The notes below the pieces were generated by a model. That model saw only the letters and a program-made list of their open reading frames with translations, searched no databases and had not been told where the DNA came from. The position numbers were made by a program, and so were the translations under genes. This document shows, piece after piece, positions 1-64,000 of a stretch of 64,000 nucleotides of DNA (positions within the stretch are counted from its first letter, which is position 1; each line of letters opens with the position of its first letter). Source of the DNA: Frigoriglobus tundricola. Its GTDB lineage: Bacteria; Planctomycetota; Planctomycetia; Gemmatales; Gemmataceae. Location of the stretch: contig NZ_CP053452.2 in NCBI RefSeq assembly GCF_013128195.2, positions 8,866,001-8,930,000 on the forward strand, read 5' to 3'.

Positions 1-361
1 CCGGTTTGACGATGTAGCTGTTCACGCCCAGTGCGTAGCACTCGGCGAGGTCGCGGTCCTCCCGTGACGAGGTCAACACGACGACCGGTACGGAGCGGGT
101 CCCGGGGTCGCTCTTGATCCGCCGTAGGACCTCGATCCCGTCGAGCAGGGGGAGCTTGAGATCGAGAAGGATCACGTAGGGTGGCGCACCGACCGGACGG
201 GTCGCGTACCGCCCCGTCCGGAAGACGAATTCCAGCGCCTCGACCCCGTCACGCGCCACGTGAATCGTATTTGCGAGGTGATGCCTTCGAAAGGCGTGCT
301 GGACGAGTGCGATATCGGCCGGATCGTCCTCTGCGAGGAGGATTTCGACGGAAGGTAACAT
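1..361 (-). CDS. Response regulator, single receiver domain (Rcp1-like), 3' end cut by window edge
   Basis: This is a cytoplasmic single-domain receiver that would accept a phosphoryl group from a histidine kinase. The translation starts MLPSVEILLAEDDPADI, with the acidic pair (EDD) near residues 10-12. The phosphoacceptor lies in ILLDLKLP and the lysine in the last visible residues (IVKP). The insertion between beta-2 and alpha-2 (FRTGRYATRP) is typical of the Rcp1 family, which pairs with phytochrome-like or PAS-rich kinases. About 120 residues are visible, and the C-terminus lies outside the window. The gene sits 170 bp downstream of the multi-PAS kinase on the same strand, so that kinase is the likely partner. 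Family assignment is firm; the partner is inferred from position. Confidence 0.9.
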   Translation of the reverse strand, partial: MLPSVEILLAEDDPADIALVQHAFRRHHLANTIHVARDGVEALEFVFRTGRYATRPVGAPPYVILLDLKLPLLDGIEVLRRIKSDPGTRSVPVVVLTSSREDRDLAECYALGVNSYIVKP

Positions 362-531
362 CGACAAGCGAGTCCTGTTAAAGCCCGGTGTGTCCCTGAA
401 GCTCATCGCACACCGCGTGCCAATCGTTTTGTTCACTCCGTTCCTCGCAGAACGCACGTTCGTGACCGAAAGGTGCCAGACGTGCGCCAAAACCGCACAC
501 CCGCGGTGCGATCACAGCACACCTTGCCAGG

Positions 532-1401
532 TCAACTGGGGTGGCCGATCGTGAAGAAGAACGTCGCCCCGCGCCCGGGTTCGGAGACGGCCCAGACCCG
601 CCCGCCGTGCCGGTGAACGATCCGCTGAACCAGGGCCAGTCCGATGCCCGTCCCCTCGAACTCCTCTGCCCGGTGCAACCTCTGGAACACCCCGAACAGC
701 TTGTGCGCGTACCGCATGTCGAACCCGACCCCGTTGTCGCGGACGTAATACTCGGGGCCGTCGGGGCCGAGCGTGGCTCCGACCTCGATCCGCGCCGGCT
801 CGCGCCCATAACTGTACTTGATCGCGTTGGACAACAGGTTCAGCCACACCTGCCGGATCAGCCCGGGGTCGGCCGCGCACGCCGGCAGATCGCCCACCCG
901 CGTCTCGATCCGGTGCCGTTCCGCCGGCGGGACGGTCTCACGCAGGCACTCCTCGACCAGGTGTCGGGGGTCGACGGTCTGGCGGCGGACGGCCTGGCGC
1001 CCGAGCCGCGAGAACGCCAAGAGATCGTCCACCAACTGCCCCATCCGCAGCGCCGCTTTTGCGATCAGCTCCAGGTGCCCGCGGGCCTCCTCCGGGAGCC
1101 CCGCGCCGCACGCCTCGCGTACTATGTTCGTGAACCCGGCGATGTGCCGAATGGGCGCGCGGAGGTCGTGCGAGACGGAGTAGGAGAACGACTCCAGTTC
1201 CCGGTTCGCCGCCTCCAGTTCGGCCGTGCGCGCCCGGACCCGCTGCTCCAGTTCGGCGTTGAGTTGGCGGATCTCGGTCTCGGCCCGTTTGCGGTCGGTG
1301 ATGTCCTGGATCGAGCCCCGGACGCGCACCACCCGGCCGCCCTCGACGATCGGGCGGCAGATCGTGCGGACCCACTTCTTCACCCCCTTCGCGGAGGTCA
1401 T
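532..1401 (-). CDS. Histidine kinase catalytic part (PAS end, HisKA, HATPase_c) of a split multi-PAS kinase
   Basis: This is the transmitter half of the kinase encoded just upstream. It carries the end of a PAS/PAC domain (GSIQDITDRKRAE), a short coiled coil, a HisKA H-box with the phosphorylated histidine in SYSVSHDLRAPI, and a HATPase_c domain with an N-box (LLSNAIKYS), a G1 box (DNGVGFD) and a G2 box (GTGIGLALVQ). It is in the same frame as the gene at 1591-6615, and only one TAG codon (1591-1593) separates them. Reading continues without any other stop from 1590 down to the ATG at 1401, and that stretch supplies the rest of the PAS fold. If translated alone from 1401, the kinase would lack its membrane and sensory domains. 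No good independent ribosome site is evident. Confidence 0.85.
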   Translation of the reverse strand: MTSAKGVKKWVRTICRPIVEGGRVVRVRGSIQDITDRKRAETEIRQLNAELEQRVRARTAELEAANRELESFSYSVSHDLRAPIRHIAGFTNIVREACGAGLPEEARGHLELIAKAALRMGQLVDDLLAFSRLGRQAVRRQTVDPRHLVEECLRETVPPAERHRIETRVGDLPACAADPGLIRQVWLNLLSNAIKYSYGREPARIEVGATLGPDGPEYYVRDNGVGFDMRYAHKLFGVFQRLHRAEEFEGTGIGLALVQRIVHRHGGRVWAVSEPGRGATFFFTIGHPS

Positions 1402-1590
1402 CTGGAGCTCGAGGTCATGGGGCGTGCCGACCCGGGAGGCCGCGTCGATGGCCGCGCGCAGTTCGGCCCGCTGTTCGGCCGCGAAAAAGTTGAACGCGTC
1501 CGCCAGGGCGGGCGGTCCGGACGCGTCCAGGTCGTAGATGTGAGCGGCCCCCGCCGTCCAGTCGGTTTCCAGCGTGACCGGGTCGAACCC

Positions 1591-4500
1591 CTACCCGCCG
1601 ACGTGGGCCAGGTCGGCGGCCTCCCGGAGCATCAGTTCCTGGTGGCGGAGCTGGAGTTCGAGCCGTTTCCGCTCGGTCAGATTGTGGAGAACGACCAGGG
1701 TCGCGCTCGCGCCGTGATCGGTAATGGGCAGCGCCGTGACGAACACGGGCACGGTCCGGCCGTCGAGCCGGACGGCCGTCTCCTCCCGCCCCGGGACCGG
1801 GGCGCCGGTCGCCCGGATGAGAGCGATCCGTGCGCGGATGGCCCCGTGGTCGTCCGGGTGCATCAGATCGAACGGCGACTTGCCGTGGAGCTGGGTCGGG
1901 TCCGCCGCCCCGAACAGGCGGACGCAGGCCGGGTTGCAGAACGCGAGCCGCCGGTCGATGCTAACGTAAACCGCATCGGGCAGGAACTCGATCAGCGTCC
2001 GGAACCGCGTTTCGCTCGCCCGAAGGGAGTCCTCGATCCGGCGTCGGGCGGTGATGTCGGCGGCGACCAGGACGGCCCGCCGCGGGCCGCCGCGTTCAAA
2101 ATAGACCTGTTTCCGGGCGCTCAGCCACCGCACCGACCCGTCGGCACAGGTGATTCGGTGGTCCAGCACCAGTAGCCCGTCGCCGGCCGGGTCGAGATTG
2201 TCCGCGATCCGGCGCTCGATCTCGTCCCGATCGGCGGGGAAGAACCGGGCGTGGACGGCCGCACGGGGCAGCGGCTCGTCAGCCGGGAGGTCGAACATGG
2301 TCGCCGCGTACGGGGAGAGGAGCACCGTATCGGAGTCGTAGTCGATCCGAACCACGCCGAGACCGGCCACCTCAATGGCCAGCCGCAGCCGCGCCTCGCT
2401 CTCGCGCAACGCGGCTTCGGCCTGCCGGCGTCCGGTTATGTCGGTCACCAGAGCAATCAGGTGGGTGACTCGACCGGCCCCGTCGTGGAGTGCCGACACC
2501 ACCTTATGGACCCACACGGGGGTGCCGCTTTTATTGAGGAACCGGTTTTCGATCTCGTACCCGGAGATCTCGCCCGCCGCAAGCTGGCGGAGCAGGGACA
2601 TGTTCCTGTCCCGATCGTCGGGGTGGATCAGTTCCGCCAGGTCGGCCGTCCGCAGTTCGTCCTCGGTCAGCCCCAAAACGGCACGGTACGCCGGATTGCC
2701 CTGGAGGAACCGGCCGGCCGGATCGGTGATCCCGATCCCGGTGGCCGCGTACTCGAACACGCTACGGAAGCGCGCCTCGCTCTGGCGGAGGGCGGCCTTG
2801 GCCCGTTTGCGCTCGGCGAACTGGCCGATCTGGCCGCCCAGGCTGTCGAACACCTGTAACAGTTCCTCATCGGGCGGCCGGAGCCCCCGCGTGAAGAACT
2901 CGACGACGCCAAAAACTTCGCTGCCGCAGCGGATCGGCAAGCCGAAGGCCCCGCACAACCCGGCCGCGCGGGCGGCCGCGTTTCTCAAGAACCACGAGGC
3001 GGCCCGTACGTCGGCCACCCACACCGCCCGCCCCGCGGCCCAGACCCTGCCGGGCAGTCCCACATCGAACCGGAACGTCATGCGCCGCGACTCGGCACAG
3101 AACGTGGCGAGGGACTCATCCGCGCCGGCCCAGACGTCCACGAGCGTGAGCACCCCCTCCGCTTCGTCCCGCGTCCAGAGGGCGCCGAGGTCCCAACCGG
3201 TCGATTCACACACGGCCCGCAGGATCGCGGGGGCGGCCTCCCGCAGGCTCTCGGTGTCCGTCAGGATGCTCACCACCGCGTGTTGGACCGCCAGGCGCTG
3301 GCGGGCGCGGACCCGACCGGTGATGTCGTGAACGATCTTCGAGGCCCCGACGATCTGGCCGGCCGCGTTCCGGATGGGCGAGATCGTCAGGGAGACGTCG
3401 ATCGGGCGCCCGTCCCGGGCGAGCCGCACGGTGTCAAAGTGCTCGACCCGGGCGCCGAGCCGGAGCCGGGCCAGGATCTCGTCCTCCTCGTTGAGCCGGC
3501 TCGCCGGAATCAGGTGCGTGATCGAGCGCCCGATCATTTCCGCCGCGGGGTACCCGAACAGGCGCTCGGCGCCCGCGTTCCAGGTCCGAATGGTGCCGTC
3601 GAGGGTCTTGCTCACGATCGCGTCGTTCGACGATTCGACAATGGCCGCGAGCTGTGCGCGGGCCTCCTCCGCCTGTTTCTGGCGGGTCACGTCGCGCCCC
3701 ACAACGACGGCCCCGACGACCGCCCCGGCCTCGTCCCGGATCGGGGCGAAGTTGAAACTCCCGATCCAGCTCTCGCCCGTGTCCCGCCGCTGGAGGCGGT
3801 ACTCGACGTTGTTTCCGCCCTCGCCCCGGAGCGCCCGGGAGTCGGCCCACTGCTCCAGCGGAGCGGGGACCCCGTCCGCCCGGGAGACGGCGAGGACCGC
3901 CGGGTACGCGGCCAGCGTCCGCGGGCACTCGGCTTTGGTCCGGAACTTGTGGAACGTGGCGAACGCCTCGTTGAACTCGATGAACCGCCCGCCCGCGTCG
4001 GAAATGGACAGCGCATCGGTCATGCTGTCCAGCGCCGCGGTCAGCCGCGCGCGGCTGGTGCGGAGGGCGCTCTCGGCCCGTCGGGGCTCGGAAATGTCGA
4101 TCAACGCGGCAATAACGGTCGGCCGCCCGGCGCGGTCCGGCCCCGGTTCGTACATGACCCGGAACCAGCGGGAGTCGCTCGCGCCGGGCACCGGTGGGAG
4201 CGCCAGTTCGTACTCCACCCGCGCGCCCGCGAGGGCCCGGTCGAGTCGGGGGCGGATCTGTTCCCACCCGTGGGGCAACAGGTCCGGAACCCGGCGGCCG
4301 AGGACCGTGCCCGGGTCCAACCCGAGCACATCGGTGTACGCCTCGTTGGCGAACAGGTACTCGTACCGCTCGCTCACCACGACCAGGCCGACCCGCGCGG
4401 CCCCGGTGACGGCGCGCAGGAGCCCCTCCCGGTCACGCACCCCCTGCTCGGCGGCCTTGCGCTCGGTGAGGTCGCGGGCGGACGCGAGGAACACCGTCCG

Positions 4501-6615
4501 CCCCTCCCACGGGATGACGGACAAGCGGATCTCCACCGGGAAAACCGTGTGGTCCTTGCGCCGGTGGGTGGTTTCAAAGGTGTCCCGCAGAGCGGGCCGG
4601 CTCGGGTGCTCCTCCCACTTCTCCGGGGCGGCCCGGCGGGTAAAGGTGCCATCGATGTCGCAGACCCCGAGCCGGAGCAGTTCGGTCGTCGTGTACCCCA
4701 GTGCGGCCGCCGCGCTGGGGTTGACGTAGAGGAGCGTGCCGGCCTCGTCGTGCACGTAAAGCGGATCGGCCAGTCCCTCGGCCACCGCCCGCAGCCGGGC
4801 CTCGCTCTGGCGGAGGGCCTCCTCGGCCCGCTTGCGGTCGGTCACGTCCTGCCACGTTCCGAGGATGCCGACGACCCGCCCGCCCGCGTCCCGGAGGGGC
4901 ACCTTATTCGTGTCCAGCCAGATGGTCCGTCCGTCGGCCAGCGCCAAGGTCTCATTGACACCGTACCGCGGCCGCCCCGATTCGAACACCTCCCGGTCGA
5001 CCCGCATAAACTCCGCGGCCTGAGCCGGGGTGACCGACGGCAGGTCCGTGTCGGCCCGGCCGACCACCTGGTCGGGGGAATCGAACCCGAGCGCCCGCGC
5101 GACCACCGCGTTGCACCCCAGGTGGCGGGACCGGCGGTCCTTCCAGAACACCCCGTGCGGAACGGTGTCCAGGATCAGTCGCAGCATGTCCCGGACCCCG
5201 CGGGCGTCCTCCTCGGCGCGCTTCCGGCCGGTCACGTCCACCAGGCACCCGTGCCAGAGGGTCGACCCGTCCGGCAACCGGGCGGGCGCCGAGTACCCCT
5301 CCACCCAGATCTCCCCGACCGACGGGTTGAGGACCCGGAACTCGGCCCGCCAGAGGGACAGCGTTCGGGCGGACTCATCGATGGTGGTCCGCACGAGCGC
5401 CAGGTCGTCGGGGTGGATGCGCGCGACGAGCGGCGCCGCGTCGCGGGCCAGTTCCGCCGGGGGGAGCCCGTAAATCGACTCGATCCGCGTGCTCGCGTAC
5501 GGAACGCACGCCGAGCCGTCCGGGCGGAGGAGGAAGGAGCAGACAACGGCCGGGGCCGCCTCGACGAGCTTCTCGAACCGGTCCCGCTCGGCCCGCAGTT
5601 GCCGCTCGGCCTCCTTGCGGTCGGTGATGTCGCGGGAGATGCCGATGACGCCGATGACGGTGCCGGCCCCGTCGTGGTACGGCAGTTTCGTCGCCAGGTA
5701 GGTGCGGGTGACCCCGTCCGCGGTCAGCGCCTCCTCGGCGGTCTCCGCCGCGCCGGTCGCCATGATTTTCCGGTCCCGGGCCATCACGTCCCGGGCGCTC
5801 TCGGGGTCGAACAGCGCGGTGTCGTCGGCCCCGAGGACTTCGGCCACCGATTTCCCGACGAACCGGGCGGCCGCCTCGTTGAACAGCAGGTACTTCCCGT
5901 TCCGGTCCTTCACGAACATGGCGTCCGTCGTTCCGCCGACCACCGCACGGAGCAACTCGGCCGACCGCCGGTCGCGGTCCTCCGCGCGGCGCCGCGCATC
6001 GGCTTCCCGCCGAAGCGACCGGCCGGCCAGTACGGCGAAGCCGAACACGATCGCGAGCAGCACCCCGGCCGCGCCCAACACCCCCCCGAAAACCCGCCCC
6101 TGCCGCTGGGTCAGTTCGCCGAGCCGGGCCTGCGCCGCGGCATCGGCCCGGGCCGCCTGACCCGCCAGTTGGTGGTACCGTACGCGGAACTCGACCACCG
6201 ACCGCGGGTCGGCGCGGCCCGGCCCCTGCCACTCGCCGAGTCGATCCCGAAACCGCTCCACCTCCACCGCGAACTCGTGCCGGACGGGCCCCGCACCCGC
6301 TCCGCCGTGCGTCCCCTCCTCGAACGACCGGACCGCCTGGCGCAGGAGGGCGAGGCCCTGCGCCCGGTCGTAGGGCGGGCCGGGGCCGTCCGCGCTCACA
6401 ACGTGGACGAACCCGTCGGCCAGGTCGAGCCGCGCCTGACCGAACCGCCGCACTTCATCGGATTCGCGCGCGAGCGCCCGACGCTGCTGGATGTGGAGTA
6501 CGGCGATGAGAACGCAGATCCCCACCCCCGCGACCGCGGCGGCCCAGACCCGAACCCGCGGATCGGCCGGCCATTTGACAAACGATCGACGAGCCGAATG
6601 AGCGTCAGGCCCCAC
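1591..6615 (-). CDS. Membrane multi-PAS/GAF sensor (N-terminal part of giant histidine kinase), ends at in-frame TAG
   Basis: This is the sensory part of a membrane histidine kinase. A GTG start at 6615 gives one membrane helix at about residues 22-42, an extracytoplasmic domain of about 140 residues and a second helix near 185-210. Then follow PAS1 to PAS7, a GAF domain (roughly 1110-1285), PAS8 to PAS10 and the first part of PAS11. Many PAS units end in the PAC signature (DITDRKEAE, DVTDRKRAE, DLTERKAAE). The frame stops at TAG 1591-1593 directly after the motif ADLAHVGG. In PAS folds of this type a tryptophan normally follows GG, and TGG to TAG is a single transition. The same frame then continues through the rest of PAS11 into HisKA and HATPase_c. 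The intact protein would have about 2,027 residues. Ligands are unknown. Confidence 0.85.
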   Translation of the reverse strand: MGPDAHSARRSFVKWPADPRVRVWAAAVAGVGICVLIAVLHIQQRRALARESDEVRRFGQARLDLADGFVHVVSADGPGPPYDRAQGLALLRQAVRSFEEGTHGGAGAGPVRHEFAVEVERFRDRLGEWQGPGRADPRSVVEFRVRYHQLAGQAARADAAAQARLGELTQRQGRVFGGVLGAAGVLLAIVFGFAVLAGRSLRREADARRRAEDRDRRSAELLRAVVGGTTDAMFVKDRNGKYLLFNEAAARFVGKSVAEVLGADDTALFDPESARDVMARDRKIMATGAAETAEEALTADGVTRTYLATKLPYHDGAGTVIGVIGISRDITDRKEAERQLRAERDRFEKLVEAAPAVVCSFLLRPDGSACVPYASTRIESIYGLPPAELARDAAPLVARIHPDDLALVRTTIDESARTLSLWRAEFRVLNPSVGEIWVEGYSAPARLPDGSTLWHGCLVDVTGRKRAEEDARGVRDMLRLILDTVPHGVFWKDRRSRHLGCNAVVARALGFDSPDQVVGRADTDLPSVTPAQAAEFMRVDREVFESGRPRYGVNETLALADGRTIWLDTNKVPLRDAGGRVVGILGTWQDVTDRKRAEEALRQSEARLRAVAEGLADPLYVHDEAGTLLYVNPSAAAALGYTTTELLRLGVCDIDGTFTRRAAPEKWEEHPSRPALRDTFETTHRRKDHTVFPVEIRLSVIPWEGRTVFLASARDLTERKAAEQGVRDREGLLRAVTGAARVGLVVVSERYEYLFANEAYTDVLGLDPGTVLGRRVPDLLPHGWEQIRPRLDRALAGARVEYELALPPVPGASDSRWFRVMYEPGPDRAGRPTVIAALIDISEPRRAESALRTSRARLTAALDSMTDALSISDAGGRFIEFNEAFATFHKFRTKAECPRTLAAYPAVLAVSRADGVPAPLEQWADSRALRGEGGNNVEYRLQRRDTGESWIGSFNFAPIRDEAGAVVGAVVVGRDVTRQKQAEEARAQLAAIVESSNDAIVSKTLDGTIRTWNAGAERLFGYPAAEMIGRSITHLIPASRLNEEDEILARLRLGARVEHFDTVRLARDGRPIDVSLTISPIRNAAGQIVGASKIVHDITGRVRARQRLAVQHAVVSILTDTESLREAAPAILRAVCESTGWDLGALWTRDEAEGVLTLVDVWAGADESLATFCAESRRMTFRFDVGLPGRVWAAGRAVWVADVRAASWFLRNAAARAAGLCGAFGLPIRCGSEVFGVVEFFTRGLRPPDEELLQVFDSLGGQIGQFAERKRAKAALRQSEARFRSVFEYAATGIGITDPAGRFLQGNPAYRAVLGLTEDELRTADLAELIHPDDRDRNMSLLRQLAAGEISGYEIENRFLNKSGTPVWVHKVVSALHDGAGRVTHLIALVTDITGRRQAEAALRESEARLRLAIEVAGLGVVRIDYDSDTVLLSPYAATMFDLPADEPLPRAAVHARFFPADRDEIERRIADNLDPAGDGLLVLDHRITCADGSVRWLSARKQVYFERGGPRRAVLVAADITARRRIEDSLRASETRFRTLIEFLPDAVYVSIDRRLAFCNPACVRLFGAADPTQLHGKSPFDLMHPDDHGAIRARIALIRATGAPVPGREETAVRLDGRTVPVFVTALPITDHGASATLVVLHNLTERKRLELQLRHQELMLREAADLAHVGG

Positions 6616-7267
6616 GGTGCGAGTACCTCCCCGGCTGTCTCCCGGTCCGGGAGTTCATCGGCGGTGACCCCGGACGCGGCAACGGTTGTTCGTCCGAACC
6701 CGGGCGTTCCCCGGCGGCGGTGCCCAGACGTCGCGTCGAGAACGTTCCGCGCGTCTCGTTCAGTGAAGGGACCGGCACCGACGCACCGGGTCCAGGGGCC
6801 GAACGACCCGACAGGTCAACCGCGAACCGTCAGTTCGCAACAACAATAAATAATTATAATATTAATTATAATTTATTGTCATTTTCACAACAAATCACAC
6901 CCCATCTACGCTTTACACCGACGGCTCGGCAGCCGCACGGCCGAGCCGCTCGGGTGGTCCGAAAATCGCTTCACCGGAAGTCGGTAACACCATATCAGAA
7001 AAACGGCGGCGTGAACAGAAGTAGACGGGACCGTCCGAATTCGACTCAAGAGTCCTGACCAACCGGCGGCACGCACACGGTCCGCACCGCGCCGCTTCAG
7101 ATGGGCCGCCCTTGGCGCGACCGACGTACTCGAGGTACGAAATCGGCGGAGCCGTTTCACACTGTGGTGAACGGTCCAGCCGGACCCGATTCGGCGCCAG
7201 TTCTGTGACGGCGTTCGCCCGACGGGCGAGCGGTTGCAAGTCTGGGGAGGAGGTGTATCACAAGCTC
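6616..7267. other. Divergent intergenic region with an AT-rich island
   Basis: I see no gene here. About 60 bases at 6838-6900 are almost pure A/T (runs such as aataattataatatt) in an otherwise very GC-rich sequence. The region lies between the kinase gene on minus and the dioxygenase fusion on plus, so it most likely holds both promoters. I could not fix a convincing -35/-10 pair. Confidence 0.5.
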
Positions 7268-9172
7268 ATGACCACACACAGCCCCCGGTTGAACGACCTC
7301 ATTTCGCGCCTCGACGACCTGGGCCGCGATGCCACCCTCGCCGGCATCGCCGAGTCGCTCACGACGGCCGCGCTCACGGCCGAGGACGTCGCGCCGTTCG
7401 TCCGCTCGAACCCGGCCATGTATCACCGCGCCCGGGTGGTGCAACGGGGCCATTACGAACTGCTCGTGATGACCTGGTTGCCGGGGCAGGCCAGCGAGCC
7501 GCACGACCACACCGGAGCCGTGTGCGCGCTCCAGGTGATCCGGGGCGCCGCGGTGGAGGGCGAGTACTCCGTCGCCCCGGACGGGTTCGCCGATCTGGAG
7601 TACGAGAGCCTGGTGCGCACCGGGCAGGTGACGGCCGGCCAGGACGGCGGGGTCCACACCGTCCGCAACCCGTCCGCGTCCGACCTCCTTGTCACCGTGC
7701 ATGTGTACGCCCCGCCGCTGGGCGAGGTGCGCCGGTACACGTGCCGACCGGGCTCGTCGGTGCCCCGGCCCCGATCCGACGGTCCCACGGCGCTGGTGGT
7801 CGGGGCCGGGTTCAGCGGCACGATGACCGCCGCGCACCTGCTCCGCTGCGCCCCGCAGTTGAATGTCGTACTCGCGGAGCGGCGGGGCTCGCTCGGCGAG
7901 GGCGTGGCCTACGGGACGCGTGACGCGGCCCACCTGCTGAACGTGCCCGCCGCGCGGATGAGTGCCTGGCCCGACCGCCCGACCGACTTCCTCGAGTGGG
8001 CCCGCCGGCGCGACCCCGCCGTTCACCCGACCGACTTCCTCCCCCGGCAGTGGTACGGCGACTACCTGCGGGACACGCTCCGCTCGACCGCCCGGCAGTC
8101 GCGCGGGCGACTCGACCTGATACTCGGAGAGGTGCGCCGCGTGGCCCGCCACCCCGACGGCGGGTGGATGGCCCACTTCGACCACGGCCCTTCGTTCCGG
8201 GCGGACGTTGTTGTGCTGGCCATCGGCCACCGCCCGCCGTCCGATCCGCTCCGCGGGGTGTGGGCCGGCCCGCGGGACCGGTTCATCCCCGACCCGTGGC
8301 GGCCGTTCGCGGTCGGAACCGTCCCGGCCGACGAGCCGGTCGCCATCCTCGGCAGCGGGCTGACGGCAGTGGATACCGTTCTGTCACTGTGCCAGACGCC
8401 CCGCTCGGCCCCGATCACCCTCATTTCGCGAAAGGGGCTCCTGCCCCACGCCCACGCCACCGCTCCGGTAACCCCGCAAGATCTCGCGGCATTCGTGAAC
8501 GAGTTGCTCGGAACCGGCCCCTCGCCGCGCGCCGCCGCACTCTCGTGCGGGATCCATCGCCGGGCGCGCAAACTCATAGCCGACGGCGGGGACTGGCGAT
8601 CCGTGGTCGACGGTCTCCGCCCCCACACCGCGCGACTCTGGCAAGCCCTGTCCCCGAGCGAACGGAGCCGGTTCCTGAGTCGGCTCCGGCCGTTCTGGGA
8701 GGCCCACCGCCACCGGATGGCCCCACAAGTGGCAGACCGGTTGGCCGAGTTGCGGCGGAGCGGGCTGGTCGAGTTGGTGGCGGGTCAAGTAGTTGGGACG
8801 CAGGCGTCACCGGACAACGTGCGCCTGGACATCGCACCGCGGAGGGGCGGCCCGTTGGTGTCACGGGCGGTCGGGTGGGTGATCAACTGCACCGGCCCGG
8901 CCCCGTCGAACCGTCCCGAGGCGAACCCGGTGATCGGATCGCTGTTGATCCACGGGTGGCTCACCCGGGACGAGTTGTCACTCGGCCTGGAAGTGGCTCC
9001 CGATGGCCAGGCGGTGGGGGCCAACGGGACAGCGGTCACCGACCTGTTCGTCGTCGGCACGTTGCGAAAACCTCAGACCTGGGAGAGTACGGCCGTGCCC
9101 GAGTTACGGCTTCAGGCGGCCGATGTGGCCGCCCGGATCGCGAACCGCTACCCGGCCGACGTGGGCCTCTGA
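7268..9172 (+). CDS. Cysteine dioxygenase-like domain fused to FAD/NAD(P)-binding protein
   Basis: This is a two-domain cytoplasmic protein of 634 residues. Residues 1 to about 165 match the cupin fold of bacterial cysteine dioxygenase, which oxidises cysteine to cysteine sulfinate with Fe(II) and O2. The three metal histidines can be seen as H79 and H81 (PHDHTG) and H130 (GGVHTVRN), followed by VTVHVYAPP. Residues from about 175 to the end form an FAD/NAD(P)-binding domain of the NAD_binding_9 type, with a first dinucleotide motif VVGAGFSGTM and a second Rossmann motif AILGSGLTAVD. The reading frame is open from 7112, but 7268 (ATG) is preferred: the encoded cupin begins shortly after and GGGGAGGAGG lies at 7244-7253. 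The substrate could be another thiol. The fusion may couple thiol oxidation to a flavin monooxygenase or reductase step, which is inference. Confidence 0.8.
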   Translation: MTTHSPRLNDLISRLDDLGRDATLAGIAESLTTAALTAEDVAPFVRSNPAMYHRARVVQRGHYELLVMTWLPGQASEPHDHTGAVCALQVIRGAAVEGEYSVAPDGFADLEYESLVRTGQVTAGQDGGVHTVRNPSASDLLVTVHVYAPPLGEVRRYTCRPGSSVPRPRSDGPTALVVGAGFSGTMTAAHLLRCAPQLNVVLAERRGSLGEGVAYGTRDAAHLLNVPAARMSAWPDRPTDFLEWARRRDPAVHPTDFLPRQWYGDYLRDTLRSTARQSRGRLDLILGEVRRVARHPDGGWMAHFDHGPSFRADVVVLAIGHRPPSDPLRGVWAGPRDRFIPDPWRPFAVGTVPADEPVAILGSGLTAVDTVLSLCQTPRSAPITLISRKGLLPHAHATAPVTPQDLAAFVNELLGTGPSPRAAALSCGIHRRARKLIADGGDWRSVVDGLRPHTARLWQALSPSERSRFLSRLRPFWEAHRHRMAPQVADRLAELRRSGLVELVAGQVVGTQASPDNVRLDIAPRRGGPLVSRAVGWVINCTGPAPSNRPEANPVIGSLLIHGWLTRDELSLGLEVAPDGQAVGANGTAVTDLFVVGTLRKPQTWESTAVPELRLQAADVAARIANRYPADVGL

Positions 9173-9218
9173 TAAGCGGTGGCACCACGCGAGCGCGGAG
9201 CCGCGCCGCGGTGTCTGT

Positions 9219-9262
9219 CTTTTGATCGTCGCCATCACGCCCCGTGCGGTGACGATCAAAAG
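9219..9262. terminator. Inverted repeat, probable terminator after the dioxygenase fusion
   Basis: Two 12-base arms (CTTTTGATCGTC at 9219-9230 and its exact complement at 9251-9262) form a stem that extends three more pairs inward. It begins 46 bases after the stop codon at 9172. No T-run follows, so it could also be a protein-binding palindrome. Confidence 0.5.
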
Positions 9263-9414
9263 GCGTTCGACACACGATCCTTTGACCGCCCTCGTTTGGG
9301 GGAAATTTTCCGACGGAGTGGTTCGGAAGGACAATTCGTGGGAGAATTTCGAGTGATGAGTGGCGAACCTCGCCGTCTTCTCTCGTGGGCATACCTGCAA
9401 CTGAGGACTGGGGC

Positions 9415-11892
9415 ATGTCAGCCGGTCGCCGGCCGCGGTTCGCCGCGGCACTATTGTCTATTGGACTTGTCGGTTTGAGCGCCGCTCAGGAGCCGCCGAG
9501 CCGGTCGAACACGCCCCAGGGCCAAACGAAAGATCCGCCCCTCGTCGGACCCGCTCAGGCGAACGGGCTCCCCGCTGGCGCAATCGCCCGACTCGGCCAC
9601 ACCCGCCTCCGACACGCCGACAAGCCCACGTGTGTCGCATTCGCACCCGACGGCAAGACGTTCGTCACGGGCGGCGACGACGGCACGGTCCGCGTGTGGT
9701 CAGTGGCGACCGGCGAGCAGGTCCACCTGATCCAGAAGCCGGGACTGGGCGTAACGGCGCTCCAGTTCACGCACGGCGGTAAGCGGCTCGCGGTGCAGTT
9801 CGGCACCGACGGCCTCATCCGCTTTTTCGACGCCAATACCTTCCGCGACCTCGGCTCCGCGCCGTTCGTCAATCGCCACCTCTTCGATTTCAGCGCGGAC
9901 GGCACCTATATGGCGACCACCGACCTCGCTGGCAATTTGACCGTCACCGAACTCGCGAACGACCTGCCCAAACTCGAACTCGCCGACGCGAAGCGCTTCG
10001 CCTTCCACCCCGACGGCAAATCGATTGCCGTGGCTGACACGAAAGGCACCATCACCGTCTACCTCCTGACTGGCGGCAAACCGACGTTCACGACCAAACG
10101 GGAGGGCGAGGTCACCGGCCTCGCATACAGCCCGAACGGGACGCGGCTCGCGGTCGGCACCCGCACCGCAGACGGCACCGGCCGGATTCATCTGATCGAG
10201 GGCCGGAAAGAAAACCCGGTGGCCGTGGTCGCGGGCGTCAACCTTCCCAAGTCCTGGGTGGGACCGGACGCCCTGGCGTGTGGCACCGGCACCGACGCCG
10301 GAGTGTACGACTTCTCCAAGAAGGAATGGCTCAGTCGCATCAAGAACGTGTCCGGTGAGTTCGCGGTGTCGCCGGACGGGACGAAGCTCGTCGCGACGGG
10401 TGACGGGCTCCGGGTCCGCTTGTGGGCTCTGACGAGCGGAAAGACGTTACACACGGAGAACGACAGCGTTCCCGAACCGGCGCTGCTCGCCGGGTCCGCT
10501 GACGGCTGCACCCTGTTCATGCTCAGTGCCGACACGGCCTACCATTGGCCCACGAATAAGGAACCGGTCAAACCCGCAGGAACGCTGCCCGGCCGCGCCG
10601 TTGCGGCGGCGGTGGGAGGGGGCCGGCTCGTCGTCGCCACCCCCGATGCGATCGTGGTTTACGACGAGTTCGACCCGACCAGGCCGCTTCCCCCCTCACC
10701 GACGCGGACCTTGAAGGACAGCGCGGGGGCCAAGGCCGTCGCCGCGTCCGAGCGCGGGAACCGTATCGCCTGGTCACAGGACGGCGGTCGCGTCGTGATC
10801 ACCGACGCGACCGGAACGGGCGCGCGCCGCGAGCTACCCGTCACCACGACGAGCGTCTTCGCGCTCGCCTTCAACCCGGCCGGGGACCGGCTGGGCGTCC
10901 TCGGGCGCGACCCGTTTCTGCGCGTCTGGGACGTGAGCGCGGGAGCTGGGGAGCCGAAGGAAGTGTGGAAGGCCCGCATCCAGCGCGGGCAGAAGGGGGC
11001 CGTCGCGTTCAGCCCGGACGGCAAACTGGTCACGGCGGTCTCCACCGCGCAGCTCGCGGTGTTCGACGCCGCCGACGGCATGAAGTCCGACGAGTACCGC
11101 GAACCACTGTACCGCGCCGAGCGGAGCAGCGAACACGGGGCGATCCACCACGCCGCGTTCAGCCCCGATAGTCGGTTGCTCGTCGTGGGCTCCGCCGGAG
11201 TTTACGGCCGGGTGGAGGTGTGGGAGCTGGTGACCCACGGCATGGTTCGGGCGCTGACAACGGGTTACGGTGGGACGGCGCGGTTGTGCGTCTTCCCGGA
11301 CGGCACCCGGGCCGCGTCCGCGGGCGCCGAAGAGGCGATTACCGTTTGGGACCTCACCCTCCGCCCCTCCACACAGCCCAAGGACACAGACCTGCGGGCC
11401 GCCTGGACCGCTCTTCTGTCCCAGGACGCCGCTACGGGGTATCCGGCGATCAAGGTGTTCGTTGCCGCCGGCACCCGCGGCGCGGGGTTCCTGGCCGACA
11501 CGCTGAAGCCGCTCCTCGCCGACGAGAGGAAGATCAAGGAGTGGGTTGCGGACCTCGGCTCCGAGACGTTCAGCGTCCGCGAGAACGCGTCGAAGGAGCT
11601 GGTGGCTCAGGGGAGCCGTGCCCTGGCGGTGCTGAGTGCCGCGGTGAAGTCCGACGACCCCGAGGTCCGTGACCGCGCGCGGGAGGTACTCGGCAAACTC
11701 ACCGTGAAGGGCTTCTCCGTTCCGCCCCACGGACTGATCGACGACCAGCTCCGTCTGTTTCGCGTGGTTCAGGCGCTCGAGGAGATCGGATCGGTCGAGG
11801 CGAAACGGGTGGTCGAAACCATCGCCGCGACCGGCGGCCGACCCGGCGAGGAGGCGAAGACGGTCCTCGCCCGGTGGAAGATGAAGAAGTAA
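9415..11892 (+). CDS. Secreted WD40 beta-propeller protein with C-terminal HEAT-like segment
   Basis: This 825-residue protein has a signal peptide (RPRFAAALLSIGLVGLSAAQE) followed by a low-complexity linker. It then has many WD40 blades, seen as repeats such as FAPDGKTFVTGGDDGTVRVW, YSPNGTRLAVG, FNPAGDRLGVLG and FSPDSRLLVVGSAG. The last 150 residues are helical and HEAT-like (VRENASKELVAQGSRAL, DPEVRDRAREVLGKL). The combination is common in Gemmataceae, where such proteins are exported and act as interaction scaffolds. No enzymatic motif is visible. I chose the ATG at 9415 over the GTG at 9385 because it has a GAGGA-type ribosome site and puts the signal peptide at the N-terminus. The specific function is unknown. 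Confidence 0.8.
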   Translation: MSAGRRPRFAAALLSIGLVGLSAAQEPPSRSNTPQGQTKDPPLVGPAQANGLPAGAIARLGHTRLRHADKPTCVAFAPDGKTFVTGGDDGTVRVWSVATGEQVHLIQKPGLGVTALQFTHGGKRLAVQFGTDGLIRFFDANTFRDLGSAPFVNRHLFDFSADGTYMATTDLAGNLTVTELANDLPKLELADAKRFAFHPDGKSIAVADTKGTITVYLLTGGKPTFTTKREGEVTGLAYSPNGTRLAVGTRTADGTGRIHLIEGRKENPVAVVAGVNLPKSWVGPDALACGTGTDAGVYDFSKKEWLSRIKNVSGEFAVSPDGTKLVATGDGLRVRLWALTSGKTLHTENDSVPEPALLAGSADGCTLFMLSADTAYHWPTNKEPVKPAGTLPGRAVAAAVGGGRLVVATPDAIVVYDEFDPTRPLPPSPTRTLKDSAGAKAVAASERGNRIAWSQDGGRVVITDATGTGARRELPVTTTSVFALAFNPAGDRLGVLGRDPFLRVWDVSAGAGEPKEVWKARIQRGQKGAVAFSPDGKLVTAVSTAQLAVFDAADGMKSDEYREPLYRAERSSEHGAIHHAAFSPDSRLLVVGSAGVYGRVEVWELVTHGMVRALTTGYGGTARLCVFPDGTRAASAGAEEAITVWDLTLRPSTQPKDTDLRAAWTALLSQDAATGYPAIKVFVAAGTRGAGFLADTLKPLLADERKIKEWVADLGSETFSVRENASKELVAQGSRALAVLSAAVKSDDPEVRDRAREVLGKLTVKGFSVPPHGLIDDQLRLFRVVQALEEIGSVEAKRVVETIAATGGRPGEEAKTVLARWKMKK

Positions 11893-11980
11893 CAAACGTC
11901 CGGCTTCTTGCTCGCAGCGAGAGACTCCCCGCGAGTATGATCGGTAAGTTCCGCCGGTCGCTGCGAGGCGAATCCGACTC

Positions 11981-12979
11981 ATGACCACCCTCACCTGCCC
12001 GAAGTGCCGCCAGCAATTGCCCGAGGACGCACTCGACGCCGGCCAGTGCCCCCTCTGCGGGTTCCCTCTCGACGGCCCCGTCGTCCTCGCCGCAGCTCCC
12101 ACAGCTTCAGGTTGCGGCAAGTGGCGCCCCGTTACCGAGGTCGTGGCCACCCTCCTCTTCGCGGCCGCGGTCGCGTACTGGTTTTTGGGCCGATCCGAAC
12201 CGACCCGCTCCCCGCACGCACCCGAAGTCGCGGCGCTGGGTCCATCGGAAGTCGAGCGCCAGGTTGCCCCGTTCCCCCACGAGCCCCCACCGCAGACGAT
12301 CCCGACGACTCAAACGCCGGCCGAGCCCCGCCCCGACAAGCCCCGCGATCCGGACCCGACGCCGGTCCAGCCGGTCGTTGAAGTGCCGAAGAAGGACGGC
12401 CCGCGGCCGATCCGCGTGGTCATGAAGGTGGACCCAAAGATCACGCCTCTGCGGCACTTTGACAGCCCCGACGACACGGCCGCGCTCCCGGACCTGAACT
12501 CCGGGGACCGCGTCGCGCTCACGGGCCGCGTGCGCGTACTGCGCCTCGGGTCGGTGAACGGGACCGGCCGGCTCGACGCGTCCGGACTGGTCGCGGACGA
12601 GGTGATCATCACGGGTGACCTGAACGGCGAGGCGCAAGTGCAGGTGGCCGCGCCGAACGGGCAGGTGACGGTGGGCGGCTACGTCACGGGCGCATCAAAG
12701 CTGACGATCGTCGCACCGGGCGGCGTGGTAAGGATGGCCGCCACCGGCCGCGTGACGGACACCGCGACCGTCACCGCGACCGCGAAACGGTTCGAAGCGA
12801 ACGGTCCCCTGTCCGGAAACGCGAAGGTGCGGGTCACATTGTCCGCGCGCGGATCACTCAAGCTGGTGCGTGCGGAAGAGAGCGCGACGGTCAGCTACAA
12901 AAGGGCCGCCGACACCGATCCGCCGCCGACCATCGACAAGGGCGAACTCCGCGGCGCTGCAAAAGTGGACGGGAGTTAA
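11981..12979 (+). CDS. Zinc-ribbon membrane protein with bactofilin-like beta domain
   Basis: This 332-residue protein starts with a zinc ribbon (CPKCRQQ and CPLCGFPL, residues 6-27). One membrane helix follows near 50-65 (VVATLLFAAAVAYWFLG), then a proline-rich linker. The C-terminal domain of about 150 residues is made of short beta repeats (GRVRVLRLGSVNG, DEVIITGDLNGEAQV, GQVTVGGYVTG), which resembles polymer-forming bactofilin or adhesin-like beta-solenoids. It lies 88 bp after the WD40 gene and may be cotranscribed with it. No catalytic residues are recognised. The zinc ribbon and helix are clear; the bactofilin comparison is tentative. Confidence 0.75.
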   Translation: MTTLTCPKCRQQLPEDALDAGQCPLCGFPLDGPVVLAAAPTASGCGKWRPVTEVVATLLFAAAVAYWFLGRSEPTRSPHAPEVAALGPSEVERQVAPFPHEPPPQTIPTTQTPAEPRPDKPRDPDPTPVQPVVEVPKKDGPRPIRVVMKVDPKITPLRHFDSPDDTAALPDLNSGDRVALTGRVRVLRLGSVNGTGRLDASGLVADEVIITGDLNGEAQVQVAAPNGQVTVGGYVTGASKLTIVAPGGVVRMAATGRVTDTATVTATAKRFEANGPLSGNAKVRVTLSARGSLKLVRAEESATVSYKRAADTDPPPTIDKGELRGAAKVDGS

Positions 12980-13176
12980 ATCTACCAGAACCGCAGAGCC
13001 GCACGGCCGACACGGCGCGGGCCTTCATTCCACCGATGACACGGGCCGCGTCTGGCACGATTTTGTCGGGCGCGGCACCGAGCAGTTCGACCAGCGCCAG
13101 CCGCGCGACGGCCGCGCCCGGCCGATCTTGTCCAGGATGGAATACGCCTCATGCCGCTTCCCCTGGTCGGCGCCCT

Positions 13177-13647
13177 TCAAACCGGCGAGCAGCGGGGCCA
13201 GGAGTTGCGCCTCGCCCGGGCTACCCGCCCGAACCGACGGGCGGTAGAGCGGGTGGGGACACGTGGGTCAGTGCCAAGTCGTCTTGCACCACACCGCCGG
13301 GGTTTGGCTCCGCAGCACCGGCGCTCGCGCTGGTGGGTCTTCAACTCGTCGATCGTCCGTTCCTCCTCCCCGCGCTCGTGGTACCGCGCCACGAGGTCCG
13401 TCGCCGGGTCCAGGTGCTCGTCCATCAGGCTGGTCAGCAACCGGTGCTTCCGCCCGTCCCCGGTCCGCCCCGGATAGCGTAGCGTGCGCTCGAGCATTCG
13501 CACCTCGATACCCGCGATTCCGCTCCGGTGCCGCGGGGGCTCGTCCACCCGGGCCACATACGACCCGTCCGCGAGCGTGCGGGCCGGCCGGAAGATCAGC
13601 CCCGTCTTCACTCGGGCCAGCAGTTGCGCCTTCTGCACCACGACCAC
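13177..13647 (-). pseudogene. IS4-family transposase remnant
   Basis: The fragment encodes the C-terminal part of an IS4-type DDE transposase. The segments RHRLLTSLMDEHL, TDLVARYHERGEEERTIDELKTH match the family's Y-(2)-R-(3)-E-(6)-K signature region. After KTHQRER the frame turns to nonsense, while a neighbouring frame continues with a degenerate RSQTPAVW-like segment, so there is at least one frameshift. The N-terminal two thirds of the transposase is missing, and no terminal inverted repeats were found. Confidence 0.75.
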
Positions 13648-13752
13648 TTGGCGGATCAGACCCTAACCCCGGACCAGAGCGAACGGTTTACCCGATCGAA
13701 TAGAGTGGCAACCAACGAATTGGTCCCCGCACCGCATCCGCGCAGTTCCGAG

Positions 13753-13768
13753 TGGCACACCCGTTGCA
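13753..13768 (+). promoter_or_regulatory. Sigma-54 (-24/-12) promoter for the 74-aa protein gene
   Basis: TGGCAC-N5-TTGCA matches the sigma-54 consensus at every conserved base, with GG and GC separated by exactly ten bases. The element ends 51 nt before the ATG at 13820, which leaves a short leader. Such promoters need RpoN and an AAA+ activator; no upstream activator site could be assigned. Confidence 0.75.
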
Positions 13769-13819
13769 TGAGACCACGAAGCGATCAGCACTCCGCGGAC
13801 CCACGTAGAGGAAACGATC

Positions 13820-14044
13820 ATGAGTCAGAAGCATCACGGCGGGCCGGGACAGGTCCCGGCGGGCAACCGCCCACGGGCCGGCGCGAATTACACGCCCGAC
13901 AACGACACGGAACCGTCCGAAGTGCAAAAAGACGGAGAGGTTCCCGCACAGGAGAAAGACCGCAAGCGGCGGCTCGGGGACTACACCGGAACCGGGGAAC
14001 ACTCGATCCAGGAACCGGGTGGCAAGAACGGCGCGAACCATTGA
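13820..14044 (+). CDS. Small hydrophilic protein, possible stress protein
   Basis: This 74-residue protein is very polar, rich in G, N, K, E and D (MSQKHHGGPGQVPAGN...), and lacks cysteine, membrane segments or a signal peptide. It is probably disordered in solution. GAGGAAA precedes the ATG at proper spacing. The composition recalls KGG-type or hydrophilin stress proteins, but I do not recognise a named family. The strong sigma-54 promoter upstream supports it as a real, regulated gene. Confidence 0.7.
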   Translation: MSQKHHGGPGQVPAGNRPRAGANYTPDNDTEPSEVQKDGEVPAQEKDRKRRLGDYTGTGEHSIQEPGGKNGANH

Positions 14045-14153
14045 TCACTCGAACCGGTCGCGGTTTCAAGACCTGCTCCAATGAACCATCTGGCTCGCGC
14101 GAGCGTGCGGGCATTCGCCTTCGCCCATAATCTCTCAACTGAAGGAGAACGCG

Positions 14154-14381
14154 ATGGCCCGCTCAGAAGAATGGGGTAAGTGCAAAGACTGCAAGTGGTT
14201 CCAGATCGAGCCCGGGGCCAGCCCCGAAAACAACACTATGGGACTGTGCATCGAGGAAACCCTTCAAGACATCCGCTTGCGCGTCTCGGGGAACAGTGGG
14301 TGTAACCGCTTTATGGCCGGTGAGGTCGCGCACGCCGAAGGATCGAGTGCGGCTCCCCCGCGGGCCAAAGCAGTGCGATAG
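14154..14381 (+). CDS. Small four-cysteine protein, probable metal-binding
   Basis: This 75-residue protein has cysteines at 10, 13, 32 and 50 (KCKDCKWF, GLCIEE, SGCNRF). The layout suggests a small Zn or Fe-S site similar in style to rubredoxin- or HiPIP-like mini-domains. The last 20 residues are low complexity. AAGGAGAACGCG gives a strong ribosome site before the ATG. It lies between the small hydrophilic protein and the convergent formate dehydrogenase operon. No function can be assigned with certainty; a redox role is possible from the cysteine pattern only. Confidence 0.7.
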   Translation: MARSEEWGKCKDCKWFQIEPGASPENNTMGLCIEETLQDIRLRVSGNSGCNRFMAGEVAHAEGSSAAPPRAKAVR

Positions 14382-14399
14382 AAAACCCAAGATTCACCA

Positions 14400-14442
14400 C
14401 AACTGGGGGCGCTCCGGTAAGTTACCGGAGCGCCCCCAGTTG
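14400..14442. terminator. Bidirectional terminator hairpin
   Basis: A perfect 21-bp inverted repeat (arms start CAACTGGGGGCGCTCCGG, centred on base 14421) lies between two convergent genes, the four-cysteine protein and the NrfD subunit gene. There is no T-run, but the stem is strong in both directions. Confidence 0.8.
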
Positions 14443-14471
14443 ACGCGAGCAAACAGCCTTTGCTGGCGGAA

Positions 14472-15371
14472 TCAGTGCGTTGAAGACCCCGACAGCGAGA
14501 AGCGCGGTAGCATCACGATCCAGTGACGGACGACCCATCCACCCCCGAGTGCGGTCGCGGCAACGGCCACATCCACAACAGGTCCGTTGAACAGCAGAAG
14601 AATCAACGGAAAGAGGCCGCCGACACCGAATACCAGTGCTGCCGCCACCATCATCTGCTCACGTGTCCGCCGCTGAGCGAGAGCGGGTTTTAATTCTCGT
14701 GCGAGGAGCGCGAGAGGCACGAACTGAATGATCATGAGTGCAACGACTGCGGGGCGCAGGGCACCGGTTGCTGCGGGGCTCCTCAGGATTGCGGCCAGAG
14801 CCAGGAGGAGTGCGCTGCCCAGCGCGAAGCCTGACGCGACGTGATACGCACCCAACCACCGGGCATCGCGCCAGCCGGGCTGGGAACTGGTGCTGAACAA
14901 CACGCCCTTGTACGCCATCGACCCGAACGCAAACGGTAGCGCGAACACGAGCAAGCCCTTGTGTATCCACCCGAGAGTGGCCGAATCACCTGGCAGCACG
15001 CCAACGAGGACCGCCAGACCGATCACGACCACGGCCGCCAGAGGAAGCGAGTACGTGGTGAGGCACCACGTCCCCAGCGACATCGGGGAACTCGGCTTGA
15101 ACACCCGGAGCATGTGGTGGAAGCGCAACGGATCGCCCAGGTCAAGAACCAGGAACGTGAGGTCGGTCAGGAGCAATACCAGTGCGAGTGGATACGCCCA
15201 TACGGCGATCGACGCGAACGCGGACGGGGCCGCCAGCTCGCCAACGGCCGCCGTTAGAAACAACCCGGTGGTGAGCGCATTGAAGAACAGGTCCCACACG
15301 ACCAGTCCGTGCCACGGGACCGGTTGGGTCGGCTCCTTCGCGGTGTAGCCGGCGGCGGTCGGTGCGTTCAT
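14472..15371 (-). CDS. NrfD-like quinone-interacting membrane subunit of formate dehydrogenase
   Basis: This 299-residue integral membrane protein has about eight hydrophobic helices. The start PWHGLVVWDLFFNALTTGLF and the segment DLGDPLRFHHMLRVFKP match the NrfD/PsrC family. These subunits pass electrons between a periplasmic or cytoplasmic iron-sulfur protein and the quinone pool without heme. It replaces the cytochrome b subunit found in E. coli FdnI. The stop of the iron-sulfur subunit gene lies one base before its start codon, so the two are translationally coupled. It is the last gene of the operon and ends before the strong hairpin at 14400. Confidence 0.88.
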   Translation of the reverse strand: MNAPTAAGYTAKEPTQPVPWHGLVVWDLFFNALTTGLFLTAAVGELAAPSAFASIAVWAYPLALVLLLTDLTFLVLDLGDPLRFHHMLRVFKPSSPMSLGTWCLTTYSLPLAAVVVIGLAVLVGVLPGDSATLGWIHKGLLVFALPFAFGSMAYKGVLFSTSSQPGWRDARWLGAYHVASGFALGSALLLALAAILRSPAATGALRPAVVALMIIQFVPLALLARELKPALAQRRTREQMMVAAALVFGVGGLFPLILLLFNGPVVDVAVAATALGGGWVVRHWIVMLPRFSLSGSSTH

Positions 15372-15372
15372 A

Positions 15373-16437
15373 TCAGCCCCCCGCCAGAAGGAAGGACAGC
15401 GCCAGCACTACCAGACCAATGAGCCCGGCCGCAACCGAGCGGAGATAGTCGCCGCGCATGTGAAGCCACGGGTTCACCGGCTTCGGTGGCAGCCCGTACA
15501 CTTCGGGCTCGTCCACGAGCAGGTAAAACGAGTTCAGCTCTGAATACGTCTCGGTCGCCTCCGCGCCGTACAACTTCGCGTCCACGCCTTTCGCGCGCAG
15601 ATCGGCAACGCGTTTTTCTGCCCGCTCGCGCAGTTCGGTCACCGGCCCGAACTGGATCGACGCCGTCGGGCACGCCTTCGCGCACGCCGGCACGAGCCCG
15701 TCCTTCTGCCGGTCGTAGCACAGGGTACACTTGTGCGTGTGCCCGTCGTAATGGCTGCGGGTGATGACACCGAACGGGCACGCGGCCACGCAGTAGCCGC
15801 ACCCGTTGCAGATGTCCGCCTGGATGTAAACGTTGGCGTACTCGTTGTAGAGGATGGCGCCCGTCGGGCACGACTGCTGGCACGGGGCCGTGACGCAGTG
15901 CTTGCACACGTCCGACATCATGAGCCACCGCGCGAAATCCGGCTTGGCCGGCGCAACGGGCGTGGGCAACACATCGAGCGGAAATCGCGCCGGGGACTCG
16001 GGCTGCGGACTCGCAGGTGCGGGCATCGAGTCAGGCGACGGAACGGGGTTCGAGGGGGAACCCGGGGGGGGCTCCTCCTTCTCAGGCGGGAACTGTTCAA
16101 TGAACTTGACGTGGCGCCACGATTCGGCGGTAAGAGCGCCGGTGTTGTCGTAACTGTTGCCGCTGAACTCGAACCCGTCGGACGGGAGCTGGTTCCACTG
16201 CTTGCACGCCACCTCGCACGCCTTGCAGCCGATGCACACGGTGGTGTCGGTGTAGAACCCGGTGGCCGCGTGTGGCGCGGGGCGCGCGCCGCGCCGGAAC
16301 GGGTACGTGAGGCGGTGCAGGATCACGGCGAGCAGCCCGACCGCACGGGGCGACTCTACGCTCTGCGGCGTGGCGCCGACCCTCAATTCGTTCGCGAGGA
16401 CCGGCCCTGCACCACCGACCTGGTTGTCAGCCGCCAT
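15373..16437 (-). CDS. fdhB: Formate dehydrogenase iron-sulfur (beta) subunit
   Basis: This 354-residue electron-transfer subunit has four [4Fe-4S] cysteine groups: CIGCKACEVACK, CKHCVTAPCQQSCP, CNGCGYCVAACPFG and CTLCYDRQ with CAKACP. The last 30 residues form one membrane helix (AAGLIGLVVLALSFLLAGG), as in FdnH-type subunits that anchor to the membrane partner. A proline-rich insert of about 45 residues (EEPPPGSPSNPVPSPDS and following) separates the first and second cluster groups and is unusual. The ATG overlaps the end of the catalytic subunit gene by 11 bases, which indicates translational coupling. It transfers electrons from the molybdenum subunit to the NrfD subunit. Confidence 0.9.
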   Translation of the reverse strand: MAADNQVGGAGPVLANELRVGATPQSVESPRAVGLLAVILHRLTYPFRRGARPAPHAATGFYTDTTVCIGCKACEVACKQWNQLPSDGFEFSGNSYDNTGALTAESWRHVKFIEQFPPEKEEPPPGSPSNPVPSPDSMPAPASPQPESPARFPLDVLPTPVAPAKPDFARWLMMSDVCKHCVTAPCQQSCPTGAILYNEYANVYIQADICNGCGYCVAACPFGVITRSHYDGHTHKCTLCYDRQKDGLVPACAKACPTASIQFGPVTELRERAEKRVADLRAKGVDAKLYGAEATETYSELNSFYLLVDEPEVYGLPPKPVNPWLHMRGDYLRSVAAGLIGLVVLALSFLLAGG

Positions 16438-19400
16438 GCGAGAAGCCCCCTTCGGGTTGTGCGGACCGGGGGGTCGTCGGAATCGGCTCGGAGGTCGGCC
16501 ACGGCACCGCCGGCTTCGTCGGCACGGGGGACTTCCCGGCGTGTCGGCCGGGTGCCACCTGGCAGGCGAACACCTTACCCTCGTGCATACTGACGTTCGG
16601 CTCGGCGACGATCGCGGTCAGATCGTTCGCGTTCCCGCCCACGACCTCACCGGCAAAAGCCCAGTGGAACGGCAGCCCGACCTGATGAACCACTCGCCCG
16701 TCCACGTGAAGCACTTTGATCCGCCGCGTCACCAGTGCCCGGCACTCGATCGCCCCGCGAGCGGATGTCACCGTCACCCAGTCGCCGTTGCTGACCCCGC
16801 GTTCGGTGGCGAGCGCGGGGCTCATTTCCACAAACATCGCCGGCTGGAGCTCGTTCAGCCACGAATTGAACCGACTCATCGGGCCGCTCAGGTAGTGTTC
16901 CGTGAGGCGGAACGTACACGCGACGATCGGGAACTCCGCACTCGGCGAGGACGCCAGGTGGTTGAGCGGCCCGTCGAACGTGCGGACGGTCGGAGTGACC
17001 GCCTGGCGCGGGTACAGCAGGTTGCCCACCGGCGATTCGAGCGGCTCATAGTGCGTGGGTAGCGGGCCGTCTTTCACGCCCTTCGGCGCGTACAGCCAGC
17101 CGAGCCCGTCCGTTTTCATGATGAACGGCCGGTTCCCGGCGATCGCGGCCATCCCCTTCGCACCCTCTGGCGGCCGGTAGTCGGGCGACTTGGTCGGCTC
17201 GAAGTCCGGCACGTCCGGCCCGACCCACCGCGCCTTCTCGGCGTCCCACCAGATGAACTTCTTCCGCTCCGACCACGGCCGCCCTTCGGGATCGGCGGAG
17301 GCGCGGTTGTAGAGCATCCGGCGGTTCAGCGGCCACGCGAAGCCCCAGGTCGGCTGCACCGGGTTGCCGGGGGTATAGTTCCGCTCGTTGGCCCGGTTAC
17401 GGTCGGGTTCGGGGAACACGCCGCTGTAAATCCAGCACCCGCACGCGGTCGAACCGTCGGCCTTCAGTTCCGAGAAGTCCGCGACCAGTTTCGGGCGCCC
17501 GGTGCGCGGATCGATTTCGCCCAAACGACAGCCGTTGATCTCCTGAAGCACCTTCTTGATGTCCGGCTCGCCTGCGATGCGGCTCGTGGTTCCGTCCGGG
17601 AGCTTCTGCGGGTGATCGTGATCGTAATCCCAGGTGAGGGCGAGCAGCGGGGCGTCCTTCGGGTCGGTCGATCCGGCATAGAGTGCCTTCAGGCGCTTAC
17701 CGAGCTGGTAGATGAACCACGCATCGGAGCGGGAATCGTTCTTCGGGTCGAGCACCTTGTTGTGCCACTGGAGCAGGCGCTGCGTGTTGGTGAGCGTCCC
17801 CTCCTTTTCGACGTGGCTCGCGGACGGGATGAAGAACACCTCGGTTTTGATGTCCTTCGGGGACGGGCCGTTCGGGTCGTCCTTCCAGAACACCGCGCTC
17901 TCGGTCTCGAACCAGTCGGCCACGACCAGCCATTCGAGGTTGCGCAGGGCGGCGCGCTGGAGGCCGGCGTTCATGCCGCCCCCGGCCGGGTTCTGGCCCA
18001 GGAGGAAGAACCCGGTCATCTCACCGCGGGCCATGCGGTTGAAGGTGACGAGGTGCGAGTGGTCACCCTTCACGCGCGGGAGCCAGCCGAACCGGTAGTC
18101 GTTCTCGGGTCGGGCGGCGTCGCCGTAGTACGCTTTGAGCAGCGACACGATGAACTTGTCGAAGTTCGCCCAATAGCCGGTCGGCATCCCCTCCTTCGCG
18201 ATGTAGTCCGCGAGCTTCTCGTGGTCGGCGTCCGCGACAGGCTGCGGCAGGTAGCCGGGCAGGAGGTCGTAGAGCGTCGGAACGTCGGTGCTGCCCTGGA
18301 TGCTGGAGTGGCCACGCATGGCCATGATGCCGCCGCCCGGCCGCCCCATGTTGCCCAGGAGCAGTTGCAAAATGCCCGCGGTGCGGATGATCTGCACGCC
18401 GGTCGTGTGCTGGGTCCAGCCGACGGCGTACACGATGGCGCTCGTGCGCTCGCGACCCGAGTTGGCGCACAGCAGCTCGGCCACGCGGGTGATTTCCTCC
18501 GGCCGGCAGCCGCACACGGCCGCGACCGCCTCCGGCGTGTAGCGGCTGAAGTGTCGACGGAGGATCTGCATCACGCAGTGCGGGTGCTGGAGCGTCGGGT
18601 CGTGCTTCGCTTTCCCGCCGTGGTCGGCCCCGCCCATCTGACCGTAGCCGTGCGTGCCGTGCTGCCCCGGTTCGGACTTCTTTTGCGCAGACCCGCCCGC
18701 GCCTTCGTACCCCCACTGACCGGCTTCGGGGTCGTAGGTGCCGCCACCTTCGGAGTGGTAGCCGCTGAACAGGCCCGCGAGGTCTTCGGTGTCCTCGAAG
18801 TCGGGCTCGATTATGGTCGAAGCGTTCGTGTACGCGCGAACGTACTCGTCGAACCACTTCTCGTGGGTCAGGACGTAGTTCACCAGCGCGCCGAGGAACG
18901 CGATGTCCGAGCCGGCCCGGATGCCCACGTACAGATCGCACAGCGCCGACGTCCGGGAGAACCGGGGATCGACGTGAATGAGCGGGGCGCCCTTCTCCTT
19001 GGCTTTCATGGGCCAGCGGAAGCCCACCGGGTGGGCCTCCGCCATGTTGGAGCCCATGATCAGAATGCAGTCACTGTTGGCGAGATCCTGCTGGTAACTG
19101 GTGGCCGCACCGCGACCGAACGAGGCGCCCAGACCGGGCACCGAGGCCGAGTGTCATATTCGCGCCTGGTTTTCGATCGGAACTACGCCCAACCCGGCCG
19201 AGAACAGTTTCTTGATGAGGTAGTTCTCTTCAATGTCGAGCGTGGCCCCGCCCAGGGTGCCGAAGGTGTCCACCGCGTTGAGCACCCGGCCGTCCGGGGT
19301 GCGGGTCGCGAAATCCTTGTCGCGGGCGGCCTTCACCCGGTTCGCGATCTGATCCATTGCCCAGTCGATGGACTTCGTTTCCCACCGGTCGGAGTACGGG

Positions 19401-19738
19401 GCACGGTAGAGGACCTGCGTGACGCGGTTCGAATTGACGGCGAGCTGGAACGCGTTCGCGCCTTTGGGACAGAGCGTGCCCTCGTTGATCGGGCTGCGCG
19501 GGTCGCCCTCAATGTCGATGAGCTGACCGCCCTTTGTGTAAAGGAGTTGTCCGCACCCTACGGCACAGTACGGGCAGACGCCTGGGGTGACGGTCGCCCC
19601 GCGCAACCGCGATCCCTTCGCGCTCGTCTGCGGGCTGAACGGTTGGGGCTTGGATGCAAGCGGCAAGCTGAACACGGTAGCGCCCTCTATGCGGTGCAAG
19701 TGCCTGCGTTCACATGATACCGTAATTCCGGACGACAT
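16427..19738 (-). CDS. fdhA: Formate dehydrogenase catalytic subunit, selenocysteine-containing (in-frame TGA)
   Basis: This is a molybdopterin (bis-MGD) formate dehydrogenase that oxidises formate to CO2. The frame is open from 19738 to 16427 except for one TGA at 19154-19156, codon 195. The context NQARI-U-HSASVPGLGASFGRGA is that of FdnG/FdhF, where the Mo ligand is selenocysteine. The N-terminal [4Fe-4S] motif CPYCAVGC followed by GTLCPKG is present. Downstream features include EAHPVGFRWPMKAK, HVDPRFSRTSA and the C-terminal dinucleotide-binding domain. Total length is about 1,103 residues, close to FdnG (about 1,015). I see no clear twin-arginine leader at the N-terminus, so the cellular side is uncertain; the start codon could lie elsewhere. 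It heads a three-gene operon. Automatic annotation would split it into two genes. Confidence 0.92.
19124..19156 (-). promoter_or_regulatory. Selenocysteine codon and bacterial SECIS hairpin
   Basis: The TGA lies at 19154-19156. Eleven bases further along the mRNA, GGTGCCC (19142-19136) pairs with GGGCGCC (19130-19124) in a 7-bp stem with one G-U pair. The loop is GGTCT. The same GGUCU loop bases are those read by SelB in E. coli fdhF/fdnG. Distance and loop fit a bacterial SECIS, so the codon is probably decoded as selenocysteine. Confidence 0.85.
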
Positions 19739-19897
19739 CTCACATGCGCCTCATTTCGCCGATTCGCTTCACGCTCGTGCCGCGCTCGGGTGGCGCCAAC
19801 CCTACGGACTATCGAAGACGGCACGAGAATCGCTGTACCCCTCCTTCATGAGGGCGTCTCAAAACGATGTTCACCCACGTATTCCGGAGATGGAGCA

Positions 19898-20128
19898 ATG
19901 TCGATCGAAGCACGCTCGAGAGAATGGGTTGTCCGCGAGCAAACGATCGAAGACCCGACGAGCGGGTTAACGTTCCAGTTCGAGTTGTCGCCAGAGGGGC
20001 GCCCGGTGTTGCGCGTCTTCGGCGACGCGCTGCCGTTCGGCAACCGTGAGGTCCACTTCGATAGTTTTGGGTGGGAGGAAATGGCTGAAACGCACCTGGG
20101 CACCTGCTGCACGAGCGCCGGAAAGTAG
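19898..20128 (+). CDS. Small conserved-looking hypothetical protein
   Basis: This 76-residue soluble protein (MSIEARSREWVVREQTIED...) has mixed alpha/beta character and no membrane segment. Two adjacent cysteines lie near the C-terminus (GTCCTSAGK). The ATG at 19898 has GGAGATGGAGC just upstream and is preferred over the longer frame open from 19790. It is divergent from the formate dehydrogenase operon and is followed by a hairpin terminator. I do not recognise a family. Confidence 0.6.
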   Translation: MSIEARSREWVVREQTIEDPTSGLTFQFELSPEGRPVLRVFGDALPFGNREVHFDSFGWEEMAETHLGTCCTSAGK

Positions 20129-20133
20129 CCCCG

Positions 20134-20162
20134 ACCGCACGAGTGATCTTCGCTCGTGCGGT
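20134..20162 (+). terminator. Hairpin terminator
   Basis: ACCGCACGAG (20134-20143) pairs perfectly with CTCGTGCGGT (20153-20162) across a 9-base loop, starting 6 bases after the stop codon at 20128. Confidence 0.7.
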
Positions 20163-20438
20163 GTTGTAACAGAAAGGGTTGTACGGCCGGCGTGTTCTCA
20201 TCAGCGTCGGCGGTGCCCATTTTCATCTGGTTCCGCCCGGTTTCAGGTTTTCGTGCGGCTACCCCTCGCAATCGCACGAGGCCCGGTCGAAGTGGACCCG
20301 CGGAGTTGTGCGGAGAAACACAGTCGGGACATCGTCGGCCATACCCGTCGATCATTTATAACATAATTATACCTCAAGTCGAATCGCTCTTCTGCCCGAT
20401 GCTGGGGACCACACCGAGACTGGCACCCGGAGTGGATC

Positions 20439-20831
20439 GTGAGCCGATTGACAATCTTCGCACTGTCAGTGGTAATCATTTTGGGCGCGTGCGGCTGTGC
20501 TCACACGGCCGAAGAAAACGACGACTTCGACCCCAAAAGGCCCAAAGCACCACTCGGAGCGGGTCAACATCAGTGGCGGGCGTCAGAACCTACAACGGCT
20601 TGTAATCTTTCAGTAAGTCACGGGTGCAAACCCCTGGCATCCTTCAACGAACCACTCGCCCAAGTTCGTGGGAAGGCGCCTCATTTTGGCGCCAATGTAC
20701 GCCCATCAGCCCGCGGTAGCCGCCGGCGGCGAGTGCGGTTCGGCCTTGCTCGATTGCGACGCCCGGACCAGTTCGGCAAACAGACCCGCCCGCCCGATCA
20801 GCTCGTGGTACGGACCGGTTTCGACCAGTAG
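20439..20831 (+). CDS. Small predicted lipoprotein with a doubtful C-terminal part
   Basis: A GTG start gives a classic lipoprotein signal (MSRLTIFALSVVIILGACGC, lipobox LGAC) followed by a short polar segment ending near KAPLGAGQ. After about residue 45 the composition changes to arginine-rich sequence that looks untranslated in nature, and the frame overlaps the 3' end of the ABC transporter gene on the other strand by 126 bases. I suspect the native lipoprotein was short and its stop codon was lost when the tRNA-like fragment at 20597-20642 was placed here. Function unknown. Confidence 0.4.
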   Translation: MSRLTIFALSVVIILGACGCAHTAEENDDFDPKRPKAPLGAGQHQWRASEPTTACNLSVSHGCKPLASFNEPLAQVRGKAPHFGANVRPSARGSRRRRVRFGLARLRRPDQFGKQTRPPDQLVVRTGFDQ

Positions 20832-22571
20832 GCCGTCGTCGAACACGAAGATCCGGTCCGCGTCCGCGAACGTGCTCAGGCGGTGCGCGACCATGATGAC
20901 GGTCCGGTCCCGGGTGGCCGTTCCGATCGCCTGCTGCACCCGCCGCTCGCTGATCGTGTCGAGCGCGCTCGTGGCCTCGTCGAGCACCAGGATGGGCGGG
21001 TTCAGCAGGAACACGCGGGCCAGCGCGATCCGCTGGCGCTGGCCGCCCGACAGGTTCGCGCCGCGCTCGGCCACCGCCGACTTGTAACCGTCCGGCATGG
21101 CCACGATCTCGTCGTGGATGCACGCCATTTTCGCCGCCCGGACCACGTCTTCGGGGAGATACCGGATCGACCCGTAAGTGATGTTCTCCTCGATCGTGCC
21201 GCTGAAGATGAACGGGTTCTGACCGACGTACCCGATCAAGTGGCTGATCGTCTCCCGCGACACCTCTTCGAGCGGCACGCCCATGAGCCACGTACGCCCC
21301 TCTCGGGGGTGGAGCAGGCGCATGAGGACCTTGAGCCACGTCGATTTTCCGCACCCCGACTTGCCCGCCACGCCGATCGTCTCACCGGGGTGGATCACGA
21401 GATCGATGCCCCGCAGCGCCGGCGCCGGTCGGCCGTCGGGCAAGCTGTACTCCACATGGAGCCCCTCCACCCGAACGACGGCGACCGTATCGTCCAGCCG
21501 GGGCTCGGTGTGGGTCGGCGTCTTGAACGACGGGTCCACCGGGAGCGACAGCAGTTCCTGCAGGTCCACGACGCGCAAGCTCGCCTCGTGCCCCTCGTCG
21601 AGCACGCGGTGGATCTCGTTCAGCGGCGCCATCGCGCTCAGGTAGAGCATCGAGAACGTCAGGATGTCGCCGAAGCTGATCGACCCGGAGATCGCCAGGT
21701 AGGCCGCGAACGCCAGGACGCCGACGTGGAACAGGCCCTCGGTGATGGCCTTGCCGGCCCCAAACAGCGACATCGCAACGTGGTGCCGGAGCTCCTTCGC
21801 GCGCTTCGACTCCGCCGCCTTCGCGACCCGGCGCAACTCGTGGAGGTGGGCGTTCGCCACCCGCACGTAGTCCAACCCGCCGAGCAGTTCGACGACGGTC
21901 CCGTCCAGCTCCTCGTTCACCCGCAGCAGCTTCATGCGGACGCGCTTCTGGGAGACGAGCTGCCAGACGGTCAGGAACAGCGACGCGGGGATCACGCCGA
22001 GCATCGCCAGCCCGAGCCACGGCTCCTTCCATATCGCCGTTGCGACGGCAAACACCCCGACCAGCACGGCCGGGAAAAAGTCGAGAAATGACAGCCGCAA
22101 AAGCCGCATGAACCCGCTCACCGAGCGAAAGATCTTGCCGTGCAGCGTGCCGATTTTCTCGTGCGTCAGTCCTGACAGATTGGCCTGCATGAGGTGCGAG
22201 ATCACCTTCACGCTCGTGTGCCGTTCGATCCGGGTGCAGGTGTTCTCGACCAGGTAGCGCCGGAGCACCTGAAGGAGTTCGCGCACCAGGACGAGCACGC
22301 CGATGCCGAACAGGACGTAAGTCACGGATTCGAGCACCGCGGCCCGCGGCTCGCCCGACTGGATGCCCTGGGCGACCCGGTCAACGAGTTTGCCCGAGAG
22401 GATGGGTACGGCCGTCGCCAGCACGCCGCCGACGGCCATGATGCACACGGCGGCCAGGAGCGAGTACCGGTGCGGGCGGGACAGCATCCGCCACGTCTTG
22501 CGGGCGGTTTCGATCAGTTCGCGAACTTCGGTCCCGAATCGGACAAAACCGGGCTGCGGCTTGGCGGCCAT
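20706..22571 (-). CDS. Type I ABC exporter (fused membrane and ATPase domains), probable glucan exporter
   Basis: This 621-residue inner-membrane half-transporter works as a dimer. The membrane domain covers about residues 30-330 with six helices. The ATPase domain has Walker A (GVAGKSGCGKST), a Q-loop (YVGQNPFIFSGTI), the signature LSGGQRQRIALAR and Walker B with catalytic Glu (ILVLDEATSAL), followed by the H-loop (VAHRLS). No N-terminal C39 peptidase domain is present, so it is not a standard bacteriocin exporter. The ATG at 22571 is preferred because GAGGA lies just upstream; the open frame reaches 22658. It follows the cyclic glucan synthase gene on the same strand, like NdvB with the ABC exporter NdvA in rhizobia, so export of the glucan is the best guess. 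Confidence 0.85.
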   Translation of the reverse strand: MAAKPQPGFVRFGTEVRELIETARKTWRMLSRPHRYSLLAAVCIMAVGGVLATAVPILSGKLVDRVAQGIQSGEPRAAVLESVTYVLFGIGVLVLVRELLQVLRRYLVENTCTRIERHTSVKVISHLMQANLSGLTHEKIGTLHGKIFRSVSGFMRLLRLSFLDFFPAVLVGVFAVATAIWKEPWLGLAMLGVIPASLFLTVWQLVSQKRVRMKLLRVNEELDGTVVELLGGLDYVRVANAHLHELRRVAKAAESKRAKELRHHVAMSLFGAGKAITEGLFHVGVLAFAAYLAISGSISFGDILTFSMLYLSAMAPLNEIHRVLDEGHEASLRVVDLQELLSLPVDPSFKTPTHTEPRLDDTVAVVRVEGLHVEYSLPDGRPAPALRGIDLVIHPGETIGVAGKSGCGKSTWLKVLMRLLHPREGRTWLMGVPLEEVSRETISHLIGYVGQNPFIFSGTIEENITYGSIRYLPEDVVRAAKMACIHDEIVAMPDGYKSAVAERGANLSGGQRQRIALARVFLLNPPILVLDEATSALDTISERRVQQAIGTATRDRTVIMVAHRLSTFADADRIFVFDDGLLVETGPYHELIGRAGLFAELVRASQSSKAEPHSPPAATAG

Positions 22572-22694
22572 TGAAGTCCTCAGTCGCTTACTCGATCGTG
22601 TTTTCGGGTGGGGGGCTATGAAATCACCGCCCCAGATGGGGCGGTGTTCGGAGACCAATCGGGAGAGGGGGACCGGGAGAGCCGGGGCCAGAAA

Positions 22695-22901
22695 CTACCG
22701 GGGGCCGGGGCGTAAGCGGCGCTGGACCTGGCTAATCATGAGCGGCGACGTCCGCAACCGGCCAATGAGTTTCTGCTCCACCATCTGCGACGGGGTGAGT
22801 GCCCCACGGTCATCGACCACCAGCGTCTCTTCGTCACTTCGGGTGAGCGCGGCTTCACCAACGGACAGTCGGAGTTCGGAAGTCGGGATGATGTCTGCCA
22901 C
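22695..22901 (-). CDS. 68-aa unknown protein between glucan synthase and exporter
   Basis: This small soluble protein (MADIIPTSELRLSVGEAAL...) has no cysteine or membrane segment. It is acidic in the first half and strongly basic at the end (QVQRRLRPGPR). A GTG at 22913 is also possible, but GAGGAAC overlaps it and sits at proper distance from the GTG at 22901, which I therefore take as the start. It lies 93 bp after the glucan synthase gene and about 120 bp before the exporter, all on minus. It could be an assembly factor or regulator of that operon. A peptide precursor for the exporter is possible, but no leader motif is seen. Confidence 0.55.
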   Translation of the reverse strand: MADIIPTSELRLSVGEAALTRSDEETLVVDDRGALTPSQMVEQKLIGRLRTSPLMISQVQRRLRPGPR

Positions 22902-22994
22902 GGTGTTCCTCACTGTTGCGAGCGGAGAGGGCGCGTTTGAGTAAGCAGACTGCGCGCCAATATCCGTTTAAACCACGAGAATGACATCTTTAAA

Positions 22995-25900
22995 TTAAAT
23001 CTTTCCAGGGTCTTCGTTTCCGTTTCCCAAAATGACCCGTACCGTGTGTTCTCTCCCATCATCGTTTAAGGGGATCGTGTTCTTAGGCAATCGGTTGCCG
23101 TCTAACCAGGTTTCTGCGACTCCACTTTCGACGCCACGAGGGTTCTCGATCCGACAGTGGTAGAGTGTCGAACCGTGGCGGTACTCCACTTCGAACCCGG
23201 TCCACCCCGCCGGAATCCGCGGGTCGAACGACAGGTCGTGCCCGCGCTTGGTAAAGCCGAGTAGCGTTTCGAGCGCGGCGCGATAGAGCCACGCGGCCGA
23301 GCCGGTGTACCACGTCCACCCGCCGCGCCCGACGTGCGGCGGTAAGCCGTACACGTCCGCCGCAACAACATACGGCTCGACCTTGTACCGCGCCACGCCG
23401 TCCGGCGTTTCGGCGTGAGAGAGGGGGTTCAACATGTTCCACACGGCGAGCGCTTCGCCGCCGCGGCCCAATCCGGCCAGCGCCTGGACCAGCCAGATCG
23501 CCGCGTGCGTGTACTGACCACCGTTCTCGCGCGTCCCCGGAACGTAACCCTTGATGTAGCCGGGGTGGAGCGGACCCTTATCGAACGGCGGCTCGAAGAG
23601 TTTTACGAGCCGCGCGTCGCGGTCCACGAGGTATTTGACGGCCGCTTCGACGGCTTGCCGCGAGCGTGCGGGATCGCCGGCCCCAGAAATGACGGCCCAC
23701 GTCTGGGGGAGCGAATCGATCCGGCACTCCTCGCTGGCGCGCGAGCCGATCGGGGTGCCGTCGTCGAACCACGCCCGCAGGTACCACTCGCCGTCCCAGG
23801 CGTGGGCCTCGATCGCGGTGAGCAGTTGCTCGACCTCGGCCCGGAGGCTCTTGGCCGTTTCCGCGTCGTCTCGGGACTCGGCCACCGCGGCGAAGGCGGT
23901 CCGAACGAGCACCTGGAACCAAGCCACCCATACGCTCTCGCCTTTGCCCCCGACGCCGACGAGGTTCATCCCGTCGTTCCAGTCCCCGCAGCCCATAAGA
24001 GGCAGCCCGTGCGACCCGAGCTTCCAGCCGTGGGCGAAGGCGCGGCGACAGTGGTCATAAAGGGTTTGGGGCTGGTCGGTTACATCCGGCTGGAAGTATT
24101 CCTCCTGCTCTTCCGGCTTCAGGGCCGGCCCGCGCAGGTATGGCACCTCCTCCTCCAGGATCTTCGCGTCCCCCGTAACGGTGACGTAGCGGGCAACCGC
24201 GTAGGGGAGCCACAGGAAGTCGTCCGAGAAGCGGGTGCGGACGCCGCGGCCGGAAGGCGGGTGCCACCAGTGCTGAACGTCGCCCTCCGGGAACTGCCGG
24301 GCCGCCGCACGGAGGATCTGTGCCCGTGCCTCGCCCGGCTCCGCGTAGAGCAGCGCCATTACGTCCTGCAACTGGTCCCGGAACCCGTACGCGCCGCCGG
24401 ACTGGTACAGCGCCGATCGCCCCCAGACCCGGCACGAGAGCACCTGATAAGGGAGCCAGCGGTTCACGAGTGCGTCGAGCGCGGGTTCGGGGGTCCGAAC
24501 GCGCACCACCGAGAGCCGCCGGTCCCAGGCCGCGACCACTTCGCGCAGCGCGGCGTCGGCCCGCGCCGGGTCGCGGTACTGCGTCGCCAGCCGGACGGCC
24601 GTTTGCGCGTCGGGCGCCTGGCCGAGGACGAACACCACCTCGACCGCGGCGCCGGTCTGAAGGTCGAACCGGCCCATGAGCGCGCCGCACGGGTCGAGCG
24701 CCGCGCCGGTGTGGTCGCTCAGCCCCACCCGCCGCATGGCCGCCGGGTTGGCGGGGCCGCGGTTGCGCCCCAGGAACTCGCCCCGGTCGCCGCTGACCGT
24801 CCGCGGCCGCAGGTTCGTGTCCGCGAACGCCACCGCCGCGCCGAAATCGTTGTTGAACGCGCACCGGGCGAGGAGCGCGCCGGAACCGGCGTCGATTTCG
24901 GTCACGATGAAGGGCGCCGTCTCGTCCCGGGTGGTGCCGAGCACCCATTCGGCCAGGAACGCGGCCGAGAGGCGCCGCGGCCGGCCGCTGCGGTTGGTCA
25001 CCCGCAGGCGCAGCACCTTCACCGGATCGGCCACCGGGACAAAGACGGTCAGTTCGGTCGCGAGCCCGTCGCGGTCGGCGCTGTAGGACGTGTAGCCGGG
25101 GCCGTGGCGGACGTCGGCCGGGCCGCCCTTCGGGCGCGGGGTGGGGGTCCAGAAGTGGCCCGTCTCCTCGTCGCGGAGATACACCACTTCGGCCGGGGGG
25201 TCGCTGACCGGGTCGTTCGTCCACGGCGTCAGCCGGTTGGCCTGGCTGTTCCCGGCCCAGGTGTAGCCCGCGCCGGAGTCGGTCGCGAGGCACCCGACGG
25301 CCGGGTTGGCGATCACGTTCGCCCACGGGGCCGGCGGCGTACCGGTCACGACGTATTCGCGGGCGTCGGGGGTGAAGCCGCCGGTGCCGTTGAAGAACGT
25401 CAGCCCGGCGATCCGGGGCCGGTCCGCCACCTCCGGCTCGCCCGGCCGCGTGGGGACCAGGTCGGCCGGGAGCCGGCGGCCGCGCGCGACCACGTCGGTC
25501 TGGTCGGCGAGCGTACCGTGATCGCCGTACAGCACCACGCGGGCGGCGGCGAGCAGGAGGGTGCGGTCCTCGCTGCCCGGCTGCACCTTGCGGACGAACA
25601 CCCCGCCCGGTTTGTCGATCACGTCGCGGCTGTCGCTGGAGCGGACGAGCGCGGCGAGATCCTGGTACAGTTCCTCGCGGTAGCTCGCGGGCCGGTCGGC
25701 GAGCAGCACGAGATCGACGGTGAACCCGCGCCCGCGCCAGAACGCGTGGGCCTTGAGCGCCTGGCGGGCGAGCGGCAGCCCGTCGCCGTCCGACACGCAC
25801 ACCGCGAGGATCGGCAGGTCGCCCGAAATGCCGAACCGCCACAGCCCCGGTTGCCCCTGGCGGTTGTCCCGGACGGCGATCGACGCCCGCAGCGCCGCCG

Positions 25901-28900
25901 GCGGGAACAGGACGTGCCCGGCGAGCCGCTGGAACACGTGCGACTCGGCGGGCGAGATGCCGAGGTGCCGCAGCTCGACCCGGCTGCGCGCCCACGCCAG
26001 GTCGAACGCGCGGTCGACGGCGGACGGCACGTGGTAGTGGTCGGCCAAGCCGAGGGCGGCCTCGCGGGTCTGCGACACGGCGGTGACGAACGCCAGCGTG
26101 GCGCTGCCGCCCGCCGGGAGCCGGACCGTCTTCCGCAGCGCGAACACCGGGTCGAGCACCGGCCCGACGGTGCCGGACAGGCGGCCCGTCAGCGCCTCCG
26201 GGTTGGACGGGGTGCGGCGCCGGCCGAGGAACTTCGCCCGGTCCGTCTCGTGCTCGGTCGGGCGGCTGACGCTCTCGTCGCCGGAGGCGACGTGTACGGC
26301 GAACATCGGCTTCTGGTTCGCCGCGCGGGGCCGCCGCCGGCACAGGAGGGCGTCGTACTGCGGCACCCATTCGGTCTCGAGAAACAGCTTGCCGAACGCC
26401 GGGTGGGCGACGTCGGCCCGCTGGTCGTTCAGCACGATCTCCAAATAGCTGGTGACCTCGACCACCTGGGGCCGCAGGTCGTGGTTGGTCACCGTCACCC
26501 GCCGGACCTCGGCGTCCTGGTCCGGGGCGACCGCGACCTCCACGCGGGTCTCGATCGCGCCGTCGCGGCGGCGGAATTCGGCCTTATCGGCAGAAAAGAC
26601 GACCTCGTACTCGTCCGCCCGGACCCCGAGCGGCTGGTGCCCGGCGGACCACTGCTTACCGGTCGCGGGCACGCGGACGTAGAGGAACGTGCCGTGGCGG
26701 TCGCGGGTGGGATCGACCCGCCACCGGGTCATCGCCAGGTTCTGGTACTTGCTGTACCCGCTGCCGGCGTTCGTCACCATCACGGTGTAGTTGCCGTTTG
26801 ACAGCAGGTGGCTCCGCGGGGCGGGCGTGTCGGCCGTTGTCAGGCGGCGGCTCATCTCGGCCGGCGCGTCGGCCGGCGTCGCCCCCTCGAAGTCCACGTC
26901 CGGGGGGCGGACCTCCGGCGCGTCGAGCGGCACCCGTTCCTGGAGCAGCAGCTCGACCGCCCGCACCGCCGGCTCGGCGTCCAGGCGGCGGCAGTGGGCG
27001 TCGTTCAGCAGCCGGTTCGCGATGGCGCACATGGCCATGCCCTGGTGATGGGCCATGTACGACCTCACCACCCGGCACCGCTCGCCCTTGTTCAGCCGGT
27101 CCGGGGTGAAGTCGATCGCCTCGTAGAACCCGTACGCCCCCTCGCCGCCGGCCGCCCGGAGGGCCGCGAAGTTCGCGACCGCGGCCGGTGCGTCGATCAT
27201 CGTGGCGAGCAGCGTCGCGTACGGCGCCACGACCAGATCCTTGCCCAGCCCGCGCTTCAGGCCCAGCCCCGGAACCCCGAACGACTGGTACTGGTAGTCG
27301 CCCTCGGCACTGAGGACGGAGAACCCCGATTCCGAGACGCCCCAGGGCACGCGGGTCTCCCGGCCGTACTCGATCTGTCGGGCCACGGTCGCCTTGTACG
27401 CCACGTCGAGCATCGTCCCCCGGGGCGGGTCCAGGAGCAACCGCGGCATGAGGTACTCGAACATGGTCCCGCCCCATGAGAGCAGGCCGGGCAGCCCGGC
27501 GGCGGACGTGGCGAGCCGGCCGAGCTGGAACCAGTGCTTGCGCGGGACGACGCCCCGGGCGACCGCGAGGAGACTGGTCAGCGCCGCTTCGGAGGCGAGC
27601 AGGTCGTAGTGGCCCGAATCGAGCCGGTCCTGCGAGACGTTGAACCCGATGCTGAACAGGTCGCGGGACTCGTTGAACAGGAACCGGAAGTCCATCGCGT
27701 CGGCAAAGAGGTTCGCCCGCCGGGCCATGCCGTTCAGTTGCGCCACCAGCCGCCCGGCCGCCGAGCGCTCGAGGGCCGCCACAAGGGCGTCCGTGCCGGG
27801 CCGCCCCGCGAGTTCGCCCCGGAGAGCGGGGACGCGCTGTGCCCAGTGCCCCACGCTCGCCGGGGCGTTCAGTTCGGTAAAGGGGCCGGCCGCCCGGTCC
27901 GCCGGCGGAACCGCCCGCAGTTCCGGGAGCCACGGGCACACAACTTCCAGTTCGTCACGCAGACCGCGGACTTGTTCGCCCAGTGTACGCGTCCAGAACG
28001 CGCCGTCCCCGGTGAGGACGGGCAACTCGGCGGCCAATTTTGCCGCCCGTTCCAGCCAATCGGCCCAGCCAATCAGATCGGCGGGTGTCGATGCGAAATG
28101 CGCCCGCAGCGCGTCCGTGGTGTTGGCCGGGAGCGACTCCTGGGCGAGGGCCAGGGTGTCGCGCAGGCCGCCCGGTGCGGCCGGCGACGGGACCGGCTCG
28201 TCGACCTTCGCGAGCAGGCCGTTCTTCAGCGCGAGTAGGCAGCCCAGGAAGTTCCCACTGTCCACGGTCGAGACGTACTCCGGCGGTAGCGCGCGGAGGG
28301 TCGTCGTTTCGTACCAGTTCAGGAAGTGCCCGCGGTACCGCTCCATCCGGTCCAGGGTGTCGAGCGTCCGACCGACGCGCTCGACGAGACCGGTCAGCGG
28401 GATGTAACCGAGGTCGTGGGCCGAGAGCGTCGAGAGGAACAGCAGCCCCTTGTTGGTCGGCGAGGTGCGGTGGGCGACCACGCCCTTGGGATCTTCCTGG
28501 TAGTTGTCCGGCGGGAGCCAGTTGTCCTCGGCCGTGACGAAAGTCTCGAAGAAGCGCCACGTCTTGCGGGTGGTCCGGCGCAGCTCGGCGGTGTCGGACT
28601 CGGTGAGAGGCGCCTCCGCGACGCTCAGCGGCCGACTGACCCACCACGCGACGACCGGCGACAGGAGCCACGCCAGCACCCACGGCGCGGCGGCCGGCAG
28701 GGCGCCGGGGTTGACCCACGCGAGAAGTCCGCCGAGCACCGCGGCCAAGGCGACCGCGGGCCACATCGATTGGAAGAACTGGCGCAGCCCCGTTCCGAGC
28801 CGGGCTTCCGCCGCCGCCGCGGTTTCCCATTCCAGCATCAAGCGGTGCGAAACGACCAGCCGGTAAAGGGTGCGGCCGATCGCGTCGAGCGCCAAACGCG

Positions 28901-31517
28901 CCTGGTTCGGCAGGAACGCGGCGGTAAGAACGACCTGTCCGATCGAGGCCGGCAGGCTCTGCCGCGCGCCGCGGAGGACCGCCCGCGGCGTACCGCTCGT
29001 CACCACGCCCGTGAGGATTTCGAGTAGTTGGAGCACGAGCGGGGCGGCGAGGACGCCGAGTGCCGCGAGCGCCCACGCCCACGCGGGCGCCGGCAGCACG
29101 GTCCAGCCGAGCGCGAGCAGGAGCACGACTCCGGCGGGGACGAGGCTGCGGCGCAGGTTGTCGAGAACCTTCCACCGCCCGAGCGCGGTCACCACGTTCG
29201 GCTCGCGGCCGGCGGGCGTCGGCACCGTCCGCCCGAGCCACGGGAGGAGCTGCCAGTCGCCGCGCACCCAGCGGTGCTCGCGCTTCGCGTAGGCGTGGTA
29301 CTTCGCCGGGAAGTCGTCGAACACCTCGACGTCCGTGACCAGCCCGCAGCGGGCGAAGTTCGACTCGATCAGGTCGTGGCTCAATACGGTGCTGTCGGGG
29401 AACGCGCGGCCGGCCGAGGCGTGGAACGCGTCCACATCGTACAGCCCCTTGCCCGTGAAGGTGCCCCACCCGAAGAGGTCCTGGTACACGTCCGACGACG
29501 CGCTGGAGTACGGGTCGATCCCCGCCGAGCCGGCGAAGACCCGCGCGAACCGGGACCGCAGGCCGGTCTTGTAGAGGAAGCTGACCCGCGGCTGGAGCAC
29601 GCCGTAGCCCGCCACGACGCGCCGGCCGTCGGTAGACAGTACCGGGCGGTTGAGCGGGTGCGCGAGCGTCGCCACGAGCCGGCGCGCCGCGTCCCGCGGC
29701 AGCACCGTGTCCGCGTCGAGCGTCAGCACGAATTTGGCTTCGAGCGCGGCCGCGTCGCCGGTCCGCACGGTGTAACTCGTGTCCGCCGCGCCGCGGAGGA
29801 GACGGTTAAACTCGTCGAGCTTGCCGCGCTTGCGCTCCCACCCCATCCACACCCCTTCGGAGGGGTTGAACAGGCGCTTGCGGTGGAACAGGAAGAACTT
29901 GTCCGGCCCGTTCCGGGCGTGTCTCCCGTTCAACCGACGGATTTCGTCGGCCGCGGCTTTGACGAGCGCCTCGTCGTCGGGCGCCGTCTCGCTCGGGGCG
30001 TCGGCCCAGTCGGTGAGCAGCGCGAACCGGAACTGGGGGTCCGGGTTGGCGAGGTAGTGCAGCTCCAGCCGCTCGCAGAGGGCCGTCACGCTCTCGGGCC
30101 GCGTGAGCATACCGGGAATGACGACGACCGTGCGCCAGTCGCCCGGGACGCCGGCCGCGAAATCGAGCTTCGGCAACACCCGCGGCGGCAACACGCGACA
30201 GACGAGTGCGTTCACCACGGCGACCGCGACCTCGCCGGCCGGCAAAAAAACCGCCAGGGCAACGAGCACGAGCAGCCCGGGGGCGGCCCCGGCGGCCGCA
30301 CACAGCCCCACTGCGAGCGCGACGAGTGCGGCGGTGACCAGCGCCAGCCCGCCGAAGTAAACGGTGTGAGGGTAGTCCGTGAGCGCCGTTCGCCAGCGGT
30401 CGCGGAACGGGAACCGGCACCCCAGTTCGCGGGCGAGCGCCGCGCGGCCCTCGGCCACGAGGTGGTAACCGACGTGCCGCTCACGGGGCGTCGTGCCCGC
30501 GGCGGCTCGCGCCACCGCCCGCCGGGCCACTTCCACCTCGTTTCGCTTCGCGGCTTTCGCCAACTGCTCAACGGCCCTGCGGTACCGGTCGCGGGTGGCG
30601 AGTTCCTGGCGCAGGTACACGCCGGTCGGTTCGGTCCGGAGGGCGTCTTCGACCAGGCTGGTCCGCTCGAAGAACGCGCTCCAGTCCACCGCGTTGAGCA
30701 ACCGCAGGCTGGTGACGCAGTTGCCGACGGACACCTGATTGGCCGCCTGGCGGCGGTGCTCGCGGCGCAAGACTTCGGTCAGGTCGCCCGCGACGTCCCA
30801 GACGATGGCCGGGGTCTCGCCGAGGTCGCGGACCGCCTGGTGCCAGCCGACCAGGAACGCGTCGGACGGGTCGGCCGGCAGCGGCGGCACGCGGCCGGTG
30901 GCCGCGCGCCGAACCCAGGCGACCGCCCGCTCCCGTTCGGACCGCGTGGTCAGCATCTGCCCGGCGAGCCGCCGGAGGTTCTCGAGGAGCGCCAGCCGCA
31001 GCATCGTGGGCACCGCCCACAATTCGCCGGTGGTGAGCGGCGTCACCTCCTGGTAGGCGCGGACGAATCGCAGCACCTGTGCGTCGTCAATGTGGCTGTC
31101 GGTGTGGGAGACGAGCGCGACGGCGAGCCCGTACACCCGCGGCAGCCCCGCCCACGCCCCGCCCCCGGCCACCGGTAGCTCGTCGGCGTACCCGCGCGGC
31201 AGGTCGGTTTTCACCTCGCGGAGCACGTCCTCGATTACAAAGAAGTTGTCGAGCAACCACTCCGCATCTGGCATCAGGGGTTCGGTCCGCGCCGTGGCCG
31301 CGGCCGCGTCGCGCGCCTGGCGGAGGACCGCGCCGTTGTCGCGGAGCCGGCGAAGGAGCGGGCGCGAACCGTGTGTCCCGGTCGCCCGTGTCGCCCGAGC
31401 CAGTGACCGGGCGAGGTCCGCAAGGTGGTCCGCGCCGAAAAGTTCCGCACGGAACGGCTCGTTCGGGTGAACACTGAGAGCGACGTGAGGAGGCGCGTCG
31501 GGGGGTGATAGTTCCAT
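22995..31517 (-). CDS. ndvB: Cyclic beta-1,2-glucan synthase-like protein (NdvB/Cgs type; GT84 plus GH94)
   Basis: This is a giant membrane protein of 2,840 residues, a typical length for NdvB/Cgs (about 2,830-2,870). Its members use UDP-glucose to build, cyclise and trim beta-1,2-glucan. The start FRAELFGADHLADLARSLA is the family N-terminus, so I choose the ATG at 31517 over the open frame to 31607. Membrane helices flank a glycosyltransferase domain with VVVIPGMLTRPESV, LTLDADTVLP and HRWVRGDWQ. The conserved segment RSYMAHHQGMAM follows. The C-terminal half is two GH94-like (phosphorylase) modules with the catalytic GDWNDGMNLVG and HPGYIKGYVPGTRENGGQ. The linkage type cannot be proved from sequence; other beta-glucans are possible. 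Confidence 0.9.
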   Translation of the reverse strand: MELSPPDAPPHVALSVHPNEPFRAELFGADHLADLARSLARATRATGTHGSRPLLRRLRDNGAVLRQARDAAAATARTEPLMPDAEWLLDNFFVIEDVLREVKTDLPRGYADELPVAGGGAWAGLPRVYGLAVALVSHTDSHIDDAQVLRFVRAYQEVTPLTTGELWAVPTMLRLALLENLRRLAGQMLTTRSERERAVAWVRRAATGRVPPLPADPSDAFLVGWHQAVRDLGETPAIVWDVAGDLTEVLRREHRRQAANQVSVGNCVTSLRLLNAVDWSAFFERTSLVEDALRTEPTGVYLRQELATRDRYRRAVEQLAKAAKRNEVEVARRAVARAAAGTTPRERHVGYHLVAEGRAALARELGCRFPFRDRWRTALTDYPHTVYFGGLALVTAALVALAVGLCAAAGAAPGLLVLVALAVFLPAGEVAVAVVNALVCRVLPPRVLPKLDFAAGVPGDWRTVVVIPGMLTRPESVTALCERLELHYLANPDPQFRFALLTDWADAPSETAPDDEALVKAAADEIRRLNGRHARNGPDKFFLFHRKRLFNPSEGVWMGWERKRGKLDEFNRLLRGAADTSYTVRTGDAAALEAKFVLTLDADTVLPRDAARRLVATLAHPLNRPVLSTDGRRVVAGYGVLQPRVSFLYKTGLRSRFARVFAGSAGIDPYSSASSDVYQDLFGWGTFTGKGLYDVDAFHASAGRAFPDSTVLSHDLIESNFARCGLVTDVEVFDDFPAKYHAYAKREHRWVRGDWQLLPWLGRTVPTPAGREPNVVTALGRWKVLDNLRRSLVPAGVVLLLALGWTVLPAPAWAWALAALGVLAAPLVLQLLEILTGVVTSGTPRAVLRGARQSLPASIGQVVLTAAFLPNQARLALDAIGRTLYRLVVSHRLMLEWETAAAAEARLGTGLRQFFQSMWPAVALAAVLGGLLAWVNPGALPAAAPWVLAWLLSPVVAWWVSRPLSVAEAPLTESDTAELRRTTRKTWRFFETFVTAEDNWLPPDNYQEDPKGVVAHRTSPTNKGLLFLSTLSAHDLGYIPLTGLVERVGRTLDTLDRMERYRGHFLNWYETTTLRALPPEYVSTVDSGNFLGCLLALKNGLLAKVDEPVPSPAAPGGLRDTLALAQESLPANTTDALRAHFASTPADLIGWADWLERAAKLAAELPVLTGDGAFWTRTLGEQVRGLRDELEVVCPWLPELRAVPPADRAAGPFTELNAPASVGHWAQRVPALRGELAGRPGTDALVAALERSAAGRLVAQLNGMARRANLFADAMDFRFLFNESRDLFSIGFNVSQDRLDSGHYDLLASEAALTSLLAVARGVVPRKHWFQLGRLATSAAGLPGLLSWGGTMFEYLMPRLLLDPPRGTMLDVAYKATVARQIEYGRETRVPWGVSESGFSVLSAEGDYQYQSFGVPGLGLKRGLGKDLVVAPYATLLATMIDAPAAVANFAALRAAGGEGAYGFYEAIDFTPDRLNKGERCRVVRSYMAHHQGMAMCAIANRLLNDAHCRRLDAEPAVRAVELLLQERVPLDAPEVRPPDVDFEGATPADAPAEMSRRLTTADTPAPRSHLLSNGNYTVMVTNAGSGYSKYQNLAMTRWRVDPTRDRHGTFLYVRVPATGKQWSAGHQPLGVRADEYEVVFSADKAEFRRRDGAIETRVEVAVAPDQDAEVRRVTVTNHDLRPQVVEVTSYLEIVLNDQRADVAHPAFGKLFLETEWVPQYDALLCRRRPRAANQKPMFAVHVASGDESVSRPTEHETDRAKFLGRRRTPSNPEALTGRLSGTVGPVLDPVFALRKTVRLPAGGSATLAFVTAVSQTREAALGLADHYHVPSAVDRAFDLAWARSRVELRHLGISPAESHVFQRLAGHVLFPPAALRASIAVRDNRQGQPGLWRFGISGDLPILAVCVSDGDGLPLARQALKAHAFWRGRGFTVDLVLLADRPASYREELYQDLAALVRSSDSRDVIDKPGGVFVRKVQPGSEDRTLLLAAARVVLYGDHGTLADQTDVVARGRRLPADLVPTRPGEPEVADRPRIAGLTFFNGTGGFTPDAREYVVTGTPPAPWANVIANPAVGCLATDSGAGYTWAGNSQANRLTPWTNDPVSDPPAEVVYLRDEETGHFWTPTPRPKGGPADVRHGPGYTSYSADRDGLATELTVFVPVADPVKVLRLRVTNRSGRPRRLSAAFLAEWVLGTTRDETAPFIVTEIDAGSGALLARCAFNNDFGAAVAFADTNLRPRTVSGDRGEFLGRNRGPANPAAMRRVGLSDHTGAALDPCGALMGRFDLQTGAAVEVVFVLGQAPDAQTAVRLATQYRDPARADAALREVVAAWDRRLSVVRVRTPEPALDALVNRWLPYQVLSCRVWGRSALYQSGGAYGFRDQLQDVMALLYAEPGEARAQILRAAARQFPEGDVQHWWHPPSGRGVRTRFSDDFLWLPYAVARYVTVTGDAKILEEEVPYLRGPALKPEEQEEYFQPDVTDQPQTLYDHCRRAFAHGWKLGSHGLPLMGCGDWNDGMNLVGVGGKGESVWVAWFQVLVRTAFAAVAESRDDAETAKSLRAEVEQLLTAIEAHAWDGEWYLRAWFDDGTPIGSRASEECRIDSLPQTWAVISGAGDPARSRQAVEAAVKYLVDRDARLVKLFEPPFDKGPLHPGYIKGYVPGTRENGGQYTHAAIWLVQALAGLGRGGEALAVWNMLNPLSHAETPDGVARYKVEPYVVAADVYGLPPHVGRGGWTWYTGSAAWLYRAALETLLGFTKRGHDLSFDPRIPAGWTGFEVEYRHGSTLYHCRIENPRGVESGVAETWLDGNRLPKNTIPLNDDGREHTVRVILGNGNEDPGKI

Positions 31518-31882
31518 TCGGGGCACGTTCCTCGCATAGTTCTGGTAGGATTTCGTTGTGAGCAAACTCAGTGCCGTCCGCCGATGGCCCCTCCCCTCCG
31601 ATCTCACTCGGTCGTTAGTAGACGGAACGATTGCGCGCCCCGCGAGCCATCACTGCGTGGTGCGAACTGCCACACACGGCAAGAAAAGCCGGTCGCTCTG
31701 ATGTTTACGGCGCGAGGGTTGCTAGCTGCCTAGCCGACGTCGCGAGTGACGTTTGATTCCGTCGGACCCGCAGCTCGGTCCGATCGCCGACACGAGTCGT
31801 GATCCGACCTTTAGGCCCTATTCACGAAAATTGAGAACTTCGACGCCGAGCCTTCGGTTCGGGCCGTGGAGATCAGACGCTC
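31518..31882. other. Divergent intergenic region
   Basis: This 365-base gap lies between the glucan synthase gene (minus) and the HEAT-repeat gene (plus) and must hold promoters for both. I see no clear consensus promoter, hairpin or small gene in it. Confidence 0.4.
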
Positions 31883-34800
31883 ATGAACCCGAAGTGGCTC
31901 GTCCGGCTCGATCAGGAGGTCTCCTCGTATTCGATTCTGGTCTCCCTCGTCGTCGTCGCGCTCCTCGCCGGCGCCATCGAACGGTCCGGGCTGCTGGGGT
32001 GGGCGCTCGGACTCTTCGGGAGCTTCACCCGTTGGGGGATACGAACCGGGTTTCGGGTCTGGGAGCGGTGCCTGTCCTGGGCGACCTGGTGGGTGTATCT
32101 CGTCGCCACACTCGTGCTAATCACCGTTGGTGCTCTCGTCGGGCACAGCCTCCCGGGCGTCAGCCTCGCCTGCGCGGCACTGACTCTGGCGATGGGCATG
32201 GTAACGTGTCTGGCGTACATGTTCATCGACATCGAGCGGTACGAAGTCGAACGCGGCCGGAAGGCGGTCCACAACCCGATGAAGGGCCAGGACCTGGCCC
32301 CGAACGTGGCCCGGTACGGGCACCGGGTCGGGGTGCCGCTCCTAGTCGCCGCGGCCGCCGGGGTGATCGGCGGCTTCACGCTCTTGAACGAGGGCGCTTA
32401 CGAGACGATCGGCCGCGACTGGTACCTGACCGAAGAAGACAGCCGGCCGGGGTTCGCGGACTTCCTCACGTACTCACTGATCAACCTGTTGAGCCTGGTG
32501 GACGTGCTCAACCTGGCCGATTCCCACCGCCTGCTGCACGCCGCGTTCGTGAAAAAGGGGGACTGGCCGGCCGCTGTCATGCAAGCCGCGTTCCGGTCGT
32601 TCTTCACCCTGATCCTGCTCCAACAGGTGTTCGCGTCGGTCCGCCAGGGGCGCCTCCTCTCCGAAACGATCGCGGACTTCTGGAGCCCCCACGAACCGAT
32701 CCACGATCGCGCGCGCAACGCCCTGCCCCAGTTCGGCGCAGCGGCGATCGGGCCGATCCTCGTCTCCCTGCGCGAGATGACGGCGCTCACCAAGGAGCAA
32801 CGGGACCAGTTGCCCCTCGTACTCGCTGCGATCGGGCCGTCAACGATACCCATGCTGGTCCGGCACCTGACCGACCCGCACGAACACGTTCGCGCCGTCG
32901 CCGCGGGCGCGCTGGGCCTGCTTCGCACCGGTGACGTCGCCCCGCAGCTCGCGGCCCTGGTCGGAGATCCGAGTGACCTCGTCCGCACGAGCGCGGTCGA
33001 GGCCCTCGGGTCGATCGCGGCGGGAGCGGCGCGGGCGGAACGGGCGCGACACATCCGCGTGCGGCGCCGGAGCGGGGGCCGCTGGCCGTTCTTACGCATC
33101 GGACAGCCGGAGGTTCCAATCGAAAACCCGACCGCCGTCGCTGTCGCCGCACTTCAACAGGCGCTGGGCGACGATCTCGCGGCGGTGCGTAGCGCCGCGG
33201 CGACCGCACTCGGCGACGCCGGGAGCGCGGCCGCAGGCGCGGCCGACGCGCTCGCGGTCCTGCTGCACGACGCGGACGAAACGGTGCGCTGCCGCGCGGC
33301 GGAAGCGCTCGGGTTGGTCGGCGGGTCGCCCGATGCCCTGACGCCCGGACTCGAGGACACCTCCGCGCCGGTCCGGGCGGCGGCCGCGCGGGGGCTGAAG
33401 TCGCTGGGCCGACGGGCCAGCGGGGCGGTCACGCGGCTCGCGGAACTGCTCCAGGACCGCGACGAGACCGTCCGCACCGCCGCGGCCGAGGCCCTGAACG
33501 CGATCGGGCCGCTGTCCAACGGCGCCACCCACAAACTGGCCGAAGGATTGTCCAGCCCGGACACCGAGGTTCGTGCCCAGGCCGCCGAAGCGCTCGGAAC
33601 GGTGGACGCGCCCGCCGAACACGCCGCCCCTCATCTGGTCGGGGCGCTGGCGGACGGCAACGACGTCGTTCGCGCAAAAGCCGTGGAGGCGCTCGGGAAA
33701 ATCGGCGAGGCGGCCGCCGACGTCGCCGTGCCCGGCCTGGTCAGGGCCTTACGCGATAAGGACAGTTGGGTCAGCGCGCGCTGGCGGCCGAGGCGCTCGG
33801 TGAAATGGGTGTCGGCGGGAGTAGTTCCGGGCCTCGTCCGCGCCCTGGGGCACGTCAACCCGCAGGTCCGGGCGAACTCGGCCGAGGCCCTCGGCAAGTT
33901 GGGCGCCGCCGCCGCGTCGCGCGGGCCGCGCTCGAACGGGCCGTCACCGACGAGGACGGCGGCGTCCGCGCCCGGGCGGCGCGGGGGCGCTCGGCGCCAT
34001 CGGCCCGCCCACGCTCTCGACCGTTCAGCTCGTGAGGTCCGCGATCACGGACCCCGACCCGGTCGTGCGAGCCGGCGGGGCGGCCGCCGTCGGTGCGTGG
34101 GCCGCCCCGCCGGCCGACGTTCTGGAAGACTTGCTCCCGCTCGTTCGCGACCCGAACGACGAGGTGAAGATTCAGGTGTGTGAAGTTCTTTCCGGGTGGT
34201 CGGGGGGAACGGAACGGGTCGTCGAAGGTCTCTGCCAGGCGCTCGCCGAGGACGACAGTGCATGGGTACAATCGTCGGCCGCGCTGGCGCTGGGCCGGAT
34301 CGGTACTGGTGCCGCTCGTGCCGGACCAGCGCTCCTGCGGGCCGCCCAGACCGGCGAGGCCGGGGTCCGGGAGCAGGCGATGCGGGCGCTCGTGATGATC
34401 CAACCGCCCGAGGCGACAGAGGCCTTCACGTCCGGACTGGCCGACGCGACCGCCGAAGTGCGAATGGTGGCATCGGCCGGGTGGATGAAGGCGGAAGCCG
34501 TCCCCGCGTCCGCCGGTCCGGCTCTGGTCGAAGCGCTTCGAGACCCCGAACCACAAGTGCGGGCCAACGCCGCGCACGCCCTGGCCCGATTGGAGGAGCT
34601 GCCGACCGGTGCCGTAACGGCGCTCCGTGAGTGCGCGGGTGACCCGAACGACGGCCTCCGATTAAACGCCGCCCTCGCCCTGCGACAGGCCCCATCGGCC
34701 GAAGCCGCGGACCTGATGGAACACCTGCTGAACGACCCGAACGTGCGTGTGCGACTGGTTGCCGCGGGCGCGATCCTCAGCGTAACACCCACCCACCCGC

Positions 34801-34949
34801 ACGCGGCGGAAGTAGTTCTCGCAGCGACCGACGATCAGTCCCCGCGTGTGCGCCAGGCAGTCGAAGAATTGCTTCCGCTCATTCCCAAAGAACCGGCCGG
34901 CTCCGACGCGAGCAAGGGAGAGGCGCCACTCGCCCCAACCGGCATGTAA
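31883..34949 (+). pseudogene. Membrane-anchored HEAT-repeat protein gene with several frameshifts
   Basis: The first 230 residues hold four to five membrane helices (SYSILVSLVVVALLAG, WWVYLVATLVLITVG and others). They are followed by about 20 HEAT repeats of about 30 residues, with repeated phrases such as VRAAAARGLKSLG, VRTAAAEALNAIG and VRAKAVEALGKIG. The repeat pattern jumps frame at about 33775, returns at about 33825, jumps again near 33920 and a fourth time near 33985, and finishes in a third frame at 34949. Each jump restores a normal HEAT consensus (for example ALAAEALGEMG and GALGAIGPPTLS), so these are small insertions or deletions in one original gene of about 1,020 residues. It may be dead, or the sequence here may contain errors. 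The role was presumably protein interaction at the membrane. Confidence 0.75.
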
Positions 34950-34966
34950 CCGGCAAAAGGCTTCAG

Positions 34967-35102
34967 GACCTACCCCGGCCCCCTCCCCGAAGGGCAGGGG
35001 TGAACGCGAGCGAAGCCTCCTCGGATCCTCCGAAGGCATCGGAATTCCGAAGGTCTTGTTCCTACCCCTTCCCTTCAGGCAGGGGGCCGGGCGGGTAGGT
35101 CG
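34967..35102. repeat. Imperfect palindromic intergenic element (MITE-like)
   Basis: The left arm GACCTACCCCGGCCCCCT (34967 on) matches the complement of the right arm CAGGGGGCCGGGCGGGTAGGTC (ending 35102). The match continues inward with gaps for about 40 bases (CGAAGGGCAGGGG against CTGAAGGGAAGGGG). It lies just after the HEAT gene and could act as a terminator. Its size and form suggest a small mobile or REP-type element. Confidence 0.6.
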
Positions 35103-35136
35103 TCTCCGCCGGCCGCGTTCTCAAGGAGAATGCGCC

Positions 35137-35469
35137 TCACACGCGACCGTCCCGGACCTCCGGCGGCACGCGGACCGAACCACCGTGGCGGCCAATCGCA
35201 CCGAGGACGCCCGGCACGTCGCACGTCTGACAGGACACCACCACCAGCCACCGGCCCGCGCGCAACTCGCCCTCGTAGTACGCGCCGGCCTCCTCTGGTA
35301 CACCCGCCTCTTTGAGACCGCTGGCACAGTCGTGTGCGGCGCCGGCCCCGGAGACGATGTGAACGCGCTCCTCGTCGTGTCCGTCAGCGAGGAGGTGGTG
35401 CACGGCCCGGTCCGCGCGTTCGGGCAGATCGAATACCGCGACCAGGGTGCGGAAGTCGTGTGCGTCCAT
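35137..35469 (-). CDS. YflT-like general stress protein
   Basis: This 110-residue soluble protein begins MDAHDFRTLVAVFDLPERAD, the ferredoxin-like fold of the YflT/GSP17M domain (heat-induced stress protein N-terminal). This is followed by AVHHLLADGHDEERVHIVSG and a glycine-containing tail with RWLVVVSCQT. GAGG lies six bases before the ATG at 35469, which I prefer to the longer frame open to 35577. Members are induced by general stress and have no known catalytic role. A weak sigma-54-like element at 35521-35536 lies 51 nt upstream. Confidence 0.7.
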   Translation of the reverse strand: MDAHDFRTLVAVFDLPERADRAVHHLLADGHDEERVHIVSGAGAAHDCASGLKEAGVPEEAGAYYEGELRAGRWLVVVSCQTCDVPGVLGAIGRHGGSVRVPPEVRDGRV

Positions 35470-35520
35470 CTCGACCTCGTATGAAGGTGCGGCGCGACTG
35501 CGCGGCGCGGTCGAAAGGGC

Positions 35521-35536
35521 TGCACACGCCGGGCCG
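35521..35536 (-). promoter_or_regulatory. Weak sigma-54-like element
   Basis: CGGCCC-N5-GTGCA keeps the GG-N10-GC spacing but differs from consensus at three conserved bases. It is listed because its distance to the start codon (51 nt) equals that of the strong element at 13753. Confidence 0.25.
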
Positions 35537-35736
35537 ATGCCCGAAACTCGAACGCCCCCGGGTTTATCGTTGGCCACCCCAAATGGGCACGAGGTCGCCT
35601 AGCTTCGGCCACTTAGCCCGTCTATGCTATCTTTTCATAGGACCGTTTCCCCAACAGCCGTACACGGTGACTTCTCGCGCGGGTGTCCGCTGAGTTCCGA
35701 CCGGCACCGAGCCCCATTTCTCAACGAGCTGTTTTC

Positions 35737-37341
35737 ATGAGCACCAAACCCGCCCTCTTGCGCGCCGAGCCGCACGCCACACTGGGGGCGGTGGTTCTGC
35801 GGGACGCGGGTGTGATCGTCGAACGGTGGGCGCGCCGCTCCGTCGAGGAACAGCCGTCCGCGCGGCGGGTCCATCACGAGGCCCTGCTCGACCACTTTCC
35901 GACGTTCCTTTGGGAACTCGGCCGCGGGTTGGCCGATGCGCGAGAGGAAGACTCGTTCCGCCACTGCCGCCCGGCGGACGTCCACGGCGACCAGCGGTGG
36001 GAGGCCGGGTGGTCGGTCGGGGAAGTGGTCCGCGACTACCAACTGCTCCGCGTCGTGCTGGTGGAACACCTGGACGAGGCGCTCGGCCGCGCGCTGACCA
36101 CGCGCGAGGCGCAGGCGATCGGCGTGTACATCGACGACGCCATTGCCGCGAGCGTTTCGGCCTACGCGGCGTGCCAGGCGGCCGCGCAGCGCCCGGCGGA
36201 GGTGCGGCAGAGGGTGCCGGGCGCCGCGCGCGACGAGCTCCTCGGGGTGATGGGCGTGCTGGGGCACGAGTTGCGGAACCCGATGGCGCCGCTCGGGAAC
36301 GCGCTCCAGATCCTGAAGGTCGCGGCCGCCGACCCCACCGCGGTGGAACGCGCCCGGGCACTCATGGAGCGACAGCTCCGCGTGATGACGCGTCTGGTGG
36401 ACGACCTCATGGACCTGCCGCGCCTGGGCCGGGGGAAAATGGGGCTCAAGACCGAGCGCCTCGACCTCTCGGCTCTCGTTAGGGACGCCGCGAACGACCG
36501 GCGGCCGGCGTTCGAGGCCGCGGGTATCGCCCTTACCGTCGCCCTCCCCGCAGAGCCGCTCCGGACCACCGGGGACGCGGCGCGGTTGAGCCAGGTGTTC
36601 GGCAACCTCCTCGGTAACGCGCTGAAGTTCACCGACCGCGGCGGCGCGGTTCACGTTCGGCTCTCGCGGGACGACGTCGGAAAGGTGGCCACCTTTTCTG
36701 TCAAAGATTCCGGGGTCGGGATCGACCCGAGCATTCTGGAACAAGTGTTCGAGCCCTTCGTTCAGGCCGACCGCTCGGTCGAGCGCAGCCGGGGCGGTCT
36801 CGGGTTGGGGCTCGCCCTGGTCAAGGGGCTCGTCGAGTTGCACGGCGGGACCGTCCGGGCGGCCAGCGCCGGCGCCGGGACGGGCACCGAAGTGACCGTC
36901 GAACTCCCGCTCATCGACCTCGACGCGCGGGCGCCGCGTGCGAACGCGGGCGCAGCGCCGAAGGGGCCGGCTCGCCGCGTCCTGGTCATCGAGGACAACG
37001 TGGATTCGGCAGAAAGCTTGCAGATGTATCTGGAACTGCTCGGGCACGAGGTGGCGGTCGCGCACTCGGGTACCGATGGAGTGCGAACCGCCGAGACCGC
37101 TGTCCCCGACGTGATCGTGTGCGACATCGGGCTCCCCGGGATGAGCGGGCACGCGGTCTGTGCCCGACTGAAGACCCGCCCCGCGTTCGCGCGAACCCTG
37201 TTCGTGGCCCTCTCGGGCCACGCCGCGGACGGCCCCGAACTCGACCCGAGCGGCAACGGGTTCGATCTCTATTTGCTGAAACCGGTGGACCCGAAACAAC
37301 TCGCGGAGGTGATCGCCGGTGCCGGTGCGAACAATCAGTGA
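35737..37341 (+). CDS. Hybrid histidine kinase with RsbR-type N-terminus and receiver
   Basis: This 534-residue cytoplasmic hybrid kinase has no membrane helix. Residues 10-160 resemble the RsbRD N-terminal sensor fold (DAGVIVERWARRSV, WSVGEVVRDYQLLR). HisKA has its histidine in GVLGHELRNPMAPLGNA. HATPase_c has GNLLGNALKFTDR, KDSGVGIDP and RGGLGLGLALVKG. The C-terminal receiver has VLVIEDNVDSAES, CDIGLPGMSG and LLKPVDP. It should autophosphorylate and pass phosphate to its own receiver. The ATG at 35737 is used because the domain begins there and the upstream frame is atypical. It ends convergently with a response regulator gene, overlapping by 7 bases; the two may work as a pair. Confidence 0.88.
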   Translation: MSTKPALLRAEPHATLGAVVLRDAGVIVERWARRSVEEQPSARRVHHEALLDHFPTFLWELGRGLADAREEDSFRHCRPADVHGDQRWEAGWSVGEVVRDYQLLRVVLVEHLDEALGRALTTREAQAIGVYIDDAIAASVSAYAACQAAAQRPAEVRQRVPGAARDELLGVMGVLGHELRNPMAPLGNALQILKVAAADPTAVERARALMERQLRVMTRLVDDLMDLPRLGRGKMGLKTERLDLSALVRDAANDRRPAFEAAGIALTVALPAEPLRTTGDAARLSQVFGNLLGNALKFTDRGGAVHVRLSRDDVGKVATFSVKDSGVGIDPSILEQVFEPFVQADRSVERSRGGLGLGLALVKGLVELHGGTVRAASAGAGTGTEVTVELPLIDLDARAPRANAGAAPKGPARRVLVIEDNVDSAESLQMYLELLGHEVAVAHSGTDGVRTAETAVPDVIVCDIGLPGMSGHAVCARLKTRPAFARTLFVALSGHAADGPELDPSGNGFDLYLLKPVDPKQLAEVIAGAGANNQ

Positions 37342-37763
37342 CCCCGCTGAACCCGCTTCGAGACGCCCTCGGCCCGACCGAGGGCGTGCTCGATGTCGGA
37401 CAGGATCGCCGAGAGTTCGCTCCAATCGACGGGCTTAACGAGGTGCCGATCGAACCCGGCGGTGGTGGTCATTTCCCGCGCCGCGTCCGTGCCGTTGGCG
37501 GTGACCGCAATCAAAAAGACCGGCCGGGACCGGCGCCACTGGCGGAGGCGCTCGGCCAGTTCGCACCCGCTCATCCCCGGCATGTTAAAGTCGATCAGGC
37601 ACACGTCCGGTGAAAAGCGCAGCGCCTCGGCAAGGGCCGAGGGGCCGTCGTAACACACCGCGACCTCGCAGCCGTAGAGTTCCAACAGGACCGCCGCCGA
37701 GTCGGCCGCGTCCTGGTTGTCGTCCACGCACATCACTCGGAGTGGCACGGCTTCCACATTCAC
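37335..37763 (-). CDS. Single-domain response regulator
   Basis: This 142-residue receiver has the acidic pair in VMCVDDNQDAADSAAVLL, the phosphoacceptor in CLIDFNMPGMSG, the switch threonine in IAVTANG and the lysine in HLVKPVD. It has no output domain, so it probably acts by phosphotransfer or protein contact. It is convergent with the hybrid kinase and overlaps its 3' end. It closely resembles the receiver fused to the kinase at 40127 in style (DDNxDAADS). Confidence 0.88.
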   Translation of the reverse strand: MNVEAVPLRVMCVDDNQDAADSAAVLLELYGCEVAVCYDGPSALAEALRFSPDVCLIDFNMPGMSGCELAERLRQWRRSRPVFLIAVTANGTDAAREMTTTAGFDRHLVKPVDWSELSAILSDIEHALGRAEGVSKRVQRGH

Positions 37764-37925
37764 TGCTCCCGATCCTCGGTCCGACTGCCCGCTGCCGCAC
37801 TCGCACCGCGGGTCGAATTACGCACGCTCGAACTCGTCGTTCGGAACTCACCTGCGCGACACAAAATAAATAAAAGGTGTTACAATCGATCGACCCACTC
37901 GCGGTTCGGGCGCCATCAACACGCA

Positions 37926-37952
37926 GGGCCGACACCGCGATGGTGTCGGCCC
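37926..37952 (-). terminator. Hairpin terminator after the DUF1328 gene
   Basis: GGGCCGACACC (37926-37936) and its exact complement (37942-37952) form an 11-bp stem with a 5-base loop, 25 bases beyond the stop codon of the DUF1328 gene. Confidence 0.75.
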
Positions 37953-37976
37953 CTGAAGCGTGACGCACCGAACACG

Positions 37977-38147
37977 TTAGATGTCGGTCGTGCGGCGGCG
38001 CCCCGAGATGAGCGAGATCACCGCGAGGACCAGGAAGACGAACAGCAGGACCTGACCGATCCACGCCGCGTCGCCCGCGATCCCGCCGAAGCCGAACAGG
38101 GCCGCGATGAGTGCCACCACGAAGAACATAATTGCCCAGCTTGCCAT
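37977..38147 (-). CDS. DUF1328 (YtjA/UPF0391) small membrane protein
   Basis: This 56-residue protein has two hydrophobic helices (WAIMFFVVALIAALFGFGG and GQVLLFVFLVLAVISLI) joined by AGDAAWI, the known layout of the DUF1328 family. The C-terminus is polar (SGRRRTTDI). ACGAGG lies six bases before the ATG at 38147, which sets the start. Family members are often stress-associated, but their role is unknown. A sigma-54-like element lies 57 nt upstream and a terminator follows. Confidence 0.88.
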   Translation of the reverse strand: MASWAIMFFVVALIAALFGFGGIAGDAAWIGQVLLFVFLVLAVISLISGRRRTTDI

Positions 38148-38204
38148 GATCGCCTCGTTATATCTGTTAAGTGTCAGTGACTCGTTCAAACCGAATACTT
38201 GTCT

Positions 38205-38220
38205 TGCACGTCCCGTGCCG
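38205..38220 (-). promoter_or_regulatory. Sigma-54-like promoter for the DUF1328 gene
   Basis: CGGCAC-N5-GTGCA has the GG-N10-GC spacing and 14 of 16 positions compatible with the sigma-54 consensus. It ends 57 nt before the ATG. Confidence 0.45.
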
Positions 38221-38351
38221 TTCCGCTCACCGGAGACCACGCGCGGCACGGGGCGTGCGGAACGGGCTCACTGTTTTAGGTACCTTTGGCTGGTTCCACG
38301 TGTCAATTCCCGTTCGCCCCGGTACCCGCTGCACTGAGAAAGAAGGCAATC

Positions 38352-38723
38352 GTGAGGCGGCACCACTTGCTGCGGTTCGAGGGAATGCGAGAACCGCTCC
38401 TACCAACTTCGGCATTCGCTCGCCGAGTCGCGCGAAGCTTCGCTGTGGCCACGCTCCTCATTGGCGTGTCGCTCGCGGGCGGAATGGCCGGATACGCCGG
38501 ATTCGAGGGGATGGCGGTGATCGACGCGTTCGTCAACGCCTCGATGATCCTCTCCGGTATGGGGCCACTCGACGCGCCGAAAACGTTTTCCGGCAAGTTG
38601 TTTGCCGGCACCTATGCGCTCTACAGTGGGCTGGTCCTGATCCTGGCGGCCGGGGTGGTGCTGGCCCCCATCGTTCATCGGCTGCTCCACCAGTTTCATG
38701 TGGATGACGAGGACGGCAAATGA
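38352..38723 (+). CDS. Small membrane protein, possibly ion-channel-like
   Basis: This 123-residue protein has two clear membrane helices (FAVATLLIGVSLAGGMAG and TYALYSGLVLILAAGVVLAPI). Between them is a short re-entrant-looking segment (INAFVN-like region IDAFVNASMILSGMGP). This two-helix plus loop layout recalls the pore module of two-pore potassium channels, but the selectivity motif is not canonical. The GTG at 38352 has AAGAAGG at good spacing; an internal ATG at 38385 is the alternative. The stop overlaps the start of the next tiny gene (ATGA). Confidence 0.6.
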   Translation: MRRHHLLRFEGMREPLLPTSAFARRVARSFAVATLLIGVSLAGGMAGYAGFEGMAVIDAFVNASMILSGMGPLDAPKTFSGKLFAGTYALYSGLVLILAAGVVLAPIVHRLLHQFHVDDEDGK

Positions 38724-38824
38724 AACCCGGTACCAGACCCTTTCTGACCCGAGTGCCGTTCGCCGCGCTCATCCTGTTGGCGGGCGGCGCGTTCCTGTAC
38801 TTCGTGTACGTGGTCGTTCGCTAA
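38720..38824 (+). CDS. 34-aa single-helix membrane peptide
   Basis: The frame MKPGTRPFLTRVPFAALILL... contains one membrane helix (AALILLAGGAFLYFVYVVV) after a basic N-terminus. Its ATG overlaps the TGA of the preceding membrane protein as ATGA, a strong sign of translational coupling. It could be an accessory subunit of that protein. It is too short for most gene finders. Confidence 0.5.
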   Translation: MKPGTRPFLTRVPFAALILLAGGAFLYFVYVVVR

Positions 38825-38905
38825 GTAACGCAAACTCGACGCGTTCGTTACATGCTGCCCGGGTTGACTCTTTTTCGCGCTCCCCCGAACTTGGATTGTG
38901 CGAGC

Positions 38906-38921
38906 CGGCGTCCCGATTGCA
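38906..38921 (+). promoter_or_regulatory. Sigma-54-like element before the SYLF gene
   Basis: CGGCGT-N5-TTGCA has a perfect -12 part and correct spacing, but three mismatches in the -24 part. It ends 52 nt before the ATG at 38974. Confidence 0.35.
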
Positions 38922-38973
38922 TACTCTGGTCCGACATCGGGGCGTCCCGCTCCGCGAACCGAAGGAGATCCTC

Positions 38974-39711
38974 ATGCGTCGCTTCCTGCTGGTCTGTCTC
39001 GTTCTCGCCCTGGCGGGAGCCCCGGCCCCGGCCCTGCCACCGAGCAACGCAAAAACACTGGAACGCGCGGAAGACGTGCTGAACGAGTTGTCCAAGATCC
39101 CGCTCAAGGGCATTCCGGCCAAACTTCTGGAAGACGCTCAGGGCGTGGCGATCATCCCGCGCGTCATCAAAGCCGGCTTCGTCATCGGCGGCCGCGGGGG
39201 GCACGGCATCGTGATCGCCAAGGACAAAAACGGAAACTGGGGCGACCCGGTGTTCGTCGATCTCGGCGGCGCGAGCGTCGGGTTCCAGGCCGGGTTGGAG
39301 TCCACGGACGTGGTTCTCGTGTTCCGGAGCCGGAAGAGTCTCGACCGACTTCTGGAAGGCAAAGGGAAACTGACCCTCGGCGCCGACGCATCGGTCGCGG
39401 CGGGACCGGTCGGGCGGATGGCCGCCGCGGCCACCGACGCCAAGCTGGAAGCGGAGATCGTGTCGTACTCTCGCAGCCGCGGGCTGTTCGCGGGCGTGTC
39501 CTTGGACGGCGCCGCCGTTCACGCGAACGCGGAGAGCAACGCGCTGTTCCGCGAACCCGGCCAGGCCGCCGAACGGAAGATGGCCGACGCGGTGAAACTC
39601 AAGCTCATCGATATGAGCAAAGAAAAGCCCGTTCCCGTGGCGCCGCCGATGCTCGGAGCGCCGGTGCCCGTTCCCCCGCCCCTCCCCGTCCCGGCTCCCG
39701 GACGGCCGTAA
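38974..39711 (+). CDS. SYLF-domain (Ysc84) lipid-binding protein, secreted
   Basis: This 245-residue protein has a signal peptide (MRRFLLVCLVLALAGAPAPA) and then a SYLF domain across about residues 25-205. Recognisable parts are IPAKLLEDAQGVAIIPRVIKAG, GGRGGHGIVIAKD, DPVFVDLGGASVGFQAG and the end LFAGVSLDGAAVHAN, which is typical of the family. The domain binds phosphoinositides in eukaryotes; bacterial members are exported with unknown ligand. The tail is proline-rich (PVPVPPPLPVPAPG). GAAGGAGATCCTC before the ATG is an excellent ribosome site and sets the start. Confidence 0.88.
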   Translation: MRRFLLVCLVLALAGAPAPALPPSNAKTLERAEDVLNELSKIPLKGIPAKLLEDAQGVAIIPRVIKAGFVIGGRGGHGIVIAKDKNGNWGDPVFVDLGGASVGFQAGLESTDVVLVFRSRKSLDRLLEGKGKLTLGADASVAAGPVGRMAAAATDAKLEAEIVSYSRSRGLFAGVSLDGAAVHANAESNALFREPGQAAERKMADAVKLKLIDMSKEKPVPVAPPMLGAPVPVPPPLPVPAPGRP

Positions 39712-39731
39712 GCTGATTGATTGTAATCTTC

Positions 39732-39765
39732 GGGCCGGGCGAGGCACTGGTGCCTCGCCCGGCCC
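39732..39765 (+). terminator. Strong hairpin terminator after the SYLF gene
   Basis: GGGCCGGGCGAGGCAC (39732-39747) pairs exactly with 39750-39765, a 16-bp GC-rich stem, 20 bases after the stop codon. Confidence 0.8.
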
Positions 39766-39957
39766 CGTCTGTTCCCTCACACGTCGTCCACCAGCCCCAT
39801 CAGTCACAAGGTCTCGCCTTGATCCCGATCGGGTCCCTCATTCGGCCGAGCGGGATGCTCTTTGAATCACTCATATAACGATTGGAGGTGCACTGGTTCC
39901 CATCGCAGCGGGTGCCGCTGGTAAAACGGGCAGGCGATACTACGTCTGGACCCGATG

Positions 39958-39973
39958 TGGCACAATTTTTGCG
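39958..39973 (+). promoter_or_regulatory. Sigma-54 promoter upstream of the CHASE3 hybrid kinase
   Basis: TGGCAC-N5-TTGCG matches the -24/-12 consensus at all key bases (GG-N10-GC). It lies 153 nt before the ATG at 40127 in a 360-base gap that holds nothing else recognisable apart from the preceding terminator. Confidence 0.65.
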
Positions 39974-40126
39974 CGCCGCAGACGAGAGCGAGAAGACATC
40001 AGAACCCCGAAACGGTCCGAATTGACTCCCAAGCAAACCATTACAATTGCGGCCGTTCTTTGAAGTGCCATTTTGGAACCGCGTCGGATCAGATCGACGA
40101 GGACCGAGCCGCAACGAGGGGCGGGC

Positions 40127-43100
40127 ATGCGTCAGGGTTTCGACCGGGGCGTGATCGTCGGAATCGTGCTGCTCGCCGTGATGACGGTCGCGATCGCCGC
40201 TACGTCCCATGTCAGCACTCGTGCGCTCCGTGCCGGCTCGAGACGGGCGGCCCACAGCCTCACCGTTCTCGACGGGATCGGCACCGTCCGGTCCGACACC
40301 CGGAAGCTCCAGGCCGAACAACGCGCCTACCTCATCACCGGGCTCGACGAATGGGTTCGGCCCTATGAGGACGCCGCCGCCGCCCTCCGGGCCGACGCCG
40401 CGGCCCTCGCGGCCCGGACCGCCCAGGACCCGGACCAGCACCAACGGGCGCTGGCCGCCCAACGGGACATCGAGACCGGCATCGCCAACATGAACGAAGT
40501 GGTCCGGCTCCGCGGGCGCCCGAAGGGCCACGAAGCGGTGGTCGCGCTCGCGCGCGAGCGCGGCCGGCGCAGCTTCGTGGACCCGCTCCTCGAGACGCTC
40601 GCGGAGATGGACCGGGCCGAGCGCGGTCGGCAAGCGGCTCTCGAAACGGAAGCCGACGAGGCGTACACGCGGTCCGTGTTCTACGGGGCGATTACCGCCG
40701 CCCTCGGGCTCGTCGCCATTGGCACCTTCGTCGTCCTGCTCCGCCGCAGCGTTCGCGCGCGGACCCGCGCCGCCGCGCGCCTGGACGAGCAACGGGAACT
40801 GCTCAACGCGACGCTCTTCAGCATCGGAGACGCGGTGATCGCGACCGACGCGCGCGGCAACGTCACGTTCTTGAACCCCGTCGCGGAGGCCCTCACGGGC
40901 TGGTCGCGGGACGACGCTCGCGGGGTGCCGATCGATCGGGTCTTCCACATTGTGAACGAGTCGAACCGCGCGCCCGTCGAAAATCCGGCCCTCCAGGCGC
41001 TCAAGCACGGGAAGATCGTCGGATTGGCGAACCACACCGTCCTCGTAGCGCGGAACGGGGTCGAGCGGCCAATCGAGGACTCGGCCGCGCCGATTCGCTC
41101 CCGCGGAGGGATATCCGGCGCCGTGTTGGTCTTCCGGGACGTGACCGAGCGCCGCCGCGCGGAGGCCGGACTGGCGCGGCTGGCGGCCATCGTCGAATCG
41201 TCCGACGACGCGATCGTCGGGAAGACCCTCGACGGAACCATTCGGTCGTGGAACGCCGGGGCGGAGCGGCTGTTCGGGTACACCGCCGGTGAGGCCATAG
41301 GCCGGTCCATCACACTCATCGTCCCACCCGAGCGGGTCGCCGAAGAAAAGGCCCTGTTGGACCGACTCGTTGCCGGGGAGCGGGCCGAACACTTCGAAAC
41401 CGTTCGCGTGACGCGCGACGGCCGGCGGCTCGACATCTCGCTGACCATTTCACCGATCCGCGATAGAGAGGGGCGGGTGATCGGGGCCTCGAAGGTCGCC
41501 CGCAACGTGACGGATCGTAAGCTCGCAGAAGCCGAACGGGCGCGCCTGACCGAGACGCTCGAGTTGGCCCTGTCCGCCGCTGATCTCGGCACCTGGGTGT
41601 GGGACCCGGTCACGGATCTGGTCACCCTTTCGGACCGGGCGGCCGACATCTACGGTGTGCCCGCGGGCCGGAAGTACACCCGCGAGTGGCTGCGGGGCTT
41701 GCTCCGCCCCGAATACCGCCAGCCCGCACAAGAGGCGGCCCGGCGCGCGGTGACCGAGCGCGGGGACTATGACACCGAGTACCAACTCGACCACTCCCAG
41801 AACGGGCGCGTCTGGATCGCTGTCTGGGGCCGTGGGGCGTACGACCCGGCCGGCGAGTTGGTGCGGATGCTCGGCGTGTGCCAGGACGTGACCGCGCGGC
41901 GGGGGGCCGAAAATGCCCTCCGGGCCAGCGAGGCGCGCGTCCGGTTAGCAACGGAGGCCGCGGGACTGGCCGTGTGGACGTGGGAGCCCGCTGCCGACCT
42001 CGTCGTCTGGGAGAACGATCGCCCCTACGAACTCTTCGGCGTCCCGCGGACGGACGTGCCGATCACGGCCGGCCGCTTCGTGGCCGAGTTCCTCCACCCC
42101 GACGACGCCCCCGGCTTCGCACGGGCCGTTGCCGGTACGCTCGAAACGGGGCAGCGGTTCCACTTTCGGGGGCGGTTCCGGCGGCCGAACGGCGATCTCC
42201 GCTGGATCGAACTCACCGGCCGGCTGGAACCCGCGGCGCCCGGCGCGCCGGCGCGCATCGTCGGGACCGGGGCGGACATCACCGACCTCACGCGCGCCGC
42301 CGAGCGCGAGCGCCAGACCGCGGTCGAAGCGCTCGCGGCGGCCGAAGCGAACGCCAAGTTCCGCACCTTCTTCGAACAGGGGTCGAACTTCGCCGGCGTG
42401 ATGAAACTCGACGGAACGCTGGTGGAGGCCAACCGCCTCTGTCTCCACGCCTGCGGGTACGCGCGGGAGGACGTGATCGGGCGGAAGTTCTGGGAGTGCG
42501 GGTGGTGGAACCGGTCACCGGCCGTGACAGCGGCGGTGCGACGCGGTTCCGAGGGAGCCGCCGAAGGCCGGCCGGTCCGCCTCGAAACGCCGTATTACTT
42601 CGCGGACGGGAGCGAGCGCATTATCGATCTGGTTCTGGCGCCGGTGACCGACCCCGCGGGCCGCGCGCTGTTTGTGGCCGCGACCGGGACCGATGTCACC
42701 GATCGCACACGGGACGAAGCGGGGGTCCGGTTCCTGGCCGATGCCAGCGCGTCCCTCGCGGAACTCGTGGATTACGAGAGTACGCTCGGACGGATCGCCA
42801 ATCTGGCCGTCGGCGGGTTCGCCGACTGGTGCGTGGTGGACGTCCTGGACGCGGCCGGTGAGCGGCGGCGGTTGGCCGTCGCCAACCCGTCGGCCGGAGA
42901 GGCGCTCGCGCGAGGAGCGGGTGCCGCGTTCCGGCCCGGACGGGACGCGATCGCCGGGATCCCGCACGTCCTCCGGACCGGCGAACCGGTGGTGGTTCCC
43001 GACCTGACCGCGCTGGACCCGGCGACCGACCCACAGGGGGAGCGGATCGTCGAACTCCGGACCCGGGGGGTCCGGTCGTATTTGTCCGTCCCGCTCCTCT

Positions 43101-44368
43101 CGCGCGGGCGGGTGATCGGCGGGATGACGTTTCTGAGCACCTCATCCCGGTACCGGTACGGACCGGCCGAGCTGCGCGTGGCCCGTGACCTCGCGGCGCG
43201 GGTGACCACCGCGATCGAAAACGCGTCCCTGTACCTCGCGCTCCAGGAGCAGGACCGGCGGAAGGACGAGTTCCTGGCGACGCTCGCCCACGAGCTGCGC
43301 AACCCGCTCGCGCCGATCCGCAACGGGGTCCAGATCCTGCGGACCGCCCTCCCCCCCGACGCGCGCCTGGGCCGCACGCTCGGGATGATGGAGCGGCAAC
43401 TGGGTCACATGGTTCACCTGATCGACGACCTGATGGACGTGGCCCGTGTGTCCAGCGGAAAGGTCCTCCTCCGAAAGGAGCGGGTCGATCTCCGCGACGC
43501 CGCGGGCAGTGCGGTCGAGACGATCCGGCAGGCGATCGACACGAACCGGCACGAAATGGACGTCCGCCTCCCGGACGAGCCCCTCGTCATCAGCGCCGAC
43601 CGCACCCGGCTCACGCAGATCCTCGCGAACCTGCTCAACAACGCCGCGAAGTACACGCCCCCGGGCGGCCGGATCGTGCTCACCGCCGCCGGCAGCGGCA
43701 CGGAAGCGGTGATCCGGGTGACCGATACCGGGATCGGCATCCCGGCCGACATGTTGCACCGGATCTTCGACATGTTCACACAGGTCGGCACGTCTCTCGA
43801 CCGGGCGCAGGGCGGTGTGGGGATCGGTCTGACACTGGTGAAGCGACTGGTCGAGATGCACGGCGGATCGGTCACCGCGCACAGCCCCGGCCCGGGTCGG
43901 GGGAGCGAATTCGTCGTACGGCTCCCGCTCGCCCCCGCGGAGATCGGGGACCGCACAGCAGCGTCTTTGGCGGGCGGCCGATCCGGTTCCGAGCCCCGGC
44001 TCACGATTCTGGTCGTGGACGACAACCGCGATGCTGCCGACACGCTGTGCGATCTGTTGGGGCTCAAAGGACACGAGGTGCTGACGGCCAACGACGGACC
44101 GGAGGCACTGCGGGTGCTGGAGGCGTTCCGCCCGAACCTGATTCTGCTCGACCTCGGCCTGCCGGGCATGAACGGCTTCGAAGTGGCCCGTCGGGTTCGC
44201 GAAAATCCCGATTTACGCGGGGTCACGATCGCCGCGCTCACGGGCTGGGGGCAGGACGAGGACCGCCGGCGGACGCGCGAGGGCGGGTTCGATCACCACC
44301 TCGTTAAGCCGGTCAACATCGACGACCTCGACACCATCCTCACCGGGCTCCGCCGCGACCACGAATGA
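40127..44368 (+). CDS. Membrane hybrid histidine kinase: CHASE3, five PAS, GAF, HisKA, HATPase_c, receiver
   Basis: This 1,413-residue sensor has one helix at 8-28, a CHASE3 extracytoplasmic domain (RSDTRKLQAEQRAYLITG is its hallmark) and a second helix at about 185-207. Then come five PAS/PAC units, for example DGTIRSWNAGAERLFGYTAG and ITDLTRAAERE. A GAF domain covers about 865-1030. HisKA has LATLAHELRNPLAPIRNG. HATPase_c has ANLLNNAAKYTP, VTDTGIGIPAD and GVGIGLTLVK. The C-terminal receiver has ILVVDDNRDAAD, LLDLGLPGMNG and HLVKPVN. The ATG at 40127 follows GAGGGGCGGG and starts the helix directly, so it is chosen over the frame open from 40073. A sigma-54 promoter lies upstream, which is unusual for a kinase of this type. 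Confidence 0.92.
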   Translation: MRQGFDRGVIVGIVLLAVMTVAIAATSHVSTRALRAGSRRAAHSLTVLDGIGTVRSDTRKLQAEQRAYLITGLDEWVRPYEDAAAALRADAAALAARTAQDPDQHQRALAAQRDIETGIANMNEVVRLRGRPKGHEAVVALARERGRRSFVDPLLETLAEMDRAERGRQAALETEADEAYTRSVFYGAITAALGLVAIGTFVVLLRRSVRARTRAAARLDEQRELLNATLFSIGDAVIATDARGNVTFLNPVAEALTGWSRDDARGVPIDRVFHIVNESNRAPVENPALQALKHGKIVGLANHTVLVARNGVERPIEDSAAPIRSRGGISGAVLVFRDVTERRRAEAGLARLAAIVESSDDAIVGKTLDGTIRSWNAGAERLFGYTAGEAIGRSITLIVPPERVAEEKALLDRLVAGERAEHFETVRVTRDGRRLDISLTISPIRDREGRVIGASKVARNVTDRKLAEAERARLTETLELALSAADLGTWVWDPVTDLVTLSDRAADIYGVPAGRKYTREWLRGLLRPEYRQPAQEAARRAVTERGDYDTEYQLDHSQNGRVWIAVWGRGAYDPAGELVRMLGVCQDVTARRGAENALRASEARVRLATEAAGLAVWTWEPAADLVVWENDRPYELFGVPRTDVPITAGRFVAEFLHPDDAPGFARAVAGTLETGQRFHFRGRFRRPNGDLRWIELTGRLEPAAPGAPARIVGTGADITDLTRAAERERQTAVEALAAAEANAKFRTFFEQGSNFAGVMKLDGTLVEANRLCLHACGYAREDVIGRKFWECGWWNRSPAVTAAVRRGSEGAAEGRPVRLETPYYFADGSERIIDLVLAPVTDPAGRALFVAATGTDVTDRTRDEAGVRFLADASASLAELVDYESTLGRIANLAVGGFADWCVVDVLDAAGERRRLAVANPSAGEALARGAGAAFRPGRDAIAGIPHVLRTGEPVVVPDLTALDPATDPQGERIVELRTRGVRSYLSVPLLSRGRVIGGMTFLSTSSRYRYGPAELRVARDLAARVTTAIENASLYLALQEQDRRKDEFLATLAHELRNPLAPIRNGVQILRTALPPDARLGRTLGMMERQLGHMVHLIDDLMDVARVSSGKVLLRKERVDLRDAAGSAVETIRQAIDTNRHEMDVRLPDEPLVISADRTRLTQILANLLNNAAKYTPPGGRIVLTAAGSGTEAVIRVTDTGIGIPADMLHRIFDMFTQVGTSLDRAQGGVGIGLTLVKRLVEMHGGSVTAHSPGPGRGSEFVVRLPLAPAEIGDRTAASLAGGRSGSEPRLTILVVDDNRDAADTLCDLLGLKGHEVLTANDGPEALRVLEAFRPNLILLDLGLPGMNGFEVARRVRENPDLRGVTIAALTGWGQDEDRRRTREGGFDHHLVKPVNIDDLDTILTGLRRDHE

Positions 44369-44463
44369 GCCGCAGTTGCGGGCCTATCGGTGTCACGTCT
44401 GCCGGCCAAACGAACCGGGATCGCCTCGCTCGACTTCTCGCGCCGTCAGAACGGCGCCCGACC

Positions 44464-44581
44464 CGGGGTGTGGCCCGCGCGCTCCGCGCGCGGTCGCATT
44501 ACGGCCGCTGCTGTGGCACGGGTGTTCCGTTGCGCCCCGACCCGCCAAGCACCGCTCGCGGAGCGCGCGGGCCACACCCCG
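44464..44581. repeat. Inverted repeat with 25-bp arms
   Basis: CGGGGTGTGGCCCGCGCGCT... (44464-44488) is the exact complement of 44557-44581, with 68 bases between the arms. It sits in a 485-base gap without genes, after the kinase. It may be a small mobile element or a transcription stop. The rest of the gap shows nothing I can name. Confidence 0.65.
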
Positions 44582-44853
44582 CGCCGTCACTAACGGATGC
44601 CGCGCAACCGGCCCCTGCCGGTCCCGCGCCGCGGGCGAATCGCGGATTGGTATTGGGTTCCGGTCACCGCTCCCGTATGATAATCGTATTGCTCTTCATT
44701 CCTGGTGCCTTCCACCTCCACCAGTGGCAACTCCTGGTCGTGGCAAACATCAAGCGTGCGGAGCGGGTGTCCCGGACCCGCGAGCGCCGATGTCCGTCTT
44801 CCGCGTCCGAACGGATGGCGTCCCGCACCACCTTTCCCACCAGGACAGCACGC

Positions 44854-45261
44854 ATGGCCTCTCGCACACTCAGTCGTCGCGCGATGCGCGACCAGCACGA
44901 CGCGGCCGAACCGGACGAACCGGAACGGGGCGTCGAGGAGTCCGACGAGAGTGTGGACGAGGACGCTCCGAAACCCCGCGCCCGAAAGAAGGCGACCAAA
45001 ACACCGGCCAAGCCAGGGGCCGCGGCAAAACCCCGCGCTCGGAAGAAGGCGACGAAGGCGCCGGAGCGGGTCATCGCGCGCTGGGCGGTGTGTGACAACG
45101 GGGCAAAGCGGGTCGCGGTGTTCGAGTACAAGGACCGGGTCGGCGCCGACGCCAAACTCGCCGAGGTGCGCGAGCGGAAGACCGGCACGTTCTATCTCAC
45201 GCTCGTGAAAGACCCGTACGACGCGCCGGCCGCCCCTGCGGCCCCGGCCCGAACCGGCTGA
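44854..45261 (+). CDS. Small protein with basic repeat linker and C-terminal domain
   Basis: This 135-residue protein has three parts: an acidic N-terminus (DEPERGVEESDESVDED), two copies of PRARKKATK separated by a linker, and a compact C-terminal domain of about 55 residues (RWAVCDNGAKRVAVFEYKDR, FYLTLVKDPYD). The basic repeats resemble histone-like AK-rich tails and may bind nucleic acid. The C-terminal domain is of unknown function, though I believe related short proteins exist in planctomycetes. The ATG at 44854 is chosen from composition and an AGGACA motif. The frame is open from 44365 but looks non-coding before this point. Confidence 0.65.
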   Translation: MASRTLSRRAMRDQHDAAEPDEPERGVEESDESVDEDAPKPRARKKATKTPAKPGAAAKPRARKKATKAPERVIARWAVCDNGAKRVAVFEYKDRVGADAKLAEVRERKTGTFYLTLVKDPYDAPAAPAAPARTG

Positions 45262-45527
45262 TCGGCACCCGGCGCGGCGGCGTCCGCGAGACGCGGATCG
45301 GGACCGGCCGCAGCCGGACCGGGGCTCTCACCACAACGACAGAACGATTCGCACCAAGGACCACAAGAAGGCCGAACGACAGTCGCAAAAGCCCCCGATC
45401 CGAGGACCCAGGCCCGAGAACGCGATGGGGCCGGCGCGAACGACAAGTCGCGACCCGCTCCCTGTTTCCTTCGGGTCCTCTTCGTCAGAGTGTGTGGTAA
45501 CCCTTTTCCTCTTCAGGTACGCGTTCC

Positions 45528-45989
45528 ATGCGCACAACGCAGGTCGGTGACCGAGTGCTGGTCCACTACGTTCAGACCTTCGAAAACGGCTCGGTGCGGT
45601 CGTCCCGTGCCGACGGCCCGCCGGTGGAAGTCACCATCGGCACCGACCACCGCCGCCTCCCGGCACTGGGTCTGGGGCTCCTCGGCCTGACCGAAGGGCA
45701 GGTCCTGGTGCTCGACGTCCCGGCCGAACAGGCCTTCGGCTTGCGCGACCTCCAGCGGATCAAGCGGGTGACCCGCGACCGGTTCGCCGCGGACGAGGCC
45801 GTCTCCCCGGACCGGCGGGCCCGGATGCGGCTGACCCGGGGGCGCACCCGCGTGGTTCGCGTCGTTGAAGTGTCCGACGGCGCCGTGGTCGTCGATCTGA
45901 ATCATCCCCGCAGTGGTCTGTCAATGCGCATGGAGGTCGAACTGGTCACGATCCTCGAGACGGCACGGGCGGACCCCCGGGGGGCGTGA
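45528..45989 (+). CDS. FKBP-type peptidyl-prolyl isomerase (SlyD-like)
   Basis: This 153-residue cytoplasmic protein is of SlyD/FKBP type. The start GDRVLVHYVQTFENGSVRSS and LPALGLGLLGLTEGQVLVLDVPAEQAFG match the FKBP strand order and the AEQAFG motif where the insert-in-flap chaperone domain begins. The insert (residues about 75-125) is followed by the final FKBP strands (HPRSGLSMRMEVELVTI, the usual NHPLAGxxLxFxVEV). It would catalyse proline cis-trans isomerisation and act as a chaperone. It lacks the metal-binding histidine tail of E. coli SlyD. It probably forms an operon with the next two genes. Confidence 0.85.
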   Translation: MRTTQVGDRVLVHYVQTFENGSVRSSRADGPPVEVTIGTDHRRLPALGLGLLGLTEGQVLVLDVPAEQAFGLRDLQRIKRVTRDRFAADEAVSPDRRARMRLTRGRTRVVRVVEVSDGAVVVDLNHPRSGLSMRMEVELVTILETARADPRGA

Positions 45990-46023
45990 GTCGGGATCGC
46001 CCCGCCCCACGGAGAGGACGCTG

Positions 46024-46776
46024 ATGCCGAACACGCCCCCGGGTCGTGCCGCCAGCCCCGGTCCGGACCGCCTGCTCGTGTACGCGGCCGATCTGGAACT
46101 CGAGGTGGACCGCCTCCGGCGGCACGGCGCGTTCATCGAGCGGGAGGCGATGGGGGCACTGCTCCGGATACTCAGGCTCTGCACCCCGCCGGCCCCCGGT
46201 CCGGGGCTGCCGGCCCTCGCCGAAGTCGGAGTCGCCGCGCAGTCCCTCCTGGGCGTGGTGCGGGACCTGCACGACCACCCCGGCTACCACCCGGCGCACG
46301 ACCAGGTGGTGGCGATCGCCGTCCGCCCGCTGGCGCTCCAGGTGTTCCGCTGGCAGCAGCGGCTGACGGGTCCGCACGGGGTGACGTTGCGTCTGGAACT
46401 GGAGACGGACCACGTCGAGTGGTTCCCGGCCCGCCTGCGGCACATCCTCGACAACTTGCTCGCCCACGCGCTCCGGCACCGGGACACGGCCGTGCCCGAC
46501 CCGTGGGTGTCCGTCGGGCTGCGGGCCACGGGCGGCGGGTACGAACTGCGGCTCTCGGACAACGGCGCCGGGGCCGCCCCCGGCGAGGAGTGGCGGAGCG
46601 GCGAGCTGTTCTACCGCGCTCCGGGTCACGACGACGGGCTGGGCGTCGGGCTCGCCGTCGTCCGCATGCTGGTCGAGCGGAGCGGGGGCGTGCTGGACGT
46701 CCGCCCGCGCCCCGAGCGCGGGACCGACCTCGTGCTGACGCTCCCCCGGTACGACCTCCTCGACTACATCGAATGA
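46024..46776 (+). CDS. Stand-alone HATPase_c domain protein (kinase-like ATPase)
   Basis: This 250-residue soluble protein has a helical N-terminal half without a recognisable H-box histidine. Its HATPase_c domain has an N-box-like LRHILDNLLAHALRHRD, a G1 box LSDNGAGAAPG and a G2 box GLGVGLAVVRML, ending GTDLVLTLPRYD. It could be a histidine-less kinase partner or an anti-sigma-like ATPase. The ATG at 46024 begins 35 bp after the FKBP gene. Its real partner is unknown. Confidence 0.75.
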   Translation: MPNTPPGRAASPGPDRLLVYAADLELEVDRLRRHGAFIEREAMGALLRILRLCTPPAPGPGLPALAEVGVAAQSLLGVVRDLHDHPGYHPAHDQVVAIAVRPLALQVFRWQQRLTGPHGVTLRLELETDHVEWFPARLRHILDNLLAHALRHRDTAVPDPWVSVGLRATGGGYELRLSDNGAGAAPGEEWRSGELFYRAPGHDDGLGVGLAVVRMLVERSGGVLDVRPRPERGTDLVLTLPRYDLLDYIE

Positions 46777-46807
46777 CCACGTGCTCCCACCCCTACCAGA
46801 AGGACGA

Positions 46808-47095
46808 ATGATGTCAACGCCGTCGCGCACCGAGCTGGACGAAGACGCGCCCGGAAGGGCTAGACGAGCCGAGCGCCTGGCCACTGTGATTTCCGCGTCG
46901 GTGCTGCACGAATTGGGCACGCCGGCGGACCTGTTCCGGGTCTCGGTCGTGCGGCTCTGGGAGAACCACTACCGGGTGAACGTGCAGACGGGGCCGGACG
47001 CGGTATCGACCCGCGTCGCCCACAGCTTCTTTCTGAAGGTGGACGAGGCCGGTGCGGTCCAGGCCGCGAGCCCGGCGATCGTGCGCCTGTACTGA
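46808..47095 (+). CDS. Hypothetical 95-aa protein
   Basis: This small soluble protein (MMSTPSRTELDEDAPG...) has a C-terminal alpha/beta segment (VVRLWENHYRVNVQTG, AHSFFLKVDEAGAV). Two adjacent ATG codons (46808 and 46811) follow AGAAGGACGA. It starts 31 bases after the ATPase gene and may be cotranscribed. No family is recognised. Confidence 0.6.
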   Translation: MMSTPSRTELDEDAPGRARRAERLATVISASVLHELGTPADLFRVSVVRLWENHYRVNVQTGPDAVSTRVAHSFFLKVDEAGAVQAASPAIVRLY

Positions 47096-47423
47096 CGCCC
47101 GATCCGGTCCGGCGCGCCCCCGCGCGCCGGGCCCTGGAGCGGCCCCCTCCAACCGTGTGCAGAATCGAGCCGGTCCGGGCGGGGGCGTACAGATCATAAA
47201 AAGCCAGATCAATTGAAATTCATCTCGCACGATAGATCGAAATATTTTTAATTTTTATAATTGAAAATTCGCAAAAATCTATTGTTATTATTGAAAATAA
47301 TAATCTCGCCGAATAAATTTGCGATATCCTCTACTCAGCGGTGACTCGCCACACCTCTTCGATGCGCCTCGCCCACACCCAGTGTGTGGGTTGGGGATTC
47401 GGCACCTGCTCTACGGGTAACAC
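47096..47423. other. Gene-free stretch with long AT-rich tract
   Basis: Bases 47195-47335 are strongly AT-rich with A- and T-runs, in contrast to the 65-70% GC flanks. It leads into the glycine-rich protein gene and probably contains its promoter. I see no gene in it. Confidence 0.5.
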
Positions 47424-48282
47424 ATGCTCCCCTTCCCTCGTCAACTCTTGGGCCTCGTCCTCGTCCTCGCTGTGTGCGCACTCCTCCCACTGACCGGTGT
47501 GCTCAACGCGCAACCGACCGGCCGATACCGCGTGTCGCCGGGCGGCTTCACATACGTCCCCGCGGGGGCGCTCAGTCCTTTGCAAGGCATGCAGGGTAAC
47601 CAGGGCACGCAGGGCGGCAGCATCCAGGGCGGTGGTGGCATCCAGGGCGGCGGCGGTATCGGTGGCGGAGGCATCCAGGGCGGCGGTATCGGTGGCGGAA
47701 TTCAGGGTGGCGGAATCCAGGGTGGAGGAATCCAGGGTGGCGGTGGGTGGCGGTGGGATCCAGGGCGGTGGTGGCATCCAGGGTGGTGGCGGTATCGGTG
47801 GCGGCGGACTCGGTGTTGGTGGTCAGGGAATCATCCGCTTTCAATCCATCGGGAGCTATTTAGGCGGTGGCGGCGGTGGGATTCAGGGCGGCGGTGGCTT
47901 CGGCGGTGGCGGGTTCCAGGGCGGTGGCGGGTTCGGCGGCGGGTTCCAGGGCGGTGGCGGGTTCGGTGGCGGCGGGTTCCAGGGTGGTGGCGGGTTCGGT
48001 GGCGGTGGGTTCCAGGGTGGTGGCGGGTTCGGTGGCGGCGGCATCCGCGGCGGTGGTGGATTCGGCGGCGGCATCCAGGGCGGGTTCGGCGGTGGTGGCA
48101 TCCAAGGCGGGTTCGGTGGTGGTGGGTTCGGCGGTGGCATCCAGGGCGGGTTCGGTGGTGGTGGGTTCGGCGGTGGCATCCAGGGCGGGTTCGGTGGTGG
48201 TGGGTTCGGCGGTGGCATCCAGGGCGGGTTCGGCGGCGGTGGCGGTAAACAGTTCGGGTTTAGTGGCAGTACGGGCTACTAG
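47424..48282 (+). pseudogene. Glycine-rich secreted repeat protein, one frameshift
   Basis: The gene starts with a signal peptide (LVLVLAVCALLPLTGVLNAQ) and a short unique region, then about 200 residues of glycine repeats (IQGGG, GFGGGGFQGGGG). The starting frame leaves the repeat at about 47745 and becomes tryptophan/arginine-rich nonsense. The next frame carries the same glycine repeats to the stop at 48280-48282, ending KQFGFSGSTGY. Removing one G from gggtggcggtggg at about 47746-47748 restores a single protein of about 285 residues. It is probably a surface or matrix protein. It is listed as frameshifted; the extra G may be a true mutation, slippage or a sequence error. Confidence 0.75.
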
Positions 48283-49664
48283 ATCACGTTGGCTGAATTC
48301 GGCTGCCACCAAGGCAGAGGGTTTCCTGGTGTCACACGTTGAGCGGGCGGCCGGTGTACGTCCACTTGTAGGGCTTGGCTCGCGTCCGGTTGTGGTACGC
48401 GATGTACGCCAGGATCTTCTCCCGCAGGTCCGCCACCGATCGGAAGTTCCCACGGCGCACCACACGCCTCGCCAACACGCTGAACCAGATCTCCACTTGG
48501 TTCAGCCACGACGTGTGCTTGGGCACATACACGAACCGCACCCGATGACGGGGGTCCGTCAGGAACGCCTTCCGCGTCGCGACCGACTTCAGCACCCCGC
48601 TCTTCCCCTTCTGGCCCAGCGACTCGGCCGCCACCCCGCACAGCGACGCCACCCACAGCACCAACGTCGCCGAGGTGTGCGTCGTCAGGTTGTCCGCCAC
48701 GAAGATCCAACCCGCCTGCGGGTCCGTCGCCACCGTTCGCTCAATGTGGGTGGCGAAGTCCTTCTCGCCCCGCGTCGCCTGAACCGTCGGGGCGATCACC
48801 TGACCCGTTGCGACCTCGAAGTTCCCGATCAAGCACTGCGTCCCATGCCGCTTGTACTCGAACTCAACTTTCTCGACCTGACCCGGCCGCATCGGCTTGG
48901 TCGGGGCGATCCGCTCCTTCGCCTGGACCCCCGTCATCTCGTCCACGCACACCGTGTGAACCCCGCTCTTCAACCCCGTTGGAGCAGCTTGGTAGCAGTC
49001 GCACACGTCCCGGACTTGTTGGGCGAATGCCTCGGGATCCTTGGGGTTCGCGTTCAGCCAATACCGACTCCGATGGGGCTGGAGTTCGGCACCTTTAAAA
49101 GGCGTCCGACGTGGCGGACGGAGATCGAGGGGACGATCCGGCGTGCCACCACTTCCTCGGCCAACGCGGTCGGGGTCCAGTGCGTCACGGGTCGGCCCGA
49201 ATCCTCCGGCGGCTCACAGGCGACGGCGATGATCCGGGCGATCTGGTCGGGAGCAAAGTCCCCGGACAACCGGACCTGGGGTTATCACTCAGGACATCTT
49301 CGATTGCCCTCTCCAGGGTCGAGAGACCTTCGAGGCACTCGATGCGAACCAGGGTGTCGAAGGCGGCCGCCCAACGTCGTCGCCAAATCCCGACGGCGTG
49401 CCGCTCGCACCCGAGGTGGTTGGCGATCGGTCCGTTCTGCAGGCGGTCGAAGGCGAGCAAGATGATCTCGGCTCGCTGGGCCAACCCCCGCGGGCAGGAG
49501 CGAGACCGAACCCACCGTTGGAGGATCTCTTGCTGCCGCTCGGTGATGACCACCTTGGCTGCCTTCCCTGGCATGACCGGCTCCGCTCGGGTGTCAATCT
49601 GGGATACCCCGCGAGGGTGACGAAATTCCCGTCGTGATGGAAGGCCAATTCAGCCAGCGTGATC
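48282..49664 (-). mobile_element. IS630-family insertion sequence with intact ends
   Basis: Terminal inverted repeats of about 20 bases (GATCACGTTGGCTGAATT at 48282 and its near-perfect complement ending 49664) enclose a broken transposase gene. Both ends are flanked by TA (48280-48281 and 49665-49666), the target duplication typical of IS630/Tc1. The left end lies inside the TAG stop codon of the glycine-rich gene. Confidence 0.8.
48332..49574 (-). pseudogene. IS630-family transposase, two frameshifts
   Basis: The N-terminal helix-turn-helix part (49574 to about 49280: ERQQEILQRWVRSRSC, LAQRAEIILLAFD) is in one frame. A middle part (about 49270-49090: [28 protein letters not shown]) is in a second frame. 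The DDE catalytic part (to 48332) is in a third: [24 protein letters not shown] and [12 protein letters not shown], carrying D, D and E. Each junction can be repaired by adding one base. The protein is inactive unless frameshifting occurs. Confidence 0.85.
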
Positions 49665-50168
49665 TAGTCACGCAGCGAAACACTGAATCGCCGCCGGCGC
49701 CCGCGCTGGCGGCGTTTGTACGCGCGATGAACCGAGGTCGACGCGCCCACTCCCACCTCTCCGCGGTTCCGTCTCAAGCATCACGCACGAACTGCCGCGC
49801 TCGTAACTATGCGTCCCTCCCACGGAATCGGGGCTCGCCTTCGTCCCGTCGGCCACTGTGCGCACCCGTACACGCCACCCGTCATCGTTGCGCGGGTCGT
49901 GAACGTAGCACTTGGTCGATCGCAGCGAGTTGTGACAGCCGGACGGAGGGGGACATGAGCCGGAGTCCGATCCGGCAGAGCGGATGGAGGCGGTCGAGGC
50001 GAGGCCGCGGGTGACCACCCTGAAGAATGAGGGGCACGCCCGATTCAAACCAAGATCTGATGCCGGTTTCGTTTTCTTGATGTGACTTGGACCCGGACCC
50101 GGCGATGTGTGCGCATCCACCCGGGAGAGCGACCCCGGGACGTGGGCCACCGCCGACGGCCGCGTGCA
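49665..50168. other. Gene-free stretch after IS630
   Basis: About 500 bases with only improbable open frames. The first 2 bases complete the TA duplication. I see no hairpin or promoter that I can support. Confidence 0.4.
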
Positions 50169-50645
50169 TCAGACCGTCTTCGGCCGCCCCTTGGTCGCGA
50201 AGTCTTCGAGGGACGCCGTCAGATCCTTCATCTCGATGGGCTTCGTGAAGTACAGATCGAAGTCCGAATCCGCGATCCGCTGAATATTGTTATAATCTCC
50301 CAGGGCGGTGAGCGCCATCAGCATCATGTCCTGACCGCCCGGCCGTTCGCGCAGGGCGCGGGCGAGTCGGCACCCGTCCCAGTCTGTCTCTTTAAGTGTG
50401 ATGTCCAGGATACACACCTGGGGCCGAAACTCTTCGACGTGCGCCAGAGCCGTGCCCGCGTCATGAGCGACCGACACCTCGTAGCCCATCATGGTCAACA
50501 GGGTGCCGAGCGAGTCGGCCGCGTCCACGTTGTCGTCCACACACATGACCCGGACGCCGCTGCGCCCCGACGTCTGTTCATTGTCGGGCTCCGTTCCCTG
50601 GGTGTGCGCGCCGAACTGGTCGCTCGAATGAAGCCCCGGTGTCAT
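50169..50645 (-). CDS. Single-domain response regulator
   Basis: This 158-residue receiver has an N-terminal extension of about 30 polar residues. The acidic pair is in VMCVDDNVDAADSLGTLL, the phosphoacceptor aspartate in VCILDITLKETDWDG, the switch threonine in MALTALG and the lysine in LYFTKPIE. The loop after the phosphoacceptor is longer than usual (ITLKETDWDG). There is no output domain. It stands alone, with no kinase nearby on the same strand. Confidence 0.85.
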   Translation of the reverse strand: MTPGLHSSDQFGAHTQGTEPDNEQTSGRSGVRVMCVDDNVDAADSLGTLLTMMGYEVSVAHDAGTALAHVEEFRPQVCILDITLKETDWDGCRLARALRERPGGQDMMLMALTALGDYNNIQRIADSDFDLYFTKPIEMKDLTASLEDFATKGRPKTV

Positions 50646-51706
50646 AACGATCCGCCTCGATTCGGCTCCAACACCCGCTGTGAGTTGGGGCCACCTTCGT
50701 GTCTGCCTCGGTACAACTGGTCCGAAGTCGCGTCCGGAAGGTGCAACTCGCGCGCCGCAGCCGAACCGCTGCGGTCACCTGACGAGTAAGGAAGTGACGA
50801 AGACACGAAGACACGCCATTGTTGAAGCGGCGTCAAGGCAACAGGGCAACCCCGCATGCGAGCCCGGGTGCCGCGCTCGAGTGGACAAAGCCCGACCGGC
50901 GGCCCCTGGTCCTGGCGAACCCGCTGGCGCGAGCGGTGAGAGGCGCCCCAAGGCAACGACGGCCGTGACCCGGACGCCTGTGCCCTGATTCGGGGGAGCG
51001 GAGCGGCCGTGGGTGTCGCCCGGACCGCGAGGGAGGGCATTCCTCCGGAATTCCGCACGTTCGCGCAACTTCCGCTCACTTCGACTTCGGCGTCGGCGGC
51101 ACTCGCACTCCTTATCGTTTCCCCCCGGTTCTGGCCCTTGCCCGCCTGCGTATGATGGGACGCGGCCGGAAGAACCGGACCAACCGGACCGACCGGCCGC
51201 TCTGCCACGGAAGGCACGTCACGGCGAAGAGTTCTCACCCAAGTTACACATCCAGCCCGAACGATCATTGTGACTGACAGTGCGGACGCGCGGAGGCCGG
51301 TGGTCGGCCTTGTTGCGTTCGCCCGTACCAGCGGCCCCAACCCCGCCGGAGCCCACCGCCTGTACCAACCGCCCAAATTCGCGACTTTTGCGAAGACGGA
51401 CGGTCGGTGTAGCCGATGGAGTTAGCGTCGCGACCGTTTCCCGCGCGTCCGGGTCAACTGCCCGGAACTGCCCAGCCTGCCGGACCCTTCCGGCGGCGGG
51501 TGCGCGGGTCACGCACGCGGGTCTGCTAACCGACCGGAGAGGGCTTCCCGCCGGACGTTCATACACCCGCCGCCGCGGAGCCCCCGACCGCGGACGGCAG
51601 CCCCTCGCCCCGAGGGTTCGCCCACCGGAACCCGACACGCCGCCCGCCAGGAAGGCACGAGCCGGTGGGGCGCGGGGTCGAGCGAGTTCAAACGGAGTGT
51701 CTCGCC
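50646..51706. other. Gene-free stretch of about 1 kb
   Basis: GC-rich DNA with only short or improbable open frames on both strands. I see no transposase signature, RNA gene or clear hairpin. It should contain the promoters of the response regulator (minus) and the HTH protein (plus). Confidence 0.35.
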
Positions 51707-52282
51707 ATGAAAAAGGTGTTCACCACCGGACAGGTCGCGAAGATCTGCAAAGTTGCCCCCCGGACGGTGTCCAAGTGGTTCGATTCCGGGCGCCTGAAGG
51801 GGTACCGCATCCCCGGCAGCCAGGATCGCCGTATCCCGCGCGAGCAACTGATCCGGTTCCTCAAGGAACACGGAATGCCGCTCGGTGAGCTGGAAGAGGA
51901 GGAGTGGCACAAGGTGCTGCTGATCGGCACCGAGAAGCTGTTCAACGACCGGATCAAGGAGATCCTGCCGGAGGACGACGACTTCAAGTTCGAACTCGCC
52001 AACAGCGGCTTCGAAGCGGGCATCGCGGCCAGCAACTTCCGCCCGGACACGATCGTGATCGATCTCGGGCTGGGCCGCGCCGAGTCCATCCAGATCGTCT
52101 CCAACCTGCGCAAGGACGAGGCCTACGCGACCACGCTCATCGTCGGGCTGGCGAGCGAGGACGAGGCCGCTCCCGAACAGCTCACGCAGTACGGCTTCAA
52201 CGACATCTTCAAGAAGCCGTTCGACGTGGCCCTGCTCGGCGAGAAGATCAAGAGCATCGCCGACGCCAAGCGCGAGGACTGA
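51707..52282 (+). CDS. HTH (MerR/excisionase-type) DNA-binding protein fused to pseudo-receiver
   Basis: This 191-residue regulator carries residues 1-58 as an HTH_17 excisionase/MerR-like domain (FTTGQVAKICKVAPRTVSKW, GYRIPGSQDRRIP). Residues 70-190 form a receiver-like fold. The phosphoacceptor-like aspartate (IVIDLGLGRAES) and the lysine (IFKKPFD) remain, but the usual acidic pair is replaced (VLLIGTEK). It may therefore not be phosphorylated normally. The order HTH then receiver is reversed compared with common response regulators. GGAG precedes the ATG at 51707; the longer open frame from 51665 is less likely. It ends at a very strong terminator. Confidence 0.82.
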   Translation: MKKVFTTGQVAKICKVAPRTVSKWFDSGRLKGYRIPGSQDRRIPREQLIRFLKEHGMPLGELEEEEWHKVLLIGTEKLFNDRIKEILPEDDDFKFELANSGFEAGIAASNFRPDTIVIDLGLGRAESIQIVSNLRKDEAYATTLIVGLASEDEAAPEQLTQYGFNDIFKKPFDVALLGEKIKSIADAKRED

Positions 52283-52307
52283 GACCGTTTCGCGGCCGCC
52301 CGCCGCA

Positions 52308-52369
52308 GTAGCCGGTCCCCGTGGTCGGCCCGACGATCAAGCGTCGGGCCGACCACGGGGACCGGCTAC
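52308..52369 (+). terminator. 28-bp perfect hairpin terminator
   Basis: GTAGCCGGTCCCCGTGGTCG... (52308-52335) is the exact complement of 52342-52369 with the 6-base loop ATCAAG. It starts 26 bases after the stop codon of the HTH protein. Confidence 0.8.
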
Positions 52370-52724
52370 ACCATGACAACGGACGCAGACCGGGGCCGCT
52401 CGGAATACCACCCCGGCCCACTTCCCGATCAACGTCGACAACGGGCCGGGCCGCCGCATCATCACTGCGCGATGGCCCGGGACCAATTCGAGCACGCCAC
52501 CGAACCGACTCTCCGCGAGTCCCAAGTCGGTTTTTGCACATAACTGGCAAAACCGTTCGTGCGTGATCCCAACGGGTGTAACGTGTGGCAGCACTCGTCA
52601 CCCCATGTTCCGCGCGGTGTTGCCGTTCGGCGCTCGCGTCCGGCCGGGGCGGGCTCTCGGGGCGCGGGCCGCAACCCGACGCCCCACGAAGGCCTCGTGT
52701 CGGAGCCGCTCAAAAACATCCGAC

Positions 52725-52753
52725 TTGCTTAAACAATTCACTCGTGATAACTT
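52725..52753 (+). promoter_or_regulatory. Possible sigma-70-type promoter
   Basis: TTGCTT, a 17-base spacer and TAACTT lie about 85 bases before the ATG at 52838. The -10 match is only fair. The rest of the gap from 52370 shows nothing else I can name. Confidence 0.35.
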
Positions 52754-52837
52754 TCAGCTGTCCTGACTGGCGGTAGCCGAATTGTGAATCCGAACTCTCC
52801 CCGCGCCTTGACGGCGCCCTCGCGAGGAGGCGTCCTC

Positions 52838-53371
52838 ATGCGTCGCCGCACAATCGGTGCGGGTTTGGTGCTCGCCGTTGTAAGCACCTGTTCGGTGACC
52901 TGTTTCGCCGTGCCGGAGTGGGTGCGGCGGAACGACTTGGACTTCTGGGACCATACCAAGAGGGTGTCGTCGCTCCGGATCGAAGAGGCACGGAGCCTTG
53001 ACCTGGAGTCGGAAAGGGATCGATTTCTCAGGCGCAGTGCCGCGTGCGATCAGATCGTGCTGAGTCTGTGCGAGCGCCGGCTCTCTCTGCGCGATGCGCT
53101 CGATGAGCTGCTCGTGCTCGCCCGGAGCGATCCCCGGTGGTGGGCGAACCTGCGGGATCAGTATCGGAACCTCGGGCTGCCCCCATCAGCGAGTGATCGG
53201 GAGGCGCTCACCCTGCTCCTCCGCATGCGCATCCAGCGCATCCTCGCCACCGCCACGCACCTGGGCGACAGCGCCCGTGTGTCACTCGTAGCTGAACGGC
53301 TGGCCTCCTTTGACGCGGAGGTCCGGGAGATGATGGGTGGGGAGAAGACGTTGGCGCGGACGAGGCCTTGA
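52838..53371 (+). CDS. Secreted or membrane-anchored hypothetical protein
   Basis: This 177-residue protein has an N-terminal hydrophobic segment (IGAGLVLAVVSTCSVTCFA), a signal peptide or anchor, and is then almost all helical and charged (SLDLESERDRFLRRSAAC, LLLRMRIQRILATATHLG). AGGAGG at good spacing precedes the ATG at 52838. I believe similar proteins are frequent in Gemmata genomes, but no function is known. It stands alone. Confidence 0.65.
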   Translation: MRRRTIGAGLVLAVVSTCSVTCFAVPEWVRRNDLDFWDHTKRVSSLRIEEARSLDLESERDRFLRRSAACDQIVLSLCERRLSLRDALDELLVLARSDPRWWANLRDQYRNLGLPPSASDREALTLLLRMRIQRILATATHLGDSARVSLVAERLASFDAEVREMMGGEKTLARTRP

Positions 53372-53394
53372 TTGGCGTTTCCCGTTTCACCTTC

Positions 53395-53552
53395 CAATGA
53401 TCCGGGCCGGTCGATGGCCTCCAATCCCATGATCAGAGTCGGGTGCACCTCGTGCTGACTCTCCATCTCGTTGATCGTCTTTTCCCCTTCAGGGCCGCCA
53501 GTGCGACCTGAGCCTTGAACGCCGCCGAGTGACTCTTCCGCTTTCCGGCCAT
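53395..53552 (-). pseudogene. IS3-family OrfA fragment
   Basis: The start MAGKRKSHSAAFKAQVALAA is a typical IS3/IS911 OrfA helix-turn-helix start. After LKG the frame shifts by one, and a second frame continues with KTINEMESQHEVHPTLI (normal family: INELAxxYGVHPTLI). The remainder of orfA and all of orfB are absent. Confidence 0.7.
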
Positions 53553-53659
53553 GGGTTCCCCTTTCCTGGGCCTCTGGTATAGCTTAGCCGGCGGCCCTGT
53601 TTTCGGGGTCCACTATCCCCTTCCCCCCAATCACCCTTTCACCAAGGCGGGGGACCGAT

Positions 53660-53840
53660 ACTGCCCGCGCCCTCGCGTCACAGGTGCACGAGTCGCGCGA
53701 CATTTCGGCGGTGCCGATCCTGGCCGACGCACTCCAAGACGCCGGTTGCGACAACGCCGACGTCCTCGACCACCCCACGCGGGCCGGGGCCGCACGTCCG
53801 CGGGTACTGGGTCGCTGATCGGGTGTTGGGCAAATCGTGG
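53660..53840 (+). pseudogene. Remnant of a Gemmataceae-type repeated protein C-terminus
   Basis: The frame TARALASQVHESRDISAVPI, then LADALQDAGCDNADVLDH, runs to a shift; the next frame continues RGPGPHVRGYWVADRVLGKS. This matches, from memory, a conserved C-terminal segment that ends many Gemmata proteins of SMI1/TIGR02996 type. There is no start and a frameshift, so it is a fragment. Flanks from 53553 to 54212 show nothing else supported. Confidence 0.5.
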
Positions 53841-54212
53841 TCCGGTCGGCCGATCGCCGGGCGCACCGATTGTCATTGAAACGCAGTGGCGGGCATTTCG
53901 TTCGGCCCGTTCCCTCCGCACCTGCCCCGCGTCTGCCGGCCCCCGGTGAGACGTCTGGAAAGGCTACCCGCAGCGAACGACCCAAGTTCTCAGACACCAC
54001 CGGGGGAACACGGTCGAAACAGCCAGACGGATTGGGTGTTCGCCAAGGAGGGAGGGCAACCGCGGGCTTGCACCCGGCCGGGAATCGGTCATGCTGGGCG
54101 TTTCCAGCAGGTCCGATGATGGAAGCGGAACGGTAGGCAGGTGCTGATCCTCAGATGCTCCGGTGTTTCGTCCACTCCGAACGGTCCTTTTTTTACGAAA
54201 GGGATAACCGAG

Positions 54213-54917
54213 ATGCGCGCCGATTTACGCCGACCCGGTTTCTCGCTCATCGACGTGTTGGTGGTGATCGCGGTCCTCGCGATCCTCATCGCGTTACTGC
54301 TACCGGCCGTGCAGAAAGTACGTGAGGCCGCCGCCCGAACCAGTTGCTTGAACAACTTGAAACAGCTCGGACTCGCGGCACATCATTTCGCACTCGACCA
54401 TGACGACCGGTTGCCGCCGATAGAGGACGGGCGCGGGTACTGGGCGCCGTTCGACGACAGGGTCGGGTACGCGGACGCACCGCTGCCGGACTACGATGCC
54501 ACCGCAACGATATTATGGGTGTACGTTGAGGGGAACGCGAAAGTGTTCCGCTGTCCGAAGGGGTTCGACGCGCTCCCGGGCAGCCCGACGTTCGGCCGTC
54601 CGATTCAACTCAGTTACGCAATCAACGGCGTGTTCGGCGGCCCGGCGGGCGCGCGACTGGTAAACGTCTCCAACGGCAACGGCACCGCCCAGGTAATGTT
54701 CATTTGGGAGCACTGCCGCGCCCCTGGCTGCGCGACGAACGGTCTGGCACCGGTGGGCCTCCCGCCGGGCCTGCTGTGGCCGCTCGATGACCCGGACTGG
54801 CTCAACCACTATCCCGAGAACCGACACATTGGGCAGTACGGCGCGCTCTTCTGCGACGGCCATGCCGCGACGACGCGTAAGCTCGATCTGACGCCCGCAA
54901 TGTACTACGCACAATGA
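54213..54917 (+). CDS. DUF1559 family protein with prepilin-like N-terminus
   Basis: This 234-residue protein is of the planctomycete-abundant DUF1559 family. The N-terminus [20 protein letters not shown] is a type IV prepilin (class III) signal helix, followed by the usual [14 protein letters not shown] and [15 protein letters not shown]. The C-terminus has FCDGHA, part of the H-X9-DG signature, with the histidine in [11 protein letters not shown]. The residue normally glutamate at position +5 of mature prepilin is aspartate here (SLID). It is probably a pseudopilin-like surface protein. The start at 54213 fits AGGGA upstream and the short leader. Confidence 0.85.
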
Positions 54918-55642
54918 TCCGTCTTACCCCACCCCGCCGGCGGGTGTTCGAATTCGTGGACTTGCCTCCGGTGGTGGAGCGGTCGGGCTGAGGCGGTAGG
55001 ACGAGCAATGGGCGCAAACGTCCGAGACCGGAAAGCCCTTACAGAATGACGCATGTGAACACGTGAAGGCGATCGGTGAAGCCAACCCGGGTTGCACTCG
55101 GGGGCTCTCGCAGGTGCGTGTTTTTGGGACCCCGCGATGGCAGTCCCGCGCGTCGGGGGGCCTTCAATTCTGAAGAGTGTGCGTTATCCGCATCACTCGT
55201 TATCGTCGTCTACGAGGGCGACGAGATCGACGGCGAAGTCGTGAACCTAAAAGGTGGCATCAAGAGGAAGGGCCACCGGATTTCCGCCCCCGGAACTCGC
55301 GGCCAAGTGGAGTCTCACGTCAAAAAATCACAAATCATAGTGTCAAATCCGCACGCGGCTGAAATCTCGGCGCGCCGACAGAAAGTGTCGAATTTCTCTA
55401 CGGTCTCGCGGCAACGGATCGACAGCATGGCAATCGTCCTCCGCAACACAAATTCTTATCTCCTATACTCTTAATGAAAAGCACTGGAATTGTTGTGTGG
55501 ATGGTACGACTCGTGCTAATGAGCAGATGCCAACCACAATATCTGCTGAACGCTGCCAGAGTCCGCCCCTTTTTGTTGCGCCCCACCTGCCCCATGACCT
55601 GGTCGCCCCGGCGTCCAGAATCTCGGTGCATTTGACCCAAAT
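54918..55642. other. Gene-free stretch
   Basis: About 720 bases with only unconvincing open frames. It leads into the paired repeats at 55643 and 55812. I see no RNA gene or transposase piece. Confidence 0.35.
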
Positions 55643-55719
55643 ACGTTCCGATTCGCCTTCGGAACACCACCCGGATCGGGTGAGGTCGCCCCTTGCCCTC
55701 GCTTCCCCGATCCGGGTGG
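55643..55719. repeat. Palindromic repeat, copy A
   Basis: This copy contains CCACCCGGATCGGG (55667-55680) and its exact complement (55706-55719), a 14-bp stem with a 25-base loop. The flanks (ACGTTCCG, TTCGCC) recur in copy B about 169 bases later. Confidence 0.65.
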
Positions 55720-55809
55720 CTTCACACAGGCCGCCGATCGGCCCGTCGGTTTTTTCACGCCGTCGATGCCACGACCGGTCGTTGAAGGTGTTCGACTGTT
55801 TCGACCAGA

Positions 55810-56811
55810 TCACGTTCCGGTTCGCCCTCGGAACCCCGCCCGGATCGGGTGAGGCCCCCTCACTTGCTTCCCCGATCCGGGTGGTTTTTCTCTACTAGCC
55901 GACTGGCCCCCTTCGGTCGTGATCGCTTGAAACGCGGACCTGCCATCCGTGTTCTCCGTCGCTCTACTCGGCTTCAATGTGAGCAGACAGATTTCCGGTG
56001 GCGCGTTGACCCGCAGCGGCACGCCCGCTTCGCCCAGCCCGCGTGAGACGAAGACCGATGAGGCCGGTCCGCTCACCAAGCCGTGTCGGTACTTTGCTCC
56101 GTACTTCGAGGGGAGCCAGCCCGAGCCCGCGCCGCGCAGGTACACTTGCCCGCCGTGCGTGTGGCCGCTGAGGACCAGACCGACTCGACCGTCCGGCTTG
56201 TCCTCGGCGAAGTCCGGGTTGTGTGCGAGCAGCACCACGGCGGCACCGGTCGGTACCCCGTCGAGCGCGCGGTCGAGATCGGGTTTCCCCCACCACAAAT
56301 CGTCAACGCCCGCGATCCAGAGGTGTTCGCCGCCGAGGGCAACTCGGTAGTGGCCGTTGGTGACGTCCGTGAGCGGGGTCTGAGCGACCCGTTCGCGGTA
56401 AACCGCGCCGCCGCGCTGCATGTCGTGGTTCCCCGGCACGCTGAACACGCCGAGCGGGGCGGACAAGGCGGACAGCGCTTCGAGGCACGGCGGGAGCTGT
56501 CGGTGGGCGTCGGTACCCTTGTGGGCGTAGTCGCCGACCAGCGCGACGAGGTCCGGGGCGAGCGCGTTGGTCCGGCGGACGGCCTCGCGGACGAAGTCGA
56601 TTCCGACGAACGGGCCGTGGTGCAGGTCCGCAAGGACAGCGACCGTCTTGTCCGCGAACGCCGGCGGCAGATTCGGTACGATAACCGTGTGCCGGGCGAT
56701 CCGGATGTGTGCCGCTTCCCAGAACCCGTACGCGGTCGCCAGGCCGGCGGTGCCGGCGAGTACCGCGCCGGCCCGACAGGCCCGACGGATGAACGTTCGA
56801 CGGTCGATCAC
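55810..56811 (-). CDS. Metallophosphoesterase with twin-arginine-like leader
   Basis: This exported calcineurin-like phosphoesterase is of YkuE type. The leader IDRRTFIRRACRAGAVLAG has a twin-arginine pattern. Metal-binding motifs are present in order: VLADLHHG (D-x-H), LVGDYAHKG (GD), VPGNHD (GNHD), LLAHNPD (H) and LSGHTHGGQ (GHTH). Related enzymes cleave UDP-diacylglucosamine or other phosphodiesters at the membrane. The GTG at 56811 starts the leader directly; a GTG at 56877 is possible. The normal family end (PEICLLTLK) is followed by about 45 extra residues encoded through the palindromic repeat, so the original stop was probably lost. Confidence 0.85.
   Translation of the reverse strand: MIDRRTFIRRACRAGAVLAGTAGLATAYGFWEAAHIRIARHTVIVPNLPPAFADKTVAVLADLHHGPFVGIDFVREAVRRTNALAPDLVALVGDYAHKGTDAHRQLPPCLEALSALSAPLGVFSVPGNHDMQRGGAVYRERVAQTPLTDVTNGHYRVALGGEHLWIAGVDDLWWGKPDLDRALDGVPTGAAVVLLAHNPDFAEDKPDGRVGLVLSGHTHGGQVYLRGAGSGWLPSKYGAKYRHGLVSGPASSVFVSRGLGEAGVPLRVNAPPEICLLTLKPSRATENTDGRSAFQAITTEGGQSASREKPPGSGKQVRGPHPIRAGFRGRTGT
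55812..55889. repeat. Palindromic repeat, copy B, with terminator-like T-run
   Basis: This is the second copy of the preceding repeat: CCGCCCGGATCGGG (55836-55849) pairs with CCCGATCCGGGTGG (55871-55884), followed by TTTTTC. It would stop plus-strand transcription and lies inside the end of the minus-strand metallophosphoesterase frame. Confidence 0.65.
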
Positions 56812-57009
56812 GCGACGCACCCGGGTTCGAGGAGCGATGACGGCCCGATATTGTGATCGCGCGCGGACCGTTCTCACAAGTGGAACCGGGGGCGACGCTC
56901 CTTACGGCGAACCCATTCGCCGGGAGCCGTTTCAACTTGGCTTCCCATGCGGGGTGGAGTAGTTTCACTTCTCGCCTTCCTCCGAACGTCCTTGTCAGGG
57001 AGTCCGCAC

Positions 57010-57564
57010 GTGAGCCAGGTCGGGTTACGGAAGTGGCACCGGTGGGTCGGCTTCGCGTCCGCCCCGTTCCTCCTGTTCGCCACGCTCACCGGGATCTTCG
57101 CCGGGATCGCGGAGATGACGAGTGAGGACGAAGAGGCGCGCGAGAAGGCCCGCGAACGAACCAGCGGTGTGAAGCTCCCGGCCCCTGCGACCGCGGTGAG
57201 CGAACCGATCGCCAAAGCGATGACAAAAGCGGCGCCCCGCGCCGAGGGCGCGCCCGTCGATAAGGTGCTGGTGGACTTCAAGGCCGACCCGCCGACGGTG
57301 ACCATCTGTCTCGGCAAGCCGGGCGGCGGTGAGGACCGGAAGCTCGTCTGCGACGCACGGACCGGCGACGTGCTTCGCGAAGAGCGGTACGAGGACAAAC
57401 CCTTTCTGACCCGGCTCCACAGCGGCGAGGCGCTCGGGGACTGGGGGCTGGTGTTCGGAACGGCGTGGGGACTCGCCCTGTTGCTCCTGCTCGGAACGGG
57501 CCTGGTGATCTACTGGGCGATGCGGAGACCGAACCGGACGGGCTGGCGGCGACTCTTCTGGTGA
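57010..57564 (+). CDS. PepSY-associated membrane protein
   Basis: This 184-residue protein has two membrane helices (WVGFASAPFLLFATLTGIFAG near the N-terminus and WGLALLLLLGTGLVIYWAM near the C-terminus) around an extracytoplasmic PepSY-like domain (PTVTICLGKPGG, TGDVLREERYEDKPFLTRLH). The LRKWHRWVGF start and LHSGEALG motif match PepSY_TM proteins, often linked to iron or redox work. The GTG at 57010 has AGGGAG at ideal distance, which decides it over the frame open from 56947. Confidence 0.78.
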   Translation: MSQVGLRKWHRWVGFASAPFLLFATLTGIFAGIAEMTSEDEEAREKARERTSGVKLPAPATAVSEPIAKAMTKAAPRAEGAPVDKVLVDFKADPPTVTICLGKPGGGEDRKLVCDARTGDVLREERYEDKPFLTRLHSGEALGDWGLVFGTAWGLALLLLLGTGLVIYWAMRRPNRTGWRRLFW

Positions 57565-57748
57565 CCGCACGTTAAACTCGGGCGACCGGAAGCACCGGGG
57601 GGTGGAACTCGACGGGACGGGCGATCCTGCGATTGTTTTACGCTTGATGACGCGGCCGGAGCCATGATCATTTACTATATAATCTGCATATCAGATTTTT
57701 TTACCCGCGGTCATGATAATTTGGCGAATCGCCCGAAGTCTATAGTTT

Positions 57749-57777
57749 TTGACACGCTACTTTTCGTATACTAGACT
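57749..57777 (+). promoter_or_regulatory. Sigma-70-type promoter before the large secreted protein
   Basis: TTGACA, a 17-base spacer and TAGACT lie in an AT-rich stretch (57660-57790) about 220 bases before the ATG at 58000. The -35 is perfect and the -10 fits 4 of 6. No other gene lies in the gap 57565-57999. Confidence 0.55.
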
Positions 57778-57999
57778 CCGCCGTCCAGTTAACACCATTA
57801 AAGACTCGCAGTCGCAGTTGCGATTTCATCGCCCCGACACGGACTCGACCACCCGTCACCCGCACCCGCTGCTCACACGCAACAGCGTGCGACCGCGTGA
57901 GCGGACGGGGCCGCGAGTCAGTTGCCGTCTCACGTCGTCCAGCCCTCGCCCGTAGCTCGCCCCTTAACAGATCTTCCGAACGACAAGGAGCACGTCCCC

Positions 58000-60900
58000 A
58001 TGTCAGGACGTCGAGCCGAGCCGCGCGCGCAGAAGTCCGTTCGCCCCCTGTTCCGGCCCGAAATCGACCACCTGGAGGACCGCACCGTTCCCGGAGCCGG
58101 CGGGGGCTTCACCGGTGCCGGATTGACCGGCCAATACTTCAACAACACCACACTCAGCGGCACGCCCGCGTTCACCCGGACGGACATTCGCCTCGACTGG
58201 GCCAGCACCTCCGCGGCCCCGGGCGGGTCGATCGCCGACGGCTACCAGAACGTCGCGGCAACCCACTGGTCGGCCCACTGGACGGGTCAGCTCCTCGCCC
58301 GTTACAGCGAGACGTACACGTTCGACGCGTTCGCCGCCGACGCCGTGGTGCTAAAGCTCCGGCCCACCGGCTCCTCGAGCTGGACAACGGTCATCACCCA
58401 GCCCGCGCTCACCGGCACCGATTCGCTCGGCACCATGGCGCTCGCGGCCGGTGTCACCTACGATGTGGACGTCACGTTCACCGAGCTGACGGGGCCGTGG
58501 GCGCTGCAACTGAGCTGGAGCAGCCCCAGCACGCCCAAAGAAACCATCGACACGCTGACCCAGTCGGGCATCAACAACCCGGATGGGACGGAGGCGTATA
58601 CCAACATCGTCTCGGGCGGGCGGAACACTTGGAACGGGTTCAACGGCAACGTCCCCACCCTCGACGCCAACGGGTGGCCGAGCGGGGACGCCAACTACGT
58701 CTTTCAGGCCAGCCTGAACCAGGGGCTGGGCGTCGACCCGCTGATGCTCGGCACGGTCACCTTCCAGTTCAACGGCAAGGCGACGGTGATCATTCAGGGC
58801 AACGTCGATACCGGCTCGCTTCATTACACTTACAATCTCACGACGAACCTCACGACGGGCACGTTCACCACCCGAGACAACGGGTCGAACGCGTCCTCCA
58901 TCTCCTTCATCCACTCCACCCGAAACGGGCAAGTGGGCGGCCCCGGCGGTATCACCAATCTGGAACTCTACCTGCCCGCGGCCCCGAACAGCACGACGAG
59001 CTACGCGTCCAACACGCTCTTCACGACCGCCATCCGCAACGCGATGAGCCAGTTCGAGGTGCTCCGGTTTCAACTCGTCGCCAGCGAGCAAGTGAACTGG
59101 TCCGACCGCACCCCGCCGACCTACTTCAACCAGAACGGCGGGACGACATCGACCAGCCCCTACGGCACGGGGTACGTGTCGAACAACGGCTGGTCGTGGG
59201 AAGATGAGATCATGCTGGCCAACGAGACGGGGCGGGATCTCATGATCTCGGTCCCCACTCTGGCCACCGGGAGCAGCCCGGCCGACACCCAGAGTTACAT
59301 TTACAAGCTCGCGGAACTGATCCGCTACGGGTCCGACGGGGTGAACCCGTACACTAGCCCCCAGGCCGATCCGTTGTACCCGCCGCTCAACGGCAACCTG
59401 CACGTCTACCTGGAACTGGGGAACGAGCTCTGGAACACGGCCTCGCCGTTCGTCAACGACTACTACAACCTGAAACAGCTCACGATCGCCGTGGCCGACA
59501 GTAACAATGCCGACTTCCAGGCGATCAACTACGACCACCTGAGTACCGCCAAGGACGCCGGCGGCAACTACGTCTCCGTCACCACCTGGCAGACGCGGAT
59601 GGCCGTGTTGCGCATGGTCCAGATCAGCGACATCTTCCGGTCCGTGTTCGGCGACGGGGCGATGCCCGCCACCGGTTCCGATCCCATCGTCCGGCCGCTG
59701 TACGAGTGGCAGTACGCCAACAACAACAACACTGCGTCCACAGCCCTGAACTGGGCCGACCATTATTTCAACAAGACCGACCCGAACAGCCCGTACACGG
59801 GCACCGCCCGACCGGTGGACTATTACCTCTGGGGCGGCGGCGGGGCCGATTATTACAGTTCGGACAACCCGGACGGCCTGACCGCGCTCCTGCCGAACAA
59901 TACGTTCGGAGCGACCACCGTTGCCGCCGGCTACACCCAGCACCCCGCCGGCGCGGGCTGGAGCTTCACCGGAATCGCCGGCATCGCCCGCAGCAGCGGC
60001 ACCGGGGACATCCCGCCGGCGTACAGCGGCAGCCAGGTCGGGTACGTCACGGACCGCGGGAGCGCGACGGCCACCCTCACGTTCCCGGCCACACAGACCT
60101 CGTCCGTTTACGCCGTCTCGTTCGCAGCGGTCAACCGGCACCAGACTGGTGCCGCCGCGCCGGACGGTGAGAACGTCCGCGTGTACCTGGACTACGGCAC
60201 TCCCAACCAGGTGGACATCACGGCCACCACGTACTCCCAGAGCGACGGGTATACGCCCCCCGACTACGCCAGCATCGGGTGGCAGGCCCGCAACGTGTCC
60301 TGGGTCAGCTCCGAGTTCTACGCCACCGACACGTTCTCCGTCGCCCCCGGTTCCAAGCACACCATCACCTTCGTGGGGATGGGTAACATCAGCGACCCGG
60401 CGCAAACGAACCAGACGGTGTTCCTCGGGGACGTGCAGGTGACGAGCGTCGATGCGATTTACTCCGGGGGCATCCCGGCCGGCGGTGACGCCACCGGCCA
60501 ACCCGTCGGACAGGGCGTGAGCACCACGATAACCACCGAGGCCAACTGGGCCGCAGCCTTCGGTTTAAAGGAGGTCTCGTACGAGGGCGGCTGGTCGCTC
60601 GGCGGCGACGACGGCGGCTCGCCGCTCCAGCTCGCGGCCAAGTACGCCGACAGCCGCACCGCCACGGCCCAGGAGCAGCTCATGAGCGTGTTCGCCCGGG
60701 CCGGGTCCGCGGTGAACGTGTTCGGCACGTACGCCCAGTGGCCGGACTGGTCCGATCCGACCGCTCAGCAGGGGCTGCTGAACATCAGCGCGTACCCCAT
60801 CGTTCAGGGCATCGAGGCGGCGGCCGACCAGCTCCCCCCGGCCCCCACCAACGGCACGCCGGTCCCGGCGACGCTCGCCGCGGCCGGCGCCACGCTGACG

Positions 60901-62787
60901 AGCGGTTATGCCAATGGGACGCTCTCGGCCGGCGGCTGGATGAGCTGGAACGTGCTGGTCCCAGCGGCCGGGGTCTACAACATCAGCACCGACGCCGGCG
61001 GCGGCGGGACCGAGGCCTTCTATGTGGACGGCCAGCTGGTCGGTACCCAGGCCAGCGCGGCGTCCCAGACCGCGGCGCCGTTCGCCGTCACCCTGAGCCC
61101 GGGGCTGCACACCGTTCGGGTGGTGAGCACGAGCGGGGCGTTCGGGATCGGTAACCTGTACGTTTGGTCCGGACCGCCGCCCGCGTCGGGTCCGGACCTG
61201 GCCACGTTTTCGTTCCTCGGTGCCACCGGGAAGGAGACCAGCGACGCGGCCGGCAGTGCGGCGAGCCACGTTACGGTCGGCGCCCTCACCCGCGGGAGCG
61301 GCCTGAACCCCGAAACCCAGGGGCTGGGGGCGAACTCCTTCGCCAGTGCGGCGGTCGGCAACGCCTACGGGGCCACACTGGCTGCTGCCGTGAGCCTGCA
61401 ACAGTACTACCAGTTCAACTTATCGGTGGCGTCCGGGTATTCGATGTCGCTGACCGGGCTCAATGTTGAAGGCTGGACCCAAAGCGCGAGCCCGCCGGGA
61501 ATCGGGATCCAGGTCAGCACCGATGGGGTCAATTTCACGACGGTGTACAACTCGACCACCAGCTATGCCGCCGCCAGTCTCGGACAAGTTACCGCCGTCC
61601 AAAACGTGACCGGTACGGTCACGGTCCGGATCTATCTGTACGGCATCGGCACTTACGCGAGCAGCGGCATCGGCCGGTGGACGGGGAACGGATTAACCGT
61701 CGCGGGGTCTGTCCAGTCGGCGGCCCGTCAGCCCGTCGCGGGCTTCAATTTCGCCGGCGACACCGGGAAGGAGACCAGCGACCCGGCCACGACCGTGGCC
61801 ACCGGCCTGTCGGCGTCCGCCATCACCCGCGGCACCGGCCTGAACCCCGAAACGCAGGCGCTGGGCGCCAACTCGATCGCCAGCGGGGCGGTCGGGCACG
61901 TGTACGGGGCCACCCTCGCCGCCGCCGTCAACCTGCAACAGTACTACCAGTTCGCCGTCCAGCCCACCAGCGGCGACACCCTCTCGCTGAGCGGCATCAA
62001 CGTCGCCGCCTGGGGCCAGAACGAGCCCCCCGGCGTCGGCATCCAGGTCAGCACCGACGGCGTCAACTTCACCACCGTCTTCACCGGCACCACTAACACC
62101 GCTAGCGCCAACCTCAGTCAAGTGGCGGCCGTCCAAGGCGTCAGTGGCGCGGTCACGGTCCGGGTCTACCTGTACGGCATCGGAGCATACGAGAGCAGCG
62201 GCATCGGCCGGGCACCCGGGAACAGTGTGACGGTGACGGGGTCTGTCCAGTCGGCGACCCGTCAGCCCGTCGCGGGCTTCAATTTCGCCGGCGATACCGG
62301 GAAGGAGACCAGCGACCCGGCCACGACCGTGGCCACCGGCCTGTCGGCGTCCGCCATCACCCGCGGCACCGGCCTGAACCCCGAAACGCAGGCGCTGGGC
62401 GCCAACTCGATCGCCAGCGGGGCGGTCGGGCACGTGTACGGGGCCACCCTCGCCGCCGCCGTCAACCTGCAACAGTACTACCAGTTCACCGTCCAGCCCA
62501 CCAGCGGCGACACCCTCTCGCTGAGCGGCATCAACGTCACCGCCTGGGGCCAGAACGAGCCCCCCGGCGTCGGCATCCAGGTCAGCACCGACGGCGTCAA
62601 CTTCGCCACCGTCTTCTCCGGCAACACCAACACTGCCGCCGCCGCCCTGAGCGGCAACCCGGCACTCCAGGGGCTCAGCGGCGCCGTAACCATTCGCATC
62701 TACCTCTACGGCGTCGGGCCGTACGAGAGCAGCGGCATCGGCCGGGTAGCCGGAGACGCCCTCGATCTCCTTGGAAGTGTGAGTTGA
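58000..62787 (+). CDS. Large secreted PA14/glycoside-hydrolase-like protein with tandem C-terminal repeats
   Basis: This 1,595-residue protein carries the planctomycete N-terminal motif RPEIDHLEDRTVPGAGG. A PA14-type domain (TGQYFNNTTLSGTP, THWSAHWTGQLLARYSETY) covers about 35-180. A domain of unknown type and a TIM-barrel-like region follow, with LHVYLELGNELWN. The NE pair matches the acid/base site of clan GH-A hydrolases, and VSYEGGWS about 350 residues later fits the nucleophile. A carbohydrate-binding-like domain lies between, and three repeats of about 178 residues close the protein (GKETSDPATTVATG, QYYQF, GIQVSTDGVNF). AAGGAG precedes the ATG at 58000. It is probably a surface polysaccharide-acting enzyme; substrate unknown. 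Confidence 0.82.
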   Translation: MSGRRAEPRAQKSVRPLFRPEIDHLEDRTVPGAGGGFTGAGLTGQYFNNTTLSGTPAFTRTDIRLDWASTSAAPGGSIADGYQNVAATHWSAHWTGQLLARYSETYTFDAFAADAVVLKLRPTGSSSWTTVITQPALTGTDSLGTMALAAGVTYDVDVTFTELTGPWALQLSWSSPSTPKETIDTLTQSGINNPDGTEAYTNIVSGGRNTWNGFNGNVPTLDANGWPSGDANYVFQASLNQGLGVDPLMLGTVTFQFNGKATVIIQGNVDTGSLHYTYNLTTNLTTGTFTTRDNGSNASSISFIHSTRNGQVGGPGGITNLELYLPAAPNSTTSYASNTLFTTAIRNAMSQFEVLRFQLVASEQVNWSDRTPPTYFNQNGGTTSTSPYGTGYVSNNGWSWEDEIMLANETGRDLMISVPTLATGSSPADTQSYIYKLAELIRYGSDGVNPYTSPQADPLYPPLNGNLHVYLELGNELWNTASPFVNDYYNLKQLTIAVADSNNADFQAINYDHLSTAKDAGGNYVSVTTWQTRMAVLRMVQISDIFRSVFGDGAMPATGSDPIVRPLYEWQYANNNNTASTALNWADHYFNKTDPNSPYTGTARPVDYYLWGGGGADYYSSDNPDGLTALLPNNTFGATTVAAGYTQHPAGAGWSFTGIAGIARSSGTGDIPPAYSGSQVGYVTDRGSATATLTFPATQTSSVYAVSFAAVNRHQTGAAAPDGENVRVYLDYGTPNQVDITATTYSQSDGYTPPDYASIGWQARNVSWVSSEFYATDTFSVAPGSKHTITFVGMGNISDPAQTNQTVFLGDVQVTSVDAIYSGGIPAGGDATGQPVGQGVSTTITTEANWAAAFGLKEVSYEGGWSLGGDDGGSPLQLAAKYADSRTATAQEQLMSVFARAGSAVNVFGTYAQWPDWSDPTAQQGLLNISAYPIVQGIEAAADQLPPAPTNGTPVPATLAAAGATLTSGYANGTLSAGGWMSWNVLVPAAGVYNISTDAGGGGTEAFYVDGQLVGTQASAASQTAAPFAVTLSPGLHTVRVVSTSGAFGIGNLYVWSGPPPASGPDLATFSFLGATGKETSDAAGSAASHVTVGALTRGSGLNPETQGLGANSFASAAVGNAYGATLAAAVSLQQYYQFNLSVASGYSMSLTGLNVEGWTQSASPPGIGIQVSTDGVNFTTVYNSTTSYAAASLGQVTAVQNVTGTVTVRIYLYGIGTYASSGIGRWTGNGLTVAGSVQSAARQPVAGFNFAGDTGKETSDPATTVATGLSASAITRGTGLNPETQALGANSIASGAVGHVYGATLAAAVNLQQYYQFAVQPTSGDTLSLSGINVAAWGQNEPPGVGIQVSTDGVNFTTVFTGTTNTASANLSQVAAVQGVSGAVTVRVYLYGIGAYESSGIGRAPGNSVTVTGSVQSATRQPVAGFNFAGDTGKETSDPATTVATGLSASAITRGTGLNPETQALGANSIASGAVGHVYGATLAAAVNLQQYYQFTVQPTSGDTLSLSGINVTAWGQNEPPGVGIQVSTDGVNFATVFSGNTNTAAAALSGNPALQGLSGAVTIRIYLYGVGPYESSGIGRVAGDALDLLGSVS
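61704..62771 (+). repeat. Two near-identical 534-bp tandem copies inside the secreted protein gene
   Basis: Copies at 61704-62237 and 62238-62771 align without gaps over most of their length; a 200-base part is identical at the protein level on either strand. An older, diverged third copy precedes them (about 61170-61703). The period is 178 codons, so the frame is kept. Confidence 0.85.
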
Positions 62788-62937
62788 TGCGACCGGGGAG
62801 GAGACACGAAGAGCGCGGCGATCGGAAACGTAAAGTTCCACCCCCGACGTCGCCCGGCTATGCTGTCCCAGCCCCTGGGGCCGAAGAGAGCATGCCGTCG
62901 AACAGCGTTTGAGGTTTCAACGGATCAATCCGATCAC

Positions 62938-62980
62938 AGAAGGCCCCGATCACGCCAGGACGGCGTGATCGGGGCCTTCT
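62938..62980. terminator. Bidirectional terminator hairpin
   Basis: AGAAGGCCCCGATCACGCC (62938-62956) pairs exactly with 62962-62980, a 19-bp stem with a 5-base loop, between convergent genes. Confidence 0.85.
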
Positions 62981-63051
62981 GTTCTTCCCGCGGGTCTCGG
63001 CCACGTGGGCGAGATGTGGCCGCCGATTTGTCGGGGGACGGTCCCGTTACT

Positions 63052-63702
63052 TTATTTCTCGGAATCCATTGGGAGTAATCGCTGCGGGAGGTCGCGGAAC
63101 GTGGCCTTACCGCCGTCATCGTAGTTGATCTGCCAAACACGATCGAAAACGTGGTCTCCCCATTTTTCAGGGACCTTTCCCGCCTTCAGCGCCCGAGCCA
63201 GATCGGGGATCGAACTGTGTCGCCACGAGATCAGAACCGTTTTCCCGGCATACTTGGAACCGGAAAGGAGTTCGTCGCAGAGTTCGGGGATGCCCTCCTT
63301 CGGTTTCTCCATCCCCTCTTTGGGAAGCTTGCTATCGAACGTTTCATTGATTGTCAACTTGTGCTTTTTGGCGAGCGGCGCGACCGTGTCCACGGGCCTG
63401 TGGCTCTCCTTGTGGGATTTGGCCGCGAATATGAAGTCCGGCTTTGGGAACGGGTTCGGTCGCGGCGCAGAGGCCACGAACAACTGGTCTAGTACCTCGG
63501 CGCGCTCGTTCCCCTTTTTAGAGAGGTGCGCGTCGTCCTTCTCGCCGGTCTTCTCGGCATGGCGAATGATGAGCACGCACTGGGGATACCGGACGGCCTT
63601 GGCCCCGCCGTCCGCCGGCGCACCAGCCGGACACAACAGTGCGCTCGCAACGAACAGTGCCGATGCGACAACGGCCAATCGAGTGACTCGGATCCAGTAC
63701 AT
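63052..63702 (-). CDS. Secreted histidine phosphatase family protein
   Basis: This 216-residue protein has a signal peptide (LAVVASALFVASALLCPAGA). The catalytic motif CVLIIRHAEK (phosphohistidine in RHAEK) is followed by DAHLSKKGNERAEVL, the typical 'LS..G..RA..L' spacing. The second histidine lies in VLISWRHSSIPDLA. It would hydrolyse phosphate esters outside the cytoplasm. The ATG at 63702 is preferred because the signal begins there; the frame is open to 63726. Family assignment is firm, substrate unknown. Confidence 0.85.
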   Translation of the reverse strand: MYWIRVTRLAVVASALFVASALLCPAGAPADGGAKAVRYPQCVLIIRHAEKTGEKDDAHLSKKGNERAEVLDQLFVASAPRPNPFPKPDFIFAAKSHKESHRPVDTVAPLAKKHKLTINETFDSKLPKEGMEKPKEGIPELCDELLSGSKYAGKTVLISWRHSSIPDLARALKAGKVPEKWGDHVFDRVWQINYDDGGKATFRDLPQRLLPMDSEK

Positions 63703-63821
63703 GCAGGAGCCCCCAGGTAAGACCAACGGTGCTCACGAGCGCCGGTGATCTTACTGTAGATACCGAATGGGTGGTTTCCGGTATTCAACTCGGGCGCTGC
63801 GCCCCTTCGGTCGGTGCGGGA

Positions 63822-64000
63822 CTACGGTCTCACCGGGGGCAAAAACTTCAGCCATCCGGCTGGAATAACGAGCTTCTTGCCCGGTTCGATCCCGGCCGAG
63901 AAGAAGACGTTCGGCGGCGCGGTCCGCGCTTGAAGCAGGACGGCCGCCGCCCCGCCCGCGAAGCCGGTCGCCGGTCCCGGACCGCCCACGGAGTCTCCGC
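63822..64000 (-). CDS. C-terminal end of an unidentified protein, cut by window edge
   Basis: About 58 residues are visible (GGAAAVLLQARTAPPNVFF, GIEPGKKLVIPAGWLKFLPP) ending with a TAG at 63822-63824. The composition looks like real protein, but I recognise no family. The beginning lies beyond the window. Confidence 0.45.
   Translation of the reverse strand, partial: GDSVGGPGPATGFAGGAAAVLLQARTAPPNVFFSAGIEPGKKLVIPAGWLKFLPPVRP

What the first reader, a model, noticed from the sequence alone, without database searches (positions are those of the whole stretch)
19124..19738. Selenocysteine formate dehydrogenase with a SECIS hairpin in a planctomycete-like genome
The catalytic subunit frame is broken only by a TGA at 19154-19156, exactly where FdnG/FdhF enzymes carry selenocysteine (NQARI-U-HS). 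Eleven bases downstream a 7-bp stem with the loop GGTCT forms, the same loop bases that SelB reads in E. coli. The two pieces would normally be annotated as two genes. The Sec machinery (selA, selB, selC, selD) must then exist elsewhere in the genome.
Basis: partly seen in the sequence, partly recalled or inferred. Interest (0 to 1): 0.75.

Follow-up and report, generated by a model that had tools for sequence, protein, structure and literature searches.

The report
Selenocysteine formate dehydrogenase in a planctomycete
The gene is an ordinary selenium-using formate dehydrogenase whose internal "stop" codon is most likely read as selenocysteine, in a bacterium that carries the machinery for it; it is a new example of a well-known kind.

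Summary
On the minus strand a formate dehydrogenase alpha gene (19738..16427) is interrupted only by TGA at 19156..19154; 11 nt later comes a 7-bp hairpin with loop GGTCT (19142..19124). Of 33 distinct genes read at this codon (the window's own included) 30 have TGA, 3 TGC. In 12 close genes synonymous constraint peaks over the hairpin. The genome holds tRNA-Sec (anticodon TCA), selA, selB, selD, scattered, and fdhD.

Additions: the likely start is GTG at 19675 (Sec = residue 174). The operon has a Fe-S subunit and an NrfD-type anchor; alpha lacks a Tat signal. FDH does not explain the family's Sec trait: of 95 Gemmataceae genomes, tRNA-Sec is in 77, SelA in 85, FDH in 14. A commoner selenoprotein, SelW-like, is in the window's genome and, with an in-frame TGA, in 73 of 95. 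Seventeen genomes have machinery but neither gene. Sec-FdhA is the most widespread bacterial selenoprotein, and Sec genes in Gemmata are in print.

The parts
16427..19738 (-). fdhA (alpha, molybdopterin/Fe4S4, selenoprotein); read-through 1103 aa from ATG 19738, probably 1082 aa from GTG 19675
19673..19675 (-). probable true start codon GTG (relatives start about here), GAGGG 7 nt upstream (inferred)
19154..19156 (-). TGA codon read as selenocysteine (residue 195 from the ATG, 174 from the GTG)
19124..19142 (-). bacterial SECIS hairpin, 7-bp stem GGTGCCC/GGGCGCC with loop GGTCT
15373..16437 (-). fdhB, Fe-S subunit with one C-terminal hydrophobic stretch (residues 331-354)
14472..15371 (-). NrfD-type membrane subunit, probable quinone-side anchor

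Best explanation
It is a selenocysteine-containing, membrane-attached formate dehydrogenase. During translation SelB carrying Sec-tRNA(Sec) binds the hairpin just after the UGA and inserts Sec at the molybdenum site; the hairpin is kept in the coding sequence by selection on synonymous sites. The alpha subunit oxidises formate to CO2, electrons pass through the Fe-S beta subunit to an NrfD-type membrane subunit and into the quinone pool. Shown by sequence: the TGA, the hairpin, its conservation, the genes of the machinery and the operon. Inferred: actual Sec insertion, formate as substrate, quinone as acceptor, and location on the cytoplasmic side (no Tat signal).
For: TGA at the Sec codon in 30 of 33 distinct genes. 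Synonymous constraint peaks on the hairpin, rank 1 of 271 windows in 12 genes. Stem pairs are kept through changes on both sides, e.g. outer G-C to A-U in L032, and CGTCCCC/GGGGACG in L041. The Cys homolog L254 keeps only 3 of 7 pairs. tRNA-Sec, selA, selB, selD and fdhD are in the genome. A second TGA gene in the same genome, SelW-like, carries a hairpin with the same GGTCT loop. E. coli K-12 fdhF and fdnG have TGA at the aligned codon, and fdhF carries GGTCT at the same offset. NCBIfam and PDB matches include Sec-containing FDHs.
Against: Hairpin energy alone is unremarkable. The genes compared are related, so the counts are not independent. In the register used for the window, E. coli fdhF forms 0 of 7 pairs and fdnG 5 of 7, so the element is similar, not identical, to the E. 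coli ones. Two of 14 FDH-bearing family genomes lack a tRNA-Sec hit (G018, G089; 82 and 84% complete). G009 has only a partial FDH match (residues 345-766) with an in-frame TAG. No expression or protein data exist here.
Confidence: 0.96

Rival explanations
1. The TGA is a true stop: a pseudogene or a gene split into two.
For: Mechanical ORF calling gives two ORFs in the frame.
Against: TGA is kept at the same codon across phyla; the codons between the TGA and the next start (HSAS) are part of the conserved, synonymously constrained stretch; the close relatives align through the codon at 72-80% identity; the second piece alone would lack the Fe4S4 domain.
Confidence: 0.02
2. Read-through by an ordinary near-cognate tRNA or a reassigned UGA, without Sec.
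For: None specific.
Against: The genome has a dedicated tRNA-Sec with anticodon TCA and selA/B/D; the alpha frame itself ends with TGA, so UGA still serves as a stop.
Confidence: 0.02
3. Sequencing error turning Cys TGC into TGA.
For: Cys homologs exist: L254, L267, L269.
Against: The same TGA occurs in 13 of 13 family genomes whose gene covers the codon; the hairpin is intact here but only 3 of 7 pairs in L254.
Confidence: 0.005

Closest known systems
FdhA selenoprotein family (TIGR01553; NCBIfam NF041513)
   Same: Profile match above cut-off, TGA at the Mo-ligand codon, SECIS just downstream.
   Different: The review's motif is UHxP (passage); here it is UHSA.
E. coli FdnGHI (formate dehydrogenase N)
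   Same: Alpha 38% identical over 7-1061, TGA at the same codon; beta 36% identical.
   Different: No Tat signal on alpha; the third gene is NrfD-type, and it found no match at E <= 1e-4 in the fdnGHI locus.
Actinobacterial and alphaproteobacterial FDHs (Nonomuraea, Arthrobacter, Indioceanicola, Chelatococcus) and the Rhodococcus equi alpha-beta-NrfD complex
   Same: 48-52% identity and no clear Tat signal peptide, judged by eye, in the four read; the R. equi paper describes an alpha-beta-NrfD set (passages).
   Different: Two of those four carry Cys (TGC) instead of Sec; three of the four have an RR pair or RRSFL near the N-terminus; the R. equi authors argue for a degenerate Tat signal (passages).
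Sec-FDH of planctomycete P1 from Porphyra (PMC4807772)
   Same: Planctomycete selenoprotein fdhA in a genome with scattered sel genes (passages).
   Different: There fdhA is in an operon with nuoEF; here with fdhB and an NrfD-type gene.

Membership tests
Bacterial selenoprotein FdhA | In-frame TGA at the Mo-ligand codon, conserved in homologs | tested here: met
   30 of 33 distinct genes TGA, 3 TGC
Bacterial selenoprotein FdhA | SECIS hairpin immediately downstream with G in the apical loop | tested here: met
   7-bp stem, loop GGTCT; synonymous constraint rank 1 of 271 windows; energy alone not significant
Bacterial selenoprotein FdhA | selA, selB, selC, selD in the genome | tested here: met
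Bacterial selenoprotein FdhA | Family profile match above the curated cut-off | tested here: met
   TIGR01553 1009.6 vs 814.2 bits; NF041513 1459.6 vs 1400
Bacterial selenoprotein FdhA | Selenocysteine present in the protein; formate oxidation | not testable with these tools
   needs protein data
FDH-N (FdnGHI type) | Tat signal on alpha | tested here: not met
   no twin-arginine motif match and no hydrophobic stretch in alpha
FDH-N (FdnGHI type) | FdnI-type cytochrome b gamma subunit in the operon | tested here: not met
   third gene matches Pfam NrfD only; an FdnI-type gene elsewhere in the genome was not searched for
FDH-N (FdnGHI type) | Fe-S beta subunit with C-terminal membrane helix | tested here: met
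   4Fe-4S domains; hydrophobic 331-354; but TIGR01582 scores 149.9 bits, below its cut-off 334.7

The most novel reading that the evidence does not exclude
The enzyme is a Tat-less, cytoplasm-facing, NrfD-anchored Sec formate:quinone dehydrogenase (12 of the 14 FDH genes read in this family lack the Tat motif), riding on a Sec trait that Gemmataceae keep for other selenoproteins: a SelW-like redox protein in most genomes and, in the 17 of 95 that have machinery but neither gene, selenoproteins not identified here.
Probability: 0.5. Interest if true: 0.42.

Novelty: new member of a known kind. Interest (0 to 1): 0.27.

Why it matters
It gives strong grounds to treat this TGA as a recoding site and to annotate one gene of about 1082 residues. 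The wider survey shows that tRNA-Sec or SelA is found in 90 of 95 sampled Gemmataceae genomes although FDH, the commonest bacterial selenoprotein, is in only 14; what keeps Sec in this family becomes directly testable.

Tried and rejected
Rfam scan of the window at gathering thresholds found nothing; no tRNA in the window. Folding energy as evidence was dropped (z -0.55). A codon-usage scan of 2.39 Mb of relative G024 for read-through ORFs with a hairpin gave 41 candidates; I judged most of them chance by eye, followed only the SelW-like one, and did not test the other 40. Sec in SelD as the reason for keeping the trait: of the 17 genomes with machinery but neither gene, SelD (E <= 1e-30) was found in 13, with an in-frame TGA only in G054, whose position was not checked; the window's own SelD has Cys. 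A Tat loss unique to planctomycetes was rejected: four actinobacterial or alphaproteobacterial homologs also lack a clear Tat signal peptide. A Fisher test of SelW-TGA against machinery was not significant (p = 0.33); three genomes (G039, G077, G082) have SelW-TGA but neither tRNA-Sec nor SelA hits. SelB was searched in the window's own genome only. The SelW hairpin search tried many registers and had no chance control. Paper searches listed no title on this gene; passages of four papers were read, a fifth had none of the terms, no paper was read whole, and the supplements of PMC4807772 were not seen.

Full report
What is there. On the minus strand, 19738..16427, one frame encodes a formate dehydrogenase alpha subunit broken only by TGA at 19156..19154. 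Mechanical ORF calling splits it into 194 and 904 residues. Read through, it passes the NCBIfam cut-offs of NF041513 (1459.6 bits) and TIGR01553 (1009.6 bits) and has the Fe4S4, molybdopterin and dinucleotide-binding Pfam domains. Solved relatives include chains named selenocysteine-containing formate dehydrogenase alpha subunit.

The hairpin. TGA is followed by an 11-nt spacer, GGTGCCC, GGTCT, GGGCGCC (19142..19124). The fold of the 52 nt contains this 7-bp stem, but the energy is ordinary for the composition (z -0.55, 55 of 200 shuffles as good). Comparison is stronger. Of 28 distinct genes whose match covers the codon (the window's own and two of E. coli included; duplicates L038, L039, L040 removed; L036 does not reach it), 27 have TGA and one, L254, has TGC. 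Of 5 plasmid-borne homologs read, out of 148 records matched, 3 have TGA and 2 TGC. In one search, 16 of 17 genes from this family (14 genes), Thermomicrobiaceae (L041) and one other planctomycete family (L256, L257) form 7 of 7 pairs (L034: 6), including pairs kept by changes on both sides. The nine other planctomycete or bacterial homologs there range from 5 to 7, except L254 (Cys), which forms 3; E. coli fdhF forms 0 and fdnG 5 in this fixed register. For the 12 genes of the family over 65% identical (L033 and L034 left out), the 9 codons with unchanged residues among 196-209 are the most synonymously constrained of 271 windows, as expected for an RNA signal inside a coding sequence. Redrawing synonymous codons gives a full 7-bp stem in 6-12% of draws per full-stem gene of the family, so one gene alone would not prove it.

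Machinery. In the window's own genome (9.86 Mb, two contigs): tRNA-Sec, 74.7 bits, anticodon TCA; SelB, 345 bits with the SelB winged-helix domain; SelA, 550 bits; SelD, 386 bits, a Cys form. They lie at about 6.24, 7.98, 6.66 and 0.35 Mb, far from each other and from fdhA (8.88 Mb). FdhD is at 8.99 Mb.

Start, operon and side of the membrane. Relatives begin at M-F-S-L-P or similar, matching GTG 19675 in the window, with GAGGG 7 nt upstream; the protein is then probably 1082 residues with Sec at 174. Genes for a Fe-S subunit with one C-terminal hydrophobic stretch and for an NrfD-type protein follow. The window's alpha has no twin-arginine motif match and no hydrophobic stretch. In a tree of 27 sequences 12 of the 14 genes of this family plus L256 and L257 lack the motif, while the other two of the family (L033, L034), L041, E. 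coli fdnG and eight of the ten phylum homologs have it (L042 is cut short); the unrooted split between the two sets has support 0.948. Four plasmid-borne homologs from Actinomycetota and Alphaproteobacteria also lack a clear Tat signal peptide, judged by eye: three have an RR pair or RRSFL near the N-terminus but no evident hydrophobic region; Thermomicrobium has a clear one. So the Tat-less form is wider than this family. Location on the cytoplasmic side is inference.

What keeps selenocysteine in this family. In 95 genomes of the family, FDH (E <= 1e-100) is in 14, tRNA-Sec (E <= 1e-9) in 77, SelA (E <= 1e-80) in 85. Of 81 without FDH, 65 have tRNA-Sec and 71 SelA; of 14 with FDH, 12 and 14. 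Outside the family, 10 of 293 other genomes drawn from the phylum have an FDH match at E <= 1e-150. A scan of about half of the FDH-less relative G024 pointed to a SelW-like gene. The Rdx family is in 76 of 95 genomes, in 73 with an in-frame TGA. Of 31 loci read (30 of the family matches plus the window genome's own), 30 have TGA and 1 TGC at the CxxU position; 29 of the 30 have a stem of 5 or more pairs nearby, in a search over many registers without a chance control. The window's genome has one at 369688, about 18 kb from selD, with stem GGCCGTC/GGCGGCC and loop GGTCT. Seventeen genomes have tRNA-Sec or SelA but neither FDH nor a TGA-containing Rdx match; 4 of them are under 90% complete (G002, G005, G026, G086), so genes may be missing, but G051, G074 and G087 are single contigs (G051 and G087 have partial Rdx matches without TGA). 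SelD was found in 13 of the 17 and has an in-frame TGA in one. G049 and G094 have no hit to any of these, SelD included. Five genomes have neither tRNA-Sec nor SelA; three of them (G039, G077, G082) still have a TGA-containing Rdx match, which incomplete assemblies may explain.

What is known. A 2026 review calls FdhA the most widely distributed bacterial selenoprotein family (passages, PMC13188914). A 2016 paper reports full Sec gene sets in Gemmata obscuriglobus and a Sec fdhA in another planctomycete (passages, PMC4807772). A 2006 survey lists FdhA first, with 103, and SelW-like with 10 selenoproteins (passages, PMC1794560). The finding is therefore a new member of a known kind; the distribution pattern and the unexplained 17 genomes are the more interesting leads.

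Noticed in passing
L264 (G000:C1:369688-369903): Second selenoprotein gene in the window's genome: SelW-like (CxxU) with a GGTCT-loop hairpin, about 18 kb from selD.
   Followed up: yes
17 genomes listed, e.g. G074, G087, G051 (single contigs): Sec machinery without FDH and without a TGA-containing SelW-like match: other selenoproteins may be present.
   Followed up: partly
L001:120-1340 (-): A tyrosine-recombinase-like gene (Phage_integrase) lies beside tRNA-Sec, so selC may be an integration site.
   Followed up: no
G036, G037, G066: Rdx matches with two in-frame TGA codons; possibly two Sec residues.
   Followed up: no
G023, G072, G073: SelD matches lie in long open frames (739-890 residues), which may be fusion forms.
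   Followed up: no
G009:C2:78602-79852 (L036): A partial FDH match with an in-frame TAG, perhaps a decayed gene.
   Followed up: no
window 22995-31607 (-): A giant 2870-residue frame with GH94 domains; a glycosyltransferase match is below its cut-off.
   Followed up: no
window 7205-9172 (+): Cysteine dioxygenase-like domain and an FAD-NAD(P)-binding domain in one protein.
   Followed up: no
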